This document shows, in pieces, positions 1-64,000 of a stretch of DNA of 64,000 bases. Position numbers and translations under genes: made by a program. Origin of the DNA: Sediminispirochaeta smaragdinae DSM 11293. GTDB lineage: Bacteria; Spirochaetota; Spirochaetia; DSM-16054; Sediminispirochaetaceae. The DNA lies in NCBI RefSeq assembly GCF_000143985.1, contig NC_014364.1, forward strand, positions 1,736,001-1,800,000. The letters are read 5' to 3'. Below the pieces are notes generated by a model that did not search any database, was not told the DNA's origin, and was given only the letters and a program-made list of their open reading frames with translations. The stretch's first letter is position 1, and each line of letters starts with the position of its first letter.

Positions 1-1
1 T

Positions 2-322
2 GCCGCAGGTTTGTCGGTTCATGATGACCGTACCGTGGTAACGCGTCGGGAAGCAGAAACAATCATGCGGAAATATCTTGATCTTGCCGTCGACGGACAT
101 GTGGTGTGCCTAAAAAAATGGCCCAAAAAACAAAAAGAAAAACTCCTTGTTCTCGATCGGATCGTTCGCCGATTTGAAGCGGGGAAACATTATGCTGAAG
201 TCGAGGTGAATGATATTCTCGGATCCATTACCGATGATTATGTCACCATACGGCGTTATCTCATCGATTACGGCCTATTGGAACGAAAAGAGGGAGGGGG
301 TGAATATTACCGGGGGCGCTGA
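2..322 (+). CDS. DUF2087 domain protein (5' end possibly outside window)
   Basis: The frame is open from the window edge. If translation starts at the TTG at 11 the product is 103 residues; otherwise it is the C-terminal end of a longer protein. The part from about residue 18 (RKYLDLA...) to 'YLIDYGLLERKEGGGEYYR' has the DUF2087 pattern: a basic KKQKEKLLVL stretch, an FEAGKHYAEVEVNDIL helix and a final winged-helix-like segment. DUF2087 occurs alone or fused behind ArsR-type DNA-binding domains; its biochemical role is not known to me. A strong hairpin overlaps the stop codon, and the next gene has its own promoter, so this gene belongs to an upstream unit. Confidence 0.7.
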   Translation, partial: AAGLSVHDDRTVVTRREAETIMRKYLDLAVDGHVVCLKKWPKKQKEKLLVLDRIVRRFEAGKHYAEVEVNDILGSITDDYVTIRRYLIDYGLLERKEGGGEYYRGR

Positions 323-332
323 GCGCTCCCGG
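310..332 (+). terminator. GC-rich hairpin over the stop codon of the DUF2087 gene
   Basis: Ten-base arms (310-319 and 323-332, one G-U pair) close on a 3-nt loop that is part of the TGA stop. No T-run follows, so it may act as a pause, a Rho-assisted terminator or an mRNA-stabilising end rather than a classical intrinsic terminator. Confidence 0.45.
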
Positions 333-359
333 ATTGATTCGGATTACTGGAATCGTTCC

Positions 360-388
360 TTGACACTATGGGAAGGGGCCTGTATTAT
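360..388 (+). promoter_or_regulatory. Sigma-70 promoter of the GntR operon
   Basis: TTGACA at 360-365 and TATTAT at 383-388 are separated by exactly 17 bases. The predicted start near 395 lies just upstream of the dyad at 402-429. It is the only good promoter before the seven-gene run that ends at 7608. Confidence 0.75.
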
Positions 389-401
389 GGCTTGTAAAGG
401 T

Positions 402-429
402 TATATCGTTATAACAAAATAACGATATA
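402..429 (+). promoter_or_regulatory. Inverted repeat, likely operator of the GntR regulator
   Basis: Perfect 11-base arms TATATCGTTAT and ATAACGATATA flank a 6-base spacer. The left part also contains the 8-base palindrome GTTATAAC (408-415). It sits between the promoter and the GntR gene, the usual place for an autoregulatory operator. That the adjacent GntR protein binds here is inference. Confidence 0.65.
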
Positions 430-440
430 TTATTTGTGAG

Positions 441-1190
441 GTGTCTGTGAAACAAAACAGCGGACTTGATCCTTCCAGCCCCATCCCCCTCTATTTCCAG
501 TTGCAGGAGATCCTTCGCAAACAGATCGGAGCCGGGGAGTACAAACCGGGAGACCTTATTCCAAGTGAAAAGGAACTACAGGAACGGTTCGGTGTTAGTA
601 GAATTACGGTCAGAAATGCCATTAATGGCCTGGTCTTCGAAGATCTTTTGGTAAAAAAGCAGGGCCATGGTACCATGGTTGCCTTACCCCGAATCGTCGA
701 GGATTTTTCCCGCCTTAAAAGCTTTACCGAAAAGATGCGGGATTTGGGGACGGATCCCGACAGGATTGAGACCCGTGTCCTCCGCGCCAAGCGGATTAGT
801 GCCTCTCAAAGAATCGGGGGGCATCTGAAGATTCCCGTTTCCGATACACTGATTTATATCAAAAGACTTCGTCTTATCGATGGTGAGCCCGTTGCCGTTT
901 TTGAAAGCTATATCAGGGCGGAGCTCGGTATTGGTGAGGACGAGGACTTTACCAGATCCATCTATGAGATTTTCGAAAAGGACCACAAGTTGAAGATTAT
1001 CGGTGCTGAAAAGAGCATCGAGGCAAGTTGTGCACAGGGTGAGGAGGCGGCACTTTTGCACCTTCAGGAGGGCGACTCGACCCTGATTATTCGCCATACG
1101 ACCTTTGCCGAGGGTAACCTTCCGATCGAATATGCCGAGGGAGTGTATCGCGCCGATCGCTACAAATATGTTGTGCGGCTCAAGAGGTAG
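441..1190 (+). CDS. GntR-family transcriptional regulator (HutC/UTRA subfamily)
   Basis: A 249-residue regulator. Residues about 10-75 form the GntR winged helix (IPLYFQLQEILRKQI, then GDLIPSEKELQERFGVSRITVRNA). Residues about 95-245 form a UTRA effector domain ending in 'YAEGVYRADRYKYVVRL'. UTRA domains usually bind a sugar phosphate or related metabolite and release the operator. It heads the operon and has a promoter and dyad directly upstream, so autoregulated control of the following kinase, aldolase, dehydrogenase and transporter genes is likely. The start is uncertain: GTG at 441 and GTG at 447 are both poorly spaced from the only GAGG-like element. Confidence 0.9.
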   Translation: MSVKQNSGLDPSSPIPLYFQLQEILRKQIGAGEYKPGDLIPSEKELQERFGVSRITVRNAINGLVFEDLLVKKQGHGTMVALPRIVEDFSRLKSFTEKMRDLGTDPDRIETRVLRAKRISASQRIGGHLKIPVSDTLIYIKRLRLIDGEPVAVFESYIRAELGIGEDEDFTRSIYEIFEKDHKLKIIGAEKSIEASCAQGEEAALLHLQEGDSTLIIRHTTFAEGNLPIEYAEGVYRADRYKYVVRLKR

Positions 1191-1193
1191 CGC

Positions 1194-2609
1194 ATGTTTT
1201 TGGGTTTTGATATCGGTACCGGCAGCGTAAAGTGCACGCTACTTTCCGAAGCGGGAAGTGTGAAAACTTTTTCGGCAGGCTACGAGGGATTACCCGGAAG
1301 TGTAGGCCGTCAGGAAAGCGGGACGCTGATAGACGCCCTAAGACGGCTACTCGGAGAGGCGGCGAGCTTTGCCCGTTCTTCGGGAGAGGCGATCAAAGCC
1401 CTTTCGGCTTCGGGCCATGGTCCCTCTCTGGTGGTTCTCAATAAGCGTGGAGAGGCCGAACCGACGTTTTTGACCTGGCAGGATGCCTCCGCTTCGGCCG
1501 AAGCGGAGGAGATTGCGGCTGCCATCCCCGGCTTTACCAAAACCGGCGAATGTTGGGAGGCTAAGCTTTTATCCGCCTGGCGCCGCCTCGGTTCTGCGTG
1601 GCATGGCGAGAGGGCCCTTTATCCGAAGGATTTTGCCCTTTATCTTTTGTGCGGCAGAATCTTTACCGACCGTTCGACGGCAACAACGCTCGCCTTTTAC
1701 GATGCCGATGCCTCTACCTGGCGTCAGCCCTTGTGTGGCATCGACGAACGCTTTTTTCCGGAGGTTCTTGAGTCCTGGGAAGAGGTGGGGCGTACCAGAA
1801 CCACCTTCAGCAGAGCCTGCGGGCTCGAGGACGGAATAGCGGTTTTCGGCGGAGGGATAGACGCTTGGTGCGAGGCCTTGGGCGCGGGAGCAGTGGAAGA
1901 GGGGATGTTGGTTGACGGCTCAGGAACCTCCACCTGCCTGAGTATCTGCCGTCCCAAGGATGAGGAGCCCTTGGAACATGTGATTCCCGGCAAAAGCTAT
2001 CGTATCGAAACCATTTCCTTTACCGGCGGTAGCATTCGCTGGGCGGAGCAGCTGCTCGGTTTGTCTGTCGATCGCTGGAAACGGGAGTACCGTGCCTCCG
2101 GGCCGATTCCGCTTCTTTTCCTCCCTTATCTCATAGGAGAGCGGAGCCCAATCTGGGATGAAGATGCTTCTGCCCTTTTTATCGGTCTTCGCAGCAGTCA
2201 TGATGCAGGGGCTGTGATGCATGCTGTACTTCAGGGAACCGCCTGTGCGGTGGGGCAGTGCCTCTCCCTCATTACCCCTAAGATTGAAGGAAGTATTGTC
2301 AGAGCCGTCGGAGGGGGAGCAGAGAATCTCCCCTGGCTCGGTATGAAGGCAGGGATTACCGGGGCGTCCTTTGCGGTCATGAGAGAAAAGGACGCATCGC
2401 CCCTGGGCGCCGCTATTCTGGCGGCCTTCGGTTCCGGACATGGATCGCTTCGTGAGCTTACGAAGCGATTTGCAAAGATCGAACGTACCATTGAACCGGA
2501 TCCGGCCGTGAAAGAACAGTATGGGAGACTTGCCGGTTCTTATCGCCGGTTGTATGAAATCGTGAAGGATGAAATGAAATTGCTGGCAGAGGAAAGGAGA
2601 AGAAGATGA
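1194..2609 (+). CDS. FGGY-family carbohydrate kinase (xylulokinase-like)
   Basis: A 471-residue sugar kinase of the FGGY/ASKHA fold. It has the N-terminal phosphate loop GFDIGTGSVKCTL (residues 3-15), a TWQD motif near residue 101 (the substrate-side position in xylulokinases), and the C-terminal nucleotide loop 'DGSGTSTCLS' and 'AVGGGAENLPWLGMKA'. These kinases transfer ATP phosphate to a ketose or polyol in the cytoplasm. It starts 3 bases after the regulator stop and overlaps the aldolase start by 4 bases (ATGA), so translation is coupled. With an aldolase next door, a ketose is the likely substrate; which one cannot be read from sequence. Confidence 0.88.
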   Translation: MFLGFDIGTGSVKCTLLSEAGSVKTFSAGYEGLPGSVGRQESGTLIDALRRLLGEAASFARSSGEAIKALSASGHGPSLVVLNKRGEAEPTFLTWQDASASAEAEEIAAAIPGFTKTGECWEAKLLSAWRRLGSAWHGERALYPKDFALYLLCGRIFTDRSTATTLAFYDADASTWRQPLCGIDERFFPEVLESWEEVGRTRTTFSRACGLEDGIAVFGGGIDAWCEALGAGAVEEGMLVDGSGTSTCLSICRPKDEEPLEHVIPGKSYRIETISFTGGSIRWAEQLLGLSVDRWKREYRASGPIPLLFLPYLIGERSPIWDEDASALFIGLRSSHDAGAVMHAVLQGTACAVGQCLSLITPKIEGSIVRAVGGGAENLPWLGMKAGITGASFAVMREKDASPLGAAILAAFGSGHGSLRELTKRFAKIERTIEPDPAVKEQYGRLAGSYRRLYEIVKDEMKLLAEERRRR

Positions 2610-3376
2610 GACGCATGAACAAAATTTTTCGCGGCGACGGCCGGACGGTTATTGTGGCAATGGACCACGGAACAGGTTTGCCGGTATTGCCTGATTTGAA
2701 CAAGACGGGAGATGTCTTGCAGAAGATTGTTGCGGGAGGGGCGGACGCCATCCTGACCAGTTATGGGATAGCAACACGGTATGAAGAAGAAATTTCGGGA
2801 GCCGGTCTGATTCTTCGGCTTGACGGCGGGAACAGTGCTTTATCGAAAAATTCTGCCGGTAACCAGGTTTTCTCTCCTGAGGATGCGGTAAGAATTGGAA
2901 GCGACGGTTGTGCATGTATGGGCTTTCCCGGCGCTGAAAACGAAGTGGCCACCTTGACACAGGTGTCTCGTTATGCAGTGGAGGCCCGAACGTGGGGAAT
3001 GCCACTGATGGCTGAGATGCTCCCCGGCGGATTCGCCCCTGAACCTCCCAATAGCGTGGAAAATGTCCGCCTGGCGGCAAGAATAGGGGCGGAATGCGGG
3101 GCCGATATCATCAAAACCGTCTATACCGGTACACCCAAAGAGTTTAAGAGTGTGGTTGATGGCTGTTTCCGACCCGTTGTTATTCTCGGAGGAGAAAAAT
3201 CCTCGAATCTTGCAGGGCTCTTTTTGATAATCGAACAGGCCATGGAAGCCGGTGCTTCCGGTGTTGCAATCGGCAGAAACGTCTGGAAACATCCGGATCC
3301 CGGTGCCGTTACCCAGGCCTTGGTTGAATTGGTTCACGATGGAAAGAGCGCCGGAGAAGTCGGTTCTAATCTATAG
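2606..3376 (+). CDS. DhnA/DeoC-type class I aldolase
   Basis: A 256-residue TIM-barrel aldolase of the DhnA/FbaB/LsrF group. It shows the early AMDHGTG motif (18-24), a Schiff-base lysine candidate in 'GADIIKTVYTG' (K170), and the C-terminal phosphate-binding stretch 'GASGVAIGRNVWKH'. The family cleaves or forms ketose phosphates through a lysine imine, commonly giving dihydroxyacetone phosphate. The ATG at 2606 follows AAAGGAG by 6 bases and overlaps the kinase stop. Together with the kinase before it and the dehydrogenase after it, the probable route is polyol to ketose to ketose phosphate to two small products. The exact substrate is unknown. Confidence 0.85.
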   Translation: MRRMNKIFRGDGRTVIVAMDHGTGLPVLPDLNKTGDVLQKIVAGGADAILTSYGIATRYEEEISGAGLILRLDGGNSALSKNSAGNQVFSPEDAVRIGSDGCACMGFPGAENEVATLTQVSRYAVEARTWGMPLMAEMLPGGFAPEPPNSVENVRLAARIGAECGADIIKTVYTGTPKEFKSVVDGCFRPVVILGGEKSSNLAGLFLIIEQAMEAGASGVAIGRNVWKHPDPGAVTQALVELVHDGKSAGEVGSNL

Positions 3377-3387
3377 GAGGCATTGGG

Positions 3388-4437
3388 ATGATGAAGGTTG
3401 TAGCAATAACGGGTAAAGAACGTGCCGAGATTCGTGAGGTACCTCGTCCGGAGGCAATGGCCGGCGAGGTTTTAATAAAGATCGACACCTGCCTTTTGTG
3501 TACCTGGGAGCAACGCATGTTCGGCGGAGATTCGAGCACGACGCTGCCCTTCGTCCCCGGCCACGAGGCATCAGGAACAATCGAAGAGATTCCCGAAGGA
3601 ACCGTCACCTCGTTCAAGGTCGGCGATAAGGTCGTATTTAAGACTCTCGATCATTGTGGGCACTGCTCATACTGCTATCAGGGACATACGAACCAATGCA
3701 CAGGAACAGCAAAGAAGCGGAGTTACGGCGGAATGGCGGGAAGCGGGGGACTGGCTGAATACATCACCCTCGATATTTCCAAGGTTTTTCCCGTTTCTGC
3801 TGATCTTGATCCCGTTTGTGCTGCTTTTGCCGAACCCCTTGCCTGCTGTGTCCACAGTATGGGACGGGTGGAGCTTCATTTGGGAGACACCGTTGCCGTT
3901 ATCGGTGCGGGAATTATGGGGCAACTTCACGCACTGCTCGCCCGCTTGCGTGGCGCCCGCGTTATTGTGGTCGAGCCCGATAAAACGCGAAGAGAGCTTG
4001 CTCTCAGTCTCGGTGCTCATCTCGGTGTGGATCCTTCGGCTTCCGATCCTGTTGAACAGGTCCTGCGGCTTACCGATGGCGAAGGGGTCGAAGCCGTATT
4101 TAGTACAGTGACGAAAAGTTCTGTGGCTGCTTCCGCGGTATCGATGCTGCGGAAAATGGGAACCTTGGTACTGTACGGTTCATTTCATCCCAATGAGCCT
4201 ATTCCAACCGATCCGAATGCTGTTCATTACAAGGAGTACGTGATAACCGGCTCCTACAGCCCTTCGACGGTGGATTTTTTTCGGGCGACACGATTACTTT
4301 CCGCAAAGTTGATCGATCCTATGCCTTTTATCTCGGAAATTTTCCCGATGGAAAAGGCGCAGGAGGCTTTTACGGCATCGCTTCGGCCGGATACCTACAG
4401 GGTAGGCATTCGGATCGATAGTCATATAAGGAGGTAG
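3388..4437 (+). CDS. Zinc-dependent medium-chain alcohol/polyol dehydrogenase
   Basis: A 349-residue MDR-superfamily dehydrogenase resembling sorbitol and threonine dehydrogenases. Catalytic zinc ligands are a Cys at 35 or 38 and the GHE motif (H59, E60). Structural zinc ligands are C90, C93, C96 and C104 in 'DHCGHCSYCYQGHTNQC'. The Rossmann signature is 'AVIGAGIMGQLHA', and an acidic 'VVEPDK' end suggests NAD(H). AGGAGG precedes the start by 7 bases. Within this operon it probably oxidises the imported polyol or sugar to the ketose used by the kinase. Confidence 0.88.
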   Translation: MMKVVAITGKERAEIREVPRPEAMAGEVLIKIDTCLLCTWEQRMFGGDSSTTLPFVPGHEASGTIEEIPEGTVTSFKVGDKVVFKTLDHCGHCSYCYQGHTNQCTGTAKKRSYGGMAGSGGLAEYITLDISKVFPVSADLDPVCAAFAEPLACCVHSMGRVELHLGDTVAVIGAGIMGQLHALLARLRGARVIVVEPDKTRRELALSLGAHLGVDPSASDPVEQVLRLTDGEGVEAVFSTVTKSSVAASAVSMLRKMGTLVLYGSFHPNEPIPTDPNAVHYKEYVITGSYSPSTVDFFRATRLLSAKLIDPMPFISEIFPMEKAQEAFTASLRPDTYRVGIRIDSHIRR

Positions 4438-4439
4438 CG

Positions 4440-5786
4440 ATGAATATGAAACGACTTATGGGAATAGCGGCCGGAATGCTGCTGTTTTCGACCATGCTTT
4501 TTGCCGGAGGACGGCAGGAAGCAACGGCGCCCACAGCGGCTGGAGAGGAAGGTGAGCTTCCCTATGCAGGGGTTGAGTTGCACTTTGCTGTAGCGGCTGA
4601 ACAGTTTGCCGATTACATGAAGGTATTAGCCCAGGAGTTTGAAAAAAACACCGGTGCCAAGATTGAAGTGGATATCTTGGGATATACCGAATTGTATCAG
4701 CGGATTACCCAGGATTTTACCACCGATACGAAGCAGTATGATCTTCTGACTGTTGATATCATGTGGTCCGGGGAGTTCGCCAAAAACGGCTGGACAGAGG
4801 ATTTGACGCCGATGATCGATCGTGACAAGGCGGAAATCGATTACGACGACATTATGCCGGTTACCTGGACCCTTGGTTCTTGGGATGGACAGCAGGTCGC
4901 CTTTCCCATGGCAGGCTATGCCAATAGCTTGATCTACCGCAAAGATCTTTTCAATGATCCGGAAGAGAAGGCCGCCTTCAAGGCAAAATATGGCTATGAG
5001 CTGGCCCCTCCAACGACAATCAAGCAGCTTGGCGATGCTGCCGAGTTTTTTACCCGACCCGATGAAAATCTCTACGGCTTGGTTGCAAACGGTGCCAGGG
5101 GTTCTGCCGTGGCACAGGATTGGATGGAGTATATGCGCAGCTTCGGGGCTTCGATTTTCGATGGGGATGGAAATGTCGTAGTCGACAGTCCTGCCTCCCT
5201 TGCTTCTTTGAAATTCTTTGTCGATATTTTTGACAAATGGGCACCGCCGGGAGCCATCGGATACTGGTGGGACGACCGGGAAACCTCATATCGAACAGGA
5301 CAGGCCGTTATGCAGTCTTCCTGGAGCATTGCCCGTGCCGGATATGAGGATCCTGAAATTAGTCTTGTAGTTGGAAAAACCGACATGACCCCGGCACCTC
5401 GTGTTGAAGGCGGAGATGTTGAATACGGTTTCGGCGGCTGGGGGGTCGGTATAAATGCCGATATCTCCGATGCCAAGAAAGCGGCTTCTTGGGACTTCAT
5501 TAAGTTTATTACCGGCAAAAAGGCCCAGAAAGAGTGGCTATTAAACGATGGGGCGCCTATTCGCCGGTCCACTCTTACCGATCCCGATCTGAAGAAACAG
5601 ATGCCCTGGCTCGACAAAATCTATACCGTTTTTGAAAATGGAAACGGAGATTATCGACCCAGAGATCCCAACTCGAATGAGATTCAGTCGATTCTTGCCC
5701 TGCGGATCAACCAGGCCATTACCCACGAGTTGACTCCTGAGCAGGCTCTCTCCGAGGCTGCAAAAGAGATCAAGGCGTTGGAATAG
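4440..5786 (+). CDS. ABC transporter sugar-binding protein (family 1)
   Basis: A 448-residue extracellular solute-binding protein of the maltose/CUT1 type. Residues 1-22 form a cleavable signal ('MLLFSTMLFAGG'); the 'FAGGRQE' cleavage region is typical of spirochaete periplasmic proteins and lacks a lipobox cysteine. The mature part has the family-1 layout, for example 'LAQEFEKNTGAKIEVDILGY' and 'DLLTVDIMWSGEFAKNGW'. It begins 2 bases after the dehydrogenase. A stem-loop at 5817-5847 separates it from the permease genes, a common way to keep binding protein in excess. Confidence 0.9.
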   Translation: MNMKRLMGIAAGMLLFSTMLFAGGRQEATAPTAAGEEGELPYAGVELHFAVAAEQFADYMKVLAQEFEKNTGAKIEVDILGYTELYQRITQDFTTDTKQYDLLTVDIMWSGEFAKNGWTEDLTPMIDRDKAEIDYDDIMPVTWTLGSWDGQQVAFPMAGYANSLIYRKDLFNDPEEKAAFKAKYGYELAPPTTIKQLGDAAEFFTRPDENLYGLVANGARGSAVAQDWMEYMRSFGASIFDGDGNVVVDSPASLASLKFFVDIFDKWAPPGAIGYWWDDRETSYRTGQAVMQSSWSIARAGYEDPEISLVVGKTDMTPAPRVEGGDVEYGFGGWGVGINADISDAKKAASWDFIKFITGKKAQKEWLLNDGAPIRRSTLTDPDLKKQMPWLDKIYTVFENGNGDYRPRDPNSNEIQSILALRINQAITHELTPEQALSEAAKEIKALE

Positions 5787-5816
5787 CCTGCTCTCCATGA
5801 AGAACTGATATGTTTC

Positions 5817-5847
5817 CCGGGGGAGTGGTGTTTATCCGCTCCTCCGG
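5817..5847 (+). promoter_or_regulatory. Intercistronic stem-loop after the binding-protein gene
   Basis: Nine-base arms (5817-5825 and 5839-5847, one G-U pair) enclose a 13-base loop. No T-run follows, so it is more likely an mRNA-stabilising or attenuating hairpin inside the operon than a terminator. Confidence 0.5.
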
Positions 5848-5870
5848 CTTGATAACAGCAGGAGACGAGA

Positions 5871-6764
5871 ATGGAAACAGATACAACAGGATTTATTAAG
5901 ACGAAGAAGAACCGGTCGCTCATGTGGTTTCTGGTTCCAATCACCGTCTATCTTCTCTTTTTCTTCCTTTACCCGGTAATCTACGATATCTATATCAGTT
6001 TTTTTGATTATCGGTTGGGTAGCCAGGCGCAGTTCGTTGGTTTTGGTAACTACCGTGCCATGCTGAATGATTCCCAATACATGGGCTCGCTTATAACCAC
6101 CATGGTGTTTGTTGTTGCGGCGGTAGTTTCCGAATTGGTTCTGGGAATGCTTATAGCACTTCTTTTGAACAATGAGCACCCGTTGATGCAAGGTATCAGA
6201 ACCATCATTCTTATTCCCACCGTTTTTACTCCCCTTGTTGCCGGTTTGGTGTGGAAGGCCTTGTATCACCCCGATTTAGGCATGTATACCTACTATCTTC
6301 GAAAAATTGGTTTGGATATCGGGCGCGGTTTGACCGTAGAGCGATCATCCGCCCTTTTTTCGGTAATCTTGGTTGATATATGGGAATGGACCCCCTTAAT
6401 GGTTATTGTTATCCTTGCCGGCCTTAAGAGCCTTCCGAAAGACCCCTATGAGGCCGCCATGCTGGACGGAGCTTCCCGCTTGCAAATATTTTTTCGGATA
6501 ACCCTTCCCCTATTGCGCCCCACGGTAGTGGTTGCTCTTTTGATACGTACCCTTGATGCCCTAAAGATTTTCGACATTGTCTGGTCGATAACCGGTGGCG
6601 GCCCGGGAACGACAACGACCGTCGCAAATCTGCGAATCTACGAGGTCGGCATGCAGCATCTGAAGATTGGTTATGCTGCAGCCCTTTCCAATGTCCTTTT
6701 GGTTTTCGGCGTCATCGCCGGAGTGTTCTTCGTTCAGTCCTTGTACAAGGGAAAGGAGGCTTGA
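5871..6764 (+). CDS. Sugar ABC transporter permease (MalF/UgpA type)
   Basis: A 297-residue inner-membrane permease with about six hydrophobic segments, the first at residues 17-39. The cytoplasmic EAA loop that docks the ATPase is visible as 'DPYEAAMLDGASRLQIFFRI'. It pairs with the next permease to form the CUT1 channel fed by the binding protein at 4440-5786. GGAGACGAGA lies just upstream of the ATG. It ends 1 base before the next start codon. Confidence 0.9.
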   Translation: METDTTGFIKTKKNRSLMWFLVPITVYLLFFFLYPVIYDIYISFFDYRLGSQAQFVGFGNYRAMLNDSQYMGSLITTMVFVVAAVVSELVLGMLIALLLNNEHPLMQGIRTIILIPTVFTPLVAGLVWKALYHPDLGMYTYYLRKIGLDIGRGLTVERSSALFSVILVDIWEWTPLMVIVILAGLKSLPKDPYEAAMLDGASRLQIFFRITLPLLRPTVVVALLIRTLDALKIFDIVWSITGGGPGTTTTVANLRIYEVGMQHLKIGYAAALSNVLLVFGVIAGVFFVQSLYKGKEA

Positions 6765-6765
6765 C

Positions 6766-7608
6766 ATGGCGGTAGCCGGATATACGAAAGGAAGCACATA
6801 TACGCTCTGGACCCTGCGAACCCTGGTCATCATTTGTTTGGTACTCTTTTTTATGCTGCCGGTGGTCTGGATTCTTACAACCAGCCTTGCGCAACGTATT
6901 GCCATGTTTAAGCTTCCGCCTCAGCTCTTTTCGAAGCCTACATGGAAAAACTTTTCCTACATCTTTACCCAGATGCCTGTACTTACCTGGACGCTGAACA
7001 GTCTCATCATCTCGTTGGGCACCATGGTTCTTTCCCTTTTCATTGGGGTTCCCGCAGGTTATGCCTTTTCACGGGTCGACTTTACGGGAAAAAAGCTGCT
7101 GCTTATGGTGATTTTGCTTACCAGGGCACTGCCCACCATTGTCATAGTCCTGCCGTTTCGGGTTATCATGCAGTCGATAGGGATTTTGGGGACGAGGCTT
7201 GCCGTTATCCTTATCGATACGGTCTATAATGCGGCCTTCACCTTTTGGCTCATGAGCGGCATCTTTGAATCGATTCCGGAGGAGCTCGAGGAGGCAGCAC
7301 GTATCGACGGGTGTACGCCCATCCAGGCCTTTCTCCTTGTCGCCGTGCCTCTCAGCAAACCGGGACTGGTTACCTCGGCCCTTTTTGCCTTTATCTTTTC
7401 CTGGAACGATTTCCTCTTTGCCCTTACCCTGACAAGCCCGGATACTGCAACGCTTCCCCTTGGAATGCTCAGTACCTATGGGGTGATGCAACAGGGATGG
7501 ACCTACATGGCCGCCATGGGTGTGGTTGCAATTGTTCCCGTGGTAGCCCTATCTCTTTTCCTCCAGCGTTACTATGTGAGCGGACTTACTTTCGGTGGAG
7601 TGAAGTAA
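6766..7608 (+). CDS. Sugar ABC transporter permease (MalG/UgpE type)
   Basis: A 280-residue permease. The ATG at 6766 is preferred over an in-frame start 99 bases upstream because GGAGG lies 6-10 bases before it and it leaves a clean boundary with the previous gene. The N-terminal membrane segment is at about 22-45, and the EAA loop is 'EELEEAARIDGCTPIQAFLL'. It is the last gene of the operon. No ATP-binding subunit is encoded, as is common in CUT1 systems that share one MsmX/UgpC-like ATPase encoded elsewhere. A bidirectional terminator follows. Confidence 0.9.
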   Translation: MAVAGYTKGSTYTLWTLRTLVIICLVLFFMLPVVWILTTSLAQRIAMFKLPPQLFSKPTWKNFSYIFTQMPVLTWTLNSLIISLGTMVLSLFIGVPAGYAFSRVDFTGKKLLLMVILLTRALPTIVIVLPFRVIMQSIGILGTRLAVILIDTVYNAAFTFWLMSGIFESIPEELEEAARIDGCTPIQAFLLVAVPLSKPGLVTSALFAFIFSWNDFLFALTLTSPDTATLPLGMLSTYGVMQQGWTYMAAMGVVAIVPVVALSLFLQRYYVSGLTFGGVK

Positions 7609-7613
7609 TATAA

Positions 7614-7651
7614 AAAAAGGCCGGTGCAGGTTTCACTGCACCGGCTGCCTT
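7614..7651. terminator. Bidirectional intrinsic terminator
   Basis: Perfect 10-base arms (7620-7629, 7636-7645) with a 6-base loop lie between two convergent genes. On the minus strand the stem runs directly into seven Ts, a strong terminator for the FMN-binding gene. On the plus strand it is followed by the weaker TGCCTTTATT and would end the GntR operon. Confidence 0.8.
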
Positions 7652-7667
7652 TATTGCCTTGCCGTGT

Positions 7668-8177
7668 TTACTTTAGCAGATCCTTTTCAATAACGTATTT
7701 TTCAAAAACAAAAAGGGTTGTTTTCGCGGCTGTGGTCACCTGCATGGAAGAAAGGGTTGAGCCCGAAACGGTATCGATCGATGAGTCGTAGGCCATACCG
7801 GCATACTGCTCTTTGGTTGCCGGCTCCGACATATTCATATGATGATCGTTGTGGGAAATCCAAAAATCAACAAGCTTTGCCTTCTGCCCATCCGCTTTCA
7901 CTAAGAGAATGATGTCCTCAAAGTGGTTTGCAATACGAAAATCCCGTGCCCACCAGAGGTAACCGACAACCCTACCACCTTTTACGGCAGGATAAAAATG
8001 ATAGTTTGCTTCCATTCTATCTGCTTCAATATACGCGGGACGAACGGCATCAAGCTGAAAGCTGGTCATAGCCTGTTTTACGAAATCGGCATCCGACCTG
8101 GTCGACTGTTGGGCAAATAGGCCGACGGAAAGGGCCAATAACATAATGGATGAAATGAGAAGAATCTTTCGCTTCAT
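7668..8177 (-). CDS. Secreted FMN-binding domain protein
   Basis: A 169-residue protein with an N-terminal export signal (MKRKILLISSIMLLALSVGLFA). Its C-terminal FMN-binding domain has the 'DTVSGSTLSS' motif, matching the S/T-G-A/S-T site at which flavin is attached through a threonine phosphoester in NqrC/RnfG-type proteins. AAGGAG lies 7 bases before the ATG at 8177; an upstream in-frame start would lie inside the promoter and is rejected. It probably works as an extracytoplasmic electron carrier or as a flavinylation target. It is transcribed alone, away from the molybdenum cofactor genes, so a link to them is only positional. Confidence 0.8.
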   Translation of the reverse strand: MKRKILLISSIMLLALSVGLFAQQSTRSDADFVKQAMTSFQLDAVRPAYIEADRMEANYHFYPAVKGGRVVGYLWWARDFRIANHFEDIILLVKADGQKAKLVDFWISHNDHHMNMSEPATKEQYAGMAYDSSIDTVSGSTLSSMQVTTAAKTTLFVFEKYVIEKDLLK

Positions 8178-8214
8178 AACACACTCCTTATTATAGAGAA
8201 TACATAGTGACAAA

Positions 8215-8243
8215 ATTTTATGCATTCTGACCAAATTAGTCAA
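8215..8243 (-). promoter_or_regulatory. Promoter of the FMN-binding gene with overlapping dyad
   Basis: Read on the minus strand, TTGACT (8243-8238) and TAAAAT (8220-8215) are 17 bases apart. The 15-base quasi-palindrome TGACCAAATTAGTCA (8228-8242) covers the -35 side and is a plausible operator for an unidentified regulator. Confidence 0.65.
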
Positions 8244-8300
8244 GAAAAAAATATCTATTTGTTTCCCTATCCTCTACCCACGGTCCACCTTCTCCCTTTT

Positions 8301-8327
8301 CCATTGTATGCTTTCATGATACAATGG
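8301..8327. repeat. Inverted repeat upstream of moeA
   Basis: Perfect 9-base arms CCATTGTAT and ATACAATGG are separated by 9 bases, 37 bases before the proposed moeA start. It could be an operator or a leader hairpin. It does not resemble the ModE operator or the conserved core of the Moco riboswitch. Confidence 0.5.
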
Positions 8328-8363
8328 CTGACGCTAAAATTTGCATCATGGAGTTCATGCGCT

Positions 8364-9596
8364 GTGAGAGAGAAGAATGATAAGCAACTTCGAGATTTCA
8401 GTGAAGTTTATGATTTGACCATTGCAAGGGCAGCAGAGCTTGCAGATGGATATGTTTCCACGGAAGAGGTAGAGCCCGGACTATGTCGGGGTAGAGTGCT
8501 TGCCATGGATATATGCACCGACCGTGAGCTTCCCCCCTTCGATAGGGTTGCTATGGATGGATATGCCTGCCGGAGGGGCGATCTTCCGGGTACGTTGCGA
8601 CTTATCGGCGACAGCGCAGCCGGCAGCCGTGATCGGCTGAAAGTCGAGCCGAAAACGTGTGTCAAGGTTATGACGGGGACCGTATTGCCGGAAGGGGCCG
8701 ACATGGTTGCAATGGTCGAGTACTCTTCGGAACATACCGATGGTAGCACTACCTATATTACTCTGGAAGATGCTCGTATTATTGACGGTTCTTCCAACTT
8801 TAGTCCCCAGGGTGAGGATGTAAAGGCTGGATCGCTGGTTCTTAGCGCCGGAACCGTACTTTCGTCCAAGCATATCGCTCTCCTTGCATCGGTCGGGTAT
8901 GCAAGGCCCTTGGTGAGGCGTCTTCCAAGGGTCGGTCTTCTTGCAAGCGGGAATGAAGTGATAGAACCTGAAGAGAACCCTGACCCCTTTCAGGTCAGAA
9001 ATGCGAATGCGAGCCAGGCAATGGCTCAATTGGGAGAATTGGGAATACGCCCCCGCTATTACGGTATCGTTCCCGATGATGTCGGGCAGCTTTCTTCCGT
9101 GCTTAAGCATGCCGCTATGGAAAATGATCTCATACTGATGAGCGGCGGAGTCTCCATGGGGGAGTATGATTTTGCACCCGATGCCATTACCGAGAACGGG
9201 TTTACCATCCTTTATGACAGAATAGCAGTGAAGCCGGGACGTCCGTCGACCTTTGCCGTCTCAGAACGTGCTGATCTCTTTGGCCTTCCGGGAAATCCCG
9301 TTGCCAGTTTTGTGATAACGGAACTACTTGTCAAACCCTATCTCTACCGGCTTATGGGGGCACACTTCCAGCCTTTTATGGCCCGCTGTCCCTTGGCAGA
9401 GGCGTTTCTCCGCCGTGATGCCGAACGCGAGGAGTGGTTCCCCGTAACCATCGGGAACGATGGCTCTGCACGACCCATTGCCTACCATGGCTCAGGCCAT
9501 TTCCAGGCGTTACCTGCCGCCGATGGATTCATGAAAATTGATCGGGGAATCTCAGAGATGAAGAAAGGAAAAATGGTTGTTGTTAGATCCATATAA
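8364..9596 (+). CDS. moeA: Molybdopterin molybdenumtransferase MoeA
   Basis: A 410-residue cytoplasmic enzyme that inserts molybdate into adenylylated molybdopterin. Family landmarks are 'LPPFDRVAMDGYA', 'KVMTGTVLPEGADMVAMVEY', the MPT-binding 'DLILMSGGVSMGEYDF', and 'VKPGRPSTFA...FGLPGNPVASFV'. The GTG at 8364 is chosen because GGAG lies 10 bases upstream and it gives the usual family length. An in-frame ATG at 8220 would add 48 residues of non-conserved sequence across the promoter region. It is the first gene of a Moco operon and overlaps moaA by 20 bases. Confidence 0.9.
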   Translation: MREKNDKQLRDFSEVYDLTIARAAELADGYVSTEEVEPGLCRGRVLAMDICTDRELPPFDRVAMDGYACRRGDLPGTLRLIGDSAAGSRDRLKVEPKTCVKVMTGTVLPEGADMVAMVEYSSEHTDGSTTYITLEDARIIDGSSNFSPQGEDVKAGSLVLSAGTVLSSKHIALLASVGYARPLVRRLPRVGLLASGNEVIEPEENPDPFQVRNANASQAMAQLGELGIRPRYYGIVPDDVGQLSSVLKHAAMENDLILMSGGVSMGEYDFAPDAITENGFTILYDRIAVKPGRPSTFAVSERADLFGLPGNPVASFVITELLVKPYLYRLMGAHFQPFMARCPLAEAFLRRDAEREEWFPVTIGNDGSARPIAYHGSGHFQALPAADGFMKIDRGISEMKKGKMVVVRSI

Positions 9597-10380
9597 ACGC
9601 CACATACACTACCTCCGTATATCGGTGACCGATCGCTGTAATCTGCGTTGCGTCTACTGTATGCCGGAAGAGGGGGTTCCTCTTATCCCTCATGATCAAA
9701 TTCTCTCCCTTGAGGAAATTCGCGATATCGTGAAGGTCGCCCTTTCCTTGGGAATAGACAAAATAAGGTTGACCGGCGGGGAACCGCTGGTGCGAAAAGG
9801 AATTGTCGATCTGGTGGCGATGATTGCCTCCTTCGAAGGCCTTCGTGATCTTGCAATGACCACCAACGGCATATTGCTCTCAACCTTTGCCGCGGATCTG
9901 AAAGCCGCGGGTTTGAACCGGGTGAATGTCAGCCTGGATACCATGGATCCGGTCCGCTATGCGGAGATAACCAGGGGCGGAAAAATAGAAGATGTCCTCG
10001 AAGGGCTTGCCGCCGCAAAGGCTGCGGGGCTTTCACCGATTAAGCTCAATGCCGTGGTTCCCTTTAATTCCGGCCCCCTGGCTGCCGGGGATGTTGCCCG
10101 TTTTGGCGAAGAACAGGGATTTGAGGTGCGTTTTATTCACCAGATGGATCTTCAGGCCGGTGAATTTACCGTTGTCGAAGGGGGCGAGGGAGGGGATTGT
10201 GCACACTGCAGCCGTCTCAGGCTTTCGAGTCGAGGGATTATTTACCCCTGTCTCTTCAATGATATAGGATTTGATGTGAAGACGTTAGGCGCACGGGAGG
10301 CAATTCTTGCCGCCGTACGCGGTAAACCGAAATGTGGTGTTCCCGGCAGTGGAAATACCTTCTATGGCCTCGGAGGATAG
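9577..10380 (+). CDS. moaA: GTP 3',8-cyclase MoaA, compact form
   Basis: A radical SAM enzyme for the first step of molybdopterin synthesis. The SAM cluster motif is C21-x3-C25-x2-C28 ('CNLRCVYC'), the SAM site is 'RLTGGEP', and the second cluster uses C208, C211 and C225 with the substrate arginines in 'CSRLRL'. The C-terminal Gly-Gly tail that MoaA needs is kept ('YGLGG'). At 267 residues it is about 55-60 shorter than usual; the missing part lies between the barrel end ('FIHQMDL') and the second cluster. The TTG start at 9577 follows AAAGGA. Confidence 0.88.
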
Positions 10381-10382
10381 TT

Positions 10383-10877
10383 ATGAGCGAATATGACCCT
10401 TCCGGTGAAATCAGAAAGGCGGAGGGACGATTAACCCATGTCGATGAGACGGGTAGGGCGTCGATGATTGATGTGGGAGACAAGGTTCCGGTCAGACGAG
10501 TTGCCATAGCGGCGGGGCGTATTACCCTGGCCCCCTCTACGGTGGCACTCATACGGGAGAACAAGGTAAAAAAGGGGGATGTTTTGACGGTCGCCCAGAT
10601 CGCGGGGATTCAGGCGGCGAAACATACCCATCATTTGATCCCCCTTTGCCATCCCTTACCCCTGACCAAGGTTGATGTCCGTACCAAACTCACCGATGAC
10701 GGGGTAGCGGTGGAGGGCGAGGCCCGTTGTACCGGGAAGACCGGGGTCGAGATGGAGGCCCTGACCGCCGTGCATGTGGCCCTGCTTACGATTTACGATA
10801 TGTGCAAGGCCGTGGATAAAAGTATGGTTATGGAAGGAATTCATCTTGTTGAAAAACGGAAGGAAGTAATCGAATGA
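10383..10877 (+). CDS. moaC: Cyclic pyranopterin monophosphate synthase MoaC
   Basis: A 164-residue protein that converts the MoaA product into cyclic pyranopterin monophosphate. Family motifs are '[16 protein letters not shown]', the histidine cluster '[13 protein letters not shown]', and '[23 protein letters not shown]', with the catalytic lysine expected in '[10 protein letters not shown]'. It starts 2 bases after moaA and overlaps the next gene by 4 bases (ATGA), so the Moco genes are translationally coupled. Confidence 0.93.
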
Positions 10878-11800
10878 AGATCACAGCAGAATCGATCAAT
10901 ATATCGGAGGAGAAGGGAACGGCAAAGCATCCGGTTCCTCACATTGGAGTCTATGACCACGGCTTTCGTGGCGATGCCCATGCCGGTGATTGGCATCGCC
11001 AGATTAGTCTGCTCGGGAACCCGAGTATCAGACGTTTCGAAGAACGCATGACAAGAAAGATCGGTCCGGGAGAGTTCGGCGAAAATATTACCGTCGACGG
11101 GATAGATCTGAACGATGTCGCCGTTCTGGACCGGTTTCGGATCGGCGATGTTGAGCTGGAGATTACACAGATCGGAAAGAGCTGTCACGGCGACGATTGT
11201 GCCATCTATCGTGAGGTGGGAAAGTGTGTCATGCCCAAGGAAGGGCTCTTTGCCAGGGTCATAAAGCAAGGCACCATACAACAGGGTGCCGAGATGGAAT
11301 ATCTGCCCCGCCCCTTTACCGTTCGGGTCATAACCATCAGCGATAGGGCGTATGCCGGCGTCTACGAGGATATCTCAGGCCCGAGAATCACCGAATTGGT
11401 AAAAGCAGGCTTTTCGACGAAGCGTTACCATCTGAAAACTATCTACCAGCTTCTTCCCGATGATCAGGCTGCCATTGAGGCTGCTCTTCGGAGTGCTGTG
11501 GAAGCGGGGGACGATTTGATTTTTACCACCGGAGGCACGGGCATCGGACCTCGCGATGTGACACCTGAGGCGGTTATGGCCGTTGCCGACAAGATCCTGC
11601 CCGGTGTTATGGACCATATTCGTCTCAAATATGGGGCGGAAAAGCCGAATGCCCTTTTCTCCAGGAGTCTCTGTGCCATATCGGGACACTCAAGTATCTT
11701 TGCCCTTCCGGGCAGCGTTCGAGCGGTGGAAGAATATATGAGGGAATTACTGGGCATGATCGACCACATGGTTATCATGATCCACGGCATCGGCCATTAA
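10874..11800 (+). CDS. MOSC domain fused to MogA/MoaB-type molybdopterin adenylyltransferase
   Basis: A 308-residue two-domain protein. Residues 1 to about 150 form a MOSC domain ('HRQISLL' and the cysteine motif 'GKSCHGDDC'), the fold that handles Moco sulfur or transfers it. Residues about 152-308 form a MogA/MoaB domain ('[21 protein letters not shown]', '[16 protein letters not shown]', '[13 protein letters not shown]'), which adenylylates molybdopterin before MoeA adds molybdate. The reading frame is continuous with no sign of frameshift. Its stop TAA overlaps the stop of the convergent cobC gene. Confidence 0.88.
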
Positions 11801-12399
11801 TGGAGATTTACCCCATCAATGAGGTAATTCCCATCGTCGAAAATTTTTATTGTACAGAAATTTCCCCGATCGACGGAGAAGAGCCAATGTCCTTCTATTC
11901 CTCTTCCGGTAAGGATAGATAGAAGGCATCGTATGGGCCCGCCGTGGGTAAGTACGAGGATACTGTCTGATGCTGTCCCTTCTATTTCCTGTTTCCAAAA
12001 CGCTTCGACTCGTTTCTGAAGCATGGCAAGACTTTCTCCCCCTGGCGCGGGAATGTTTGGATCGGTAAGCCACCTGTCAAAGAGATCCGGATCCTTTGCT
12101 TTGACAGTTTTTGATCGGCAGCCCTCCCAGCGACCGAAATCCAACTCTTCGAGCCGTTTGTCCCAGCTTACCATGGTACTCGCACCTTCCTCCTCCTTCG
12201 CAGCCCAAAATGGATCGATGGTTTGACGACAACGAAGCAGGGGACTCGAGAAAATTCGTTTTGGGGCAAAGGTAAGCAGGAGGCCGACAAGTTCCATGGC
12301 CCGTTCTCTTCCTTCCGGAGAGAGGGGAGGGTTGCTCCCCCGCCCAATATAACCGACTCCTTCGCATTCGGCGTGACGAAGCAGGATGATCGTTTTCAT
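11797..12399 (-). CDS. cobC: Histidine phosphatase, probable alpha-ribazole phosphatase
   Basis: A 200-residue member of the histidine phosphatase superfamily. It has the LLRHAE motif (R8, H9 phospho-acceptor), 'LEELDFGRWEG' and a second histidine in 'LVLTHGGPIR'. CobC removes phosphate from alpha-ribazole phosphate in late cobalamin assembly. The assignment to CobC rather than another phosphatase rests on its place directly after cobU and cobS on the same strand, 1 base from cobS. Confidence 0.8.
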   Translation of the reverse strand: MKTIILLRHAECEGVGYIGRGSNPPLSPEGRERAMELVGLLLTFAPKRIFSSPLLRCRQTIDPFWAAKEEEGASTMVSWDKRLEELDFGRWEGCRSKTVKAKDPDLFDRWLTDPNIPAPGGESLAMLQKRVEAFWKQEIEGTASDSILVLTHGGPIRCLLSILTGRGIEGHWLFSVDRGNFCTIKIFDDGNYLIDGVNLH

Positions 12400-12400
12400 G

Positions 12401-13141
12401 TCAGAAGAATTTCGAGATGGGGACGATGAGTATGAGTACGCAAAGTTCGCAGAATTCGATTACTGCGCCGTAGACATCCCCGGTAAGCCCCTCGAGTTGG
12501 GAGGAAACCCATGCTGCAGCAAGCATCGTCAATACCACCGCAAGGATGACGGCAATGAGTCCTGCGGGGCCGGAGACCAGCAGCGCGACAAGGATGGCAA
12601 AAACTCCTCCGATTACAACTTCCCGAAGCTTACCGTAGCGTTTGAAAAACTGGCCCATACCCTCACGACGGGCAGCGGGAAAGAGACGAATGGCAAGCAA
12701 TGTTGCCCAACGTCCCGCCGTCGGGGCCGCTACAAGGACCGTGGCCAAGCCTGCTTCCATACTCTCTGCGGTCATACGCCACTTGGTCAGAAGGAAAAGC
12801 ATGAGCGTTATAGCCCCAAAGGCTCCGACCCTGCTGTCCTTCATAATCGCAAGCTTCTCTTCTTTTGTTTTCCCTCCCCCAATTCCGTCGGCAAGGTCCG
12901 ACAAACCATCAAGGTGGAGCCCCCCGGTCACAAGCGTCCAGATGAGGAGGACAAGCGCGGAGGCTGTTTCCTGAGACCAAAGCAGTGAGGCCCCCTTTGC
13001 CATGGCAAAAAGGAGTGCTCCGATAAGGGTTCCGACCAGAGGATAATAGAGAGCCGATGCTGCAACGGCCTCAAGATTTTCATCCTCACGGTAGGGAATG
13101 GGTATGATCGTTAAAAATCTCAGAGCGTAGAGCAATTTCAT
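12401..13141 (-). CDS. cobS: Adenosylcobinamide-GDP ribazoletransferase CobS
   Basis: A 246-residue integral membrane protein that joins alpha-ribazole to adenosylcobinamide-GDP. The conserved acidic loop 'LDGLSDLADGIGGGKTKEEKLAIMKDSRVGAFG' (about residues 78-110) is present, followed by several hydrophobic helices. It overlaps cobU by 4 bases. Confidence 0.93.
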   Translation of the reverse strand: MKLLYALRFLTIIPIPYREDENLEAVAASALYYPLVGTLIGALLFAMAKGASLLWSQETASALVLLIWTLVTGGLHLDGLSDLADGIGGGKTKEEKLAIMKDSRVGAFGAITLMLFLLTKWRMTAESMEAGLATVLVAAPTAGRWATLLAIRLFPAARREGMGQFFKRYGKLREVVIGGVFAILVALLVSGPAGLIAVILAVVLTMLAAAWVSSQLEGLTGDVYGAVIEFCELCVLILIVPISKFF

Positions 13142-13701
13142 TGCCTCTGCCCCTTTAGCGTGTTTGCTATTCCCGCAATCATATAAACCACCTCGTCCGC
13201 ATGGCGGGCAATAAGCTGGTGGCTGAGGCCTGCAATATCCTGAAACATTCCTCCCAGCGGGGTTGGAGAGACAAGGCCCGCTTCCACGTAATTCGATACG
13301 ATGATAAGTTCCGGCTCGATCCTGCGTGAGGCGGAAATGATCGCTTCCACCTCGGCCAATACGGCCTTCTGTGCCTCTTTCGGATCGGGAGCCTCACCTT
13401 TCATGAGTATGATATTGGTGGCCAGAAGGGTAAGGCAGTCGAGGATGACCGCCCCCTTGTCCCGTGCCGCTTCATCCAGCACATCAGCGACGAAGTAGGG
13501 TTCTTCAACGGTTATCCAGGAGTCGGGCCGGGAGGCTCGGTGATGCCGAATCCTCTCTTCCATCCCCGGATCCAGGCCTTGAGCCGTGGCCAGATAGAGA
13601 ATGGTTTTTCCTGTCTGCTTTTCTCGTTCTGCGGCCCGTTTTTGTGCCCAGCCGGTTTTTCCGCTTTTTGTTCCTCCGAGTACCAACGTCAGATGTCCCA
13701 T
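13138..13701 (-). CDS. cobU: Bifunctional adenosylcobinamide kinase/guanylyltransferase CobU
   Basis: A 187-residue P-loop enzyme that phosphorylates adenosylcobinamide and then attaches GMP. Walker A is 'GGTKSGKT' (9-16). Further family features are 'HRASRPDSWITVEEP' and 'LDCLTLLATN', and the His of 'RHHRASRP' is the expected GMP-accepting region. AAGG lies just before the ATG. It is the first gene of cobUSC; no cobalamin riboswitch core is visible in the 130 bases upstream. Confidence 0.93.
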   Translation of the reverse strand: MGHLTLVLGGTKSGKTGWAQKRAAEREKQTGKTILYLATAQGLDPGMEERIRHHRASRPDSWITVEEPYFVADVLDEAARDKGAVILDCLTLLATNIILMKGEAPDPKEAQKAVLAEVEAIISASRRIEPELIIVSNYVEAGLVSPTPLGGMFQDIAGLSHQLIARHADEVVYMIAGIANTLKGQRQ

Positions 13702-13785
13702 ACCTTAAGGCTCCATTCTTATAAGTATTATGAGAATATACTATCTGTTGGAGGAGAATTTGTCATTAGTTATTGCTGTGCTGAG

Positions 13786-13824
13786 AAGGGTGGGACGAGA
13801 GAATGCTTAGCACCCTTTCGTCCC
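13786..13824. repeat. Two interleaved inverted repeats between mmsB and cobU
   Basis: Arms AAGGGTG (13786-13792) and CACCCTT (13811-13817) interleave with arms GGGACGA (13792-13798) and TCGTCCC (13818-13824). The two 7-base stems overlap in order and cannot both form fully, as in an attenuator switch. It lies just after the mmsB stop and before cobU, so it could end one unit or regulate the next. There is no T-run. Confidence 0.4.
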
Positions 13825-13832
13825 CGATACTG

Positions 13833-15005
13833 CTATGCTGCCTGGGATTTCGATTTTGTGTAGACATCGAAACAGACTGCGCCAAGGAGTACGAGACCCT
13901 TGATCGCCTGCTGCCAGTCGACGCTGACACCCATAATCGACATGCCGTTATTCAACACACCCATTACCAGAGCGCCGACAATTGCCCCAACGACGGTACC
14001 CACACCGCCTGAAGCGGATGCCCCGCCGATGAAACAGGAGGCAATGGCGTCCAATTCGAACATGTTTCCTGCTTTGGGGGTTGCGGCATTCAGGCGCCCC
14101 GCCACCACCATCCCGGCAAGTGCCGAGAGCAGCCCCATATTGGTATAGACGAGAAACATAACGCGTTTTGTCTTAACCCCGGAAAGTTTTGCCGCCTTTT
14201 CGTTGCCGCCGAGGGCGTAGATGTGGCGGCCGAAGATGGTTTTCTGGGTTATGAAGGTGTACAACAGTACCAGACCAATGAGCAGGACCATGATGATGGG
14301 AATCCCGTTGTAGAGTGCAAGACTCAGCGTGAGCCAGTTGATAGCGACGACAACGATGAATATCCGAATCACCTCAAATCCGAAAGGAAGAATTTCGAAG
14401 CCGTATTTTACCTTGTTTCGTCTGCCGCGCAGAATAGAGATGATAAAGAGAGCGGAAAAAAGTATCCCGAGAATGAGGGCGATAGCGTTGAAAGGGCCTA
14501 TCGTCCAGTCCCTTCCAGGCAGATACCCTGCGGCAATAGCCTGAAAAGATTTCTCAAAGGGCGCCTTTGTCTGCCCTTTGAGGATGACCATGGTAAGCCC
14601 CCTGAAGGTAAGCATCCCGGCGAGGGTGACGATAAAGGGCGGGACCCTAAAATAGGCGATAAAAAGGCCGTGGAAGGCACCTACAAGGACTCCGACCAAG
14701 AGCGAGATAAGGATGGCCGGGGCAACCGGCATATTCATGTCCACCATGATGACCGCGGCAATGGCTCCTACAAAGGCCACAACGGAACCGACGGACAAAT
14801 CGATGTTTCCCGTCAGGACGCAGAGCAGCATTCCAATCGCGAGGATCAGTACATAACTGTTTTGCAGAATAAGGTTTGTGATATTTGCAGGTTTGAAAAG
14901 AATCCCTCTGGTAAGGATCTGAAAAAGGAGCATGATCAGGAATAACGCGATCACCATGCCGTATTGACGGATATTGTTCCTAAAATAGGTTTTGATACTA
15001 TTCAT
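13833..15005 (-). CDS. mmsB: Monosaccharide ABC transporter permease (MmsB/GguB/XylH type)
   Basis: A 390-residue membrane protein with about ten hydrophobic segments. It has the CUT2 signature '[18 protein letters not shown]' and '[22 protein letters not shown]'. Its length matches MmsB/XylH permeases rather than the roughly 320-residue RbsC type. It forms the channel for the importer encoded with mmsA and chvE. It overlaps mmsA by 4 bases and is the last gene of the unit. Confidence 0.9.
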
Positions 15006-16552
15006 ACCGTAATTTCCTTTGCTCGTTTTTGATGAGTCATGATTATTTTCATGATGCTTTCCTGGCTGGCCTCACCCTTTGATAGTTCCCCTGCAATCTC
15101 TCCGGCTGCAACGACATATATCCGGTCGCACATTCCCAGCAGTTCCGGCATTTCCGACGAGATCATGATAATCGACTTTCCTTCCAATGCAAGCTGATTA
15201 ATGATCTGATAGATTTCGTATTTTGCACCGACATCGATTCCCCGCGTCGGTTCGTCGAGGATCAGGACCTCCGGTTCGGCCATAATCCACTTTCCCAGCA
15301 CGACCTTCTGTTGGTTTCCCCCCGAGAGACTGTCCACCATCTGATCGATTCCCGAACACTTGATGGTGATTTTTTTGCGATATTTTTCTGCGGAGACAAT
15401 CTCTTCACTTGAATTGAGAACCCCCTTCTCACTTACCTTTTGCAGGGATGGAAGGGTTAGGTTGTGGCGGATATCGTCGATCAGGACGAGGCCGTAGCCT
15501 TTGCGATCCTCGGTCATATAGGCGATTCCGTTGTCGATTGCATCGCTGACACTATTGAGGACCACTTCATTTCCCGCTTTTACGATGCTGCCCTGGTGCT
15601 TTTGTCCATAGGATTTCCCGAAAAGACTCATTGCGAGTTCGGTACGTCCCGCACCCATGAGCCCGGCAAAGCCTACGACCTCTCCCTTTCTCACATTAAA
15701 GCTGGCATTTTTAATAACCTTGCGTTCATTATGCTGGGGATGATAGACGGTCCAATCCTTTACTTCGAAGACAACCTCGCCTATCTGCGAAGCGCGGAGG
15801 GGAAAACGGTCGACAATGTCTCTGCCCACCATACTTTTTATGATTCTGTCTTCATCAATGGTATCTATTCCCTTAACAAGGTTGTCGATCACTTTCCCAT
15901 CACGGATGACCGTAATGACATCGGCAACTTGTTCGACTTCGTTCAGTTTGTGTGAAATAAGAATGGAGGTGATGCCTTTATGCTTCAGTTCAAGCAAAAG
16001 ATCAAGCAGCTTATTACTCTCTTCATCATTCAGGGCGGCGGTGGGCTCGTCGAGGATCAGCAGCCTCACATCTTTTGCCAGAGCCTTGGCAATTTCCACC
16101 ATCTGTTGTTTCCCAACGCCGATATCGGAGACCAGGGTGGCCGGATTCTCATCGAGCCCGACAATCTTGAGCAGTTCCATGGCTCTGGAGGATGTTTTGT
16201 TCCAATCGATGATACTGTTTTTTGCCTGTTCATTTCCGAGGAAGATATTTTCGGCGATGGAAAGGTAGGGAATAAGTGCCAGTTCCTGGTGAATAATCAC
16301 GATGCCGAACTTTTCACTGTCTCTAATATCCTTGAATCTGCATTCATTCCCATTGAGAATGATTTCACCCTCGTAGCTACCGTAGGGGTAGACTCCGCTT
16401 AGAATATTCATCAAGGTGGATTTTCCCGCACCGTTTTCCCCCACCAGCGCGTGTATCTCCTGGGTATTGACCTTCATCGTTACCTCGTCGAGGGCAAGTA
16501 ACCCAGGAAACCGTTTCGTAATTCGACGCATTTCAAGATGTGTCTCAGCCAT
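15002..16552 (-). CDS. mmsA: Monosaccharide ABC transporter ATP-binding protein (MmsA/GguA)
   Basis: A 516-residue protein of two fused ABC domains, typical of CUT2 importers. The first domain has Walker A 'GENGAGKST', the signature region '[15 protein letters not shown]' and Walker B '[11 protein letters not shown]'. The second has the degenerate P-loop 'GLMGAGRTE' plus '[14 protein letters not shown]' and '[13 protein letters not shown]'. The ATG at 16552 has AAAGG 8 bases upstream; a start 27 bases earlier lacks support. A long stem-loop lies between this gene and chvE. Confidence 0.92.
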
Positions 16553-16580
16553 ATGTTTTGCCTTTCTTTCTGGAATCAAA

Positions 16581-16631
16581 AACTTGCATAGGACCGGCGG
16601 GCTTCCCCGCCGGTTCCTCTATTCGCAAGTT
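16581..16631 (-). promoter_or_regulatory. Long stem-loop at the end of chvE
   Basis: Outer arms AACTTGC/GCAAGTT (16581-16587, 16625-16631) enclose an inner stem with perfect 8-base GC arms (16594-16601, 16606-16613), extended by one A-T pair, on a CTTC loop. The structure reaches into the chvE stop codon and precedes mmsA. No T-run follows on the minus strand, suggesting partial termination or 3'-end protection that favours the binding protein. Confidence 0.7.
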
Positions 16632-17703
16632 ACTGCAGTTGATCTTTGGTGTAATATCCGGTATCAATCAACGCTTCTTCCCAGTTTGTGATATCGACGG
16701 AGACAGGTTCCTCAAGATATGAGGGGACGACCTTTACCCCGTTGTTGTATGTTGTGGTATCGTTGACCTCGGCTTCCTTTCCCTGCAGCACCGCATCGAC
16801 CATGTCGGCTGCACGTTGCGCAAGGACTCTCGTGTCCTTGAAGACGGTTTGGGCCTGTTCTCCCGCCAGAATCGACTTGATGGAAGGAATTTCGGCGTCC
16901 TGACCGGTTACGACCGGCATCGGCTTGGATGTGCCGTAGCCCACGCTCTTCAGCGATGAGAGAATGCCAATAGAAATTCCATCGTAGGGAGAAAGCACTG
17001 CGTCCACATTCGCATCTGAGTAGTGAGCCGTAAGGATATTGTCCATGCGCTGTTGTGCGGTGGCTCCATCCCAGCGAAGGGTTGCCACCTGATCAAAATC
17101 GGTTTGGCCGCTTTTTACCACCAACTGTCCGTTATCGATGTAGGTTTGAATTTCCGACATGGCTCCATCGAAGAAGAAGTAGGCGTTGTTGTCATCGGGA
17201 GATCCCGCGAAGATTTCGATATTGTAGGGGCCCTTCCCCTCTTTGAGGCCCAGCTTATCTACAAGATAGCTTCCTTCCTGAACGCCGACGAGAAAGTTAT
17301 CGAAGGTTGCGTAATAACTGACATGGGGGCTGTTTCGAATCAAACGGTCATAGGCAACAACCGGAATATCCTGATCTGCGGCCTTTTCAAGGACATTGGT
17401 CAATGACTCTCCGTCAATGGAGGCAATGACAAGTGCATCGGCTCCCTTTACAATCATATTTTCAAGCTGATTGACCTGGGCATCGATATTATCTTCGGCA
17501 TACTGTAGGTCTACTTTGTATCCCCGATCCTCGAGGATTTTTTTCATGTTTCCGCCGTCCTGAATCCAGCGCTGAGAGGACTGGGTCGGCATTGCGATTC
17601 CTACGATCTGCTGTCCTGAGTCCTGCTGTCCGTTTGCTGCAAGAGGCATTGCCAAAGCCAAGCAGAGTGCAATCGCCGCAAGTGTCTTTACGAATCGATC
17701 CAT
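16630..17703 (-). CDS. chvE: Monosaccharide-binding protein (ChvE-like)
   Basis: A 357-residue periplasmic binding protein. Residues 1 to about 25 are a signal peptide ([22 protein letters not shown]). The mature domain has the ChvE/XylF layout: '[17 protein letters not shown]', '[17 protein letters not shown]', 'VVAYDRLI', '[18 protein letters not shown]' and '[15 protein letters not shown]'. ChvE-type proteins bind aldoses such as glucose, galactose, xylose and arabinose. It is the first gene of the importer operon, preceded by AGAAGGAGAAG and a dyad at 17803-17817. Confidence 0.9.
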
Positions 17704-17802
17704 ACTTCTTCTCCTTCTGATATGTTGTATTCAAAACCCTTTGATCATACGATCCGGGGATGAATCCGTTGCGTGGACGTAAACGCATCTCGAAATGATC
17801 AC

Positions 17803-17817
17803 AAACAATCATCGTTT
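17803..17817. promoter_or_regulatory. Near-perfect 15-bp dyad between chvE and the DeoR gene
   Basis: AAACAATCATCGTTT reads as AAAC-x-AT-n-AT-y-GTTT, symmetric except for one base pair. It lies 100 bases before chvE and 120 before the divergent DeoR regulator, a natural place for a shared operator. Binding by that regulator is inference. Confidence 0.5.
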
Positions 17818-17890
17818 ATGAACGACTGTGAATAAATCGTAGCATCGGTTTTTTTTGCCGTCAACAAAAACTTTATCATTGTTTTATCGA

Positions 17891-17919
17891 TTGCCAACTT
17901 TCTTGCTATTGCGTTATAG
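17891..17919 (+). promoter_or_regulatory. Promoter of the DeoR regulator gene
   Basis: TTGCCA (17891-17896) and TTATAG (17914-17919) are separated by 17 bases. The predicted start near 17926 gives a leader of about 11 bases that holds the GGAAGG ribosome site. Confidence 0.6.
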
Positions 17920-17936
17920 TACGTAATCGGAAGGAT

Positions 17937-18713
17937 ATGTTTGCACTTGAACGAATGCGGATCATAAAGAACTACCTCTTTGAAAATCAGCAGGTGGAGG
18001 TGCACTCTCTGAGTGCCATGCTCAATGTTTCGGAGGTGACCATACGGCGGGATCTTGAGAAGCTTGAACAAGAAGGGCTTTTGACGAGAACCTATGGGGG
18101 CGCGGTTATCCGCAGCGAATTGGGCGAGGAACCCTCCTCAGTGGCAGGGGTGGTCGACGATGCCAGAGAGATTGCTTCCGTTGCCATCAATATGATTGAG
18201 GACGGAGATGTGATCATGCTGACAAGCGGTGATGTCGGGGAGTGTGTTGCAAAGCGTTTGGTGGAACGTTCCGGGGTGACGGTTGTCACCAACTACATAT
18301 CCGTTGCCGTCGAAATTTCTTCTCAGCCGGCGAACCGGGTCGTTCTTTTGGGTGGTGATGTTGCCGCCGACGGTAAGTCGCTCTACGGCTCCATTTCGGT
18401 TGCAAATCTCCGTCGTTTTCACGTGAATCGTCTCTTTGCCGAGATCGACGGCATAAACAATGCCCTTGATGTTACCGTTGTAAGCCATGAAAAGGCCGAA
18501 TTAATTGAAGCTGCCATGGCCTCTGCCGAAGAACAAATTTTTGTTTGCATTGCTGAGAATTTTGATAAGAGCGCTTTTTTTAAGCTGGGTAAACTCAGTT
18601 TAGCCGATAAAATTATTACCAATCCTTCCATATCGGATGAGTTCAAAAACAGGATTTTTTTAAGCAACATTCAGCTACACACTTCCATCAATGTTTTTGA
18701 GGGTAGGGTATAG
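17937..18713 (+). CDS. DeoR-family transcriptional regulator
   Basis: A 258-residue regulator. The N-terminal DeoR helix-turn-helix spans residues 5-58 (ERMRIIKNYL, 'VSEVTIRRDLEKLEQEGLLTRTYGGAV'). The C-terminal DeoRC sensor follows ('DGDVIMLTSGDVGECVAKRL', 'VVLLGGDVAADGKSLYG'), which in the family usually binds a phosphorylated sugar. It diverges from the chvE-mmsAB importer and is followed 2 bases later by a sugar ATPase gene, so control of sugar uptake is likely. Confidence 0.88.
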   Translation: MFALERMRIIKNYLFENQQVEVHSLSAMLNVSEVTIRRDLEKLEQEGLLTRTYGGAVIRSELGEEPSSVAGVVDDAREIASVAINMIEDGDVIMLTSGDVGECVAKRLVERSGVTVVTNYISVAVEISSQPANRVVLLGGDVAADGKSLYGSISVANLRRFHVNRLFAEIDGINNALDVTVVSHEKAELIEAAMASAEEQIFVCIAENFDKSAFFKLGKLSLADKIITNPSISDEFKNRIFLSNIQLHTSINVFEGRV

Positions 18714-18715
18714 AC

Positions 18716-20212
18716 GTGGGGCATCCCGTACTATCATTAAAAAATGTGACGAAAAATTTTGCAAATGAATTCTTTCTTGACCACATCAGCCTTGAGCTTT
18801 TTGAAGGGGAGGTTCATGTCCTCCTCGGTGAAAACGGCTCAGGCAAATCCGCACTGATGAAGACCATCTGTGGACTCTATTCCCGTGATTCCGGGGACAT
18901 TGAGCTCTTTGGAAAGAGCGTGAACTTTGAAACCTTTCATGAGGCCAGGAAAAACGGGGTCTTTTATCAGCATCAGGATAATCAGCTTTTTGAAAATTTA
19001 AGTGTGGCCGAAAATGTCTATTTTGACCGTTTGGCGACAACCGTCCCCCTTCTTCGTTTTTTCAACAGAACGCGGCTTGATGCCGATTGTTACAGGCTTT
19101 TTAAGGAACTACGCATCGATATCTCTCCCCGATCCTGCGTTCGGGATCTGGGCTATGCCCAACGCCAGCTTCTTTCCGCTGTCAAGGCTTATGTTTCCGG
19201 AGCACAGATTATCATATTCGACGAACCAACATCCGCAATGAGCGAGATCGAGCGTGATATATTTTTTTCCCTTCTTGACCGACTTCGGGTAAGGGCGAAG
19301 GGAATTTTTTATATTTCTCATAGGATGGATGAGATAAAAAAAGTTGGGGACCGGGTTAGCGTACTTCATAAGGGGCGGCTCGTCTCCACGAATTTTATTC
19401 ATGAAATCGATCGAAGTACACTGGTGGGGATGATGATAGAAGAGCCGCATCAGGAACGATACCCGCGCTTGCGTATTAAGCCGGGCAAGTCTATCCTTGA
19501 GGTTCGACATCTCGTGAGTAAGCCTATCCTTCGGGATGTTTCGTTTTCCCTTCGCAAGCAGGAGATACTGGGGATCACTGGTTTGATGGGATCAGGAAGG
19601 ACGCTTTTGAGTAACTGCCTTTTCGGGGTGGCTGAGATATCCGATGGTGAAATCGTTGTCGACGGAAAAAAGAAGCGTTTTGACCATCCTCTGAATGCAA
19701 TGCAGAGTGGCTTGATCCTGATTCCTGAAAACAGGGCTCAGAATGGAATGTTCCCTCCCCTGGATTTGCTGACGAATTCCACCATTGCAACCCTTTCTCG
19801 TTTCAAAGACGGTATGCACCTCAATGAACCCTATATGAGGCAGCTTGCCGCCGAATATGTGAAGCGTTTACGAATTTCTCCGGGACAGCACGACGATATC
19901 CTCCGTTTTTATTCGGGGGGAAATCAGCAGAAGGTTCTGCTTACCCGTTGGTTTATGTATCGGGCGAAGATTTACATCATGGATGAACCTACCCGTGGTG
20001 TTGATGCCGCGGCCAAGGTCGATATCTACAATGCCATCAATGATCTCATCAGTAAAGGTGCCTCTGTTATTTTGATATCCTCAGAAATAGAAGAGATACT
20101 GGGTATGTGCGACCGTGTGCTTGTGCTTGCGGGTGGCCGTATTGTATGTGATTTACCCCGCTCCGAAGCAAGCAAAGAGACTATTCTGGATTATGCGACG
20201 AGTGATGCATAA
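18716..20212 (+). CDS. Orphan CUT2-type sugar ABC ATP-binding protein
   Basis: A 498-residue double-ABC ATPase of the RbsA/MglA type. Domain 1 has Walker A 'GENGSGKS' (38-45) and Walker B 'IIIFDEPTSAM', but its signature region reads 'LGYAQRQLLSAVKAY' instead of a usual LSxGQQ. Domain 2 has 'GLMGSGRTL', '[15 protein letters not shown]' and 'IYIMDEPTRGVD'. The GTG at 18716 starts 2 bases after the regulator stop. No permease or binding protein accompanies it. It may serve the neighbouring mmsB/chvE system as an alternative subunit, partner with genes elsewhere, or have a regulatory role. Confidence 0.85.
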   Translation: MGHPVLSLKNVTKNFANEFFLDHISLELFEGEVHVLLGENGSGKSALMKTICGLYSRDSGDIELFGKSVNFETFHEARKNGVFYQHQDNQLFENLSVAENVYFDRLATTVPLLRFFNRTRLDADCYRLFKELRIDISPRSCVRDLGYAQRQLLSAVKAYVSGAQIIIFDEPTSAMSEIERDIFFSLLDRLRVRAKGIFYISHRMDEIKKVGDRVSVLHKGRLVSTNFIHEIDRSTLVGMMIEEPHQERYPRLRIKPGKSILEVRHLVSKPILRDVSFSLRKQEILGITGLMGSGRTLLSNCLFGVAEISDGEIVVDGKKKRFDHPLNAMQSGLILIPENRAQNGMFPPLDLLTNSTIATLSRFKDGMHLNEPYMRQLAAEYVKRLRISPGQHDDILRFYSGGNQQKVLLTRWFMYRAKIYIMDEPTRGVDAAAKVDIYNAINDLISKGASVILISSEIEEILGMCDRVLVLAGGRIVCDLPRSEASKETILDYATSDA

Positions 20213-20510
20213 GCGAATTATCTTCATGAAGGGATGGAATATAGGCCGGGATGGTTTCGCTTATCGCCCTTTTTTCCTTGACCATTGATCGGGATGTATA
20301 AATTTGACTGATCTCGAAATAGCCGTGAATCCTCCAAAGCTGCCTGAGCGTGGGGATCATTAGGGAGCGATTAAGCCCCTCTTTTACGGTATTCCGTGCT
20401 TCCCGTTTGAGAATTTCGGCAAATCTATCAATTTCCTTTATATATTCAATATTATCCAATATTCTATCCTTTATATCCTGAATCTTAGCATGAACTCCCG
20501 TTTTTGTCAG
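20181..20510 (-). CDS. Small protein of unknown function, possible CTG start
   Basis: No recognised family. From a TTG at 20459 the frame gives 92 residues. The frame is open back to a stop just after AGGAGG (20525-20520), and a CTG at 20510-20508 sits 9 bases after that site, giving about 109 residues. The middle is helical and charged ('EIDRFAEILKREARNTVKEGLNRSL'). The 3' end overlaps the end of the sugar ATPase gene by 32 bases on the other strand. The strong ribosome site with no ATG, GTG or TTG at proper distance is odd. It may be a real gene, a decayed one, or chance. Confidence 0.35.
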   Translation of the reverse strand: MTKTGVHAKIQDIKDRILDNIEYIKEIDRFAEILKREARNTVKEGLNRSLMIPTLRQLWRIHGYFEISQIYTSRSMVKEKRAISETIPAYIPSLHEDNSLMHHSSHNPE

Positions 20511-20544
20511 CTTTTTTTACCTCCTATAATTATCGGTAAAAGGG

Positions 20545-20573
20545 TTGTCAGAATGACAAAATTCATGTGTAAT
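20545..20573 (+). promoter_or_regulatory. Promoter of nfnAB with a palindrome on the -35 box
   Basis: TTGTCA (20545-20550) and TGTAAT (20568-20573) are separated by 17 bases. The -35 box is half of the perfect inverted repeat TTGTCA-GAA-TGACAA (20545-20559), a good operator candidate. It resembles neither a standard Rex site nor an FNR site closely enough to name a regulator. Confidence 0.6.
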
Positions 20574-20624
20574 CTATAGTGGTCTCACAGGTGCAGGGGG
20601 GCAAACTATGAGTGAGGTAGCAGA

Positions 20625-21485
20625 ATGAACAAGATTCTCGAAAAGCGGCAGCTTTCCGAAGAAGTGTTTCGGATGAAAATTGAAGCGCCGCTGATTGCCA
20701 GAGAGCGAAAACCCGGGCAGTTTGTTATTATCCAGAAAGACACCAATTATGGAGAACGTATCCCGTTGACCATCGCGGATGCCGATCCCGATGAGGGATC
20801 GATTACCATTATTTTTCAGACGGTGGGTAAGACCACCCATGAAATGGCCCTTTCCAATGTCGGTGATTCCTTTGAAAATGTTCTTGGGCCGCTCGGTCAG
20901 CCGACTCATATTGAGAAGGTCGGAACCGTCGTATGTGTGGGCGGCGGAATCGGTGTCGCACCTCTTCACCCCATTGCGCAGGCGATGAAGGCAGCCGGTA
21001 ATCATGTCATTATCATCATGGGTGCCCGAAACCGGGAGCTTATCATCATGGAAAATGAGATGAAGGCTATTGCCGATGAGCTGGTTGTGTGTACCGACGA
21101 TGGCAGTTATGGAAGGAAAGCGCTGGTGACCGAGCCGCTGAAAGAGTACTGTGAAAGTTCCAATCCGGCCATGGCCGTGGCCATTGGTCCTCCCATCATG
21201 ATGAAATTCTGTGCGGAAACCACCAGACCCTACGGCGTGAAAACGATCGTCAGCTTGAATACAATCATGGTCGACGGCACCGGTATGTGCGGAGGCTGTC
21301 GCGTTACGGTCGGAGGCGAAACGAAATTTGTATGTGTCGATGGGCCGGAATTTGACGGCCACCTGGTCGATTTTGATAATATGATGCTGCGTCTCGGCGC
21401 CTTTAAAGAGCGGGAGCAGGAAGACCACCATCAGTGTCACCTTGATATGGAGATTGCGAAAAAGAAGCGGGGGGCACTTCGATGA
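20625..21485 (+). CDS. nfnA: Nfn small subunit (FAD/[2Fe-2S] NAD-binding; sulfide-dehydrogenase-beta type)
   Basis: A 286-residue flavoprotein of the dihydroorotate dehydrogenase electron-transfer family. Residues 1 to about 95 form the FAD domain ('RKPGQFVIIQ', 'ERIPLTIAD'). The NAD domain starts at 'VVCVGGGIGVAPLHPIAQA'. The C-terminal [2Fe-2S] site is 'GTGMCGGCRVTVGGETKFVC'. With the next gene it forms NADH-dependent reduced ferredoxin:NADP oxidoreductase, which couples ferredoxin and NADH oxidation to NADP reduction in anaerobes. The stop overlaps the nfnB start by 4 bases. Confidence 0.88.
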   Translation: MNKILEKRQLSEEVFRMKIEAPLIARERKPGQFVIIQKDTNYGERIPLTIADADPDEGSITIIFQTVGKTTHEMALSNVGDSFENVLGPLGQPTHIEKVGTVVCVGGGIGVAPLHPIAQAMKAAGNHVIIIMGARNRELIIMENEMKAIADELVVCTDDGSYGRKALVTEPLKEYCESSNPAMAVAIGPPIMMKFCAETTRPYGVKTIVSLNTIMVDGTGMCGGCRVTVGGETKFVCVDGPEFDGHLVDFDNMMLRLGAFKEREQEDHHQCHLDMEIAKKKRGALR

Positions 21486-22972
21486 GTCACAAAAACATCG
21501 ATACGTTAAAGAGTGAAGCAAAGGCACTTTGGGCCGATCTGCAGGGAAAAGAGCTTAAACCGAAAGATCGGCTTGCAATTCCCTGTCAGGATATGCCGAG
21601 TCAGGAACCGTCGGTCAGGATTCATAACATGGCGGAGGTCGCCGTGGGGTACAGCGGGGAACAGGCTCGTGTCGAGGCTTCCCGCTGCCTCCAGTGCAAG
21701 AATGCTCCCTGTGTAAAGGGTTGCCCGGTTTCCATTGATATTCCTCGTTTTATTAAGGCGGCCGAAGAGGGACGCTTTGGGGATTCTCTTGCGGTTATCC
21801 GCGAAAGCAGCCTGCTTCCCTCTATCTGCGGGCGGGTGTGTCCCCAGGAGTCTCAGTGCCAGGAACACTGTACCGTCGGAAAGAGCCTGAAGGACGTGAA
21901 CCGGGCGGTGTCTATCGGCCGTATCGAGCGTTTTGTTGCCGACTATGAGCGTGCAAAAGGCACGAAAAATATTCCTCAGGTAGCCCCTTCAACAGGAAAA
22001 AAGGTTGCCATCATCGGCAGTGGCCCTGCCGGTATTACCGCAGCCGCCGATATCAGAAAAGCCGGGCATGATGTAACGGTTTTCGAGGCTTTTCACAAGC
22101 CCGGTGGCGTTCTGGTTTACGGAATCCCCGAATTTAGGCTTCCGAAGAGTATTGTTGAAGAGGAAATTCATACCCTTGAAGAAATGGGCGTTGATATTGA
22201 GCCCAATTTTCTGGTCGGACGGACCCGAAAGCTGAAAGACCTGATCGATAAAGATGGTTTTGATGCCGTTTTCATCGGCAGCGGTGCGGGGCTTCCGAAG
22301 TTTATGCACATCGAAGGTGAGAATCTGGTGGGAGTGCTCAGTGCCAATGAGTATCTGACCCGTTCCAACCTCATGAAGGCCTATGATCCCGAACATGCCG
22401 CTACCCCGACCTACAAGAGTCGCAGGGTTGCGGTCCTCGGCGGTGGGAATGTGGCCATGGATGCGGCCCGTACCGCGATTCGGCTTGGTGCGGAGAAGGT
22501 GTATATCGTCTATCGCCGGACCGAGGTCGAGATGCCCGCCAGGGTGGAAGAGGTCGGCCATGCAAAGGAAGAGGGGGTTGAGTTTCTTCTCCTCCGCAAT
22601 CCCAAACGAATCCTTGGGGATGAGAAGGGTCGGGTTCGAGCCCTCGAAGTATTGAGCTATGAGCTTGGTGAGCCCGATGAATCGGGGCGTCGCCGTCCCG
22701 TACCCATCGAGGGCAGCGAGAGCATCCTTGATGTAGATACTGTCATCGTTTCCATTGGAAATGATTCCAATCCCCTGCTTAAGCAGACTACCGAAGGGCT
22801 TGAGACCAACAAGTGGGGAAATATCATCGCCGATGAGGACGGAAAGACATCCATGGACCGGGTGTATGCCGGAGGCGATATTGTTCTCGGTGCAGCCACG
22901 GTTATTCTAGCCATGGGGCAAGGACGTAAGGCGGCTGCTGCGATCAACCGCATGCTTGCCGAGGATGTATAG
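21482..22972 (+). CDS. nfnB: Nfn large subunit (glutamate-synthase-small-chain-like)
   Basis: A 496-residue iron-sulfur flavoprotein. The N-terminal part carries two [4Fe-4S] cysteine groups, 'CLQCKNAPCVKGCP' and 'CGRVCPQESQCQEHC'. A first Rossmann motif 'KVAIIGSGPAGITAA' binds FAD, and a second 'RVAVLGGGNVAMDAARTAIRLG' binds NADPH. The C-terminal 'MDRVYAGGDIVLGAATVILAMGQGRKAA' closes the FAD site. Pairing with nfnA and no large glutamate synthase chain nearby favour NfnB over GltD. Confidence 0.88.
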   Translation: MSHKNIDTLKSEAKALWADLQGKELKPKDRLAIPCQDMPSQEPSVRIHNMAEVAVGYSGEQARVEASRCLQCKNAPCVKGCPVSIDIPRFIKAAEEGRFGDSLAVIRESSLLPSICGRVCPQESQCQEHCTVGKSLKDVNRAVSIGRIERFVADYERAKGTKNIPQVAPSTGKKVAIIGSGPAGITAAADIRKAGHDVTVFEAFHKPGGVLVYGIPEFRLPKSIVEEEIHTLEEMGVDIEPNFLVGRTRKLKDLIDKDGFDAVFIGSGAGLPKFMHIEGENLVGVLSANEYLTRSNLMKAYDPEHAATPTYKSRRVAVLGGGNVAMDAARTAIRLGAEKVYIVYRRTEVEMPARVEEVGHAKEEGVEFLLLRNPKRILGDEKGRVRALEVLSYELGEPDESGRRRPVPIEGSESILDVDTVIVSIGNDSNPLLKQTTEGLETNKWGNIIADEDGKTSMDRVYAGGDIVLGAATVILAMGQGRKAAAAINRMLAEDV

Positions 22973-22989
22973 AGAAGTACATAAGAGAG

Positions 22990-23024
22990 GGCCTGCGTTT
23001 GTTAAACGCGGGCCTTTTCTTTTG
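22990..23024 (+). terminator. Intrinsic terminator after nfnB
   Basis: Eleven-base arms (22990-23000, 23004-23014, one T-G pair) on a GTT loop are followed by TTTTCTTTT, a strong rho-independent terminator. Confidence 0.9.
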
Positions 23025-23065
23025 GGATATATATGATGTTTCGACGCATGTAGAGGTGTACTATT

Positions 23066-23626
23066 TTGGAAATGCAACAGATGCGACGCGTTGTGACCAG
23101 GGAGCAAATCCCGGAACTTTTGGCTGCAGGTGGTTACTTTGCAGGGATCAAGGGCTTCCCTCATTTTGATTCCCCCATATGTCGGATCACCCAAAAGGAT
23201 AAATTCGAAGCCATTCGTGAAGTTGTCGAACGATGCCAGGTTTTCTCGGAAATCGTGGACAAAGAGGGATTTATCGATGCCGTCCGTCAACGAGAACGGC
23301 TGCAAAGTACCGGAATCGGCCACGGTGTGGCCATCGCCCATGGAAAGTTCGAGGGGGTTGGACGGGTTTCCGTTGGACTTGGTATATGCCATGAGGGGAT
23401 CGGTTTCGATGCTGTCGATAATCAGCCTGTCCATTTGCTTTTTGTAATTGCCAGTCATCCCGATCGTCAGAATGAGTACCTCAAAACCCTTTCGTGGCTG
23501 ATGCGCTTTCTGAAAAACGCAACCTTGCGTAGGGCTCTGGTGTGTCCCTGCCTGAGCCTGATCGATCCCGAAGGTTCATGCAGGGCCTTTGTCGAACGGC
23601 TACGATCTCACCATTTCTCTTCTTGA
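23066..23626 (+). CDS. ptsN: PTS EIIA (fructose/nitrogen type, PtsN-like)
   Basis: A 186-residue stand-alone EIIA domain. The phosphorylatable histidine is expected in 'GIGHGVAIAHGKFEG' (the second His region), followed by 'PVHLLFVIASHPDRQNEYLKTLSWLMRFL', a clear PTS_EIIA_2 signature. No EIIB or EIIC is nearby, pointing to a regulatory phosphoacceptor like PtsN rather than transport. The TTG at 23066 is preferred to the ATG at 23072 because GAGGTG lies 7 bases before it. Its 3' end overlaps the convergent cyclo-ligase gene by 19 bases. Confidence 0.85.
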   Translation: MEMQQMRRVVTREQIPELLAAGGYFAGIKGFPHFDSPICRITQKDKFEAIREVVERCQVFSEIVDKEGFIDAVRQRERLQSTGIGHGVAIAHGKFEGVGRVSVGLGICHEGIGFDAVDNQPVHLLFVIASHPDRQNEYLKTLSWLMRFLKNATLRRALVCPCLSLIDPEGSCRAFVERLRSHHFSS

Positions 23627-24225
23627 TCTCCTCCCGCAACAACATATTCCACGGGTATGTCGAAAGCGCCGGTGGGAATATCTTCGACAAGTTGAAAGGA
23701 AAAGCAAAGGCCGATTGTTACTAGTCGATCTCTGTAGGTGGCAAGGTATCGGTCGTAATATCCCTTTCCATATCCGAGACGTTTGCCTTTGCGGGTAAAG
23801 GCGGCCCCGGGCGCGATGAGCAGGTCATATTCTTTGTCACGAGGTTCTTCCACCGGAAGTGTTGCAGCTGGCTCTGTGATGCCGTAGGAATGTCTGGTGA
23901 AGGGCCCTGTTAGATGTTCTATTCGGTGAAATACAATCTTTCGCCCTTCCATCCTCGGCAGGGCAACGATCTTGCCGCAGGTCAGGGCATGGTTGATGAT
24001 CTGGGTGGTATCGATCTCCCGGTCCATAGAACGAAAGATGAAAATTCGCTTGGCACTGTGCCACAGCCCTGTTGAAATGATGCGGTTCGCAGCGTAGCTG
24101 CTTTCCTCGAGGCGTTGTGCTCCCGTTGTTTTTGCAAGCAGGTCGATGATTTCCTGCCTGAGTGCACGTTTGTTTTCTCTTAACCGATGTACGGCCTCTT
24201 GTCGCTCTTCCGTTCCGCCTTTCAC
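23608..24225 (-). CDS. 5-formyltetrahydrofolate cyclo-ligase
   Basis: A 205-residue enzyme that converts 5-formyl-THF to methenyl-THF with ATP. Family marks are the basic N-terminal 'RENKRALRQEI', 'LPRMEGRKIVFHRI', and the phosphate-binding C-terminal 'GAAFTRKGKRLGYGKGYYDRYL'. It begins 5 bases after the rRNA methyltransferase gene on the same strand, so the two are co-transcribed. Confidence 0.92.
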   Translation of the reverse strand: MKGGTEERQEAVHRLRENKRALRQEIIDLLAKTTGAQRLEESSYAANRIISTGLWHSAKRIFIFRSMDREIDTTQIINHALTCGKIVALPRMEGRKIVFHRIEHLTGPFTRHSYGITEPAATLPVEEPRDKEYDLLIAPGAAFTRKGKRLGYGKGYYDRYLATYRDRLVTIGLCFSFQLVEDIPTGAFDIPVEYVVAGGDQEEKW

Positions 24226-24230
24226 CTGCT

Positions 24231-25406
24231 TTACCCCCTTTCCAGTACAGCAAAGGATTCCAGGTGGTAGGTTTGGGGAAACATATCCGCAGCCCGCACG
24301 GTGAGAAGGTGATACCCCGCCGCGCTTGCGCTTTTTAGATCCCGGGAAAGGGTCGCCGGATCACAGGAAAGATAGAGTATGCGTTGGGCTTTTAGCGTGC
24401 AGAGCGCTTGCATCCCCTCACTTCCCACACCACTACGGGGAGGATCGAGGAGGATTACGTCGGGCCTTTCGGCATCAAATGGGCGTATTGCTCCTTGTTG
24501 CATGGCCTTTACTGCTTCCATAGCATCGAGCCTTTGGTAGGAGACCTGATGTGTATCGGTCGAGCGTTCCCTCCAGAGCCTGTTTGCCTGCTTGATGGAT
24601 GAGGTGGCAATATCAAAGCCTCTGACCCGGCAGCCTTGCCTGGCCAGGGGAAGAGAAAGGTTGCCGTCTCCGCAATAAAGGTCGAGAACTCTTGCTTCAC
24701 TTTGAGTAATAAACCGGGCAATTTCATTCTGTAGCAACTTGTTGACCCCTTCGTTTGCCTGGCGAAAACCGATTGGCTCATCCCCCCCGTTCCCTATTCG
24801 TTCCCACTGAACCCGATGATCGTTCCCTCCCATCTCTTGGAAAAGAAACTGGGAATCGTGCGGAAATTCTGTTGAGCTCTCTATGCCCCCGATCACCCTC
24901 TTTTCCAGGTCAGGAGTCAAGACGGGACACCGATCAATCGCTATCACATTATGGCTTGATGCCGCATGATAGCCTAATCGTCCGTTTTCTCCGGATCGAA
25001 GCCGGGCTCTGCTTCTATAAGCATAGACTCGGGGAGAGGCTATGGGTTCTTCCGGTGTAACATCTATTGTTGCTATGCGTGCAAGATTCTGGCGAAGAAT
25101 CTCACTTTTGCTGTTAAGTTGGGTTGTGTAGTCTATATGCTGCCATTGGCAGCCTCCGCATGTACCAAAATGGGGGCACTTCGGATTTGTTCTGTTTGGA
25201 GAAGGAATTTCGATCGAAAGCAGTTCTCCTCTCACGAAACGCTTTCCCCGGTGCCTTATCCGTATGGAAAGCACATCACCTGGGGCAGAGAAGGGGACAA
25301 AACAACGTATGCCATTCAGTGAGCTTTGGGGGGCCTCTATTGTCCCCACTCCGTCACCCCCGAAGGCAAGGCTTTCTATCGTAATATGATAGGTGTCGAC
25401 ATTCAT
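24231..25406 (-). CDS. 23S rRNA (uracil-C5) methyltransferase, RlmD/RumA family
   Basis: A 391-residue SAM-dependent RNA methyltransferase. An N-terminal TRAM domain ('YHITIESLAFGGDGVG...') is followed by the iron-sulfur cysteines in 'CPHFGTCGGCQW', a Rossmann SAM motif 'VLDLYCGDGNLSLPLA', the 'ILLDPPRSG' motif and the catalytic Cys in 'LYLSCDPATLSRDL'. The ATG at 25406 gives a normal TRAM start; an in-frame extension of 31 residues upstream would cross the glpK promoter and is rejected. Which uracil (747 or 1939) is modified cannot be told from sequence. Confidence 0.9.
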   Translation of the reverse strand: MNVDTYHITIESLAFGGDGVGTIEAPQSSLNGIRCFVPFSAPGDVLSIRIRHRGKRFVRGELLSIEIPSPNRTNPKCPHFGTCGGCQWQHIDYTTQLNSKSEILRQNLARIATIDVTPEEPIASPRVYAYRSRARLRSGENGRLGYHAASSHNVIAIDRCPVLTPDLEKRVIGGIESSTEFPHDSQFLFQEMGGNDHRVQWERIGNGGDEPIGFRQANEGVNKLLQNEIARFITQSEARVLDLYCGDGNLSLPLARQGCRVRGFDIATSSIKQANRLWRERSTDTHQVSYQRLDAMEAVKAMQQGAIRPFDAERPDVILLDPPRSGVGSEGMQALCTLKAQRILYLSCDPATLSRDLKSASAAGYHLLTVRAADMFPQTYHLESFAVLERG

Positions 25407-25434
25407 GGCACCATCATAGGAAATAATTTCCCTG

Positions 25435-25463
25435 TTGGAAATAGTTTTAATCCAGTTTACAAT
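25435..25463 (+). promoter_or_regulatory. Promoter of glpK
   Basis: TTGGAA (25435-25440) and TACAAT (25458-25463) lie 17 bases apart in the 91-base divergent gap. The predicted start is near 25470. Confidence 0.65.
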
Positions 25464-25497
25464 GATACTTGAGAAAAACAAAAAGAGTGAGGTGAGC

Positions 25498-27015
25498 ATG
25501 GGTCGACATCGTTACATCGGTGCCCTGGACCAGGGAACCACCAGCAGCCGGTTTATTCTTTTTGATCACGGGGGAAGGATTGTTGCTGGCCATCAATTGG
25601 AACATCGTCAGATCTACCCTAAACCAGGGTGGGTCGAGCATGATCCTCTTGAAATCTGGCAACGTTGTTGCGATGTTATCCGTGCCACCCTCCAGAAAAG
25701 TGGCGTTGTCGCCGATGAGCTTGTCTCGATCGGTGTTACGAATCAGCGGGAGACGGTGGTCTGCTGGAATCCAAAGACCGGAAAACCCTTTTACAATGCC
25801 ATTGTTTGGCAGGATATGCGGACAAGTGATTATATCGAGGCTCTTGCAGCCGACGGTGGCTACGACCGTTTCCGCCTGAAAACAGGTTTGCCCCTTGCCG
25901 CCTATTTTTCAGGCTCGAAGATGAAATGGATGCTGGATACTATCCCCGGTCTCAGAAAGGCTGCCGCAAAAGGTGAAGCAGTTTTCGGTACCATCGACAC
26001 CTATATCATTTGGCAACTCACCGGGGGTCCGGGACGGGGAATCTTGGTAACCGACGTCACCAATGCAAGCCGCACCTTTCTTATGAACATCACCGAACTT
26101 TGTTGGGACCAGGAGCTTTTAGACCTCTTCTCCATCCCCCGCAACATGCTTCCCGAAATTCGAAGCTCTGTTGCGGCTACTGCCTACGGTGTTACCGATG
26201 GTGGCGGACCTTTGGGGGGATGTCTTCCTATTTCCGGAATACTCGGTGATCAGCAGGCGGCCCTCTTCGGGCAGGCATGCTTCGAGAGGGGGAGCAGCAA
26301 GAATACCTATGGAACGGGCTGCTTTCTGTTACTGCATACCGGGGAAGAAATTGTTCATTCCCACCACGGTCTCCTCACCACCGTCGCCTGCCGTATCGGC
26401 AAGCAGCCTGCAACCTATGCACTCGAAGGATCTGTTGCCGTTGCGGGGCTGCTTGTCCAGTGGGTACGTGATAAGCTCGGTCTGATCAAAGAGTCCGGGG
26501 AAATCCGTGAGCTTGCTTCCCGTGTGAAGGATAACGGCGGTGTCTACATCGTTCCCGCATTCAGCGGGCTCTTTGCTCCCTATTGGAGGACTGATGCCCG
26601 GGGCATCATTGCCGGGCTCACCGGATATGTCGATTCGGGACACATCGCCCGGGCGGTCATCGAATCAACCGCTTTCCAGACGAAAGATATCTGCGATGCA
26701 ATGGAAAAAGATTCCGGTCTCACGTTTAGCGAGCTTAAGGTGGATGGCGGGGCCGTTGTTGATGAGCTTTTGATGCAGTTCCAGGCCGATCTCCTCTCCA
26801 TCCCCGTCATTCGCCCCGAGGTGACCGAAACAACGGCGCTCGGAGCAGCGTATGCCGCAGGTCTTTCGGTCGGATTCTGGAGCGGTCTATCAGAGTTGAA
26901 GGGCCACTGGAGGGAGGAAAAACGATGGATTGCCTCAATGGGGACGGACGAACGGGAGAAGCAACTCCGTTTCTGGTACAAAGCGGTCGAGCGCACCAAA
27001 GGGTGGCTGGACTGA
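25498..27015 (+). CDS. glpK: Glycerol kinase
   Basis: A 505-residue FGGY kinase. The N-terminal motif 'ALDQGTTSSRFILFD' and 'YPKPGWVEHDPLEIW' are classical GlpK. 'VTNQRETVVCWNPKTGKPFYNAIVWQDMRT' holds the glycerol-contact residues, and 'GTGCFLLLHTGEE' plus 'YIVPAFSGLFAPYWRTDARG' mark the ATP and glycerol sites. It makes glycerol-3-phosphate in the cytoplasm. GAGGTGAGC precedes the ATG at 25498. It is followed 19 bases later by a cardiolipin synthase, a sensible partner since glycerol phosphate feeds phospholipid synthesis. Confidence 0.95.
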   Translation: MGRHRYIGALDQGTTSSRFILFDHGGRIVAGHQLEHRQIYPKPGWVEHDPLEIWQRCCDVIRATLQKSGVVADELVSIGVTNQRETVVCWNPKTGKPFYNAIVWQDMRTSDYIEALAADGGYDRFRLKTGLPLAAYFSGSKMKWMLDTIPGLRKAAAKGEAVFGTIDTYIIWQLTGGPGRGILVTDVTNASRTFLMNITELCWDQELLDLFSIPRNMLPEIRSSVAATAYGVTDGGGPLGGCLPISGILGDQQAALFGQACFERGSSKNTYGTGCFLLLHTGEEIVHSHHGLLTTVACRIGKQPATYALEGSVAVAGLLVQWVRDKLGLIKESGEIRELASRVKDNGGVYIVPAFSGLFAPYWRTDARGIIAGLTGYVDSGHIARAVIESTAFQTKDICDAMEKDSGLTFSELKVDGGAVVDELLMQFQADLLSIPVIRPEVTETTALGAAYAAGLSVGFWSGLSELKGHWREEKRWIASMGTDEREKQLRFWYKAVERTKGWLD

Positions 27016-27034
27016 ACCGCAGGCAGGATACGCT

Positions 27035-28486
27035 ATGCCGATTCTCAATGTGATTAGTCCCTATCTTTATTATATTTATTTTCTCTTTGTCATAGTACTG
27101 ACAATCACTATTCTTTTGGATAACAAACCCCCCGAGGTGACCGTTGCCTGGCTCCTTGCCATCTACTTTCTTCCTTATGTGGGTGCTGTTATCTATTTGT
27201 TCAGTGGTGTCAACTGGAAGAAGCGGAAAATTGTCAAACAGCTTCCCGAGGTAACCTTTAAAACCTATCTCGGCCCGATTCTTGAACAGCAGCGTCATTT
27301 TCTCGAGGCAGTCAGCAGGAAAATCGACAACGATATGGCCAAGACCGTCTCTCTTGTCCTTAACTCGAGTAACGCCATTATTACCCTCGATAATCAGGTC
27401 GATTTCTTTTACGAGGGAGGTCCCCTTTTTGAGCGGATGGTCGAGGATCTGGAAAGAGCCGAGGAGACGATTCATCTGGAGTACTTTATCTACAAGAGTG
27501 ACAGGATCGGGCAGCGCATCGGGGAGATCTTGAAGCGAAAGGCCCGAAAAGGGGTAAAGGTCCGCGTTCTTTTCGATGGCGTCGGGAATTTCCGGAAGAT
27601 GAGCTGGCGCTTCAAGCGTGAGCTGCGGGAAAGCGGTGTAGAGGTCCGCTATTTTCTCGATCCCTTCAATGTTCTCACCGGAAGGCTACTGAATTACTGC
27701 AACCACCGAAAAATCGTCGTTATCGACGGAAAGACAGCCTATACCGGGGGAATGAACATTGGTGATGAATATATAAACGGGGGAAGGCGCTTTTCATTCT
27801 GGCGGGATACCCATATACGGGTTACCGGTGAATCGGTAGCCATGCTTCAGGGGGTATTTCTGTCCGACTGGTATAATTCGGGAGGGGAGAAGATTATCGA
27901 CGAACGGTTCTTTCCCGAACCGGAGGTCGTAGACAACTATCTGCCCATCCAGGTGGTTTGCAGCGGCCCTGATTCCGATTGGTACACCCTAAAAAAGCTC
28001 TATTTTAACTTAATAGCAAATGCAAACGGTGAAGTTCTCATTCAAAGCCCTTACTTCATTCCCGACGAAAGTATTCGGAGTGCTTTGGAGGCATCGAGCC
28101 TTTCCGGAGTCGATGTCCACCTCATTATGACCGGGGTTGCCGATAAGCGTGTTCCTTTCTGGGTGGCTCATACCTATTTCGAGTCCCTGCTGAAGGCCGG
28201 CGTCAACATTTATTTTTATGAAAAGGGATTTTTCCATCCGAAGATGCTGGTTGTAGATGGCGACATCGCCACGGTAGGCAGCTGCAACATGGATGTTAGG
28301 AGCTTTCACCTTGATTATGAGCTTAACATGGTCTTCTATGGTGAGACGGTATGTAAAGGGCTTGTTGAACAATTCCGGAAGGATTTGCAGGAATGCCGAA
28401 AGCTGACCCCCGATGTCTATAACAAACTTAGTTTTCCTGCTCGCCTGCGTAACGGAGTCTTTAGGATGATTGCGCCTGTGCTTTGA
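27035..28486 (+). CDS. cls: Cardiolipin synthase (PLD family)
   Basis: A 483-residue membrane enzyme that condenses phosphatidylglycerols to cardiolipin. Two N-terminal membrane helices (about residues 10-28 and 38-60) precede two phospholipase-D HKD motifs, 'NHRKIVVIDGKTAYTGGMNIG' and 'FHPKMLVVDGDIATVGSCNMD'. The ATG at 27035 gives the expected hydrophobic N-terminus; an in-frame start 105 bases upstream would read through the glpK end. Confidence 0.93.
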   Translation: MPILNVISPYLYYIYFLFVIVLTITILLDNKPPEVTVAWLLAIYFLPYVGAVIYLFSGVNWKKRKIVKQLPEVTFKTYLGPILEQQRHFLEAVSRKIDNDMAKTVSLVLNSSNAIITLDNQVDFFYEGGPLFERMVEDLERAEETIHLEYFIYKSDRIGQRIGEILKRKARKGVKVRVLFDGVGNFRKMSWRFKRELRESGVEVRYFLDPFNVLTGRLLNYCNHRKIVVIDGKTAYTGGMNIGDEYINGGRRFSFWRDTHIRVTGESVAMLQGVFLSDWYNSGGEKIIDERFFPEPEVVDNYLPIQVVCSGPDSDWYTLKKLYFNLIANANGEVLIQSPYFIPDESIRSALEASSLSGVDVHLIMTGVADKRVPFWVAHTYFESLLKAGVNIYFYEKGFFHPKMLVVDGDIATVGSCNMDVRSFHLDYELNMVFYGETVCKGLVEQFRKDLQECRKLTPDVYNKLSFPARLRNGVFRMIAPVL

Positions 28487-28547
28487 TGCGGGGGTAAAGT
28501 GAAAAGCGCTGGAACAATTTTCGTTCCTGCGGTATGGTTGAACCAGC

Positions 28548-29372
28548 ATGGATCTGTTTGTCGATATCGGAACAATTGGGGAAGTCCTTCGGCTTCTCCT
28601 TGATATTTCCATACTCGCGTTTTTACTCTATCAGCTCTATATGATTCTGGCGGAAACCAGGGCGATTCAGCTGATAAAGGGTGCGCTGTTTCTCGGAATA
28701 CTTTATGCCGTCGCCTTTTTTCTGAAGCTGGAAACCATGCAGTGGATCATGAACAGCTTGGCGACGGTTATTGTCATTATTATTGCTATTGTTTTCCAGC
28801 CCGAGCTAAGAAATATTTTTACCAGGATCGGAAGAGGAGAATGGTTCAGAAGCGCTAGCCGGGCAAGGCCGGAACAACTTGATACAGTCATAAATGCCGT
28901 GGAAATTCTTGCAGCACGTCGTCGGGGGGCGTTAATTGTATTCCCCCGTAAGGTGGGCATTAAGAATTTGATCGATCAGGGGACAAAGTTGAATGCCGAT
29001 CTCTCAAGCAGCCTGCTTTTGACGATTTTCGGTCATGACACCCCTCTTCATGACGGAGCCGTTATCGTTTCCGGGGGAAAGCTTCTTTCCGCCGGCTGCT
29101 TCCTGCCCATGAGTGAGCAGACCGATATTCGCCGGAGCTTCGGGACCCGCCACCGTGCGGCTTTAGGTATGGCCGAGGATACCGATGCGGTGGTACTCGT
29201 GGTTTCGGAGGAGAGCGGCGCTATCTCCCTTGCCTTCGATGCGAACCTTCAATATGATCTTTCCTCTGCAGAGGTGGCAGGTACCTTGCGGGAACTTCTC
29301 GAATCCCCCGCAGATGAAAAGCAGGAGCAAAAACGGGAAATACGAGGAGAGGAGAGCGAGGATGAGATCTGA
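28548..29372 (+). CDS. cdaA: Membrane diadenylate cyclase CdaA
   Basis: A 274-residue c-di-AMP synthase. Three membrane helices (about residues 13-95) precede the DAC domain, whose active-site motifs 'HDGAVIVSGG' (DGA) and 'GTRHRAALG' (RHR) are intact. c-di-AMP controls potassium and osmolyte balance and cell-wall state in many bacteria. It overlaps cdaR by 11 bases, the same pairing as in Firmicutes; glmM is not present in this window. No clear ribosome site precedes the ATG. Confidence 0.93.
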   Translation: MDLFVDIGTIGEVLRLLLDISILAFLLYQLYMILAETRAIQLIKGALFLGILYAVAFFLKLETMQWIMNSLATVIVIIIAIVFQPELRNIFTRIGRGEWFRSASRARPEQLDTVINAVEILAARRRGALIVFPRKVGIKNLIDQGTKLNADLSSSLLLTIFGHDTPLHDGAVIVSGGKLLSAGCFLPMSEQTDIRRSFGTRHRAALGMAEDTDAVVLVVSEESGAISLAFDANLQYDLSSAEVAGTLRELLESPADEKQEQKREIRGEESEDEI

Positions 29373-30324
29373 TCTGCTCTTTGAACGGCTTCTGCATAAC
29401 TGGCCTGCGAAGGTGCTTTCCGTTGCCATTGCGATCTTTCTTTTTCTTTTCAACCGCATGGCGACCCTCGAGGAACGCTTCTTTTCGGTTCCCCTGGAGG
29501 TCCATAGCAGTGAAAATTTCATCCCTGCAGAATCACTTCCCGAAAACGTACGGGTTACGATTCGGGGTCGCAGCCAGGAGGTGAATTTGATTTTGGCCGA
29601 AGATATCAGAGCCTGGATCGATTTCAGCGGTTTCGATCACGAAGGAACATTTTCGGCAGCGGTCCAGATTGAGAAAAAAGGTGCTGCACTTCATGCCGAC
29701 CCCATAGAGATTAGGGTTGATCCTGCAACCTTGACGATACGTTTTGAAAAACGAATGCGCAAAAGTGTGGAGGTCTCGCCTAATGTGACAGGCTTTCCTG
29801 CCAAGGGATACGAATTGAGCCAGTATTTTCTTACGCCCACCACCGTTGAGGTGGAGGGTGTGCGCAGCACCATCGAACATCTGCGTTCTGTTTCCACCGA
29901 AGATATCGATATCGGCGGCAAGACCGAGGACTTCACCGTTAGGGTGAGGCTGGAACGACCTGATCAGACAACCCGTTTTCCCGGCGGCGATGTGGTTGAA
30001 TTCTATGGTGTAATCCAGGAGAGTGTGATTCTTAAAAGCCTTGAAAACCTTGATGTGATTGCCCTTGATCTCGATCCCTCTTTTGAACTTAGTGGGGAGA
30101 TGCCGTCGAATCAGATGCGGATTCAGGGACGGCAGCTTCTCCTTGAAGGGCTGGGTCAGGGGGATATTCGATTTACCATCGATTGCAGCACCATTGAGCG
30201 TCCGGGGACCTATCTCCTGCCGCTGGTTCCCGATGTTCCTCAGGGGATCCTTGTTTTGCGCTATGATCCCGCGGAGGTGAGGGTTGATGTGCGTTATGCC
30301 GAGGTTCAGGAGCCGCAACAGTGA
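29362..30324 (+). CDS. cdaR: YbbR-domain protein, CdaA regulator (CdaR-like)
   Basis: A 320-residue protein with one N-terminal membrane helix (about residues 13-31) and an extracytoplasmic part made of YbbR-like repeats ('VPLEVHSSENFIPAESLPENVRVTIRG', 'VSPNVTGFPAKGYELSQYFLTPTTVEVEG', 'VIALDLDPSFELSGEMPSNQMRIQG'). CdaR binds CdaA and modulates its activity in known systems. The ATG at 29362 inside the end of cdaA is the first start that gives the membrane helix. Confidence 0.88.
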   Translation: MRSDLLFERLLHNWPAKVLSVAIAIFLFLFNRMATLEERFFSVPLEVHSSENFIPAESLPENVRVTIRGRSQEVNLILAEDIRAWIDFSGFDHEGTFSAAVQIEKKGAALHADPIEIRVDPATLTIRFEKRMRKSVEVSPNVTGFPAKGYELSQYFLTPTTVEVEGVRSTIEHLRSVSTEDIDIGGKTEDFTVRVRLERPDQTTRFPGGDVVEFYGVIQESVILKSLENLDVIALDLDPSFELSGEMPSNQMRIQGRQLLLEGLGQGDIRFTIDCSTIERPGTYLLPLVPDVPQGILVLRYDPAEVRVDVRYAEVQEPQQ

Positions 30325-30701
30325 TTATCGGAATAGGGGTGGATGTCGTGGACACGGCACGACTTGAACACTGGGTCAAAAATCCGAAGATGCTCGCCCG
30401 TTTCTTTCATCCTGCTGAGGTAGCCGCCGCCCTGGATCGGGGGGCCGCCGCGGTTCTCTCCCTTGCGGCGCGTTTTGCCGCAAAAGAGGCCTTTGGCAAG
30501 GCCCTCGGTACCGGTATGCGAGGGCTCGTTTTGCGTGATATAGAGGTAATCAATCAACATAACGGAAAACCGGAGATTCAGCTTTACGGAACGGCCCTCA
30601 GGGCCTTTAGGCGCTCTGGCGGCAGGTTTCTCCATCTCAGCCTCACCCATGAAAAAAAGGCTGCCGTGGCAATGGTTGTCATAGAAGGAGATTCCATATG
30701 A
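30321..30701 (+). CDS. acpS: Holo-[acyl-carrier-protein] synthase
   Basis: A 126-residue enzyme that moves 4'-phosphopantetheine from CoA to acyl carrier protein. Magnesium ligands are expected in 'IGIGVDVVDTARLE' (Asp8) and 'ARFAAKEAFGKALGTG' (Glu). The GTG start overlaps the cdaR stop by 4 bases and the stop overlaps the next gene by 4 bases. Confidence 0.92.
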   Translation: MIIGIGVDVVDTARLEHWVKNPKMLARFFHPAEVAAALDRGAAAVLSLAARFAAKEAFGKALGTGMRGLVLRDIEVINQHNGKPEIQLYGTALRAFRRSGGRFLHLSLTHEKKAAVAMVVIEGDSI

Positions 30702-31567
30702 GTGATGAACAAGCTGTTTCTACTTTGACCTTTTTCAGCAAGGATGAGATCGAATGCCCTGTCTGTGGTGCCACGTTTTATCGGGAAGAGCTCCGTACCG
30801 GTAGGGGGCGTTTAATTGCCGGCGAATTGACCGACGAACTTCGTCGTCTCTACGAGCCCAGCCAGAAATATGGCGAGGTCTATCCCCTCATCTATACCAT
30901 CACCGTCTGCCCCGTCTGCTTTTATGCGGCATATGTGGCAGATTTTTCTACGATCGAGGAGCCTGTTGCTGCTAAGCTGCGCGATCAGCAGGATCAGAGA
31001 CACCGGCTTGTCGATTCTCTTTTCCCTTCCCTTGATTTTCGTGGACGGCGAACGCTTATCGAAGGAACGGCCGGCTATATTCTCACCACCTCTTCCATGG
31101 ACGCCTTTTCCTCCGATAGAAGCCCCACCATTAAGCAGGGGCTCTCCTCTCTCCGGGCCGCCTGGCTTGCCGGAGACCTCCATCATAAATACCCTGAGGA
31201 AAACTACGACTATCTCGCAAATGTCCTTTATAATAAGGCCCGTTTTTTTTACACCCTTGCCATTGAGTATGAGGGGGACGGACATCAGAGTATAAGTGAT
31301 GCGGGTCACCTTGGCCCCGATCTTGACAAGAATTACGGCTATGACGGTGCACTCTACATTGCGGCTCTACTTGAGTACTATCATGGTAGCGACGATGATA
31401 TTTCTTCCAGGATTAAGAGCCTTGAGCGTGCCAAAAGGACCGTAGCCCGTATCTTCGGAATGGGCAAGGCATCTAAGAATAAGCCTACGGCTCTTCTTGA
31501 AAAGGCCAAGGAGCTGCATTCCGCCATCGGCAATGAGGTAAAACACCTTCAGGACTCTTTGGGGTAA
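30698..31567 (+). CDS. DUF2225 protein
   Basis: A 289-residue cytoplasmic protein with two CxxC pairs, 'IECPVCGATF' (C20, C23) and 'TVCPVCFYAAY', probably holding a metal, followed by a helical repeat-like C-terminal part ending in 'ELHSAIGNEVKHLQDSL'. DUF2225 is widespread in Firmicutes and spirochaetes; no biochemical role is established to my knowledge. It is embedded in the operon with acpS and truA, with 1-base and 4-base junctions. Confidence 0.82.
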   Translation: MSDEQAVSTLTFFSKDEIECPVCGATFYREELRTGRGRLIAGELTDELRRLYEPSQKYGEVYPLIYTITVCPVCFYAAYVADFSTIEEPVAAKLRDQQDQRHRLVDSLFPSLDFRGRRTLIEGTAGYILTTSSMDAFSSDRSPTIKQGLSSLRAAWLAGDLHHKYPEENYDYLANVLYNKARFFYTLAIEYEGDGHQSISDAGHLGPDLDKNYGYDGALYIAALLEYYHGSDDDISSRIKSLERAKRTVARIFGMGKASKNKPTALLEKAKELHSAIGNEVKHLQDSLG

Positions 31568-31568
31568 C

Positions 31569-32330
31569 ATGGCTCGAAGGATAAAGATGATCGTTGCCTA
31601 TGACGGAAGAAAATTTTCCGGATGGCAGGTCCAAAGGGAGGACAGAACCGTTCAGGGGGTTATTGAGGCGGCCCTGGAGTCCATGGAGAAGCAAAAGGTG
31701 AGGGTGTTCGCCGCCGGCCGTACCGATTCGGGGGTCCACGCCCGGGGCCAGGTCGTCCATTTCGATACGAGCCTTTCCTCAATTGAAGCGGATAAATTCG
31801 CTCCTGCTTTGAACGCCATCCTGCCTGCCGACGTCCGTATTGTCGGCTCCTATGCCGTTCCCGATGATTTTCATGCCCGCTACTCTGCGAAGGCTCGAAG
31901 TTATCGCTATTTCCTTTACCCGGGAGTTTGCGTTTCCCCGCTCCTGCGCCCCTATTGCTATGCCCGTAGGTCCCTGCCGTCCATTGGGGCCCTCAACAGG
32001 GCTGTCTCTCCTTTATTGGGCAGCCATGATTTTTCTAGCTTTTCCGCATCAGGTGATCCCTCGCCCTCAAAGGTCAGGGTGATCTATCAGGCGGTTTTCC
32101 TGCAGCATAGGGGTATGATAGAGTTTAGAATAACGGGAAACGCCTTCCTGTGGCGTATGGTTCGTTCGATTGTCGGAACCGCCCTTGAGGTGGCTTCTGC
32201 CGAGGAGCCTGCTCGAGCCATGAGGCTCATTCTTGATGAGAAGGATCGGAGCCTCGCCGGTACGACTGCCCCGGCGAGGGGGCTTTTTTTCTGGCGGGTT
32301 CATTACACCATGGAGCAGCTTTATGGATGA
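31569..32330 (+). CDS. truA: tRNA pseudouridine(38-40) synthase TruA
   Basis: A 253-residue pseudouridine synthase. The catalytic aspartate lies in 'AAGRTDSGVHARGQV'. Other family marks are 'YDGRKFSGWQVQ', 'GSHDFSSFSASGD' and 'ITGNAFLWRMVRSIVGT'. It overlaps the uracil-DNA glycosylase gene by 8 bases. Confidence 0.93.
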   Translation: MARRIKMIVAYDGRKFSGWQVQREDRTVQGVIEAALESMEKQKVRVFAAGRTDSGVHARGQVVHFDTSLSSIEADKFAPALNAILPADVRIVGSYAVPDDFHARYSAKARSYRYFLYPGVCVSPLLRPYCYARRSLPSIGALNRAVSPLLGSHDFSSFSASGDPSPSKVRVIYQAVFLQHRGMIEFRITGNAFLWRMVRSIVGTALEVASAEEPARAMRLILDEKDRSLAGTTAPARGLFFWRVHYTMEQLYG

Positions 32331-33045
32331 AAAGCTTCTTGAAAGCTATTGGAACCTATTGAATCTTGGGGATGATTATCTGCGCTGTGGCAGGAAAAGG
32401 AGACATCCCAGCCTCCGGGATGCGGGATTCACGGGGCTCAAAGCCTCTCCGGCTCTTCGGTCCGTCCCTGCAAGGGATACGGATCCGGCCCTGCTTTTAA
32501 AGGAGATTGCTCAGGAGGTCTCCTCCTGTACAGCCTGCAGGCTTCACGAAGGGCGGCATCACGCGGTTCCCGGTGAGGGTGTGGTCCATCCCATGGTTCT
32601 AATCATCGGTGAGGGACCTGGGGCCCAGGAGGATGCCAGCGGAAGGCCTTTCGTCGGTCCTGCCGGGCAATATCTCGACAAATGGATGAAGGCTATCGGC
32701 CTTTCACGGTCGGAGCATCTCTTTATAGGGAACGTCATCAAGTGCAGGCCCCCAGGCAACCGTGATCCTCTTCCCGACGAGGCGGCGGCCTGCCGTCCCT
32801 TCCTTGACCGGCAAATCGATATCCTACGTCCGAAGGCCATTCTGACGGTGGGACGGATAGCCATGCAGCTTTTGCTCGATACCACCGATGGAATCGGACG
32901 GCGTCACGGCAAACGCTTTGAGTATCGCGGTATTCCTCTTGTCCCCACCTATCACCCAAGCGGAGTGCTTCGTAATCCGGAATACCGCGCCCCTGTCTGG
33001 AAGGATCTTAAAGCCCTGCGGAGTCTGCTCGAGGAGTTGGGTTGA
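32323..33045 (+). CDS. Uracil-DNA glycosylase, family 4/5-like
   Basis: A 240-residue base-excision repair enzyme. Motif A is 'GEGPGAQEDASGRPFVGPAG', motif B is the C-terminal 'PTYHPSGVLRN', and the [4Fe-4S] ligands are expected in 'CTACRLHEGR' and 'VIKCRPPGNRDP' with two further cysteines. The ATG at 32323 is the only start near the truA end that avoids reading the truA frame region. The N-terminal 60 residues are not part of the core domain. Confidence 0.88.
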   Translation: MDEKLLESYWNLLNLGDDYLRCGRKRRHPSLRDAGFTGLKASPALRSVPARDTDPALLLKEIAQEVSSCTACRLHEGRHHAVPGEGVVHPMVLIIGEGPGAQEDASGRPFVGPAGQYLDKWMKAIGLSRSEHLFIGNVIKCRPPGNRDPLPDEAAACRPFLDRQIDILRPKAILTVGRIAMQLLLDTTDGIGRRHGKRFEYRGIPLVPTYHPSGVLRNPEYRAPVWKDLKALRSLLEELG

Positions 33046-35033
33046 ACGACTACTTTCTTCAACTTCTGTTTAATCTTCCTCTTGATGATAGCTTTACCTA
33101 TCTTCCTCCTCTTGATGAAGCACAAGAGGAGCCCCCTTCTCTGGAAGCTTTTGCAGCCCGGTGGAGAGGCAGAAGGGTAATAGCCCCTTTCGGCCGCAGG
33201 TCCGTCACCGGCTTTGTGGTTGACGTTAGCGATCATCCCCCGAAAGGCGATTTTACCATTCGCAGGGTGACTCGATGCATCGATGATGAACCGCTTTTCG
33301 GCGATCAGGAGCTGGAACTTGCCTCCTGGATGGCGTCGATGTACCTGGCAAGCACGGGAGAGGCCCTTGCCGCGATGCTTCCCGGTGGAAGGCGAGAGAG
33401 TTCGGTCCCCTCCTTTAGCGTGGAGGAGGAGATAGCTGCGATCAAGCCTCACTCGCTGTCCTCGCAGCAGTCGTCCGCCCTCGAGGCAATCCTCGGCAAT
33501 GATCAACGGGCAAAGTACCTTTACGGGGTCACCGGATCCGGAAAGACCGAGGTCTTCCTCAGGGCTGCGGAGGCGACGATTGCCGCTGGCAAAGGTGTGA
33601 TCTATCTTGTGCCCGAAATCTCCCTTACGCACCAGCTTGTCGATGCAATACGAGGCCGTTTTACCGACCAGGTTGCTCTTCTCCACTCTGCCCTTACTCC
33701 GAGCCAGCGTCTTGCCGAATGGAAGAAGTTGCGCGGGGGCCAGGCCCTGCTTGCCGTGGGGGCCCGCAGTGCCGTCTTCGCTCCGATCAAGAAACTCGGC
33801 ATGATCATCATCGATGAAGAGCATGAGGCCAGCTACAAGTCGGGCACTTCTCCCAGATATCATGCCCGGCAGGTTGCCATGCGACGGGCGGCCCTTTCAG
33901 GAGCCCGGCTTGTCATGGGCAGTGCAACCCCATCGGTGGAGGCCTACGCCTTTATGGAAGAGGGGAGCATTCAGCGTCTCTCCCTTACCGAGCGGATTGC
34001 AGGAGGCGTGCTTCCCTCCGTTGAGGTCGTCGATATGAGGGGCAAGAACGGAACCCTTTCCGATGAGCTCATCGCCAGGATGCGTTCGGCGAAAGAGGCC
34101 GGTCGCCAGTCGATTCTCTTTTTGAACCGGCGGGGGTTCAGCTACTTTTTTCACTGCCGAAGCTGCGGCTATCAGATGACATGCAAACGCTGTTCGGTGG
34201 CCCTTACCTTTCATAAGAGCAGCGGACGCATGGTGTGCCACTATTGTGGGTGGAGTCGCCCTCCCTTGGAGGTCTGCCCGGAATGCGGTTCCCTTGATGT
34301 CGGTTATTCCGGCTTCGGAACGGAAAAGATAGAAGAGGATGTGCGAAACCATTTCCCCGATTTCCGTCTCGAGCGGGCTGATACCGATGCGGTTAAAAAG
34401 AAGGGGAGTCTTAAGCGTATCCTCGACCACTTTAAAAAAGGACAGACCGATGTTCTCCTTGGAACCCAAATGGTTGCCAAGGGGCTCAATTTTCCCGGAG
34501 TCTCTCTCGTCGGCATTGTTCAAGCCGATAGTTCGCTTCATCTGCCCGATTTTCGTTCCCGTGAACGAACCTTTGCCCTGATTACCCAGGTTGCGGGAAG
34601 GGCTGGACGCTACGACAGCGATGGACGTGTGGTGATTCAAACCTTTACCCCGGAGGATCCTGCCATAGCCTTGGCTTCCGAGGGAAGGGTGGAGGAATTT
34701 TATCGTCAGGAGCTGGAGAGCCGCAGAGCGCTTGGCTTTCCCCCTGCCTCTCGGCTGCTTCGTCTCGTTTTTCGCAGCCGTGATGCAAAGGAGGCTGAAG
34801 CTGCCTGTGAGCGGGCCGCTTCCTTTTTGCGATCGCAGCTTCCCCGAGGTTCTGAAATTCTTGGTCCCGCCGAGTGTCCGATCGCCATTATTGCGAAGAA
34901 CTATCGATTTCAGTTGATCCTGCGTGCCCGGAAACTTTCCATGCTGTTACCGGCTGTCACAGGGTATCGGCGGCAAAAAAGGGGGAAAGGCCTTTACGTT
35001 GAGTACGATGTCGATCCTGTTTCACTTCTTTGA
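33042..35033 (+). CDS. priA: Primosomal replication-restart helicase PriA
   Basis: A 663-residue superfamily-2 helicase that reloads the replisome at stalled forks. Walker A 'GVTGSGKTEVFL', 'LVPEISLTHQLV', the DEEH box 'IIIDEEHEASYKSG', and the zinc cysteines of 'CRSCGYQMTCKRC' and 'CHYCGWSR...CPECGS' are all intact. It is somewhat shorter than the 732-residue E. coli protein, mainly at the N-terminus. The TTG start follows GAGGAG by 5 bases and overlaps the previous stop. Confidence 0.95.
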   Translation: MNDYFLQLLFNLPLDDSFTYLPPLDEAQEEPPSLEAFAARWRGRRVIAPFGRRSVTGFVVDVSDHPPKGDFTIRRVTRCIDDEPLFGDQELELASWMASMYLASTGEALAAMLPGGRRESSVPSFSVEEEIAAIKPHSLSSQQSSALEAILGNDQRAKYLYGVTGSGKTEVFLRAAEATIAAGKGVIYLVPEISLTHQLVDAIRGRFTDQVALLHSALTPSQRLAEWKKLRGGQALLAVGARSAVFAPIKKLGMIIIDEEHEASYKSGTSPRYHARQVAMRRAALSGARLVMGSATPSVEAYAFMEEGSIQRLSLTERIAGGVLPSVEVVDMRGKNGTLSDELIARMRSAKEAGRQSILFLNRRGFSYFFHCRSCGYQMTCKRCSVALTFHKSSGRMVCHYCGWSRPPLEVCPECGSLDVGYSGFGTEKIEEDVRNHFPDFRLERADTDAVKKKGSLKRILDHFKKGQTDVLLGTQMVAKGLNFPGVSLVGIVQADSSLHLPDFRSRERTFALITQVAGRAGRYDSDGRVVIQTFTPEDPAIALASEGRVEEFYRQELESRRALGFPPASRLLRLVFRSRDAKEAEAACERAASFLRSQLPRGSEILGPAECPIAIIAKNYRFQLILRARKLSMLLPAVTGYRRQKRGKGLYVEYDVDPVSLL

Positions 35034-35080
35034 CTGGGCGATTGACGGTACCTATCTCTTTTTTATACTATTATGAAACG

Positions 35081-35566
35081 ATGAAGATATTGACATTAGG
35101 TAATGAGCTCCTGCGGGAGCGTACTGCAACGGTTGCGGAGGTCGACGAATCTATCCGCCGCCTTGCCGATGATATGATAGTAACAATGCATGAAGACGAC
35201 GGCGTTGGCTTGGCGGCCCCTCAGATTGGGGTACTTAAGCGTCTTTTCGTCTGCCACGTCCGAGGTGATGTTCCTCGGGTATTCATCAATCCCGAGATCA
35301 TCGGCACAAGCCAGGAACAGGTGCGCTATGAAGAGGGCTGTCTCAGTATTCCCGGAATCTATGCCGATGTGCTGCGCCCGGAATCAATCCAGGTCCAAGC
35401 AATCGATGAGAATGGAAAGGCCTTTAAACTTGCCGCCGAGGGCCTGCTCGCCCGGGTTATCCAGCATGAAATGGATCATCTTAAGGGTGTATTGTTCATC
35501 GACCACCTCGAAGAGCGTAAGAGACGGCGCCTGCTGAAGCTCTACGAAAAGCGGTGGCGAGGGTAA
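35081..35566 (+). CDS. def: Peptide deformylase
   Basis: A 161-residue metalloenzyme that removes the formyl group from new proteins. All three motifs are intact: 'GVGLAAPQIG', 'EGCLSIPG' (metal Cys) and 'QHEMDHLKG' (two metal His and catalytic Glu). The ATG at 35081 gives the usual 'MKILTLGNELLR' start. Its stop overlaps the fmt start (TAATG). Confidence 0.95.
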   Translation: MKILTLGNELLRERTATVAEVDESIRRLADDMIVTMHEDDGVGLAAPQIGVLKRLFVCHVRGDVPRVFINPEIIGTSQEQVRYEEGCLSIPGIYADVLRPESIQVQAIDENGKAFKLAAEGLLARVIQHEMDHLKGVLFIDHLEERKRRRLLKLYEKRWRG

Positions 35567-36513
35567 TGCGGGTTCTTTTCGCCGGTACTCCTGAAATCGC
35601 TGTTCCCTCTCTTAAGGCCCTGCTTTTCTCAAACCATCAGCTGTGCGGAGTCTTGACCAATCCTGATCGGCCTAGGGGCAGGGGGCGTGCCCCCTCTCCG
35701 TCGCCTGTGAAGCAGGCCCTGCTTGACAGCGGAAAGCCCATCCCGCTTCTCCAATTTGAGCACCTCAAAGGGGAAGCTCGGGAGGCTGTTGCCGCTTTAA
35801 AACCGGATGTGCTTGCAGTGTTTGCCTTTGGTCGCATATTCGGACCGAAATTCCTGGCCCTCTTTTCTCAAGGGGGAATCAATGTGCATCCTTCCCTCCT
35901 TCCTCGCCATCGCGGTCCATCCCCTATTCCAGCCGCAATCCTCTCTGGTGATGAGAAGAGTGGTATAACGATTCAGCGCCTTGCTCGGGAAATGGATAAA
36001 GGTGCCGTTCTTTCCCGTCTCGTCCGCGATCTTAACGGTCGTGAAACCACCGCCTCTCTCAGTGCCTGGGCGGCGGAAGAGGGAGCAAGGCTGCTGGTTT
36101 CGACCCTCGACGCTTTGGAACGTGGGGAGCTTACCGAGGAAGAGCAGGATGAGGTTTTCGCCTCCTATTCGGAGAAGATCGATGCTGATGATTCTTTGAT
36201 CGATTGGAACCTCCCTGCGGTGCAGATCGATAGAATGGTAAGAGCATTTAATCCCTGGCCCAGAACCCGGACTAGCCTGGAAGGGAAGGAGTTGCTGATT
36301 TTGGATAGCTGCCCTTTGCCGGCCGAAAAAAGCCCATCAGCTCCCGGTACGATAGCGGGAGTAGACAGGAAACGGGGAATTCTGGTACAAACAGGAGATG
36401 GTTTGCTGGCCGTTGTTCGGCTGCAGCTTAAAACAAAGAAACCCCTTGATTTTGCCAGCTTCTATAACGGCAATCGTGATATAGCGGGAAAACGGTTGGG
36501 AGGACAGGAATGA
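35566..36513 (+). CDS. fmt: Methionyl-tRNA formyltransferase
   Basis: A 315-residue enzyme that formylates initiator Met-tRNA using 10-formyl-THF. It has 'VLFAGTPEIAVPSL', the catalytic Asn-x-His in 'GGINVHPSLLPRHRG', and the catalytic Asp in 'AREMDKGAVL'. The C-terminal tRNA-binding domain begins near residue 205. It is coupled to def (TAATG) and to the PASTA gene (4-base overlap). Confidence 0.94.
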   Translation: MRVLFAGTPEIAVPSLKALLFSNHQLCGVLTNPDRPRGRGRAPSPSPVKQALLDSGKPIPLLQFEHLKGEAREAVAALKPDVLAVFAFGRIFGPKFLALFSQGGINVHPSLLPRHRGPSPIPAAILSGDEKSGITIQRLAREMDKGAVLSRLVRDLNGRETTASLSAWAAEEGARLLVSTLDALERGELTEEEQDEVFASYSEKIDADDSLIDWNLPAVQIDRMVRAFNPWPRTRTSLEGKELLILDSCPLPAEKSPSAPGTIAGVDRKRGILVQTGDGLLAVVRLQLKTKKPLDFASFYNGNRDIAGKRLGGQE

Positions 36514-37541
36514 GCGTTTTTGGTTTTCGAAAAAGAAAGAAGGAGCACGGCGAGAACCAAACAGATCCGGAGCAGCGATATCTCAGGTTCCTCCTCTTTT
36601 TTGGCCTTGCCGCCGTTGTTTTGATGCTTATCATTACCGCCGTCACTTTTATGTTGACTTTGGATGCAAAAGAGGAAACCATGGTGCCCGATCTGGTCGG
36701 TATGCCTCTGGAGAATGCCATGCTTTCCCTCCAGGAGAAGGCATTGAATGCCGGTATTCAGCTGCGCTATTCAAATGCCCTTTCCGATAAGGGGATGATC
36801 CTCGGCCAGGATCCCGGTCCCGGAACCTTTGTGAAGGCGGGAACCCGGGTTGTGCTGCGTGTCAGCAAGGGAAAAGCCGTTGAGAAGCTCGACAACTATG
36901 TTGGATGGAACATCTCTGAGCTTGAAAGTCATCTCAAAAGTCTTGAAACAGTATATGGCCCCCTTTTGAGACTCAAGAAACCCTTTGTAAGGGTCTTCAG
37001 CGAAGAACCTGCTGGAACCATTCTTGAACAGAAGCCTGAACCAGGGACCGAGCTTTCCGCCCTAACCGACCTTGAACTGGTTGTCAGTAAAGGGGCAGAG
37101 GGAGAACTCATTACCGTTGGTGATTATATAGGAATAGACTGGGAACGGGCCCGTGATATCATTGCAGGATCTGGCTTGCCCTTTGTCTTTACCCTTCAGA
37201 ATGATGCAGAAGGGCGCCCCGGTACCGTTGTCGGCCAGAATCCCGCTGCAGGTGCAGAGGTTCCCGTAGATACGATTCGTCAATTGATTATCCTTGAACC
37301 CGATAACGTTGCGGATGGGTATCAATTCGGCATGGTGGAACGGAGCCTTCCCGATTATCCGGTTCCCGTGCCGGTCCAGGTGGAGGCTATACTCCCCAAT
37401 GGAACCAGAGAGGAGATTGTTTCGTTGCGACACTCGGGAGGACTCCTTTCCATACCCTACGAGGTTCCCGATGACACAACCATCGTGGTAAATGTCAACG
37501 GCGAGGAGGTTCTTCGTCAGCGGGTCCAGGGAAAAGATTGA
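36510..37541 (+). CDS. Membrane-anchored PASTA-domain protein
   Basis: A 343-residue protein. A basic cytoplasmic tail (FRKRKKEH) is followed by one membrane helix (about residues 27-50) and three PASTA repeats (about 58-125, 125-195, 198-265) with 'VPDLVGMPLENAMLSLQEKALNAG', 'GWNISELESHLKSL' and 'GIDWERARDIIAGSGLPF'. The last 75 residues are not PASTA. There is no kinase domain, so it is not a PknB-type receptor. PASTA domains bind cell-wall fragments or mediate extracellular protein contacts. It ends the housekeeping operon. Confidence 0.85.
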   Translation: MSVFGFRKRKKEHGENQTDPEQRYLRFLLFFGLAAVVLMLIITAVTFMLTLDAKEETMVPDLVGMPLENAMLSLQEKALNAGIQLRYSNALSDKGMILGQDPGPGTFVKAGTRVVLRVSKGKAVEKLDNYVGWNISELESHLKSLETVYGPLLRLKKPFVRVFSEEPAGTILEQKPEPGTELSALTDLELVVSKGAEGELITVGDYIGIDWERARDIIAGSGLPFVFTLQNDAEGRPGTVVGQNPAAGAEVPVDTIRQLIILEPDNVADGYQFGMVERSLPDYPVPVPVQVEAILPNGTREEIVSLRHSGGLLSIPYEVPDDTTIVVNVNGEEVLRQRVQGKD

Positions 37542-37553
37542 TTTGAAAGAGTA

Positions 37554-37583
37554 GACCTCTATCGATATCCGTTGACAGAGGTC
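37554..37583 (+). repeat. Inverted repeat around the -35 box of the tRNA promoter
   Basis: Arms GACCTCT (37554-37560) and AGAGGTC (37577-37583) flank 16 bases that include part of the tRNA-Gly -35 box. It may be a weak 3' hairpin of the operon ending at 37541; no T-run follows. Confidence 0.35.
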
Positions 37584-37600
37584 CCGCTCTTTGGTAATGT
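37572..37600 (+). promoter_or_regulatory. Promoter of tRNA-Gly
   Basis: TTGACA (37572-37577) and TAATGT (37595-37600) are 17 bases apart. The predicted start near 37607 leaves a 5' leader of about 7 bases before the tRNA. Confidence 0.8.
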
Positions 37601-37613
37601 ATGGCTACTTTTT

Positions 37614-37684
37614 GCGGGCGTGGTGAAGTGGTATCACGGAAGCTTCCCAAGCTTCAATTGGGGGTTCAATTCCCCTCGCCCGCT
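37614..37684 (+). tRNA. tRNA-Gly (anticodon CCC)
   Basis: A 71-base cloverleaf. Acceptor arms 37614-37620 and 37677-37683 pair perfectly. The anticodon stem GAAGC/GCTTC encloses the loop TTCCCAA, placing CCC at 37646-37648. The T arm carries GGTTCAATTCC. No CCA is encoded; a T-run starts right after the discriminator base and probably ends transcription. Confidence 0.95.
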
Positions 37685-37798
37685 TTTTTTATCTTCAAAG
37701 TAGAGCATAATGAAATAGTATGTACTGTTCCGAATCCTGGTGGTTAAAGCAGCTCAATTTCTTTTCCTGTAGTCAAGTGCAGGCCAAACGCATATGAA

Positions 37799-38659
37799 TC
37801 ATCCTTTTATGCTTCCCGCGGTCATTCCGGAAATAAAATTCTTCTGAAAAGCCAAATACAGAAGGAGAATTGGAACAATCGAAAAGCATGATCCGACGAT
37901 AAGCAGATCATAATTGTTACCATAGGGCGTAAGTAACGTGTTCAGTCCAATTGGGAGTGTAAACTTACGCGACTCTCTCAGTACCATGAGAGGCCAAAGA
38001 AAGTTGTTCCAGCTTCTCATGCCATTGGCGATGCTCATTGCTGCAAATGCCGGTTGTGCAAGCGGAAGAATTATTCTGAAGAATATCCCGTATTCAGTGA
38101 CACCGTCGACGCGGCCGGCATCGAGCAGGGATTTAGGAAGGCCTTCATAATATTGCTTGAAGAAAAATATCGTGGATGCATTGATGATGAAGGGAAAAAT
38201 AATTCCTGACCATGTATTGATTAATCGAAACAGTATTGCCTGCTTGTATAGCGGAAGAATGAGGATTTCAAAGGGAATCATCATGATCAGAAGTACGAGA
38301 AAAAAGAAGAAGTTTTTGAATTTAAACTCATACATCGCAAATCCGTAGGCGACAAACATGCACACGATAAGAATGGACAATACCTGGACTATGGTAAGTC
38401 CGATGCTGTTGAAGAACCAGGTAAAATACTGGGTTGTTCCGCTAAACAGCATGTGCCAGTTTGACAGAGTCAATAATTCAGGCTGGAACTGCAGGTTCAT
38501 TCCCTGTCGGATGATCTCTCGTCCGGGCTTGAATGAAGAGAGAATAATGGAAAGAAAGGGAATGAGATATATAGCCGCCAGAACGACAAATCCAAGCGTT
38601 ACAGCAGCAACAAAGATATTATGCGTCAAGCGAATTTTCTTTGCACGTGCGTTAATCAT
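37799..38659 (-). CDS. Sugar ABC transporter permease (AraQ/MalG type)
   Basis: A 286-residue permease with about six membrane segments and the EAA loop 'PKSLLDAGRVDGVTEYGIFFRI'. It is the last gene of the arabinoside operon and overlaps the partner permease by 8 bases. It forms the channel with that partner; no ATPase is encoded in the operon. Confidence 0.9.
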   Translation of the reverse strand: MINARAKKIRLTHNIFVAAVTLGFVVLAAIYLIPFLSIILSSFKPGREIIRQGMNLQFQPELLTLSNWHMLFSGTTQYFTWFFNSIGLTIVQVLSILIVCMFVAYGFAMYEFKFKNFFFFLVLLIMMIPFEILILPLYKQAILFRLINTWSGIIFPFIINASTIFFFKQYYEGLPKSLLDAGRVDGVTEYGIFFRIILPLAQPAFAAMSIANGMRSWNNFLWPLMVLRESRKFTLPIGLNTLLTPYGNNYDLLIVGSCFSIVPILLLYLAFQKNFISGMTAGSIKG

Positions 38660-39557
38660 TCTTATGCTCCTTCTTGAAAAATCCAGACGCTTTCAACTGG
38701 GAAAGGTTCAGAGTCATAGCCAGGGCGAGAAGCAGCAGGCCCACTGCAGAGGCATATCCCATGGCATTCTGCTCTATACCCTGTCGATACAGATAGCCGA
38801 CCATGGTAAGGCCGATGTCGTACGGGGAATTGTTTCCATTCCACAGCATATAGCTTTCGGTAAACATGCGAAGTCCAGCAAAAATACTGATGGTTATAAC
38901 ATATGTTATAGAAGGCCGAAGCATTGGAACGGTTATGCGTATGAAGCTTTGAAAGCCCGAGGCCCCGTCTATATCGGCAGCCTCATAAAGTTCTTCGGGG
39001 ATAATTTTGAGTCCGGCAAAAAAATAGACAATATTCATTCCTGTCCAGCGCCAGAGCGCTAACAATATAAGAGCAAAATATCCGGTGGGATAATGAAAAA
39101 GCCATTTTATCGGCTCATGTCCGAATATTTGAATGACTCTGTTCATAAGCGAGCCGGGTAATTCTCCAAACAAAAGGCGAAAAATGGTGCCTGACACAAC
39201 CACGCTCGTGAGGACCGGAACAAAAAATACCCCTCTGAACAGCTCTTTCCCGATGACAAGCTTAGAGTCGAGCAGACAGGCGAGGACCATCGGAATAGGG
39301 ACCAGAACTATGAGGGTAAGGACCATATATACTACACTGTTTCTGACTGAAGCCCAGAAGGTCGGATCGAATAGTAACTTGCGATAATTCTTCAACCCGA
39401 TGAACTCTACCTGCCCGGGCAGGATGCTTTGGAAACTCATCACAATCGTACTGATGATCGGATAGATGAAAAAGACAATAAAAAGCAGAATGAACGGTAG
39501 TATGAATACGTATGGCGCTACTTTTTGTGAGTACAAAATCTCCAACCTTCTGGTCAT
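38652..39557 (-). CDS. Sugar ABC transporter permease (AraP/MalF type)
   Basis: A 301-residue permease. The first membrane segment is at about residues 14-38, and the EAA loop is 'PEELYEAADIDGASGFQSFIRI'. It pairs with the permease at 37799-38659 and the binding protein at 39629-40936. A stem-loop at 39580-39607 separates it from the binding-protein gene. Confidence 0.9.
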   Translation of the reverse strand: MTRRLEILYSQKVAPYVFILPFILLFIVFFIYPIISTIVMSFQSILPGQVEFIGLKNYRKLLFDPTFWASVRNSVVYMVLTLIVLVPIPMVLACLLDSKLVIGKELFRGVFFVPVLTSVVVSGTIFRLLFGELPGSLMNRVIQIFGHEPIKWLFHYPTGYFALILLALWRWTGMNIVYFFAGLKIIPEELYEAADIDGASGFQSFIRITVPMLRPSITYVITISIFAGLRMFTESYMLWNGNNSPYDIGLTMVGYLYRQGIEQNAMGYASAVGLLLLALAMTLNLSQLKASGFFKKEHKND

Positions 39558-39579
39558 GTGAAATACTCCTGTACTGACA

Positions 39580-39607
39580 GCAGTCGCCGATCGGGACCGG
39601 CGGCTGC
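39580..39607 (-). promoter_or_regulatory. Intercistronic stem-loop after the binding-protein gene
   Basis: Ten-base arms (39580-39589 and 39598-39607, one T-G pair) on an 8-base loop lie between the binding-protein stop and the permease start. There is no T-run on the minus strand, so partial termination or 3'-end protection is more likely than full termination. Confidence 0.55.
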
Positions 39608-39628
39608 GTAATCTAAACTGTAAATTGC

Positions 39629-40936
39629 TTAATGCAATGTATTTTCGACTTCTTGCTGAGCTGCAGCAAGAGTTTGGCGAATATCTTTTCCGCTTTCATA
39701 GATATCGAGCAACACATGATTATTGAAAACAGATACTATGGCAGGAGTAGCGGCAACGGATCTGATCAGGTTTATCTCGTCCTTGATTTGAAGAAGAACG
39801 TCGAATGGATTGGTCGTAAAATACTTCAGATACTTGTTGTCTGTGTTGTTGATAACGTGCTCATTCTCCCAGACACGAGTATTGACAGGATCGAATCCAA
39901 GGATCTCCCAGACCTTGATTCCGCCTTCTTCGGAGAGTTTAGCCCAAGCCAGCCATTCTTTTGCTAATTCTTTATGTTTGGCGCTTTTTGTAACGATAGT
40001 TCCGGTACCGCCGACGCCTGCCGAACGATCGCCGCCGATCTCAAATGCCGGAATCGGAGCAATGGCAATCTTGTTAGCTACAGAAGGCATATAGTCGACG
40101 AAACGGGACATAAACCACAGGGGAAAGGCAAAGGCCGCCACTTCACCACGGTCGATCCATCCGTAGCATTCTTCTGTATCGGGCTTTCCGCCAGGAGAAA
40201 CCATTGAAATGCCTTCGTCCAGCATCCTTTTCTGGATAGCGATTGCCTTATACATCTTTTCCGTATCTAAAGTAGGGGTGCCGTCGGCATCGACAAAATC
40301 GCCACCCTGCTGTCCAAGATAAGCGGAAAGCATATTTACGCGGATGGCTTCGGCGGTATTCATGTATTTACCGGTTTTCTCTTTCACCAGTTTTCCGGCA
40401 GCAATAAAATCGTCCCAGGTTGCAATTTGGGTATAATCAACCCCTGCCGCATCCAGTATTTCGGTGTTGTAATACATGACGCTGGCTCCTACATGAAATG
40501 GAACACCATAGCGAATACCGTCTTTGGAATACAAATCGAGTCGTGATGTGACAACGTCACCTTCATATGGTTCTATAACATCGCTCAAGTCCTCGATTTG
40601 GGGAACACCCTTAAGAAGGTTGGGAAATTGGTTCACATGCACATCACAGATGTCGGGAGCTCCAAAATCACTCTGAAGAGCCATGATCAGCTTATTGTGC
40701 ATATCGGCATTCGGTAGGACCGTAATGTCGAGGCTAATCTGACGATCAGGATTTTCTTCATTCCAGATCTCGGCCATCTGCTCGTAAAATCCCTTATGGG
40801 CTTCTACGAAGGTCCATAGTTCCACCTGAGCCTTCTCGGTACCCTGTCCCTGCTCGAGCTCAGCTTTTCCGCTCGCACATAGCGACGCCGTAATAGTGAT
40901 TAACATCAGGACGAAAATCGATAGTCTGTTTTTCAT
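39629..40936 (-). CDS. ABC transporter sugar-binding protein (family 1)
   Basis: A 435-residue exported binding protein. The signal spans about residues 1-21; 'ITASLCASGKAE' could be a loose spirochaete lipobox with Cys20, so it may be a lipoprotein. The body has the family-1 pattern 'EQMAEIWNEENPDRQISLDITVLPNADMHNKLIMAL' and 'EWLAWAKLSEEGGIKVWEILG'. Its place between an arabinofuranosidase and two AraPQ-like permeases suggests uptake of arabinosides or arabino-oligosaccharides. Confidence 0.88.
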   Translation of the reverse strand: MKNRLSIFVLMLITITASLCASGKAELEQGQGTEKAQVELWTFVEAHKGFYEQMAEIWNEENPDRQISLDITVLPNADMHNKLIMALQSDFGAPDICDVHVNQFPNLLKGVPQIEDLSDVIEPYEGDVVTSRLDLYSKDGIRYGVPFHVGASVMYYNTEILDAAGVDYTQIATWDDFIAAGKLVKEKTGKYMNTAEAIRVNMLSAYLGQQGGDFVDADGTPTLDTEKMYKAIAIQKRMLDEGISMVSPGGKPDTEECYGWIDRGEVAAFAFPLWFMSRFVDYMPSVANKIAIAPIPAFEIGGDRSAGVGGTGTIVTKSAKHKELAKEWLAWAKLSEEGGIKVWEILGFDPVNTRVWENEHVINNTDNKYLKYFTTNPFDVLLQIKDEINLIRSVAATPAIVSVFNNHVLLDIYESGKDIRQTLAAAQQEVENTLH

Positions 40937-40961
40937 GGTTACCTCCTATATGAAAACAGGT

Positions 40962-42563
<1,602 letters not shown>

Positions 42564-43841
42564 TCATAGCGTTACTCCTGTCTGAGCAATCTGAAAAAAG
42601 TCCCTGGTACCGAAGTTTCCCGATTTCAAAGCAAAATTGATTCGACTTCCATCCTGTTTTGTATGCACTATCCAGGACACTCCAGGAGAAATTTCCGTTC
42701 CTACGCGGAAGGATTCAAGGCAAGAGGCGGTAACCACGGTGCCTGCACTCTCCCCGCCTGCTACGATAAAAGTCTCCGTTCCGTTTTCCAGCAGGACCTT
42801 CGTAAGCTGAGCGAAGAATCGTTCTATGAGTTTCGAGATGGATATGTCGGGGAATCGAACGTCCAGCAGCACTCGTTCTTCCACGGTCTTCGTAGCGTAT
42901 ATCATCGGAGCCAAAGCATCCGACTGATGGGCAATGATGAGCTGTGTCGTTGAAACACAGTAGGAATCAAAGTTTTTCACGCATTCTTCAACGGAGACAT
43001 TAAGGCAAAATCCTCCTAAGCCTTTGTAATACGCCACTTGTTCGTTTGTCGCTTCGGAGCACGAGCCGGAGATGATAACCGCACTCCCGCGCTCGAAAGC
43101 CAAGCTCTCTTGAGAGCTGGCTTTGTTGGGGGAGCCCTTTGCTGCGGCGATTTCCCCGACCAGACCTGACCCTCCCGTGAGGAATTTCATCGAAGAAAAG
43201 GATTCTGCCAGTACCCGCAGATGAGAGTCGTTAAGCGTATCCGGGATGATATAGCGAGTTCTCTGTGCTCGTGCCTGGTTGATGCGATTGCTGATGAGGC
43301 CGGGACCTTTGTCTATTTCTTCGGCATATATGTGGGTGATGTTCTGCGATTGAAACTGTCCGTACATAAGTTCGGGAAGGTAGCTTTTGGTCATCGGAGT
43401 GATCGGATGAAATCGCATCGGCGAGTCTTCTATCAATTGATTCCCGACAAATACATACCCCTTATACACAGTACGTCCGTTCACCGGCAGTGCAGGGCAG
43501 ACAACCGTAGTGTCGACATGCAGGTAGTCCATAATTGCATCCGTCACCTGCCCGATATTACCCTTTTCCGAGGAATCAAATGTGCTGCAATATTTGTAGT
43601 AGTACGTTGTACATCCGGCCCTTTCCAGTTGCTTTACGGCTTGTAAAGCCTGTTTAACGGCCCTGTCTGCAGGACATGATCTGATTTTGAGGCACATAAC
43701 GACGGCATCAATCCGAGGATCCGATATATCGCTGAGAGCAGGAACACCATTGAACAAGTATGTCTGCATTCCATTTTTCTTTACAAAACCTGCCGCATCC
43801 ACAGCTCCTGTGAAGTCGTCGGCAATTATGCCTAACTCCAT
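42564..43841 (-). CDS. DUF1537-family acid-sugar kinase (locus 1)
   Basis: A 425-residue member of the four-carbon acid sugar kinase family. The N-terminal domain begins 'MELGIIADDFTGAVDAAG'. The C-terminal nucleotide-binding domain has 'VIISGSCSEATNEQVAYYKG' and the glycine loop 'FIVAGGESAGTVV'. Characterised members phosphorylate D-threonate, L-threonate or D-erythronate with ATP. AAAGGAGG sits 6 bases before the ATG at 43841; an in-frame start 42 bases upstream would lie ahead of the predicted transcription start. Unlike known pathways there is no PdxA2 or aldolase partner here; it heads an arabinofuranosidase/ABC operon. Confidence 0.88.
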   Translation of the reverse strand: MELGIIADDFTGAVDAAGFVKKNGMQTYLFNGVPALSDISDPRIDAVVMCLKIRSCPADRAVKQALQAVKQLERAGCTTYYYKYCSTFDSSEKGNIGQVTDAIMDYLHVDTTVVCPALPVNGRTVYKGYVFVGNQLIEDSPMRFHPITPMTKSYLPELMYGQFQSQNITHIYAEEIDKGPGLISNRINQARAQRTRYIIPDTLNDSHLRVLAESFSSMKFLTGGSGLVGEIAAAKGSPNKASSQESLAFERGSAVIISGSCSEATNEQVAYYKGLGGFCLNVSVEECVKNFDSYCVSTTQLIIAHQSDALAPMIYATKTVEERVLLDVRFPDISISKLIERFFAQLTKVLLENGTETFIVAGGESAGTVVTASCLESFRVGTEISPGVSWIVHTKQDGSRINFALKSGNFGTRDFFQIAQTGVTL

Positions 43842-43866
43842 TGTCTGCCTCCTTTGTTTTGCATAA

Positions 43867-43882
43867 AGCAACTGTTGTGCCA
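43867..43882 (-). promoter_or_regulatory. Sigma-54 promoter of the arabinoside/acid-sugar kinase operon
   Basis: Read on the minus strand, TGGCAC-AACAG-TTGCT matches the sigma-54 consensus (TGGCAC-N5-TTGCW) at every position. With the GC at -12 the start falls at about 43856, so the mRNA begins one base before the AAAGGAGG ribosome site at 43855-43848. Confidence 0.9.
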
Positions 43883-43991
43883 ATAGTTTTCATGGATGAG
43901 GAATTTTATATAAAAAGTTTTATTCTTTTGTTTTGTAAAGAATTAACAATTACACCGGAAAAGTGCTTTGCATTGTGTTGTAAGGGAGGTG

Positions 43992-44006
43992 GCATCATAA
44001 TGATGC
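43992..44006. promoter_or_regulatory. Activator site 1 (proximal) of locus 1
   Basis: GCATCATAATGATGC is a perfect 15-bp palindrome centred at 43999, about -143 from the predicted sigma-54 start. It is a near copy of the site at 44013-44027, 21 bp away (two helical turns). Confidence 0.75.
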
Positions 44007-44012
44007 AGAATT

Positions 44013-44027
44013 ACATCGTTATGATGC
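44013..44027. promoter_or_regulatory. Activator site 2 (distal) of locus 1
   Basis: On the minus strand GCATCATAACGATGT, 13 of 15 bases identical to site 1, centred at 44020 (about -164). It lies 7 bases past the activator gene's stop codon. Binding by that activator is inferred from position and paired symmetry. Confidence 0.7.
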
Positions 44028-44034
44028 ATATATA

Positions 44035-45912
44035 CTACGAAAGGTTGTATTTTTGCAGCTTTCTGTACAGAGTTGTTCGATCGATGCCCAGGGCATCCGC
44101 AAGCGCCTGTCTCGTGGGATACATGGGAAGAGCTTCGATGAGTTTTTCGCGCATCAGCATATCTTCCATCTTCATCGCTTGAGATGGTTCTTCCCAACCT
44201 GACGAACCGAGACAAAGGCGCAGATCTTCTTTATCAATATCCTTTTTCTGTACGATGACCGACAGACGTTCGCATATGTTTCTCAGCTGCCGAATATTTC
44301 CGTCCCAGCCATATCGAAGCAACAATGAACTGCATTCAGGAGAAAACCGATGCATATACCGATTATTTCTTTTGTCGAACAAATTCAAATAATGGTTTGC
44401 CAGTAAAAGAATATCATCGCCCCGTTCTCGCAGACTCGGAATATTGAGTCTGAGCACATCCAAGCGGTAGAAAAGATCTTTTCGGAACGTCCCCTCTTTT
44501 ACCATGATCTCCAGATTCTTATTTGTTGCGGCTATGATTCTGATATTGACAGGGATGACGGAATCGTCTCCGAGCCTCATGATTTCCCGTTCTTCCAGCA
44601 CCCGCAGCAGGCGGTTCTGCATAGGCTCGCTGATCTCTCCTATCTCATCCAGAAATATGGTACCGTTATGTGCCAGCTCAAACAGACCTACCTTTCCGCC
44701 TTTTGTTGCGCCGGTAAAAGCACCGTCGACATAACCGAACAGTTCGCTCTCCAGCAGGGACTCGCTGAGCGCCGCACAATTAATCGCCACAAAAGGGCCT
44801 GCACCCCGCATGCTCATATTATGGATACTCTGGGCAAAGAGCTCTTTACCTGTTCCTGTTTCTCCGAATAAAAGAATATTTGACTCCGTAAGGCTGTAAT
44901 AACGAGCCAAATCGATTACTCGAAGTAGGGGGGGGCTTTTCCCTATGATATCCTGAAAATGTGCCTTGGCAATATGTCCCTTCGCCCGCGTCTGCTTACG
45001 GATTGAAAACTCCATCCGCTGAATCTCAGATACTTTCTGAAAGGTAACGATCGCTGCCGTATAGACGTTATCAACGGTTATTGGAGAAACATGTGCAATG
45101 ACTTTTATGTCATGAATGGTAAGGATGATATCCTCCATTTTCTGAGAAAAATTTCCGGATTTCTTATCAAGTAATTCGGGGCAGGTCGTCGAAATCGGTT
45201 TTCCAATGACTTGACTGTAGGGACATCTGAACAGGAGTTCCGCATCATGATTGTAAATGGTGATGCTGTTTGTATCGTCGAGGGCGATTACGGCCTGATT
45301 GACATTTTCTAATAATGCCTTAAACCGTTGTACCATGATTTGGTTTTCGCGATTTGCGTCAAATACACGATAGGCTTCAAGTATTGAGCTTTTGATGCTC
45401 TCTTTACCCATTTTTATCAGCACTGCAGGAAGGTGTCGTTTCGCTGCATAGGAATAGACGCGTTCTCCGCATATTATGGCGCCGACGCCGTCTTCTTCGG
45501 CTTTCTCAATGCAGGGAATAATCTCGGATTCTTCACGAAAACTGTATCCGACGATATTGGGAAAGTTCCCCGAATCAATAACGAAGGATTCATAATTCTC
45601 ACTGTCTGCGGTGATAAAGGCAATTTTTCTTGCATGGAATGTCTGAAAGGCTTCATTTGCAGCATGGATGATGTCATATCCGCTCATCGGAATTTCAATA
45701 AGTGTCACCCCTCTGTGCAACTCCTGTAACGTATATGCCATGTATCCGCGTGCAATAATAATCTGTCCTGTGAAATCAATATTTACGGCTTCTTCAAGCG
45801 TGGGACATTTTATGGAAAAATCAAACATCCGTTTATTGGGAAGATTATTATATACTTCCGACACTTTTGGGATGAGACTGGATGACGGAACGAGAAAAAC
45901 AATTGACGACAT
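44035..45912 (-). CDS. Sigma-54-dependent activator with PrpR-type sensor (locus 1)
   Basis: A 625-residue enhancer-binding protein. Residues about 1-185 form a PrpR_N sensor, about 195-300 a PAS domain ('QAVIALDDTNSITIYNHDAELLF'), and about 325-555 the AAA+ domain with Walker A 'GETGTGKELF', the sigma-54 contact loop GAFTGA ('YVDGAFTGATKGG') and Walker B 'GTIFLDEIGE'. The C-terminus is a Fis-type helix-turn-helix ('RQALADALGIDRTTLYRKL'). The ATG at 45912 has AAAGG about 9 bases upstream. It lies directly upstream of the paired dyads and sigma-54 promoter of the kinase operon, its obvious target. Confidence 0.92.
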   Translation of the reverse strand: MSSIVFLVPSSSLIPKVSEVYNNLPNKRMFDFSIKCPTLEEAVNIDFTGQIIIARGYMAYTLQELHRGVTLIEIPMSGYDIIHAANEAFQTFHARKIAFITADSENYESFVIDSGNFPNIVGYSFREESEIIPCIEKAEEDGVGAIICGERVYSYAAKRHLPAVLIKMGKESIKSSILEAYRVFDANRENQIMVQRFKALLENVNQAVIALDDTNSITIYNHDAELLFRCPYSQVIGKPISTTCPELLDKKSGNFSQKMEDIILTIHDIKVIAHVSPITVDNVYTAAIVTFQKVSEIQRMEFSIRKQTRAKGHIAKAHFQDIIGKSPPLLRVIDLARYYSLTESNILLFGETGTGKELFAQSIHNMSMRGAGPFVAINCAALSESLLESELFGYVDGAFTGATKGGKVGLFELAHNGTIFLDEIGEISEPMQNRLLRVLEEREIMRLGDDSVIPVNIRIIAATNKNLEIMVKEGTFRKDLFYRLDVLRLNIPSLRERGDDILLLANHYLNLFDKRNNRYMHRFSPECSSLLLRYGWDGNIRQLRNICERLSVIVQKKDIDKEDLRLCLGSSGWEEPSQAMKMEDMLMREKLIEALPMYPTRQALADALGIDRTTLYRKLQKYNLS

Positions 45913-46254
45913 ATACAACACCTTTTGTTGAACTATAAAAGCACTATTTGACAGGACGTATGTATGATCCGAACGATGTCAAAAATAGGAAGCAAAGAAT
46001 TACCTCCGGGGTGCCTTTTTATGCAATAGTAGCATATTGAAAATTGCAATGCCAATTTGTATGTATAATTGCACATCGCAGCATGTAATGCATAGAGAAG
46101 CGTAATTTGAATTTATCAATGATTTCACTGATCATATAAACAGGAAGATCATCGCTACGATACGGCTCATCCTGGTGAAGAATCTTGGGAGGAGGTGAAA
46201 TTTCTGCTGTTTCCCTTTTTTTATGTTTATATCGATATTTTTGTATTTGTTTTT

Positions 46255-46268
46255 TGGAAACGTTATCA
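46255..46268. promoter_or_regulatory. LacI-family-type operator A
   Basis: TGGAAACGTTATCA fits the TG-NN-AACGTT-NN-CA pattern with the central CG typical of LacI/CcpA operators. It lies 141 bp upstream of operator B, a distance that would allow DNA looping. Confidence 0.5.
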
Positions 46269-46395
46269 TAACTTTTTGTTAAGTAATTGTTAAGTGATAT
46301 TTTTTTAATTTATTATATTGTATAAAAATAAGTCCTATATAAAAATATTCAAAAAACATTTGACAAATACTATTTTAGGTGGGATCATGATTATA

Positions 46396-46409
46396 TGCTA
46401 ACGTTTGCA
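46396..46409. promoter_or_regulatory. LacI-family-type operator B
   Basis: TGCTAACGTTTGCA is symmetric except for one pair and shares TG-NN-AACGTT-NN-CA with operator A. It is 68 bases before the proposed ATPase start, a suitable place to block transcription. No LacI-type regulator gene is in the window. Confidence 0.55.
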
Positions 46410-46477
46410 AAATATAAAGAATTTATGATGCCTTATTTTATGCAATGGGAGGAGATGATGGAGGCAAGGAGGGATTT

Positions 46478-47977
46478 TTGAAAACCGAAGAACACTTGCT
46501 GGAATTGCGGAACATTACGAAAAAATACCCTGGTGTTTTGGCGTTGGATGAGGTGAGCATGAACGTCCGACGGGGTGAGGTTCATGGGCTCGTCGGTGAG
46601 AACGGTGCCGGAAAGTCAACGCTTATTAAGGTGCTTGCCGGTGCGCATTCTCCTGATTCTGGGGAGATTGTTTTCGACGGAGAAAGTTTTCCGTCTCTTC
46701 TTCCTCATGAAGCAATGAATCTTGGTATTGCCTGTATCTATCAGGAACTTAATCAAGTGTCGTACATGACGGTAACCGAGAATATTTTTCTCGGAAGGGA
46801 ATTAAAAAAGGGAAGTTTTCTAGACCTGGGCAAACAGGAGGAATTAGCGAAAAAGGTCCTCAGGGATTTTGATCTTGATATCGATCCCAAAACGCCTATG
46901 ACCATGCTCGGTGTTGGACAATGCCAGATGGTTGAGATCTGTAAGGCGGTAAATGCCTCGGCGAAACTCATCATCATGGATGAGCCTACGGCCAGTCTGA
47001 GTGAAAAAGAAACCGGAGAGTTGTTTCGAATCATTGAAAAGCTACGTGAAAAGAATGTCACAATGATTTTCATCTCTCATCGACTTGAAGAGGTGAAGTC
47101 TATTTGTGATGCTTTGACGGTCATGCGAGACGGCCAGGTCGTTGCAAACAAGAGAATCGATGAGGTTTCTGTCGATGATATTGTTAAGCTCATGGTCGGA
47201 CGCGATATCACAAACAAGTATCCCAAAAAGAGCTTTCCTCAAGGCGATGTCGTTCTTGAAGTCAAAAATTTGACTCACAAGGGTGTCTATGAGGATATAA
47301 GCTTCAAGGTTCATGCCGGTGAGATTCTGGGAGTTTCCGGGCTGGTGGGAGCAGGCCGCACCGAGGTCGCCCGTGGTCTGATGGGCGCCGATCCGATCGA
47401 TTCGGGGGAGGTCTTCATCAACGGACAGAAGGTGACTATCAAGTCACCTCGGGACTCCATTAATGCCGGCATTGCTTTCCTCACGGAGGATCGGAAGGGG
47501 CAGGGCCTGATTCTTCTTCAATCCGTTGAATTCAACGCTACCTTGGTCAGCCTTAAGAAGTTTAAGAAAAGAAAATTTTTCATTGATCTTCCAAAGCTTA
47601 GAAAAGAATCGGTCAAGATGGTTAATGACCTTCGTATCAAGGTGCCGGACGTTTTGACGGTTTCCAGCCAGTTGAGTGGAGGAAACCAGCAGAAGGTTGT
47701 CATCGCGAAATGGTTGATGACGCAGGCGAAAATTTTCATCTTTGATGAACCTACCCGCGGTATTGATGTTGGAGCGAAAATCGAAGTCTATAATCTTATC
47801 AACGAGCTGGTTGCCGAAGGGGCTGCCGTCATCATGATCAGTTCTGAGATGGATGAATGCATGGGTATGGCCGACAGGATTATCGTTATGCATGAAGGTT
47901 CTCTCACCGGAGAACTGGTTCGTGATGATTTCTCACAAGAGAAGATTATGTATGCTGCGTCCGGAATACCAATATGA
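46478..47977 (+). CDS. Ribose-type ABC transporter ATP-binding protein
   Basis: A 499-residue double-ABC ATPase of CUT2 importers. Domain 1 has Walker A '[14 protein letters not shown]' and Walker B 'LIIMDEPTASLS'; domain 2 has 'GLVGAGRTEVARGLMG', '[14 protein letters not shown]' and '[14 protein letters not shown]'. The TTG at 46478 is preferred because AAGGAGG lies 6 bases before it; an ATG at 46445 would add 11 residues but has no ribosome site. It overlaps the oxidoreductase gene by 4 bases. Confidence 0.9.
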   Translation: MKTEEHLLELRNITKKYPGVLALDEVSMNVRRGEVHGLVGENGAGKSTLIKVLAGAHSPDSGEIVFDGESFPSLLPHEAMNLGIACIYQELNQVSYMTVTENIFLGRELKKGSFLDLGKQEELAKKVLRDFDLDIDPKTPMTMLGVGQCQMVEICKAVNASAKLIIMDEPTASLSEKETGELFRIIEKLREKNVTMIFISHRLEEVKSICDALTVMRDGQVVANKRIDEVSVDDIVKLMVGRDITNKYPKKSFPQGDVVLEVKNLTHKGVYEDISFKVHAGEILGVSGLVGAGRTEVARGLMGADPIDSGEVFINGQKVTIKSPRDSINAGIAFLTEDRKGQGLILLQSVEFNATLVSLKKFKKRKFFIDLPKLRKESVKMVNDLRIKVPDVLTVSSQLSGGNQQKVVIAKWLMTQAKIFIFDEPTRGIDVGAKIEVYNLINELVAEGAAVIMISSEMDECMGMADRIIVMHEGSLTGELVRDDFSQEKIMYAASGIPI

Positions 47978-48999
47978 GTGATGGGGTCATTGTGGACAGA
48001 TTGAGATGTGCGGCCATAGGTTTGGGGCGATTAGGTTGGCGACATGCGGCAAATCTTGCCGGTACCATATCCGGTGCGGAGCTTGTTGCCGTTTCGGATG
48101 TATCGGTTGATGCCTGCAAACGCTTTTCTTCCGTCTATCCGGATGTGAAGGTTTATATGGACTATCATGACGTACTGCAACGTGCGGATATTGATGCGGT
48201 AATTATCGCTTCCTCTACAAGTATGCATGCCGTGATGCTTCGTGATGCAGTAGCTTCCGGAAAGGCTATTTTTTGTGAAAAGCCACTTTCGCTTGATCTG
48301 CAGGAGGCTCGGGAACTTCAGCGTCTGGTAAAAGAGCATGGAAGCTTTGTTCAACTTGGTTTTATGCGTAGATTCGACACCGGCTATGCAGCTGCGAAAG
48401 AACGCATTGAATCGGGTGCCATTGGAACCCCTGTTTCTCTGTTGGGGATCAGTCGTGATCCATCCTGTCCCCCTATCGAGTTTGCAAAAACCAGTGGAGG
48501 CTTGGTCATGGATCTTTGCATTCATGATATCGATTTATGCCGCTGGTTTCTCGGAGGTGAGGTCACCGAGGTATATGCACGGGGGGCGGTCGTTCGTTAT
48601 GGAGCGTTACGGTCCATAGGTGATATCGATCACGTGAATATCGATCTTAGCTTTTCGAACGGGCCCCTGGCGTCTGTCGAGGGTAGTCGCAATTCGCGAT
48701 ACGGTTACGATGTGCGAACGGAAGTGATCTGTACCGATGGCGCGGCCTTTATCGGTAAAATGCAAGATGAACCAGTGGTAATGATGGATGCAAAGGGTGT
48801 TTCCATGAAAACCGTGCCCGGTTTTCTTGAGCGCTTTGAGCAGGCATACCGCTCCGAGATGGAGCGTTTTGTGGAGGATGTTCTTACACATAATCCTCCG
48901 GCCGTTGGTGTGGATGATGGAGTAGCGGCGATGGAGATTGCCGAGGCGGCACAAACTTCTTTGGTGTCCGGCCGTACTGTAGCGTTAGGGAGGAGATAA
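47974..48999 (+). CDS. Gfo/Idh/MocA-family oxidoreductase (inositol dehydrogenase-like)
   Basis: A 341-residue NAD(P)-dependent dehydrogenase. The Rossmann motif is 'AAIGLGRLGWRHA', the EKP motif is 'AIFCEKPLSLDL' (Lys catalytic), and the active-site stretch is 'DLCIHDIDLCRWFLGGE' with the expected Asp and His. It resembles myo-inositol 2-dehydrogenases and related sugar dehydrogenases. It is inserted between the ATPase and permease genes with 4-base and 1-base overlaps, so it probably oxidises the imported cyclitol or sugar. Confidence 0.88.
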   Translation: MSDGVIVDRLRCAAIGLGRLGWRHAANLAGTISGAELVAVSDVSVDACKRFSSVYPDVKVYMDYHDVLQRADIDAVIIASSTSMHAVMLRDAVASGKAIFCEKPLSLDLQEARELQRLVKEHGSFVQLGFMRRFDTGYAAAKERIESGAIGTPVSLLGISRDPSCPPIEFAKTSGGLVMDLCIHDIDLCRWFLGGEVTEVYARGAVVRYGALRSIGDIDHVNIDLSFSNGPLASVEGSRNSRYGYDVRTEVICTDGAAFIGKMQDEPVVMMDAKGVSMKTVPGFLERFEQAYRSEMERFVEDVLTHNPPAVGVDDGVAAMEIAEAAQTSLVSGRTVALGRR

Positions 49000-50030
49000 T
49001 GAGTACGAACACAACAAACGAAGGTGCGTCCAAGGAGCAGCAGACAGTGACGCAATCCGAAGGTGGAGCAAACGGAAATCAGCCGAAAAAGAAGAAGCGA
49101 AGGGGAAGTTTAGGCATTATTCTGAGTCTGATCGTCCTTTGTGCGATCATTTCGATTCTTTCTCCAAGATTTCTGACGCTTGCCAACTTGAAAAATGTCT
49201 TGTCGCAGGCAACGGTCAGTGCCGTTATTTCCGTCGGTGAATTCCTGGCTATTCTGACAGCCGGTATTGATCTTTCGATAGGATCGATCCTTGCCCTTTC
49301 CATCATGATGATGGGAATATTTGCCGTCAATCTGGGGATTAACCCAATTGTGGCTATGTTACTTTGCCTTGCCGTTGGAAGTTTATTCGGTTTGGTAAAT
49401 GGCCTTCTTCTTACAAAGTTGAAGCTTCCCCATCCCTTTATTTCAACCATGGGTACCAAGATGATCGCCCGAGGCCTTGCCCTGGCCGTTACGGCGGCCG
49501 CGCCGATCAGTGGATTTGCTCTTTCCATCCAGTATTTGGGAAGTAGCTCCATCGGGCCGATTCCCGCAAGTGTCCTTTTGGTTGTTATTGTGTATGCAGT
49601 TATGTACATTTTTATGACATATACGGCTGTAGGGCGTCATATCTATGCGGTCGGTGGAAATGTCGAAGCGAGCCGCTTAAGTGGTATCAATGTTGACAAG
49701 GTACTGTGCATTGTCTATACCCTCAGCGGTTTTATGTCGGCACTTGCCGGTATCCTTCTTGTAGGGCGTGTGAATGCCGCCTATCCCCTTGCCGGTACCG
49801 ATTACGAGACCGACGCTATTGCGGCCGTTATTATCGGTGGTGCCAGTTTCGCCGGTGGTGTCGGAAAAATCTTGAATACGATTATCGGTGTCATGATCAT
49901 TGCTGTTCTGCGCAATGGTTTGAATTTGCTCAATGTCGATTCGGCATACCAGACGGTTGCCATCGGTGTTGTCATTATCTTGGCTGTTTACCTCGACGTT
50001 TTGCGGCAGGCAGCTGCAAAGCGTGCATGA
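48999..50030 (+). CDS. Ribose-type ABC transporter permease
   Basis: A 343-residue CUT2 permease. A polar N-terminal tail (residues 1-33) precedes about eight to ten membrane segments. Signature stretches are 'LTAGIDLSIGSILALSIM' and 'GRHIYAVGGNVEASRLSGINVDK'. The start overlaps the oxidoreductase stop (TAATG). It works with the ATPase at 46478-47977 and the binding protein at 50269-51228. Confidence 0.92.
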   Translation: MSTNTTNEGASKEQQTVTQSEGGANGNQPKKKKRRGSLGIILSLIVLCAIISILSPRFLTLANLKNVLSQATVSAVISVGEFLAILTAGIDLSIGSILALSIMMMGIFAVNLGINPIVAMLLCLAVGSLFGLVNGLLLTKLKLPHPFISTMGTKMIARGLALAVTAAAPISGFALSIQYLGSSSIGPIPASVLLVVIVYAVMYIFMTYTAVGRHIYAVGGNVEASRLSGINVDKVLCIVYTLSGFMSALAGILLVGRVNAAYPLAGTDYETDAIAAVIIGGASFAGGVGKILNTIIGVMIIAVLRNGLNLLNVDSAYQTVAIGVVIILAVYLDVLRQAAAKRA

Positions 50031-50268
50031 TGATCAAATCATGATAATCAGATGAAGGAGGTAGAAGGGGAACAGAAATAGCGAAAGAGGGGAGATGTAA
50101 TTGCTCCCTTCCTGAAACGCAGGGCATGGAAAAGCAATCTCGTGTGATGTATGCAAGAGGTAGCCCGGGCGTTCAAGGAATCGAAGGATGTCGCGGTAGC
50201 ATTCGTATCCGCAAAAAGCCGCAGAGCTCGGCTTATCATAGTTTTCCAAATAGTACAGGAGGGATGAA
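50031..50268 (+). other. 238-bp gap inside the ribose-type operon
   Basis: This gap lies between permease and binding-protein genes on the same strand. It holds small hairpins: GGGAG/CTCCC arms around 50090-50110 and AGCCG/CGGCT arms around 50215-50232. An AGGAGG near 50056 has no start codon behind it. No convincing promoter or protein gene is seen. It probably holds processing or attenuation signals that set binding-protein expression apart from the membrane parts. Confidence 0.4.
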
Positions 50269-51228
50269 ATGAAAAAGGTATGTGTGAGTCTCTTGACTCT
50301 GGCATTCGCGCTGACTTCGTTGAATATCTTCGCCCAGGGCGGTCAGGAATCGGCTGATAGTAAAGACGGCGGCAAGATGGAAATTGCTGTGGTTCTGAAA
50401 ACCTTGAGCAGTGAATATTGGAAACGTGTTGTTAAGGGAGCTGATGAAGCTGCTGCAAAGTACGATGTCGAACTGATTAAGCTTGGCCCGCCGACCGAAG
50501 ATGCTGTTGAGCAGCAGATCAACATGGTCCAAGATGCCCTGACTGCAAAACCTGCGGCTCTGGTTTTCTCTCCCTCTCAGCCTCCGACGGCTGTCAATGT
50601 TCTTCGTTCTGCCAAGGATATGGGAATCCCTGTTATCCTGGTTGATACCCCCATGGGTGATCTTGCCGAGTATGATACCTTTATCGGTACCGAAAACTAC
50701 ACCGCAGGAAAGTCTGGTGGTGAGGCTCTTATAAAAGCTTTGGGAAAAACGAGTGGTGCTGCAGTCCTTATCGAAGGCGCTCCCGGTAACCCCACGACAA
50801 CCGAGCGAGCCGATGGTGCCGGTGATGCTTTCGAGGCTGCCGGAATCGAAGTAGTTGCTCGTCAGCCCGGATACAGCGACCGAGAAAAAGCTTATACCGT
50901 TATGCAGAATATCTTGCAGGTCAACAAGAATGTTGATATCGTCTTTTGCTCAAACGATGAGATGGCCCTTGGTGCTCTTCGTGCTCTTCAGCAGGCAGGA
51001 ACAAAAGCATTGGTCATGGGTGTAGACGGCAACAAAGACGCTCTGAAATCAATCCTGGAAGATGGCCTTTTCGGGACTGTCGCTCAGAAGCCTGAAATGA
51101 TGGGGTACCTCGGAGTAGAAAATGCCATCAAGGCAGCAAAGGGCGAAACGATTGAAAAGCGCATCGATAGTGGTGTCGACATCATCACCAAAGAAAATGC
51201 ACAGGCTGCTCTTGATAGCCAGTCCTAA
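50269..51228 (+). CDS. Ribose-type sugar-binding protein
   Basis: A 319-residue periplasmic-binding protein of the RbsB class. Residues 1-22 are the signal peptide (CVSLLTLAFALTSLNIFAQGG). The body has 'EIAVVLKTLSSEYWKRVVKGADEAAAKYDVEL', 'LVFSPSQPPTAVNVL', 'VILVDTPMG' and 'VFCSNDEMALGALRAL'. AGGAGGGATGAA precedes the ATG. It closes the operon and is followed by a hairpin and a strong terminator. Confidence 0.92.
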   Translation: MKKVCVSLLTLAFALTSLNIFAQGGQESADSKDGGKMEIAVVLKTLSSEYWKRVVKGADEAAAKYDVELIKLGPPTEDAVEQQINMVQDALTAKPAALVFSPSQPPTAVNVLRSAKDMGIPVILVDTPMGDLAEYDTFIGTENYTAGKSGGEALIKALGKTSGAAVLIEGAPGNPTTTERADGAGDAFEAAGIEVVARQPGYSDREKAYTVMQNILQVNKNVDIVFCSNDEMALGALRALQQAGTKALVMGVDGNKDALKSILEDGLFGTVAQKPEMMGYLGVENAIKAAKGETIEKRIDSGVDIITKENAQAALDSQS

Positions 51229-51231
51229 AAA

Positions 51232-51251
51232 ATCGACGATACGTCGTCGAT
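51232..51251 (+). repeat. Perfect 8-bp inverted repeat after the binding-protein gene
   Basis: ATCGACGA-TACG-TCGTCGAT begins 3 bases after the stop codon. No T-run follows; together with the terminator at 51272 it gives two stacked hairpins at the mRNA end, which may slow decay. Confidence 0.6.
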
Positions 51252-51271
51252 ATAATAGACATGTATAACAA

Positions 51272-51302
51272 GGGGGGCCGGAAAAGGCCCCCTTTTGTGT
51301 TT
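51272..51302 (+). terminator. Intrinsic terminator of the ribose-type operon
   Basis: Seven-base GC arms (51273-51279, 51286-51292) on a 6-base GGAAAA loop are followed by TTTTGTGTTTT. Confidence 0.9.
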
Positions 51303-51386
51303 TAGACTGCAACGTGTTTCAGAACTTCAGTTATTATCTTTTGTTCAATAGTTTCTAAAACTTCTTTATTTGAATATAGTGTTTCT

Positions 51387-53315
51387 ATGGTGACAAACGC
51401 AAAAGAGATTATTTTGATTGCTCCGTACGACGATCTTTACGCTACTGCATCCAATTTGGTTGTATCAAAAGGATATCATCAAGTTGAAGTTGTCAAAGGC
51501 GATCTAGATGAAGGAATGAGCATTGCCACAGAGAAAATTGATCAAGGAGCAAAGGTTATTATCAGCAGGGGAGGTACATTCTCCCTCATCCAGAATGCGG
51601 TTAACGTACCGGTGGTAGAACTGCGAATCAGCGTGTATGACCTTATGGCAAGTTATCCCCAGCTCATGAAACTTGACGAACCCATTGCCTGCATAGGATA
51701 TAAAAATATTATTTCCGGTTTCGATCTGGTCAGTGATCTGGGGAAGAACGTCAAAACTATTGAAATCACCCATGAGTCGGATGTGGGGACCTTGATTAGT
51801 GAATGTGTGCGGGAGGGGATTACCGTTTTTGCAGGAGGTGCAATTGTCGGCCGTATTTGTGAATCCCGTGGACTGCGCTGCTACATTTGGGCCAGCAGCG
51901 AATATGCAATAATAGCTGCCATGGATGAGGCTCTGCGGATTCTCAATGCCTCCAAACGTGAAATAGAACTGGTCAATCGGTATCTTACCCTGACCGATTA
52001 TGTCCACGACGGCTTTATTGCCACAAATGAAGAAAATCAGGTTATCCTGATGAATGTTCCTGCACAGAAAATTCTTGAGGTAAACAAGGCCGATGTGGTG
52101 GGGCGATCCATAGAGTCTCTTTATCCCTACGGCAAGGTGATGGAAGAGATAGGACTGGGACGCCAGCTCATCGACGAAATTCGCACCCTGAACAACAAAT
52201 CTGTTACCATCAGTACCATCCCGATTCTTGTTAACCATGAACAACGGGGTTCTGTAACGGTTTTTCAAGAGATTGCAAAGCTACAAAACCGTGAGCAAAA
52301 AGTCCGCATGAAGTTGGTTGAGAAGGGGTTTACCGCAAAACATTCCTTCAATTCCATTTTTTATAAAAGCAAAAAAATCGAACATTGTATTGCCATTGCG
52401 AAAAAATTCAGCCTCTACGACTGTCCTGTTCTTATCGAAGGAAGTACGGGAGTCGGCAAGGAACTTTTTTCCCAGAGCATCCACAATTACAGCCATCGTA
52501 AAAACTCGCCATTTGTTGCTGTCAACTGTGCAGCCCTGTCTCACTCGCTTCTAGAAAGCGAGTTGTTTGGCTACGAGGAGGGGTCGTTTACCGGCAGCCG
52601 GAAAGGAGGCAAGGCAGGGGTCTTTGAGATGGCCCATCGTGGGACGCTTTTTCTCGATGAAATCAGTGAATTACCGGTAGACATGCAGGGGCGACTTTTG
52701 CGGGTCATTCAGGAGCGCGAAGTGGTCCGTCTTGGTGGTGATAAGGTAATCCCTCTTGATGTTCGGCTGGTCTGCGCGACAAATAAAGATTTGCGGCAGC
52801 TTGTGGAAGAAGGATTATTTCGCAGAGATTTGTTGTTTCGCATTAATACGCTCCGTTTTCGTGTCCCTCCCCTAAATGAACGACCGGCTGATATTCCCGT
52901 GTTGGCACAAAAATTTCTGGAACGGTACAATCTCCAGTACGCAAAGGATATCAAAGGATTTACTTCAGAGGCCCTTGATTTCTTGGTGCACTATCATTAT
53001 GCGGGTAATGTTCGTGAACTACGCGGTATTGTGGAGCGTTCGGTCATCCTCTGCGAGGGGCGCCTGATTGGCCGCAGTGATGTTCTTTTCGATTTTGATG
53101 AAGATGCTGAACCTCCCGTCGTTTTGGAAAAGCCTGAAGCCATCGAAACCATCGCTGCTTCCGGCATGAGCCTGAGGAAGCTTGAGCAGTGGTACGTGCA
53201 GCAGATATTCGAGCAGACAGGCAAGTCCCAAGAGCAGACCTGTAAAATTCTTGGTATATCCCGTACGACCCTCTGGAAGAAGCTGAAGGAATCCGTCGAT
53301 ATGTTTAATATCTAA
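51387..53315 (+). CDS. Sigma-54-dependent activator with PrpR-type sensor (locus 2)
   Basis: A 642-residue paralogue of the activator at 44035-45912. PrpR_N sensor at about 1-190 ('EIILIAPYDDLYATAS'), PAS at about 205-300 ('VHDGFIATNEENQVILMN'), AAA+ at about 325-555 with Walker A 'GSTGVGKELF' and Walker B 'GTLFLDEISE', and a C-terminal Fis-type helix-turn-helix ('EQTCKILGISRTTLWKKLKE'). The sigma-54 contact loop reads GSFTGS instead of GAFTGA. The ATG has no ribosome site; a TATAGT at 51375-51380 suggests a very short leader. The adjacent kinase operon is the likely target. Confidence 0.9.
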   Translation: MVTNAKEIILIAPYDDLYATASNLVVSKGYHQVEVVKGDLDEGMSIATEKIDQGAKVIISRGGTFSLIQNAVNVPVVELRISVYDLMASYPQLMKLDEPIACIGYKNIISGFDLVSDLGKNVKTIEITHESDVGTLISECVREGITVFAGGAIVGRICESRGLRCYIWASSEYAIIAAMDEALRILNASKREIELVNRYLTLTDYVHDGFIATNEENQVILMNVPAQKILEVNKADVVGRSIESLYPYGKVMEEIGLGRQLIDEIRTLNNKSVTISTIPILVNHEQRGSVTVFQEIAKLQNREQKVRMKLVEKGFTAKHSFNSIFYKSKKIEHCIAIAKKFSLYDCPVLIEGSTGVGKELFSQSIHNYSHRKNSPFVAVNCAALSHSLLESELFGYEEGSFTGSRKGGKAGVFEMAHRGTLFLDEISELPVDMQGRLLRVIQEREVVRLGGDKVIPLDVRLVCATNKDLRQLVEEGLFRRDLLFRINTLRFRVPPLNERPADIPVLAQKFLERYNLQYAKDIKGFTSEALDFLVHYHYAGNVRELRGIVERSVILCEGRLIGRSDVLFDFDEDAEPPVVLEKPEAIETIAASGMSLRKLEQWYVQQIFEQTGKSQEQTCKILGISRTTLWKKLKESVDMFNI

Positions 53316-53317
53316 AC
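53303..53317. promoter_or_regulatory. Activator site 1 (distal) of locus 2
   Basis: GTTTAATATCTAAAC has perfect 5-base arms and is centred at 53310 (about -163 from the predicted start). It overlaps the activator's stop codon. Confidence 0.65.
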
Positions 53318-53321
53318 GAAT

Positions 53322-53336
53322 GTTTATATTCTAAAC
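53322..53336. promoter_or_regulatory. Activator site 2 (proximal) of locus 2
   Basis: GTTTATATTCTAAAC repeats site 1 with the same GTTTA/TAAAC arms, centred at 53329 (about -144). The two centres are 19 bp apart. Confidence 0.65.
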
Positions 53337-53446
53337 GTTTTTATGCACCTTCATATCAGCTATATACGGATGCTCTTTCGATTCAGAGCTATATTATTGC
53401 TTTATTTATAAGTAATTAACTATCTCTTAATGCCTCTGGCAAAAGT

Positions 53447-53462
53447 TGGCACTTATTTTGCT
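53447..53462 (+). promoter_or_regulatory. Sigma-54 promoter of the acid-sugar operon
   Basis: TGGCAC-TTATT-TTGCT matches the sigma-54 consensus throughout. With GC at -12 the start is predicted at 53473, only 3 bases before the kinase ATG at 53476. It is the only promoter candidate seen for the run of genes up to 62973. Confidence 0.9.
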
Positions 53463-53475
53463 TTGATTTACTATC

Positions 53476-54720
53476 ATGATCATCATTGCAGACGACCTTA
53501 CTGGAGCGAACGATACAGCTATCCAATATCACAATAGCGGTATTTCCACCATTGTTGGTATCCGACCTCAATTGGATATTACTACCGATAGATTTGCAGA
53601 ATACGAAGTGATCGCCGCCAACACCGACAGCCGTTCCATGTCCGTTCATGATGCATATGAAACGGTGTATCGAATAACAAAAAGTTATCATGAACTGCGA
53701 CAATCGGATACGATCTACAAGAAAGTTGATTCTGTACTTCGGGGAAACCCTGGCGCCGAGCTTGCTGCAGCTATGGATGCCATTGGCTGTAAGCTTGCCT
53801 TTGTTGCTCCTGCATATCCTGAAAACAACAGGATTGTTCAGGATGGAATACTTCATGCGGGAGATGACTCTTTTGCTGCCGTGGGCCTTTTTTCCGAACA
53901 GATGAATCACAAGGTAGAAGGAGTACCCCATACACGTGTCGCCATGGATCTCGACCATCTGACGGACTATCTTCTGCATCGCATCCGGCAGGGAGGAGAA
54001 GTATTTGTCTTTGATAGCAGCACCGACGAGGATTTGAGCCGTATTTATCAAGCGACAAAACGCATTGCTGCTCAGAAAATCCTTTGTGGCAGTGCGGGAC
54101 TTGCCCGGTTTGTCGGAAAGGATATAGCCAGCAATCAACCGCAAACGGATGTCGTAATCCCCCATACACCGAATGATATTGTTTTGGTTGTTGCTGGAAC
54201 CCGTCACAGTACCACCAGGATGCAGATCTCTTCTGCGGCCCGACACTATCGGGAACCGATCATCCAGTATGATGGTTGTTGTGAAGCATCGTTTGAAAAG
54301 ACTCTTGCGGAGGCCCAGCGGCACATCGGGACAGGTTCTTCGGTTATTTTTATTGCCGTTGCTGGGCTGTTTCGTGATTTTACCGTCAGCCAGAGGGAAA
54401 GCAGTGAACAATACTCGCTTGCGCGTACTATTTCTGCCAATCTTGGCAGAATAGTGAGAGATCTATATGTCAGATATACGGTCAAGGGCATTATCCTCAC
54501 CGGCGGGGATACCGCCTTGCAGGTAGCCCAGTCCCTGGACGCATACGGTATAGAGCCTTTGTTTGAGGTTGCTGCCGGTGTTCCCCTGGGGAAGCTTATA
54601 GGTGGTCGGGCCGAGGGCCTGCTTGTGGTAACAAAATCTGGCGGCTTTGGCTCGGAACATGCCATCGCCGACAGCATTGCCAGTATCCTGAATCACAGTG
54701 AACAGGAACAGGCGCAATAG
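53476..54720 (+). CDS. DUF1537-family acid-sugar kinase (DtnK-like, locus 2)
   Basis: A 414-residue four-carbon acid sugar kinase. The N-terminus 'MIIIADDLTGANDTAIQ' is the family's conserved start, and an in-frame TGA at 53464 rules out upstream starts. The substrate domain has 'YKKVDSVLRGNPGAEL', and the ATP domain ends with 'GIILTGGDTALQVAQSL'. With pdxA2 two genes later it fits the D-threonate type pathway (kinase then 4-phosphate dehydrogenase to dihydroxyacetone phosphate), though another acid sugar is possible. No ribosome site precedes the ATG. Confidence 0.9.
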   Translation: MIIIADDLTGANDTAIQYHNSGISTIVGIRPQLDITTDRFAEYEVIAANTDSRSMSVHDAYETVYRITKSYHELRQSDTIYKKVDSVLRGNPGAELAAAMDAIGCKLAFVAPAYPENNRIVQDGILHAGDDSFAAVGLFSEQMNHKVEGVPHTRVAMDLDHLTDYLLHRIRQGGEVFVFDSSTDEDLSRIYQATKRIAAQKILCGSAGLARFVGKDIASNQPQTDVVIPHTPNDIVLVVAGTRHSTTRMQISSAARHYREPIIQYDGCCEASFEKTLAEAQRHIGTGSSVIFIAVAGLFRDFTVSQRESSEQYSLARTISANLGRIVRDLYVRYTVKGIILTGGDTALQVAQSLDAYGIEPLFEVAAGVPLGKLIGGRAEGLLVVTKSGGFGSEHAIADSIASILNHSEQEQAQ

Positions 54721-54741
54721 CGTAAAGGAGAAGTGAGTTTT

Positions 54742-55893
54742 ATGACTTGTGCAATTCAGATTCCTTCAAGTATCCATGCTGGGAAGGGGAGCATTGATAC
54801 CCTTTCCGAAATTATAGAAAGAGATTCGGTTAAACGTATCGTCTTGTTCACCGACAAGGGAGTCAGAAATGCCGGCTTGTGCGAACGAGCTCTTTCAATA
54901 TGCAATGCTCACAAGGTCGAATATCAGATTTTTGATGGAATTGCCGCTGAGCCCTCCGTACAGGATGTCGATAGGGTCATACAGGCTGCCTCTGATGTCA
55001 ACGCAGATCTTCTGCTCGCCATTGGTGGTGGATCAGTCATGGATACTGCCAAGTTGGCCTCTGTTCTTATAGGCGCTTCCTATACTTTGCAGGATCTACT
55101 GCGTGACGCCTCGCAGGCTAGAAAGATGATACGCAGTATCATGGTTCCCACCACCTGCGGAACCGGGTCGGAAGCCACCTGCAATGCGATTGTGGCCATT
55201 CCCGAGGAGCGTTCCAAAAAGGGTATTGTAAATACTGTCATGATTCCCGATGAAGTCATTCTTGACGTCAACATGATTGCCCGACTGCCCAAAGGCAGCA
55301 TTGCGGCCACGGGAGTGGATGCCCTTGCCCATGGAATAGAGTGTTATACCTCCAAGAAGGCCACGATGCTTTCGAATATCTATGCCCTGGCATGTGTAAA
55401 ATTAATCTTTTCCAGTATTGAACGTGCATATGTTGATCCGGATGCTTTTGAAGCAAAGATGCATATGATGCTTGGAGCCTTCTATGGAGGGATTGCCATT
55501 ACGGGGAGCGGGACGACGGCGGTTCATGCCCTGTCCTATCCACTGGGAGGGAAATACCATATTCCACACGGTGTTTCCAATGCAATGTTATTCGCTCCCG
55601 TCATGGCTTTTAATCGCGACGCCTGTGTCCAGCAGTTAAGTGAAATTTGTGATGCCGTCAATCCCCATATGGCTTCGGCCTCTTGTGACGAGAAGTCTCT
55701 TTATGTTGTGGATCGTATAGCCCAGGTCGTCAAGAACACCGAGATCCCCGTCAGCCTGGAGAAATTCGGTATTACTACGGAGGATATAGATTCCCTGGTA
55801 ACGGCGGGAAGCCAGCAGCAGCGGCTTCTTGTCAATAATCAGAAAGAGCTGAGCCTTGATGATATCCGATCCATCTACCAACAGGTATTATAA
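54742..55893 (+). CDS. Iron-containing alcohol dehydrogenase
   Basis: A 383-residue group III dehydrogenase. The metal site is visible as Asp in 'VILDVNMI' and His in 'GVDALAHGIE', 'TTAVHALSYPLGG' and 'HIPHGVSN'; the NAD loop is 'LLAIGGGSVMDTAK'. The ATG at 54742 is preferred: AAAGGAG lies 11 bases before it, versus 2 bases before a GTG at 54733. In this operon it may reduce or oxidise a hydroxy-aldehyde or acid-sugar intermediate. The stop overlaps the pdxA2 start (TAATG). Confidence 0.88.
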   Translation: MTCAIQIPSSIHAGKGSIDTLSEIIERDSVKRIVLFTDKGVRNAGLCERALSICNAHKVEYQIFDGIAAEPSVQDVDRVIQAASDVNADLLLAIGGGSVMDTAKLASVLIGASYTLQDLLRDASQARKMIRSIMVPTTCGTGSEATCNAIVAIPEERSKKGIVNTVMIPDEVILDVNMIARLPKGSIAATGVDALAHGIECYTSKKATMLSNIYALACVKLIFSSIERAYVDPDAFEAKMHMMLGAFYGGIAITGSGTTAVHALSYPLGGKYHIPHGVSNAMLFAPVMAFNRDACVQQLSEICDAVNPHMASASCDEKSLYVVDRIAQVVKNTEIPVSLEKFGITTEDIDSLVTAGSQQQRLLVNNQKELSLDDIRSIYQQVL

Positions 55894-56942
55894 TGAAGAG
55901 TGAACTGTATGAGAGGCCAATTCTTGGTATCACCATGGGAGATCCCGCCGGTTGCGGTCCGGAAATCACCGTAAAAGCGCTAAGAAATAAAGAGATATAT
56001 GACATGTGCCGTCCCCTGGTTGTGGGCGACAGTAAAATGTTTGAAGATTCAATAAGAATACTAAAGGAAAAAAAGATCAAGGTTCGCAGGGTATCCTTGG
56101 TTGAAGATGCAAGGTTCGAATACGGGACCATCGATGTATATCATCTCGACCTTGTAGACATGTCACAGTTTCAGTACGGAAAGGTCAGTGCCATGTGCGG
56201 TGAGGCGGCTTTCCAGTGTGTCAGGACGGTCATAGAACTGGCATTGGCGGGAAAAATTGATGGTACGATAACGAATGCCCTGAACAAGGAGGCCCTTAAC
56301 CTGGCCGGACACCACTACAGCGGTCATACCGAAATCTATGCCGATTTTACCAACACGAAAAAGTACACCATGATGCTGGCGCATGAAGATCTTCGGGTGG
56401 TTCATGTTTCTACCCATGTTGCATTACGCCGGGCCTGTGATCTGGTGAAAAAAGAACGTATCTACGATGTAATCAAGATAGCCCACAACGCCTGCAGACA
56501 ATTGGGAATTGCGGAACCCAGGATTGGTGTTGCAGGCCTTAATCCCCATTCCGGAGAAAACGGGCTTTTCGGCACCGAAGAAATTGAGGAAATTATTCCC
56601 GCCATCAAACAGGCTGCGTCGGAGGGGTTCAATGTAGAAGGACCGGTACCTCCCGATACCATTTTTTCAAAGGCCCGGGGAGGCTGGTACGATATCGTCG
56701 TGGCCATGTACCATGATCAGGGACATATTCCCCTGAAGGTGGTCGGATTTGTGTATGACAGGGAAGCCCAGAGATGGGGTTCTGTCAGCGGAGTGAACAT
56801 CACCTTGGGACTGCCCATCATAAGGGCCTCTGTTGATCACGGTACGGCCTTTGATACGGCGGGCAAAGGCATTCAGAACGAAGTCAGTTTAACCAATGCT
56901 ATCCGGTATGGAATGCAGTTGGTTCGAAATAAAGATAAATAA
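55893..56942 (+). CDS. pdxA2: PdxA2-type 4-phospho-acid-sugar dehydrogenase
   Basis: A 349-residue PdxA-family enzyme. Metal-binding histidines are in 'YSGHTEIYAD', 'AMYHDQGHIPLKV' and 'VDHGTAFDTAGKG', and the N-terminus is 'LGITMGDPAGCGPEI'. PdxA proper makes vitamin B6, but members next to DUF1537 kinases oxidise 4-phospho-D-threonate or -erythronate and decarboxylate it to dihydroxyacetone phosphate. The operon context supports the second role. Confidence 0.88.
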   Translation: MKSELYERPILGITMGDPAGCGPEITVKALRNKEIYDMCRPLVVGDSKMFEDSIRILKEKKIKVRRVSLVEDARFEYGTIDVYHLDLVDMSQFQYGKVSAMCGEAAFQCVRTVIELALAGKIDGTITNALNKEALNLAGHHYSGHTEIYADFTNTKKYTMMLAHEDLRVVHVSTHVALRRACDLVKKERIYDVIKIAHNACRQLGIAEPRIGVAGLNPHSGENGLFGTEEIEEIIPAIKQAASEGFNVEGPVPPDTIFSKARGGWYDIVVAMYHDQGHIPLKVVGFVYDREAQRWGSVSGVNITLGLPIIRASVDHGTAFDTAGKGIQNEVSLTNAIRYGMQLVRNKDK

Positions 56943-56965
56943 GCATGAGAAAGAGGGTAGTGCAC

Positions 56966-57886
56966 ATGGCAAAATATTATCATGGAGTGATTCCTCCCAT
57001 TATTACTCCGGTCGATGAAAAAGAAAATGTTGATGAAAAGGGCTTTCGGGAATTGCTGAATCACTGTGTTGACCGCGGGCTGCACGGAATTTTTGTTGCG
57101 GGTTCCAATGGGGAAACCATGGCTTTGACGCAGGAGCAGCGTGACAACGCCATTCGCATAGCCGTCGACGAGGTCGGTTCAAAGGTCCCCGTTATGAGCG
57201 GTGTTATGGATACGAGTACCCGCCGTGTCATCGAGAACATCAAAAAGATGGAAGATTTTGGTGGTAAGTGTGCGGTCATCACACCCATTTTCTATGCCCG
57301 CCATACATCCCAGGATGAGACGGTGCGCCTGTTCGAAGAGGCTTCCAGGCAAACCAGTTGCGATCTAATGATCTACAATATTCCGATGTTTACCGGCCTG
57401 AAGCTTACTGCCGACACCGTTCTCAAACTTGCAAAGATTGATAAGGTCGTTGGCGTAAAAGATTCCAGCGGTGACTTCGGAGAGTTTCAAAAGGTGCTGC
57501 GGGTTTATGCCGACAATCCGAAGTTCTCCGTATTACAGGGATCTACCGCTGTTTCTGCCGGCAGCATGCTTGAAGGTGCGGATGGCTATGTTCCTTCCAT
57601 TGCTCCTCTTTTTCCCGAACTCTTTACCAAGATGTACGATTATGCCGTGGCCGGGAATATTGGGAAAACCCTTGAGCTGAATGCCATCGTTGCTGAAACC
57701 CAGAAGATTCTTGGATTATGCAAAAATGCCACTGCCTCCAATAAATTTGCATTGAGTCTTCTTGGCTTTACCCACAAGCGTGTCATTGCTCCCCAGGACG
57801 GTACGACCGAAGCGGATGAGCGTGCAATAACCAGCAAGGTAGACGAGGTCAATGGCCTGATCCGCAAGGCAGGGCTTATTCAATGA
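56966..57886 (+). CDS. Dihydrodipicolinate synthase/N-acetylneuraminate lyase family aldolase
   Basis: A 306-residue class I aldolase-type TIM barrel. The substrate-carboxylate motif is 'VAGSNGETMALT', the proton-relay Tyr is in 'DLMIYNIPMFTGL', and the Schiff-base Lys is in 'KVVGVKDSSGDF'. The ATG at 56966 follows GAGGG by 9 bases. Biosynthetic DapA is unlikely in this catabolic operon; cleavage or dehydration of a 2-keto acid sugar is more probable. It overlaps the next gene by 4 bases. Confidence 0.85.
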   Translation: MAKYYHGVIPPIITPVDEKENVDEKGFRELLNHCVDRGLHGIFVAGSNGETMALTQEQRDNAIRIAVDEVGSKVPVMSGVMDTSTRRVIENIKKMEDFGGKCAVITPIFYARHTSQDETVRLFEEASRQTSCDLMIYNIPMFTGLKLTADTVLKLAKIDKVVGVKDSSGDFGEFQKVLRVYADNPKFSVLQGSTAVSAGSMLEGADGYVPSIAPLFPELFTKMYDYAVAGNIGKTLELNAIVAETQKILGLCKNATASNKFALSLLGFTHKRVIAPQDGTTEADERAITSKVDEVNGLIRKAGLIQ

Positions 57887-58866
57887 GTACGGTTGTCCTG
57901 TCCCACGCCCTGTATGACCCCGGTATGCGTCTTCTCGAGCAAAACGGAATCGACGTTGTTATTCCTAATAACGGGAACAGCGACGATATTCTTGAAGATT
58001 TGCAGAAGGCCGACGGCTTCATTCTCAGAATAGGAAAGATTGATCGTAAAGCCATTGAGGCTTGTCCCGACCTGAAGGTCATCACAAGGCCGGGCGTCGG
58101 CGTGGATAATGTCGATGTACAGGCGGCCACAGAACATGGAATTCCTGTAGTCATCTGCCCGGCTGCCAACAGCCGGTCGGTGGCAGAGCATACTATTGCG
58201 CTCATGTTTGCCGCTTCAAAGAATTTGATCGAAAGCGACAGGGAAACCAGGAAGGGAAATTTCGGAATCCGCAATAAATATGCAGCGGTCGAGCTGAAGG
58301 ACAAAACCCTTGCCGTTTTGGGGTTTGGACATATTGGCCGGGAGGTCGCCTCCATGGCGGCGGCTCTGGGCATGAAGGTTGTTGCTTATGATCCCTTTCT
58401 CGATAAGCAGAAGGTTGAATCGATGGGGTATGGCCATGCCGGATCCCTGGAAGAGGCCGTCTCCGCCGGTGATTTTGTAACCCTGCACATGCCTTCCCTG
58501 CCGGAGACAAAAGGCATGATCAACAAGTCCGTTTTCAGCCAGGCAAAGGAAACCGCTTATTTCATCAACTGTGCACGCGGGGATATTGTCAACGAACAGG
58601 ATTTGTATGATGCCCTTGCCTCGGGATCGATTGCCGGGGCGGCCGTGGATGTGCTCAGCTTGGAACCGATGGAGGCCTCTTCGCCCCTGATGCGGCTGGA
58701 CAATTTTATCGTGACGCCGCACATGGCTGGACAGACTCGGGAGGCTACCACAACGATCGTAACCATGGCCGTTGAGGGAACGCTGGCCGTACTCAAGGGG
58801 GAAAAGTGGCCTCATGTCTGCAATCCCGAGGTGTACGGTCGTCAGGCGTGGAAGGATCGGCAATAG
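57883..58866 (+). CDS. D-2-hydroxyacid dehydrogenase
   Basis: A 327-residue NAD-dependent dehydrogenase. The Rossmann motif is 'LAVLGFGHIGREVASMAAALG', catalytic Arg is in 'YFINCARGDIVNEQ', and catalytic His is in 'FIVTPHMAGQT'. The family includes phosphoglycerate and glyoxylate/hydroxypyruvate reductases. In this operon it may recycle a 2-hydroxy or 2-keto acid formed from the substrate. Confidence 0.87.
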   Translation: MSTVVLSHALYDPGMRLLEQNGIDVVIPNNGNSDDILEDLQKADGFILRIGKIDRKAIEACPDLKVITRPGVGVDNVDVQAATEHGIPVVICPAANSRSVAEHTIALMFAASKNLIESDRETRKGNFGIRNKYAAVELKDKTLAVLGFGHIGREVASMAAALGMKVVAYDPFLDKQKVESMGYGHAGSLEEAVSAGDFVTLHMPSLPETKGMINKSVFSQAKETAYFINCARGDIVNEQDLYDALASGSIAGAAVDVLSLEPMEASSPLMRLDNFIVTPHMAGQTREATTTIVTMAVEGTLAVLKGEKWPHVCNPEVYGRQAWKDRQ

Positions 58867-58881
58867 GAGGACAGGAATAAC

Positions 58882-60057
58882 ATGGAACACTTCGATATAG
58901 CCATCACAAACGGTTTATTGCTGGACAGCGATAGGCTGAGTTTCTCAAATGGATTCGTTTTTCTAAAGGACGGCAAGGTCGTTTCTTCTCCCGGTCCCGA
59001 GGAAGCATGGGAAGCCGATCAAATAATTGACGCACAAGAATGTTATGTGCTTCCCGGTTTGATTGATGAACACGCTCATTTTGATTACCAGGGAAGCAAC
59101 CTTGGCGTCAGTGCCGATATTCTCTGTCCACCCAGCGGCGTGACCACCGCTGTCGATGCCGGTTCAACGGGATGTGATAATTTCGATTTGTTCTATCGTG
59201 CCAACATCAGCAGATATGTGACCCAGGTCCTTTCCTATATAAATGTCTCGTCCTTTGGAGTGCATTGCTCTTTTCATCAGGAAGAAAATCTTGATCCGCG
59301 GGATTTTGATGCCTCCGGGATAGAAGCACGCTTTAGGGCTCATCCCTCTACGATCCGGGGAATGAAGATCAGGCTGGATCAATCTACGCTTGGCGAGAAA
59401 TACTCCCTTGCATCGCTGGAACAATGTCTAAGGATTTCCGAAGATCTTCAAAAAAAAGGAATCCATTGCCCTGTTATCGTGCATGTGGCCAATCTGCCTT
59501 CGTCTGTGTCTATCGATTCTATTGCGTCCCTGTTGCGCAAAGGAGACCTCTTTGTCCATGTTTTTCAGAACAAAGGTGAAACAATATTTGACACGACGGG
59601 GCAAGTCAGGGAGTCTCTGGTAAAGGCAAGGAAACGGGGTGTGCTTTTCGATGCCTGCAATGGAAGGATACACTGGTCTTTTAAACATCATGAGCAGGCC
59701 CTTGCCTGCGGTTTTCTTCCCGATATTATTTCGTCCGACATCGTAATTGCCAGTGCATACCAAAAACCGGGTTTTTCTCTTGTACATGCCATGAATACTT
59801 TCTTGGCTTCTGGTTTCAATGACGCCGTGATCCTTCGGGCTGTTACGACGGCTCCTGCAAAAAGTCTCGGCTTGTATCCTCGTATTGGTTCTCTCGAACC
59901 TGGGGCCCAGGCTGATGTATCCATCATGAAGATGGATGAAACCTCGCCTGTCAGCGTGTTTGACAGGTGGGGAGGAAAACGCATTCTGCGTCGGTATTTC
60001 AAACCAATGCTGACGATTAAGAATGGAAAGACGGTGTTTCGTCAGATTGATTTCTAA
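58882..60057 (+). CDS. Amidohydrolase/deacetylase-family metallohydrolase
   Basis: A 391-residue member of the amidohydrolase superfamily. The metal HxH is in 'GLIDEHAHFDYQG', the probable carboxylated lysine in 'IRGMKIRLDQST', further His in 'CPVIVHVANLP' and 'DLFVHVFQNKGE', and the catalytic Asp in 'DIISSDIVI'. The group includes dihydroorotase-like and N-acyl amino-sugar deacetylases. It suggests that the imported compound may carry an amide or be a cyclic amide or lactone; the substrate is unknown. GGAGG lies about 10 bases before the ATG. Confidence 0.8.
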   Translation: MEHFDIAITNGLLLDSDRLSFSNGFVFLKDGKVVSSPGPEEAWEADQIIDAQECYVLPGLIDEHAHFDYQGSNLGVSADILCPPSGVTTAVDAGSTGCDNFDLFYRANISRYVTQVLSYINVSSFGVHCSFHQEENLDPRDFDASGIEARFRAHPSTIRGMKIRLDQSTLGEKYSLASLEQCLRISEDLQKKGIHCPVIVHVANLPSSVSIDSIASLLRKGDLFVHVFQNKGETIFDTTGQVRESLVKARKRGVLFDACNGRIHWSFKHHEQALACGFLPDIISSDIVIASAYQKPGFSLVHAMNTFLASGFNDAVILRAVTTAPAKSLGLYPRIGSLEPGAQADVSIMKMDETSPVSVFDRWGGKRILRRYFKPMLTIKNGKTVFRQIDF

Positions 60058-60075
60058 TTTTTAGGAGGAGAACGA

Positions 60076-61122
60076 ATGAAAAGATCTCTGTTTCTTGGAC
60101 TAGCGCTCTCTGTGGCCTTATTGGGCTGTTCGGGTAAGGGAGCGGACAAGGATGCCGCAAACAAGAGTGGTGAAGTAGCTGCGACGAAGGTTGTTTTGCA
60201 AGTCGGTGCGGAAGCCAATCCCGGGGAACCTCAGGTTGAGGGAATGAACAAATGGGCGGAGTTGGTAAAAGAACGTAGCAATGGAACCATGGAACTCCAG
60301 GTTTTTCCCTCTTCCCAGCTCGGATATAAGGCAGCCCTGATTGATCAGATGCTTGTCGGCGATCCCGTTATTTCTGTTTGTGACGCAGCCTACTATGCCG
60401 ACCGCGGCGTACCTGATTTGGGAATCGTCATGGCACCTTTTCTTCTGAAGTCATGGGACGATGCCTGGACCATCATCAACAGCGATTGGTATGCAGAGCA
60501 GTTGAAAAAACTGGAAGATAAGGGACTCAAGGTCATAACTTCGAACTGGATCTATGGTGAACGTAACTTGCTGACAACCAAACCTGTTAAGAACCCTGAA
60601 GATTTGGTCGGCATGAAAATACGTGTGCCCAATAATGTCCTGCAATTGAAAGGATTTGAAGCACTTGGCGCTGTTCCTACACCAACCGATTTAAGTGAGG
60701 TATACACTGCCTTGCAACAAAAAGTTGTCGAAGGAGTCGAGAATCCGCTTACCGTTTTGTACAATGGCCGGTTTTATGAAGTTGCGAAGTATCTGGCCCT
60801 GACCTCTCACGTGAAGAATTTTACCACGTTTGTCATGAGCAAACAGGTTTTTGACTCTCTGACACCGGAGCAGCAGAAGATTCTGATCGAGACTGGAAAC
60901 GAAGCAGGTGAATATCAGAACGCCTTATTCTCCGATGAGGTGAACCAGGAACTGCTTGAGAAATTTAAAGCGGCAGGTGTTGAAGTTACCGAGATCGATC
61001 AAGATGCCTTTGCCGAGGCTGCAAAGGGATTCTACTCCATGCCTGAACTGACGAAGAAATGGTCTCCGGGACTTTATGAGCGCGTAAGTACTATCCTTGA
61101 AGAAGGAAGAAAGAGTAAATAA
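60076..61122 (+). CDS. dctP: TRAP transporter substrate-binding protein DctP
   Basis: A 348-residue binding protein. Residues 1-17 and 'ALLGCSGKG' form a lipoprotein signal with Cys18 as lipid anchor, as expected for a spirochaete. The body shows the DctP pattern 'NKWAELVKERSNGTMELQVFPSSQLG', the carboxylate-binding Arg region 'DLVGMKIRVPNN', and 'EVYTALQQKVVEGVENPL'. It captures an acid (probably a sugar acid) for the DctQM permease. GGAGGAG precedes the ATG. Confidence 0.92.
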   Translation: MKRSLFLGLALSVALLGCSGKGADKDAANKSGEVAATKVVLQVGAEANPGEPQVEGMNKWAELVKERSNGTMELQVFPSSQLGYKAALIDQMLVGDPVISVCDAAYYADRGVPDLGIVMAPFLLKSWDDAWTIINSDWYAEQLKKLEDKGLKVITSNWIYGERNLLTTKPVKNPEDLVGMKIRVPNNVLQLKGFEALGAVPTPTDLSEVYTALQQKVVEGVENPLTVLYNGRFYEVAKYLALTSHVKNFTTFVMSKQVFDSLTPEQQKILIETGNEAGEYQNALFSDEVNQELLEKFKAAGVEVTEIDQDAFAEAAKGFYSMPELTKKWSPGLYERVSTILEEGRKSK

Positions 61123-61143
61123 CTTTTTCGGTATACAATTTTT

Positions 61144-61175
61144 TCTCCCTCCTCTCAACCATGGAAGGAGGGAGA
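61144..61175 (+). promoter_or_regulatory. Stem-loop that covers the dctQ ribosome-binding site
   Basis: Perfect 10-base arms (61144-61153, 61166-61175) with a 12-base loop. The 3' arm contains AGGAGGGAG, the only Shine-Dalgarno sequence for dctQ (TTG at 61180). The stem should lower dctQM translation relative to dctP and stabilise the dctP message. Confidence 0.7.
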
Positions 61176-61179
61176 TATC

Positions 61180-61689
61180 TTGGGGGATTCTGTTGGCATG
61201 AGTATGAAAACTGTTATGAAAAATCTGGATTATCTCATTGCAGGCCTTAGCCTGGTTATCTTGATAATCCTGACGTTCCTGGGCGTTATTATGCGCTATA
61301 TTTTTAATTCGCCGATTCTTTACCTGCAAGAGGTCCAGATTTTTTGTGCCATCTGGCTGGTTTTTTGGGGTGGCTCTGCGGCTGTTCGATCCGGAAGTAT
61401 TGTTGCAATTGACTTTCTTGTTGACAAATTTCCTCCCCGCATGAGACGGATTGCCGATATCTGTATTCAGGCTTTGTCTGTCGCTATTTTAGGATTCCTT
61501 GCATATAATGGTTTTCAGCAGCTTGCCTTTTTAGCAAGGACAGATCGTCATTCCTATATTCTGGAAATTCCCTATTGGCTCATCTACTTGGCGTTTCCCA
61601 TCGGTTGTTCTTTGATGGCCGTCTGGTATGTGGTGGGTCTTTACAAGACCGTGCGAGGCATTCCCCAACAAAAAAGCGAGGAGGAGTAA
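61180..61689 (+). CDS. dctQ: TRAP transporter small permease DctQ
   Basis: A 169-residue membrane protein with four helices (about residues 17-37, 49-68, 91-112, 127-150) and the DctQ-typical 'VIMRYIFNSPILYLQEVQIFCAIWLVFWGGSAAVR'. The TTG at 61180 is chosen because GGAGGGAG lies a few bases upstream; an ATG at 61198 would shorten it by 6 residues. It ends directly before dctM. Confidence 0.9.
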   Translation: MGDSVGMSMKTVMKNLDYLIAGLSLVILIILTFLGVIMRYIFNSPILYLQEVQIFCAIWLVFWGGSAAVRSGSIVAIDFLVDKFPPRMRRIADICIQALSVAILGFLAYNGFQQLAFLARTDRHSYILEIPYWLIYLAFPIGCSLMAVWYVVGLYKTVRGIPQQKSEEE

Positions 61690-62973
61690 ATGAATCTGGT
61701 TGTCATAATCTGTCTGTTAATGCTCGTACTTCTTCTCCTGAAAGTACCAGTATTCGTTGCAATAGCCGTACCAACGGTGCTCTACTTTCTGTTTACTCCG
61801 GGAATCGCAACCCTTACCATTGCCCAGCGTGTAATTTCCGGTGTCGAAAGCATTCCGCTTTTAGCGGTTCCCTTTTTTGTTTTTTCCGGTATTATCATGA
61901 ATTATTCCGGTGTTACCAAACGAATCATGGAATTTGCGGAGGTTCTGACCGGCAGAATGTACGGGGGACTTGCCCAGGTGAATGTTTTGCTTTCCACCCT
62001 GATGGGGGGATTGTCCGGCTCCAATCTGGCAGATGCCGCCATGGAAGCAAAAATGCTCGTTCCTGAAATGAGAAAACGCGGATACTCAAATGAATTTTCT
62101 ACCGTCGTAACAGCGTCTTCCTCGCTGATCACTCCCATGATTCCTCCCGGAATTGCAATGATCCTGTATGGTTCTGTTGCCAACGTGTCGATTGGTAAAC
62201 TTTTTGTTGCAGGTATCGGTCCCGGACTGATCATGTGCCTTTCTATGATGGCTCTGGTTAGTGTCATCGCACGGAAAAGACACTATGCCAGAATGAGGGA
62301 ACGTCATGCATCTCCCAAAGAAATCTGGCACGTAATTAAACGGGCTTTTTTCCCTCTCTGTCTTCCTGTCATCATTATCGGTGGCATTCGCGTAGGTATT
62401 TTTACCCCTACCGAGGCTGGTGCAATTTCCATTATCTATGCCCTGATATTGGGCCTGGTATATAAAGAACTTTCCTGGGACAAGCTGGTTCTTTCCATTA
62501 TGGAAACAATTCGGACCACAGCATCGATCATGTTGATTGTCGGCATGGCATCGGCTTTTGCATGGATGCTGACAAGGGAGCGGATTCCCCAAACCATAAC
62601 AGAAACAATTGTCAGAATTATCAGCAACAAGTACGTATTTTTGCTTGTCGTCAATCTGTTTTTGCTATTTGTGGGGATGCTCATCGAGGGGGGAGCAGCT
62701 ACTATTGTTCTGGCACCGCTTCTGGCTCCTGCCGCTGCCTCCTTCGGCATTGATCCAATTCAGTTTGGTATGGTAGTGATTTTTAATCTTGCCGTTGGTT
62801 GCATTACTCCCCCTTTGGGGACCGTTATGTTTGTTACCTGCCAGATTACCGGGTGTAAGGTTAATAAGTTTGCCAAGGAAGCGGTACCTTTCTTTTTTCT
62901 GTTTCTTGGTATCCTGCTATTGCTGACATATGTACCCTTTTTCTCGACATTTCTTGTGAACTTAATATATTAA
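61690..62973 (+). CDS. dctM: TRAP transporter large permease DctM
   Basis: A 427-residue membrane protein with about twelve helices that carries out sodium-coupled transport. Conserved stretches are 'SGSNLADAAMEAKMLVPEMRKRGYSNEFSTVVTASSSLITPMIPPGI' near residues 100-160 and 'NLAVGCITPPLGTVMFV' near the C-terminus. The ribosome site GAGGAGG lies in the end of dctQ. It is the last gene of the sigma-54 operon. Confidence 0.94.
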   Translation: MNLVVIICLLMLVLLLLKVPVFVAIAVPTVLYFLFTPGIATLTIAQRVISGVESIPLLAVPFFVFSGIIMNYSGVTKRIMEFAEVLTGRMYGGLAQVNVLLSTLMGGLSGSNLADAAMEAKMLVPEMRKRGYSNEFSTVVTASSSLITPMIPPGIAMILYGSVANVSIGKLFVAGIGPGLIMCLSMMALVSVIARKRHYARMRERHASPKEIWHVIKRAFFPLCLPVIIIGGIRVGIFTPTEAGAISIIYALILGLVYKELSWDKLVLSIMETIRTTASIMLIVGMASAFAWMLTRERIPQTITETIVRIISNKYVFLLVVNLFLLFVGMLIEGGAATIVLAPLLAPAAASFGIDPIQFGMVVIFNLAVGCITPPLGTVMFVTCQITGCKVNKFAKEAVPFFFLFLGILLLLTYVPFFSTFLVNLIY

Positions 62974-62985
62974 GAAATAACATCA

Positions 62986-63026
62986 CCCCAATTATCATTT
63001 TTCTTGATAATTGGGGTAGTGGTTTT
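62986..63026 (+). terminator. Intrinsic terminator of the acid-sugar/TRAP operon
   Basis: Perfect 12-base arms (62986-62997, 63005-63016) on a TTTTTCT loop are followed after TAGTGG by TTTTATT. Confidence 0.85.
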
Positions 63027-63184
63027 ATTCTGCGTAAACTGTATGCAATTTTAAAAGTGATTCTTCTCTTTTTTTTGTAACAACTTTTGCTTATATTGTG
63101 AATATTGAGGCAAAATATTTTCTACCTCGAGAAGAGAGATGAGAATTCGACAAAAGGATTTCTCTGAGGGAGGTATAGTAAAAA

Positions 63185-64000
63185 ATGGAAAGAACGAAAT
63201 CAATTGCAGTTATTGGTAATTATCTACCGCGGAAGTGTGGAATTGCTACTTTTAGCACCGATCTTGTAAACGCGCTCTCTGGAGCCGACGGGGAACTTGA
63301 TTGCTGGAGCATTGCGATGAACGATATCCCGGAGGGGTACCGTTATCCCGAAAAGGTCCATTTTGAGATAAATCAGAACATAGCGGGAGAGTATAAGCTT
63401 GCGGCCGATTTTCTTAATATCAATCAAATTGACGTGGTCTGCCTGCAGCATGAGTACGGAATCTATGGAGGAGAGGCCGGAAGCTATATTATTTCGTTGC
63501 TACGAGATCTTCGAATGCCTATTGTTACGACGCTCCATACTGTACTCGAAAAACCTTCGAAAAAGCAGAAAGACGTCCTTACCGAGATTGCGGCCTTGTC
63601 TTCTCGGTTGATAGTGATGTCAAAAAAAGGCATTGAATTTCTTACTGATATTTACCATATTCCCAGGGAGAAGATCGTCTTTATTCACCATGGAATACCT
63701 GATATGCCCTTCATCGATCCGAATTTTTACAAGGATCAGTTCGGTGTGGAAGGAAAGCAGGTTATCCTGACCTTCGGCTTGCTTTCTCCGAACAAGGGGA
63801 TTGAGACGATGATCAAGGCCCTTCCTGCTGTAGTCGAGAAACATCCCGATGCCGTCTACATTGTAGTAGGTGCTACTCACCCGCATGTCAGAAAGGCTTC
63901 GGGCGAAGAGTATCGCCACAATCTTCAGCGTCTTGCTCGACTTCGCGGGGTTGATGATCATGTCATTTTTTTCAATCGTTTTGTGGAAGTGAAGGAGCTG
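63185..64000 (+). CDS. GT4-family glycosyltransferase (3' end outside window)
   Basis: The frame runs without a stop from the ATG at 63185 to the window end (272 codons seen). GGGAGG lies about 10 bases upstream. The N-terminus 'IAVIGNYLPRKCGIATFSTDLVNAL' and 'VVCLQHEYGIYGGEAGSYIISLLR' match GT4 transferases with a conserved 'P-R-x-C-G-I-A' start, and 'VILTFGLLSPNKGIETMIKALP' is the GT4 donor-binding region. It transfers a nucleotide sugar to an unknown acceptor. It is a new unit after the TRAP terminator. Confidence 0.88.
   Translation, partial: MERTKSIAVIGNYLPRKCGIATFSTDLVNALSGADGELDCWSIAMNDIPEGYRYPEKVHFEINQNIAGEYKLAADFLNINQIDVVCLQHEYGIYGGEAGSYIISLLRDLRMPIVTTLHTVLEKPSKKQKDVLTEIAALSSRLIVMSKKGIEFLTDIYHIPREKIVFIHHGIPDMPFIDPNFYKDQFGVEGKQVILTFGLLSPNKGIETMIKALPAVVEKHPDAVYIVVGATHPHVRKASGEEYRHNLQRLARLRGVDDHVIFFNRFVEVKEL

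Follow-up and report, generated by a model that had tools for sequence, protein, structure and literature searches.

Leaderless mRNAs are abundant in the spirochaete Leptospira, for which about 440 mRNAs with a 5' UTR under 10 nt have been reported and the term itself covers leaders of 0-10 nt (PMC5243855); under a strict definition, transcription must begin on the start codon's own first nucleotide (PMC3616915). Such messages are bound by the 70S particle at an AUG that coincides with the 5' end or lies close to it (reviewed in PMC9031893), and the genes concerned have been linked to -10 elements of sigma-70 type, extended or not, lying beside the ORF (PMC4842269; PMC12340547). We find that a four-carbon acid sugar kinase gene of Sediminispirochaeta smaragdinae, located in a 64,000-nt window (bases 1736001-1800000 of the complete 4,653,970-base genome), is like the bacterial leaderless mRNAs of Leptospira, Deinococcus and Mycobacterium (PMC9031893) in carrying its AUG at or near the predicted 5' end with no Shine-Dalgarno (SD) sequence, but that the element adjoining its ORF is a sigma-54 -12 box, for which an activator is needed, rather than a -10 element. 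In its -24/-12 motif, its genomic rpoN (E = 1.3e-55), its adjacent AAA+ activator gene and its upstream repeats as candidate activator sites, the locus resembles known sigma-54 promoters served by bacterial enhancer-binding proteins. A predicted leader of 3 nt would make the kinase mRNA leaderless by the Leptospira definition, not by the strict one. The initial annotation had proposed a leaderless kinase mRNA from a sigma-54 promoter and had called such initiation unusual; the former holds as a prediction that relatives support, for a leader of about 3 nt and not zero, and for the latter, the open-access papers searched yielded no report of a sigma-54 promoter positioned so as to give leaderless initiation, but the case recurs and is not unique. 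What is new is the joining of two kinds of element that are each already known.

The activator gene and the genes of the putative operon are arranged as follows.

51387-53315, + strand: PrpR_N/AAA+/HTH_8 sigma-54 activator gene, directly upstream of the kinase
53476-54720, + strand: first cistron, lacking an SD, for the four-carbon acid sugar kinase (DUF1537, SBD_N/NBD_C)
54733-55893, + strand: Fe-dependent alcohol dehydrogenase (Fe-ADH), second cistron, ATG at 54742 with AAGGAG upstream
55893-56942, + strand: PdxA-family dehydrogenase
56945-57886, + strand: DHDPS-family aldolase/lyase, SD-led ATG at 56966
57883-58866, + strand: D-2-hydroxyacid dehydrogenase, named before an amidohydrolase gene that the operon also includes

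The kinase domains score at E = 2.8e-45 (SBD_N) and 2.4e-26 (NBD_C), the adjacent activator carries a Sigma54_activat domain (E = 1e-63), and 160 bases separate the activator gene from the operon start. In domain content and operon partners the kinase is like the D-threonate and 3-oxo-tetronate kinases (DUF1537) with PdxA-like dehydrogenases, but it falls below every specific equivalog cut-off (211.7 versus 450 bits for the D-threonate kinase model NF047819). The activator likewise shares the PrpR_N, AAA+ and HTH_8 architecture of PrpR (propionate) and PrdR but lies below both equivalog cut-offs (359.7 versus 499.2 bits for PrpR, TIGR02329); its position suggests that it regulates the sugar-acid operon. 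In the stretch 51375-51390, the ATG of the activator gene itself (51387) also lacks an SD, and a TATAGT that ends 6 nt before this ATG would set a sigma-70 start exactly on it. The activator mRNA may thus be leaderless as well; a good -35 was not detected for this element.

The elements around the start of the kinase gene are these.

53301-53337, + strand: two directly repeated 18-nt units, 19 nt apart, with a presumed role as activator sites
53372-53389, + strand: weak hairpin resembling a terminator, in the gap between the activator and kinase genes
53446-53462, + strand: sigma-54 -24/-12 promoter motif TTGGCACTTATTTTGCT, TTGGCAC-N5-TTGCT, an exact match to TGGCAY-N5-TTGCW
53464-53466, + strand: in-frame TGA that bars an upstream kinase start
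53473, + strand: predicted +1 (A53473)

In TTGGCACTTATTTTGCT the GG occupies 53448-53449 and the GC 53460-53461, the standard GG-to-GC spacing of 10 nt. Counting C53461 as -12 places +1 at A53473 with an error of about 2-3 nt, and the purines A53470 and A53476 lie close by; the kinase ATG is at 53476, giving the 3-nt predicted leader. The initial annotation had read the promoter this way and had argued from the TGA and the conserved N-terminus that this ATG is the start, and each of these points is borne out by the letters, with +1 a prediction from spacing. The next in-frame candidates come no earlier than codon 33, and a start there would cost the kinase the IADDLTGAND motif common to the aligned family members. 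Its remark that a ribosome site is missing also agrees with our scan: no SD-like 4-mer occurs in the 18 nt 5' of the ATG, whereas 47 of 56 ORFs in the window have one near a plausible start, as do 20% of random positions. The in-frame TGA, the conserved N-terminus and the absent SD together make ATG 53476 the only plausible common start codon, from which the predicted protein begins Met-Ile-Ile-Ile-Ala (MIIIADDLTGANDTAIQYHNSGISTIVGIR or its Met-processed form). A non-ATG start at ATC 53473 is conceivable only as a rare codon and is not favoured, and a short ORF from ATG 53430, considered as a coupling peptide, was rejected, as it has no SD and lies in another frame. The 5' end of the kinase mRNA is weakly folded (z = +1.1).

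We consider it probable, from these sequence features, that activator-dependent sigma-54 transcription yields a near-leaderless kinase mRNA on which the second gene is translated from an ordinary SD. The PrpR-like activator would bind the repeats at 53301-53337, close to where its own gene ends; each repeat is an inverted repeat, GTTTA-N5-TAAAC, some 110-145 bp upstream of the -24 element. The bound activator would contact sigma-54 RNA polymerase on 53446-53462 and open the promoter, and transcription would begin at A53473, within about 3 nt, as 5'-AUCAUGAUCAUC... Since the kinase AUG would then lie 0-6 nt from the 5' end, it would be recognised by leaderless-type initiation, with a 70S particle and initiator tRNA, instead of by SD pairing, and Fe-ADH, as the second cistron, would be translated through its own SD.

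Relatives of the kinase, drawn from 393 Spirochaetota genomes, a GTDB genome scan and 149 genomes of one spirochaete order, strengthen this reading. The ATG lies 0-5 nt from a predicted sigma-54 +1 in the window and at L024, L025, L028, L029, L040, L202, L052, L108, L205 and L207, with predicted leaders of 5 nt and no SD in the treponeme orthologs L024 and L025, 5 nt in L028, 3 nt in L108, 2 nt in L029, L052, L205 and the close relatives L040 and L202, and an ATG exactly at the predicted +1 (leader 0) in L207. With near-copies removed and both L040 and L202 counted, the predicted sigma-54 leaders of the kinases are 0, 2, 2, 2, 2, 2, 3, 3, 5, 5, 11, 13, 24, 28, 29, 87 and 138 nt. All ten short-leader kinases have ATG at the start position and none has an SD-like motif, versus 45 of 54 other kinase starts (Fisher p = 6e-7; 2e-6 with L040 and L202 merged), a contrast that is favoured at ambiguous loci by our having taken the SD-bearing start where present, as at L083, where the leader is 1 nt, or 13 nt with an SD, and which was counted as SD-led. 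About 17% of the other kinase starts also lack an SD. The scan covered -18 to -5 in DNA wherever the predicted +1 lay, which left short-leader genes free to score by chance (the background in the window being about 20%). That starts next to a predicted sigma-54 +1 lack an SD, and that longer-leader or site-less kinases mostly bear one, supports the leaderless interpretation.

The point at which sigma-54 transcription begins can shift by a few bases, and both A53466 and A53470 are available as initiating purines. Transcription might thus begin slightly further upstream (53466-53470), giving a leader of 6-10 nt that is short but not leaderless. We regard this as improbable: predicted leaders of 6-10 nt are absent among the relatives in the near-copy-reduced set, the ATG of L207 coincides with its predicted +1, and at the kinase even a 10-nt leader would contain no SD. 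Genes with 11-nt leaders have GGAG at the very 5' end, and the gap at 6-10 nt, at these small numbers, fits the idea that such lengths would suit neither leaderless nor SD-led initiation.

The motif itself is rare in the window, with two exact matches to TGGCAY-N5-TTGCW found versus 0.12 expected from shuffles, both directly 5' of DUF1537 kinases that themselves follow PrpR-type activators. Genome-wide, 12 exact sites compare with 5 for the reversed pattern, and the motif alone is therefore no proof; a genome of this size would hold about five matches by chance, and that before the kinase could be one of these, or a non-productive site, with the gene expressed by other means. This is very unlikely given the adjacent activator, the low expectation in the window and the recurrence of the same spacing in diverged orthologs. 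The place of the motif between a sigma-54 activator gene and an operon, with its recurrence in relatives, is stronger evidence for a promoter than the motif.

The second exact site in the window belongs to a paralogous operon and provides an internal control.

43867-43883, - strand: control sigma-54 site TTGGCACAACAGTTGCT, exact match, predicted +1 at 43856
42564-43841, - strand: control paralogous DUF1537 kinase, 15-nt predicted leader with AGGAGG
44035-45921, - strand: PrpR_N sigma-54 activator of the paralogous operon

Other sigma-54 sites of the genome with a plausible downstream gene likewise have leaders of 11-32 nt with an SD, in contrast to the roughly 3 nt and absent SD of the studied kinase; the 32-nt leader precedes a probable glutamine synthetase gene (named by eye). 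Predicted sigma-54 leaders in this genome thus tend to be short but SD-bearing, and the kinase is the exception. Two genes for sigma-70-family sigma factors (family assigned by eye) stand behind sigma-54 sites at L008 and L009 (near 1845846 and 1942301), with leaders of 11-12 nt that are nearly all SD, at the extreme 5' end.

The kinase could instead be translated chiefly from a longer mRNA, with an AU-rich leader on which initiation would need no SD; read-through from the activator gene, or a sigma-70 promoter within 53316-53446, would supply this mRNA, and the sigma-54 transcript would be minor. The intergenic region is indeed AT-rich, and the hairpin at 53372 that resembles a terminator (one found versus 0.1 expected) is weak. 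A search of this region for a sigma-70 promoter gave a sole match, which was rejected, as it overlaps the sigma-54 site and would start transcription 3' of the ATG. A longer mRNA would predict neither the repeated 0-5 nt spacing nor its link to SD loss, and the sigma-54 leader of the paralogous operon does bear an SD. This alternative is, in our judgement, unlikely, if somewhat less so than a start at 53466-53470, and we retain near-leaderless initiation from the sigma-54 promoter as the preferred reading.

A maximum-likelihood tree of the kinases places the short-leader genes in at least three parts and requires at least five label changes. One clade comprises the window kinase, L024, L025, L052 and L207, and a second L028, L205, L040 and L202, with L029 near; L108, from a Syntrophaceae genome, is a third placement. 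Two members of the second clade, L204 and L206, bear AAGG where an SD would lie, and no sigma-54 site was detected near them. The extension N-terminal to the ADD motif differs in length among the relatives but the promoter-to-ATG spacing is constant, which is what conservation of the spacing itself would predict. PrpR_N activators are encoded in nine of nine related genomes searched, adjoining the kinase in L134, L135 (divergent), L137, L052 and L207 and lying elsewhere in two treponemes and in G374, and palindromes comparable to the candidate activator sites occur upstream in L207 (ATGTTTCAATTAGAAACAT), L135 and L201 (GGTGA...TCACC type).

We then asked how general the layout is. In the 393 Spirochaetota genomes, TTGGCAC-N5-TTGCW is followed by an ATG at leader 1-5 in 70 matches, versus 74 with an ATG upstream of +1, which rules out a general enrichment of ATG just after strict sigma-54 sites and makes the layout gene-specific. 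Among sampled loci, ORFs of at least 100 codons begin at 11 of 30 with leader 1-5 versus 3 of 26 controls, and such ORFs without an SD-led start close downstream at 9 of 30 versus 0 of 26 (p = 0.002); the nine include the window kinase and the PdxA gene at L167. This pdxA (L167:1500-2680) lies directly behind a sigma-54 activator gene, with a predicted leader of 4 nt and no SD. In two spirochaete genomes, GAF-SpoIIE phosphatase genes (L153:1529-3031 and L154:1-1503) have predicted sigma-54 leaders of 1 and 4 nt, also with no SD. In five genomes of one spirochaete genus (L155, L157-L160) a stretch TTGGCACAAGRATTGCACATGCAGGRGTATATG is conserved, but its ATG opens no ORF, and it does not count as a leaderless case. 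These counts suggest that a short sigma-54 leader is a feature of certain genes, pdxA and the SpoIIE-type phosphatase included. On balance we lean towards a recurrent layout in which a sigma-54 -12 element abutting the ORF ties activator-gated transcription to leaderless translation, and which would have evolved or persisted in at least three DUF1537 operon clades (mostly Spirochaetota, one Syntrophaceae) as well as at pdxA and the SpoIIE-type phosphatase.

If sigma-54 promoters make leaderless mRNAs, activator- and ATP-gated transcription would become linked with a ribosome pathway that needs no SD and whose response to translation factors and stress is different. Annotation would be affected too, because starts within about 5 nt of a predicted sigma-54 +1 lack the SD that gene finders seek; the loci with predicted short-leader sigma-54 kinase starts, about ten, provide a comparative set. 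At one treponeme locus (L241; G291:C1 near 1481360, minus strand), a near-identical kinase promoter and the first five codons (MIILA) are kept and the kinase is gone; what follows MIILA is unrelated sequence that by eye resembles an integron attC site (TAACGC...GTTAGACGC).
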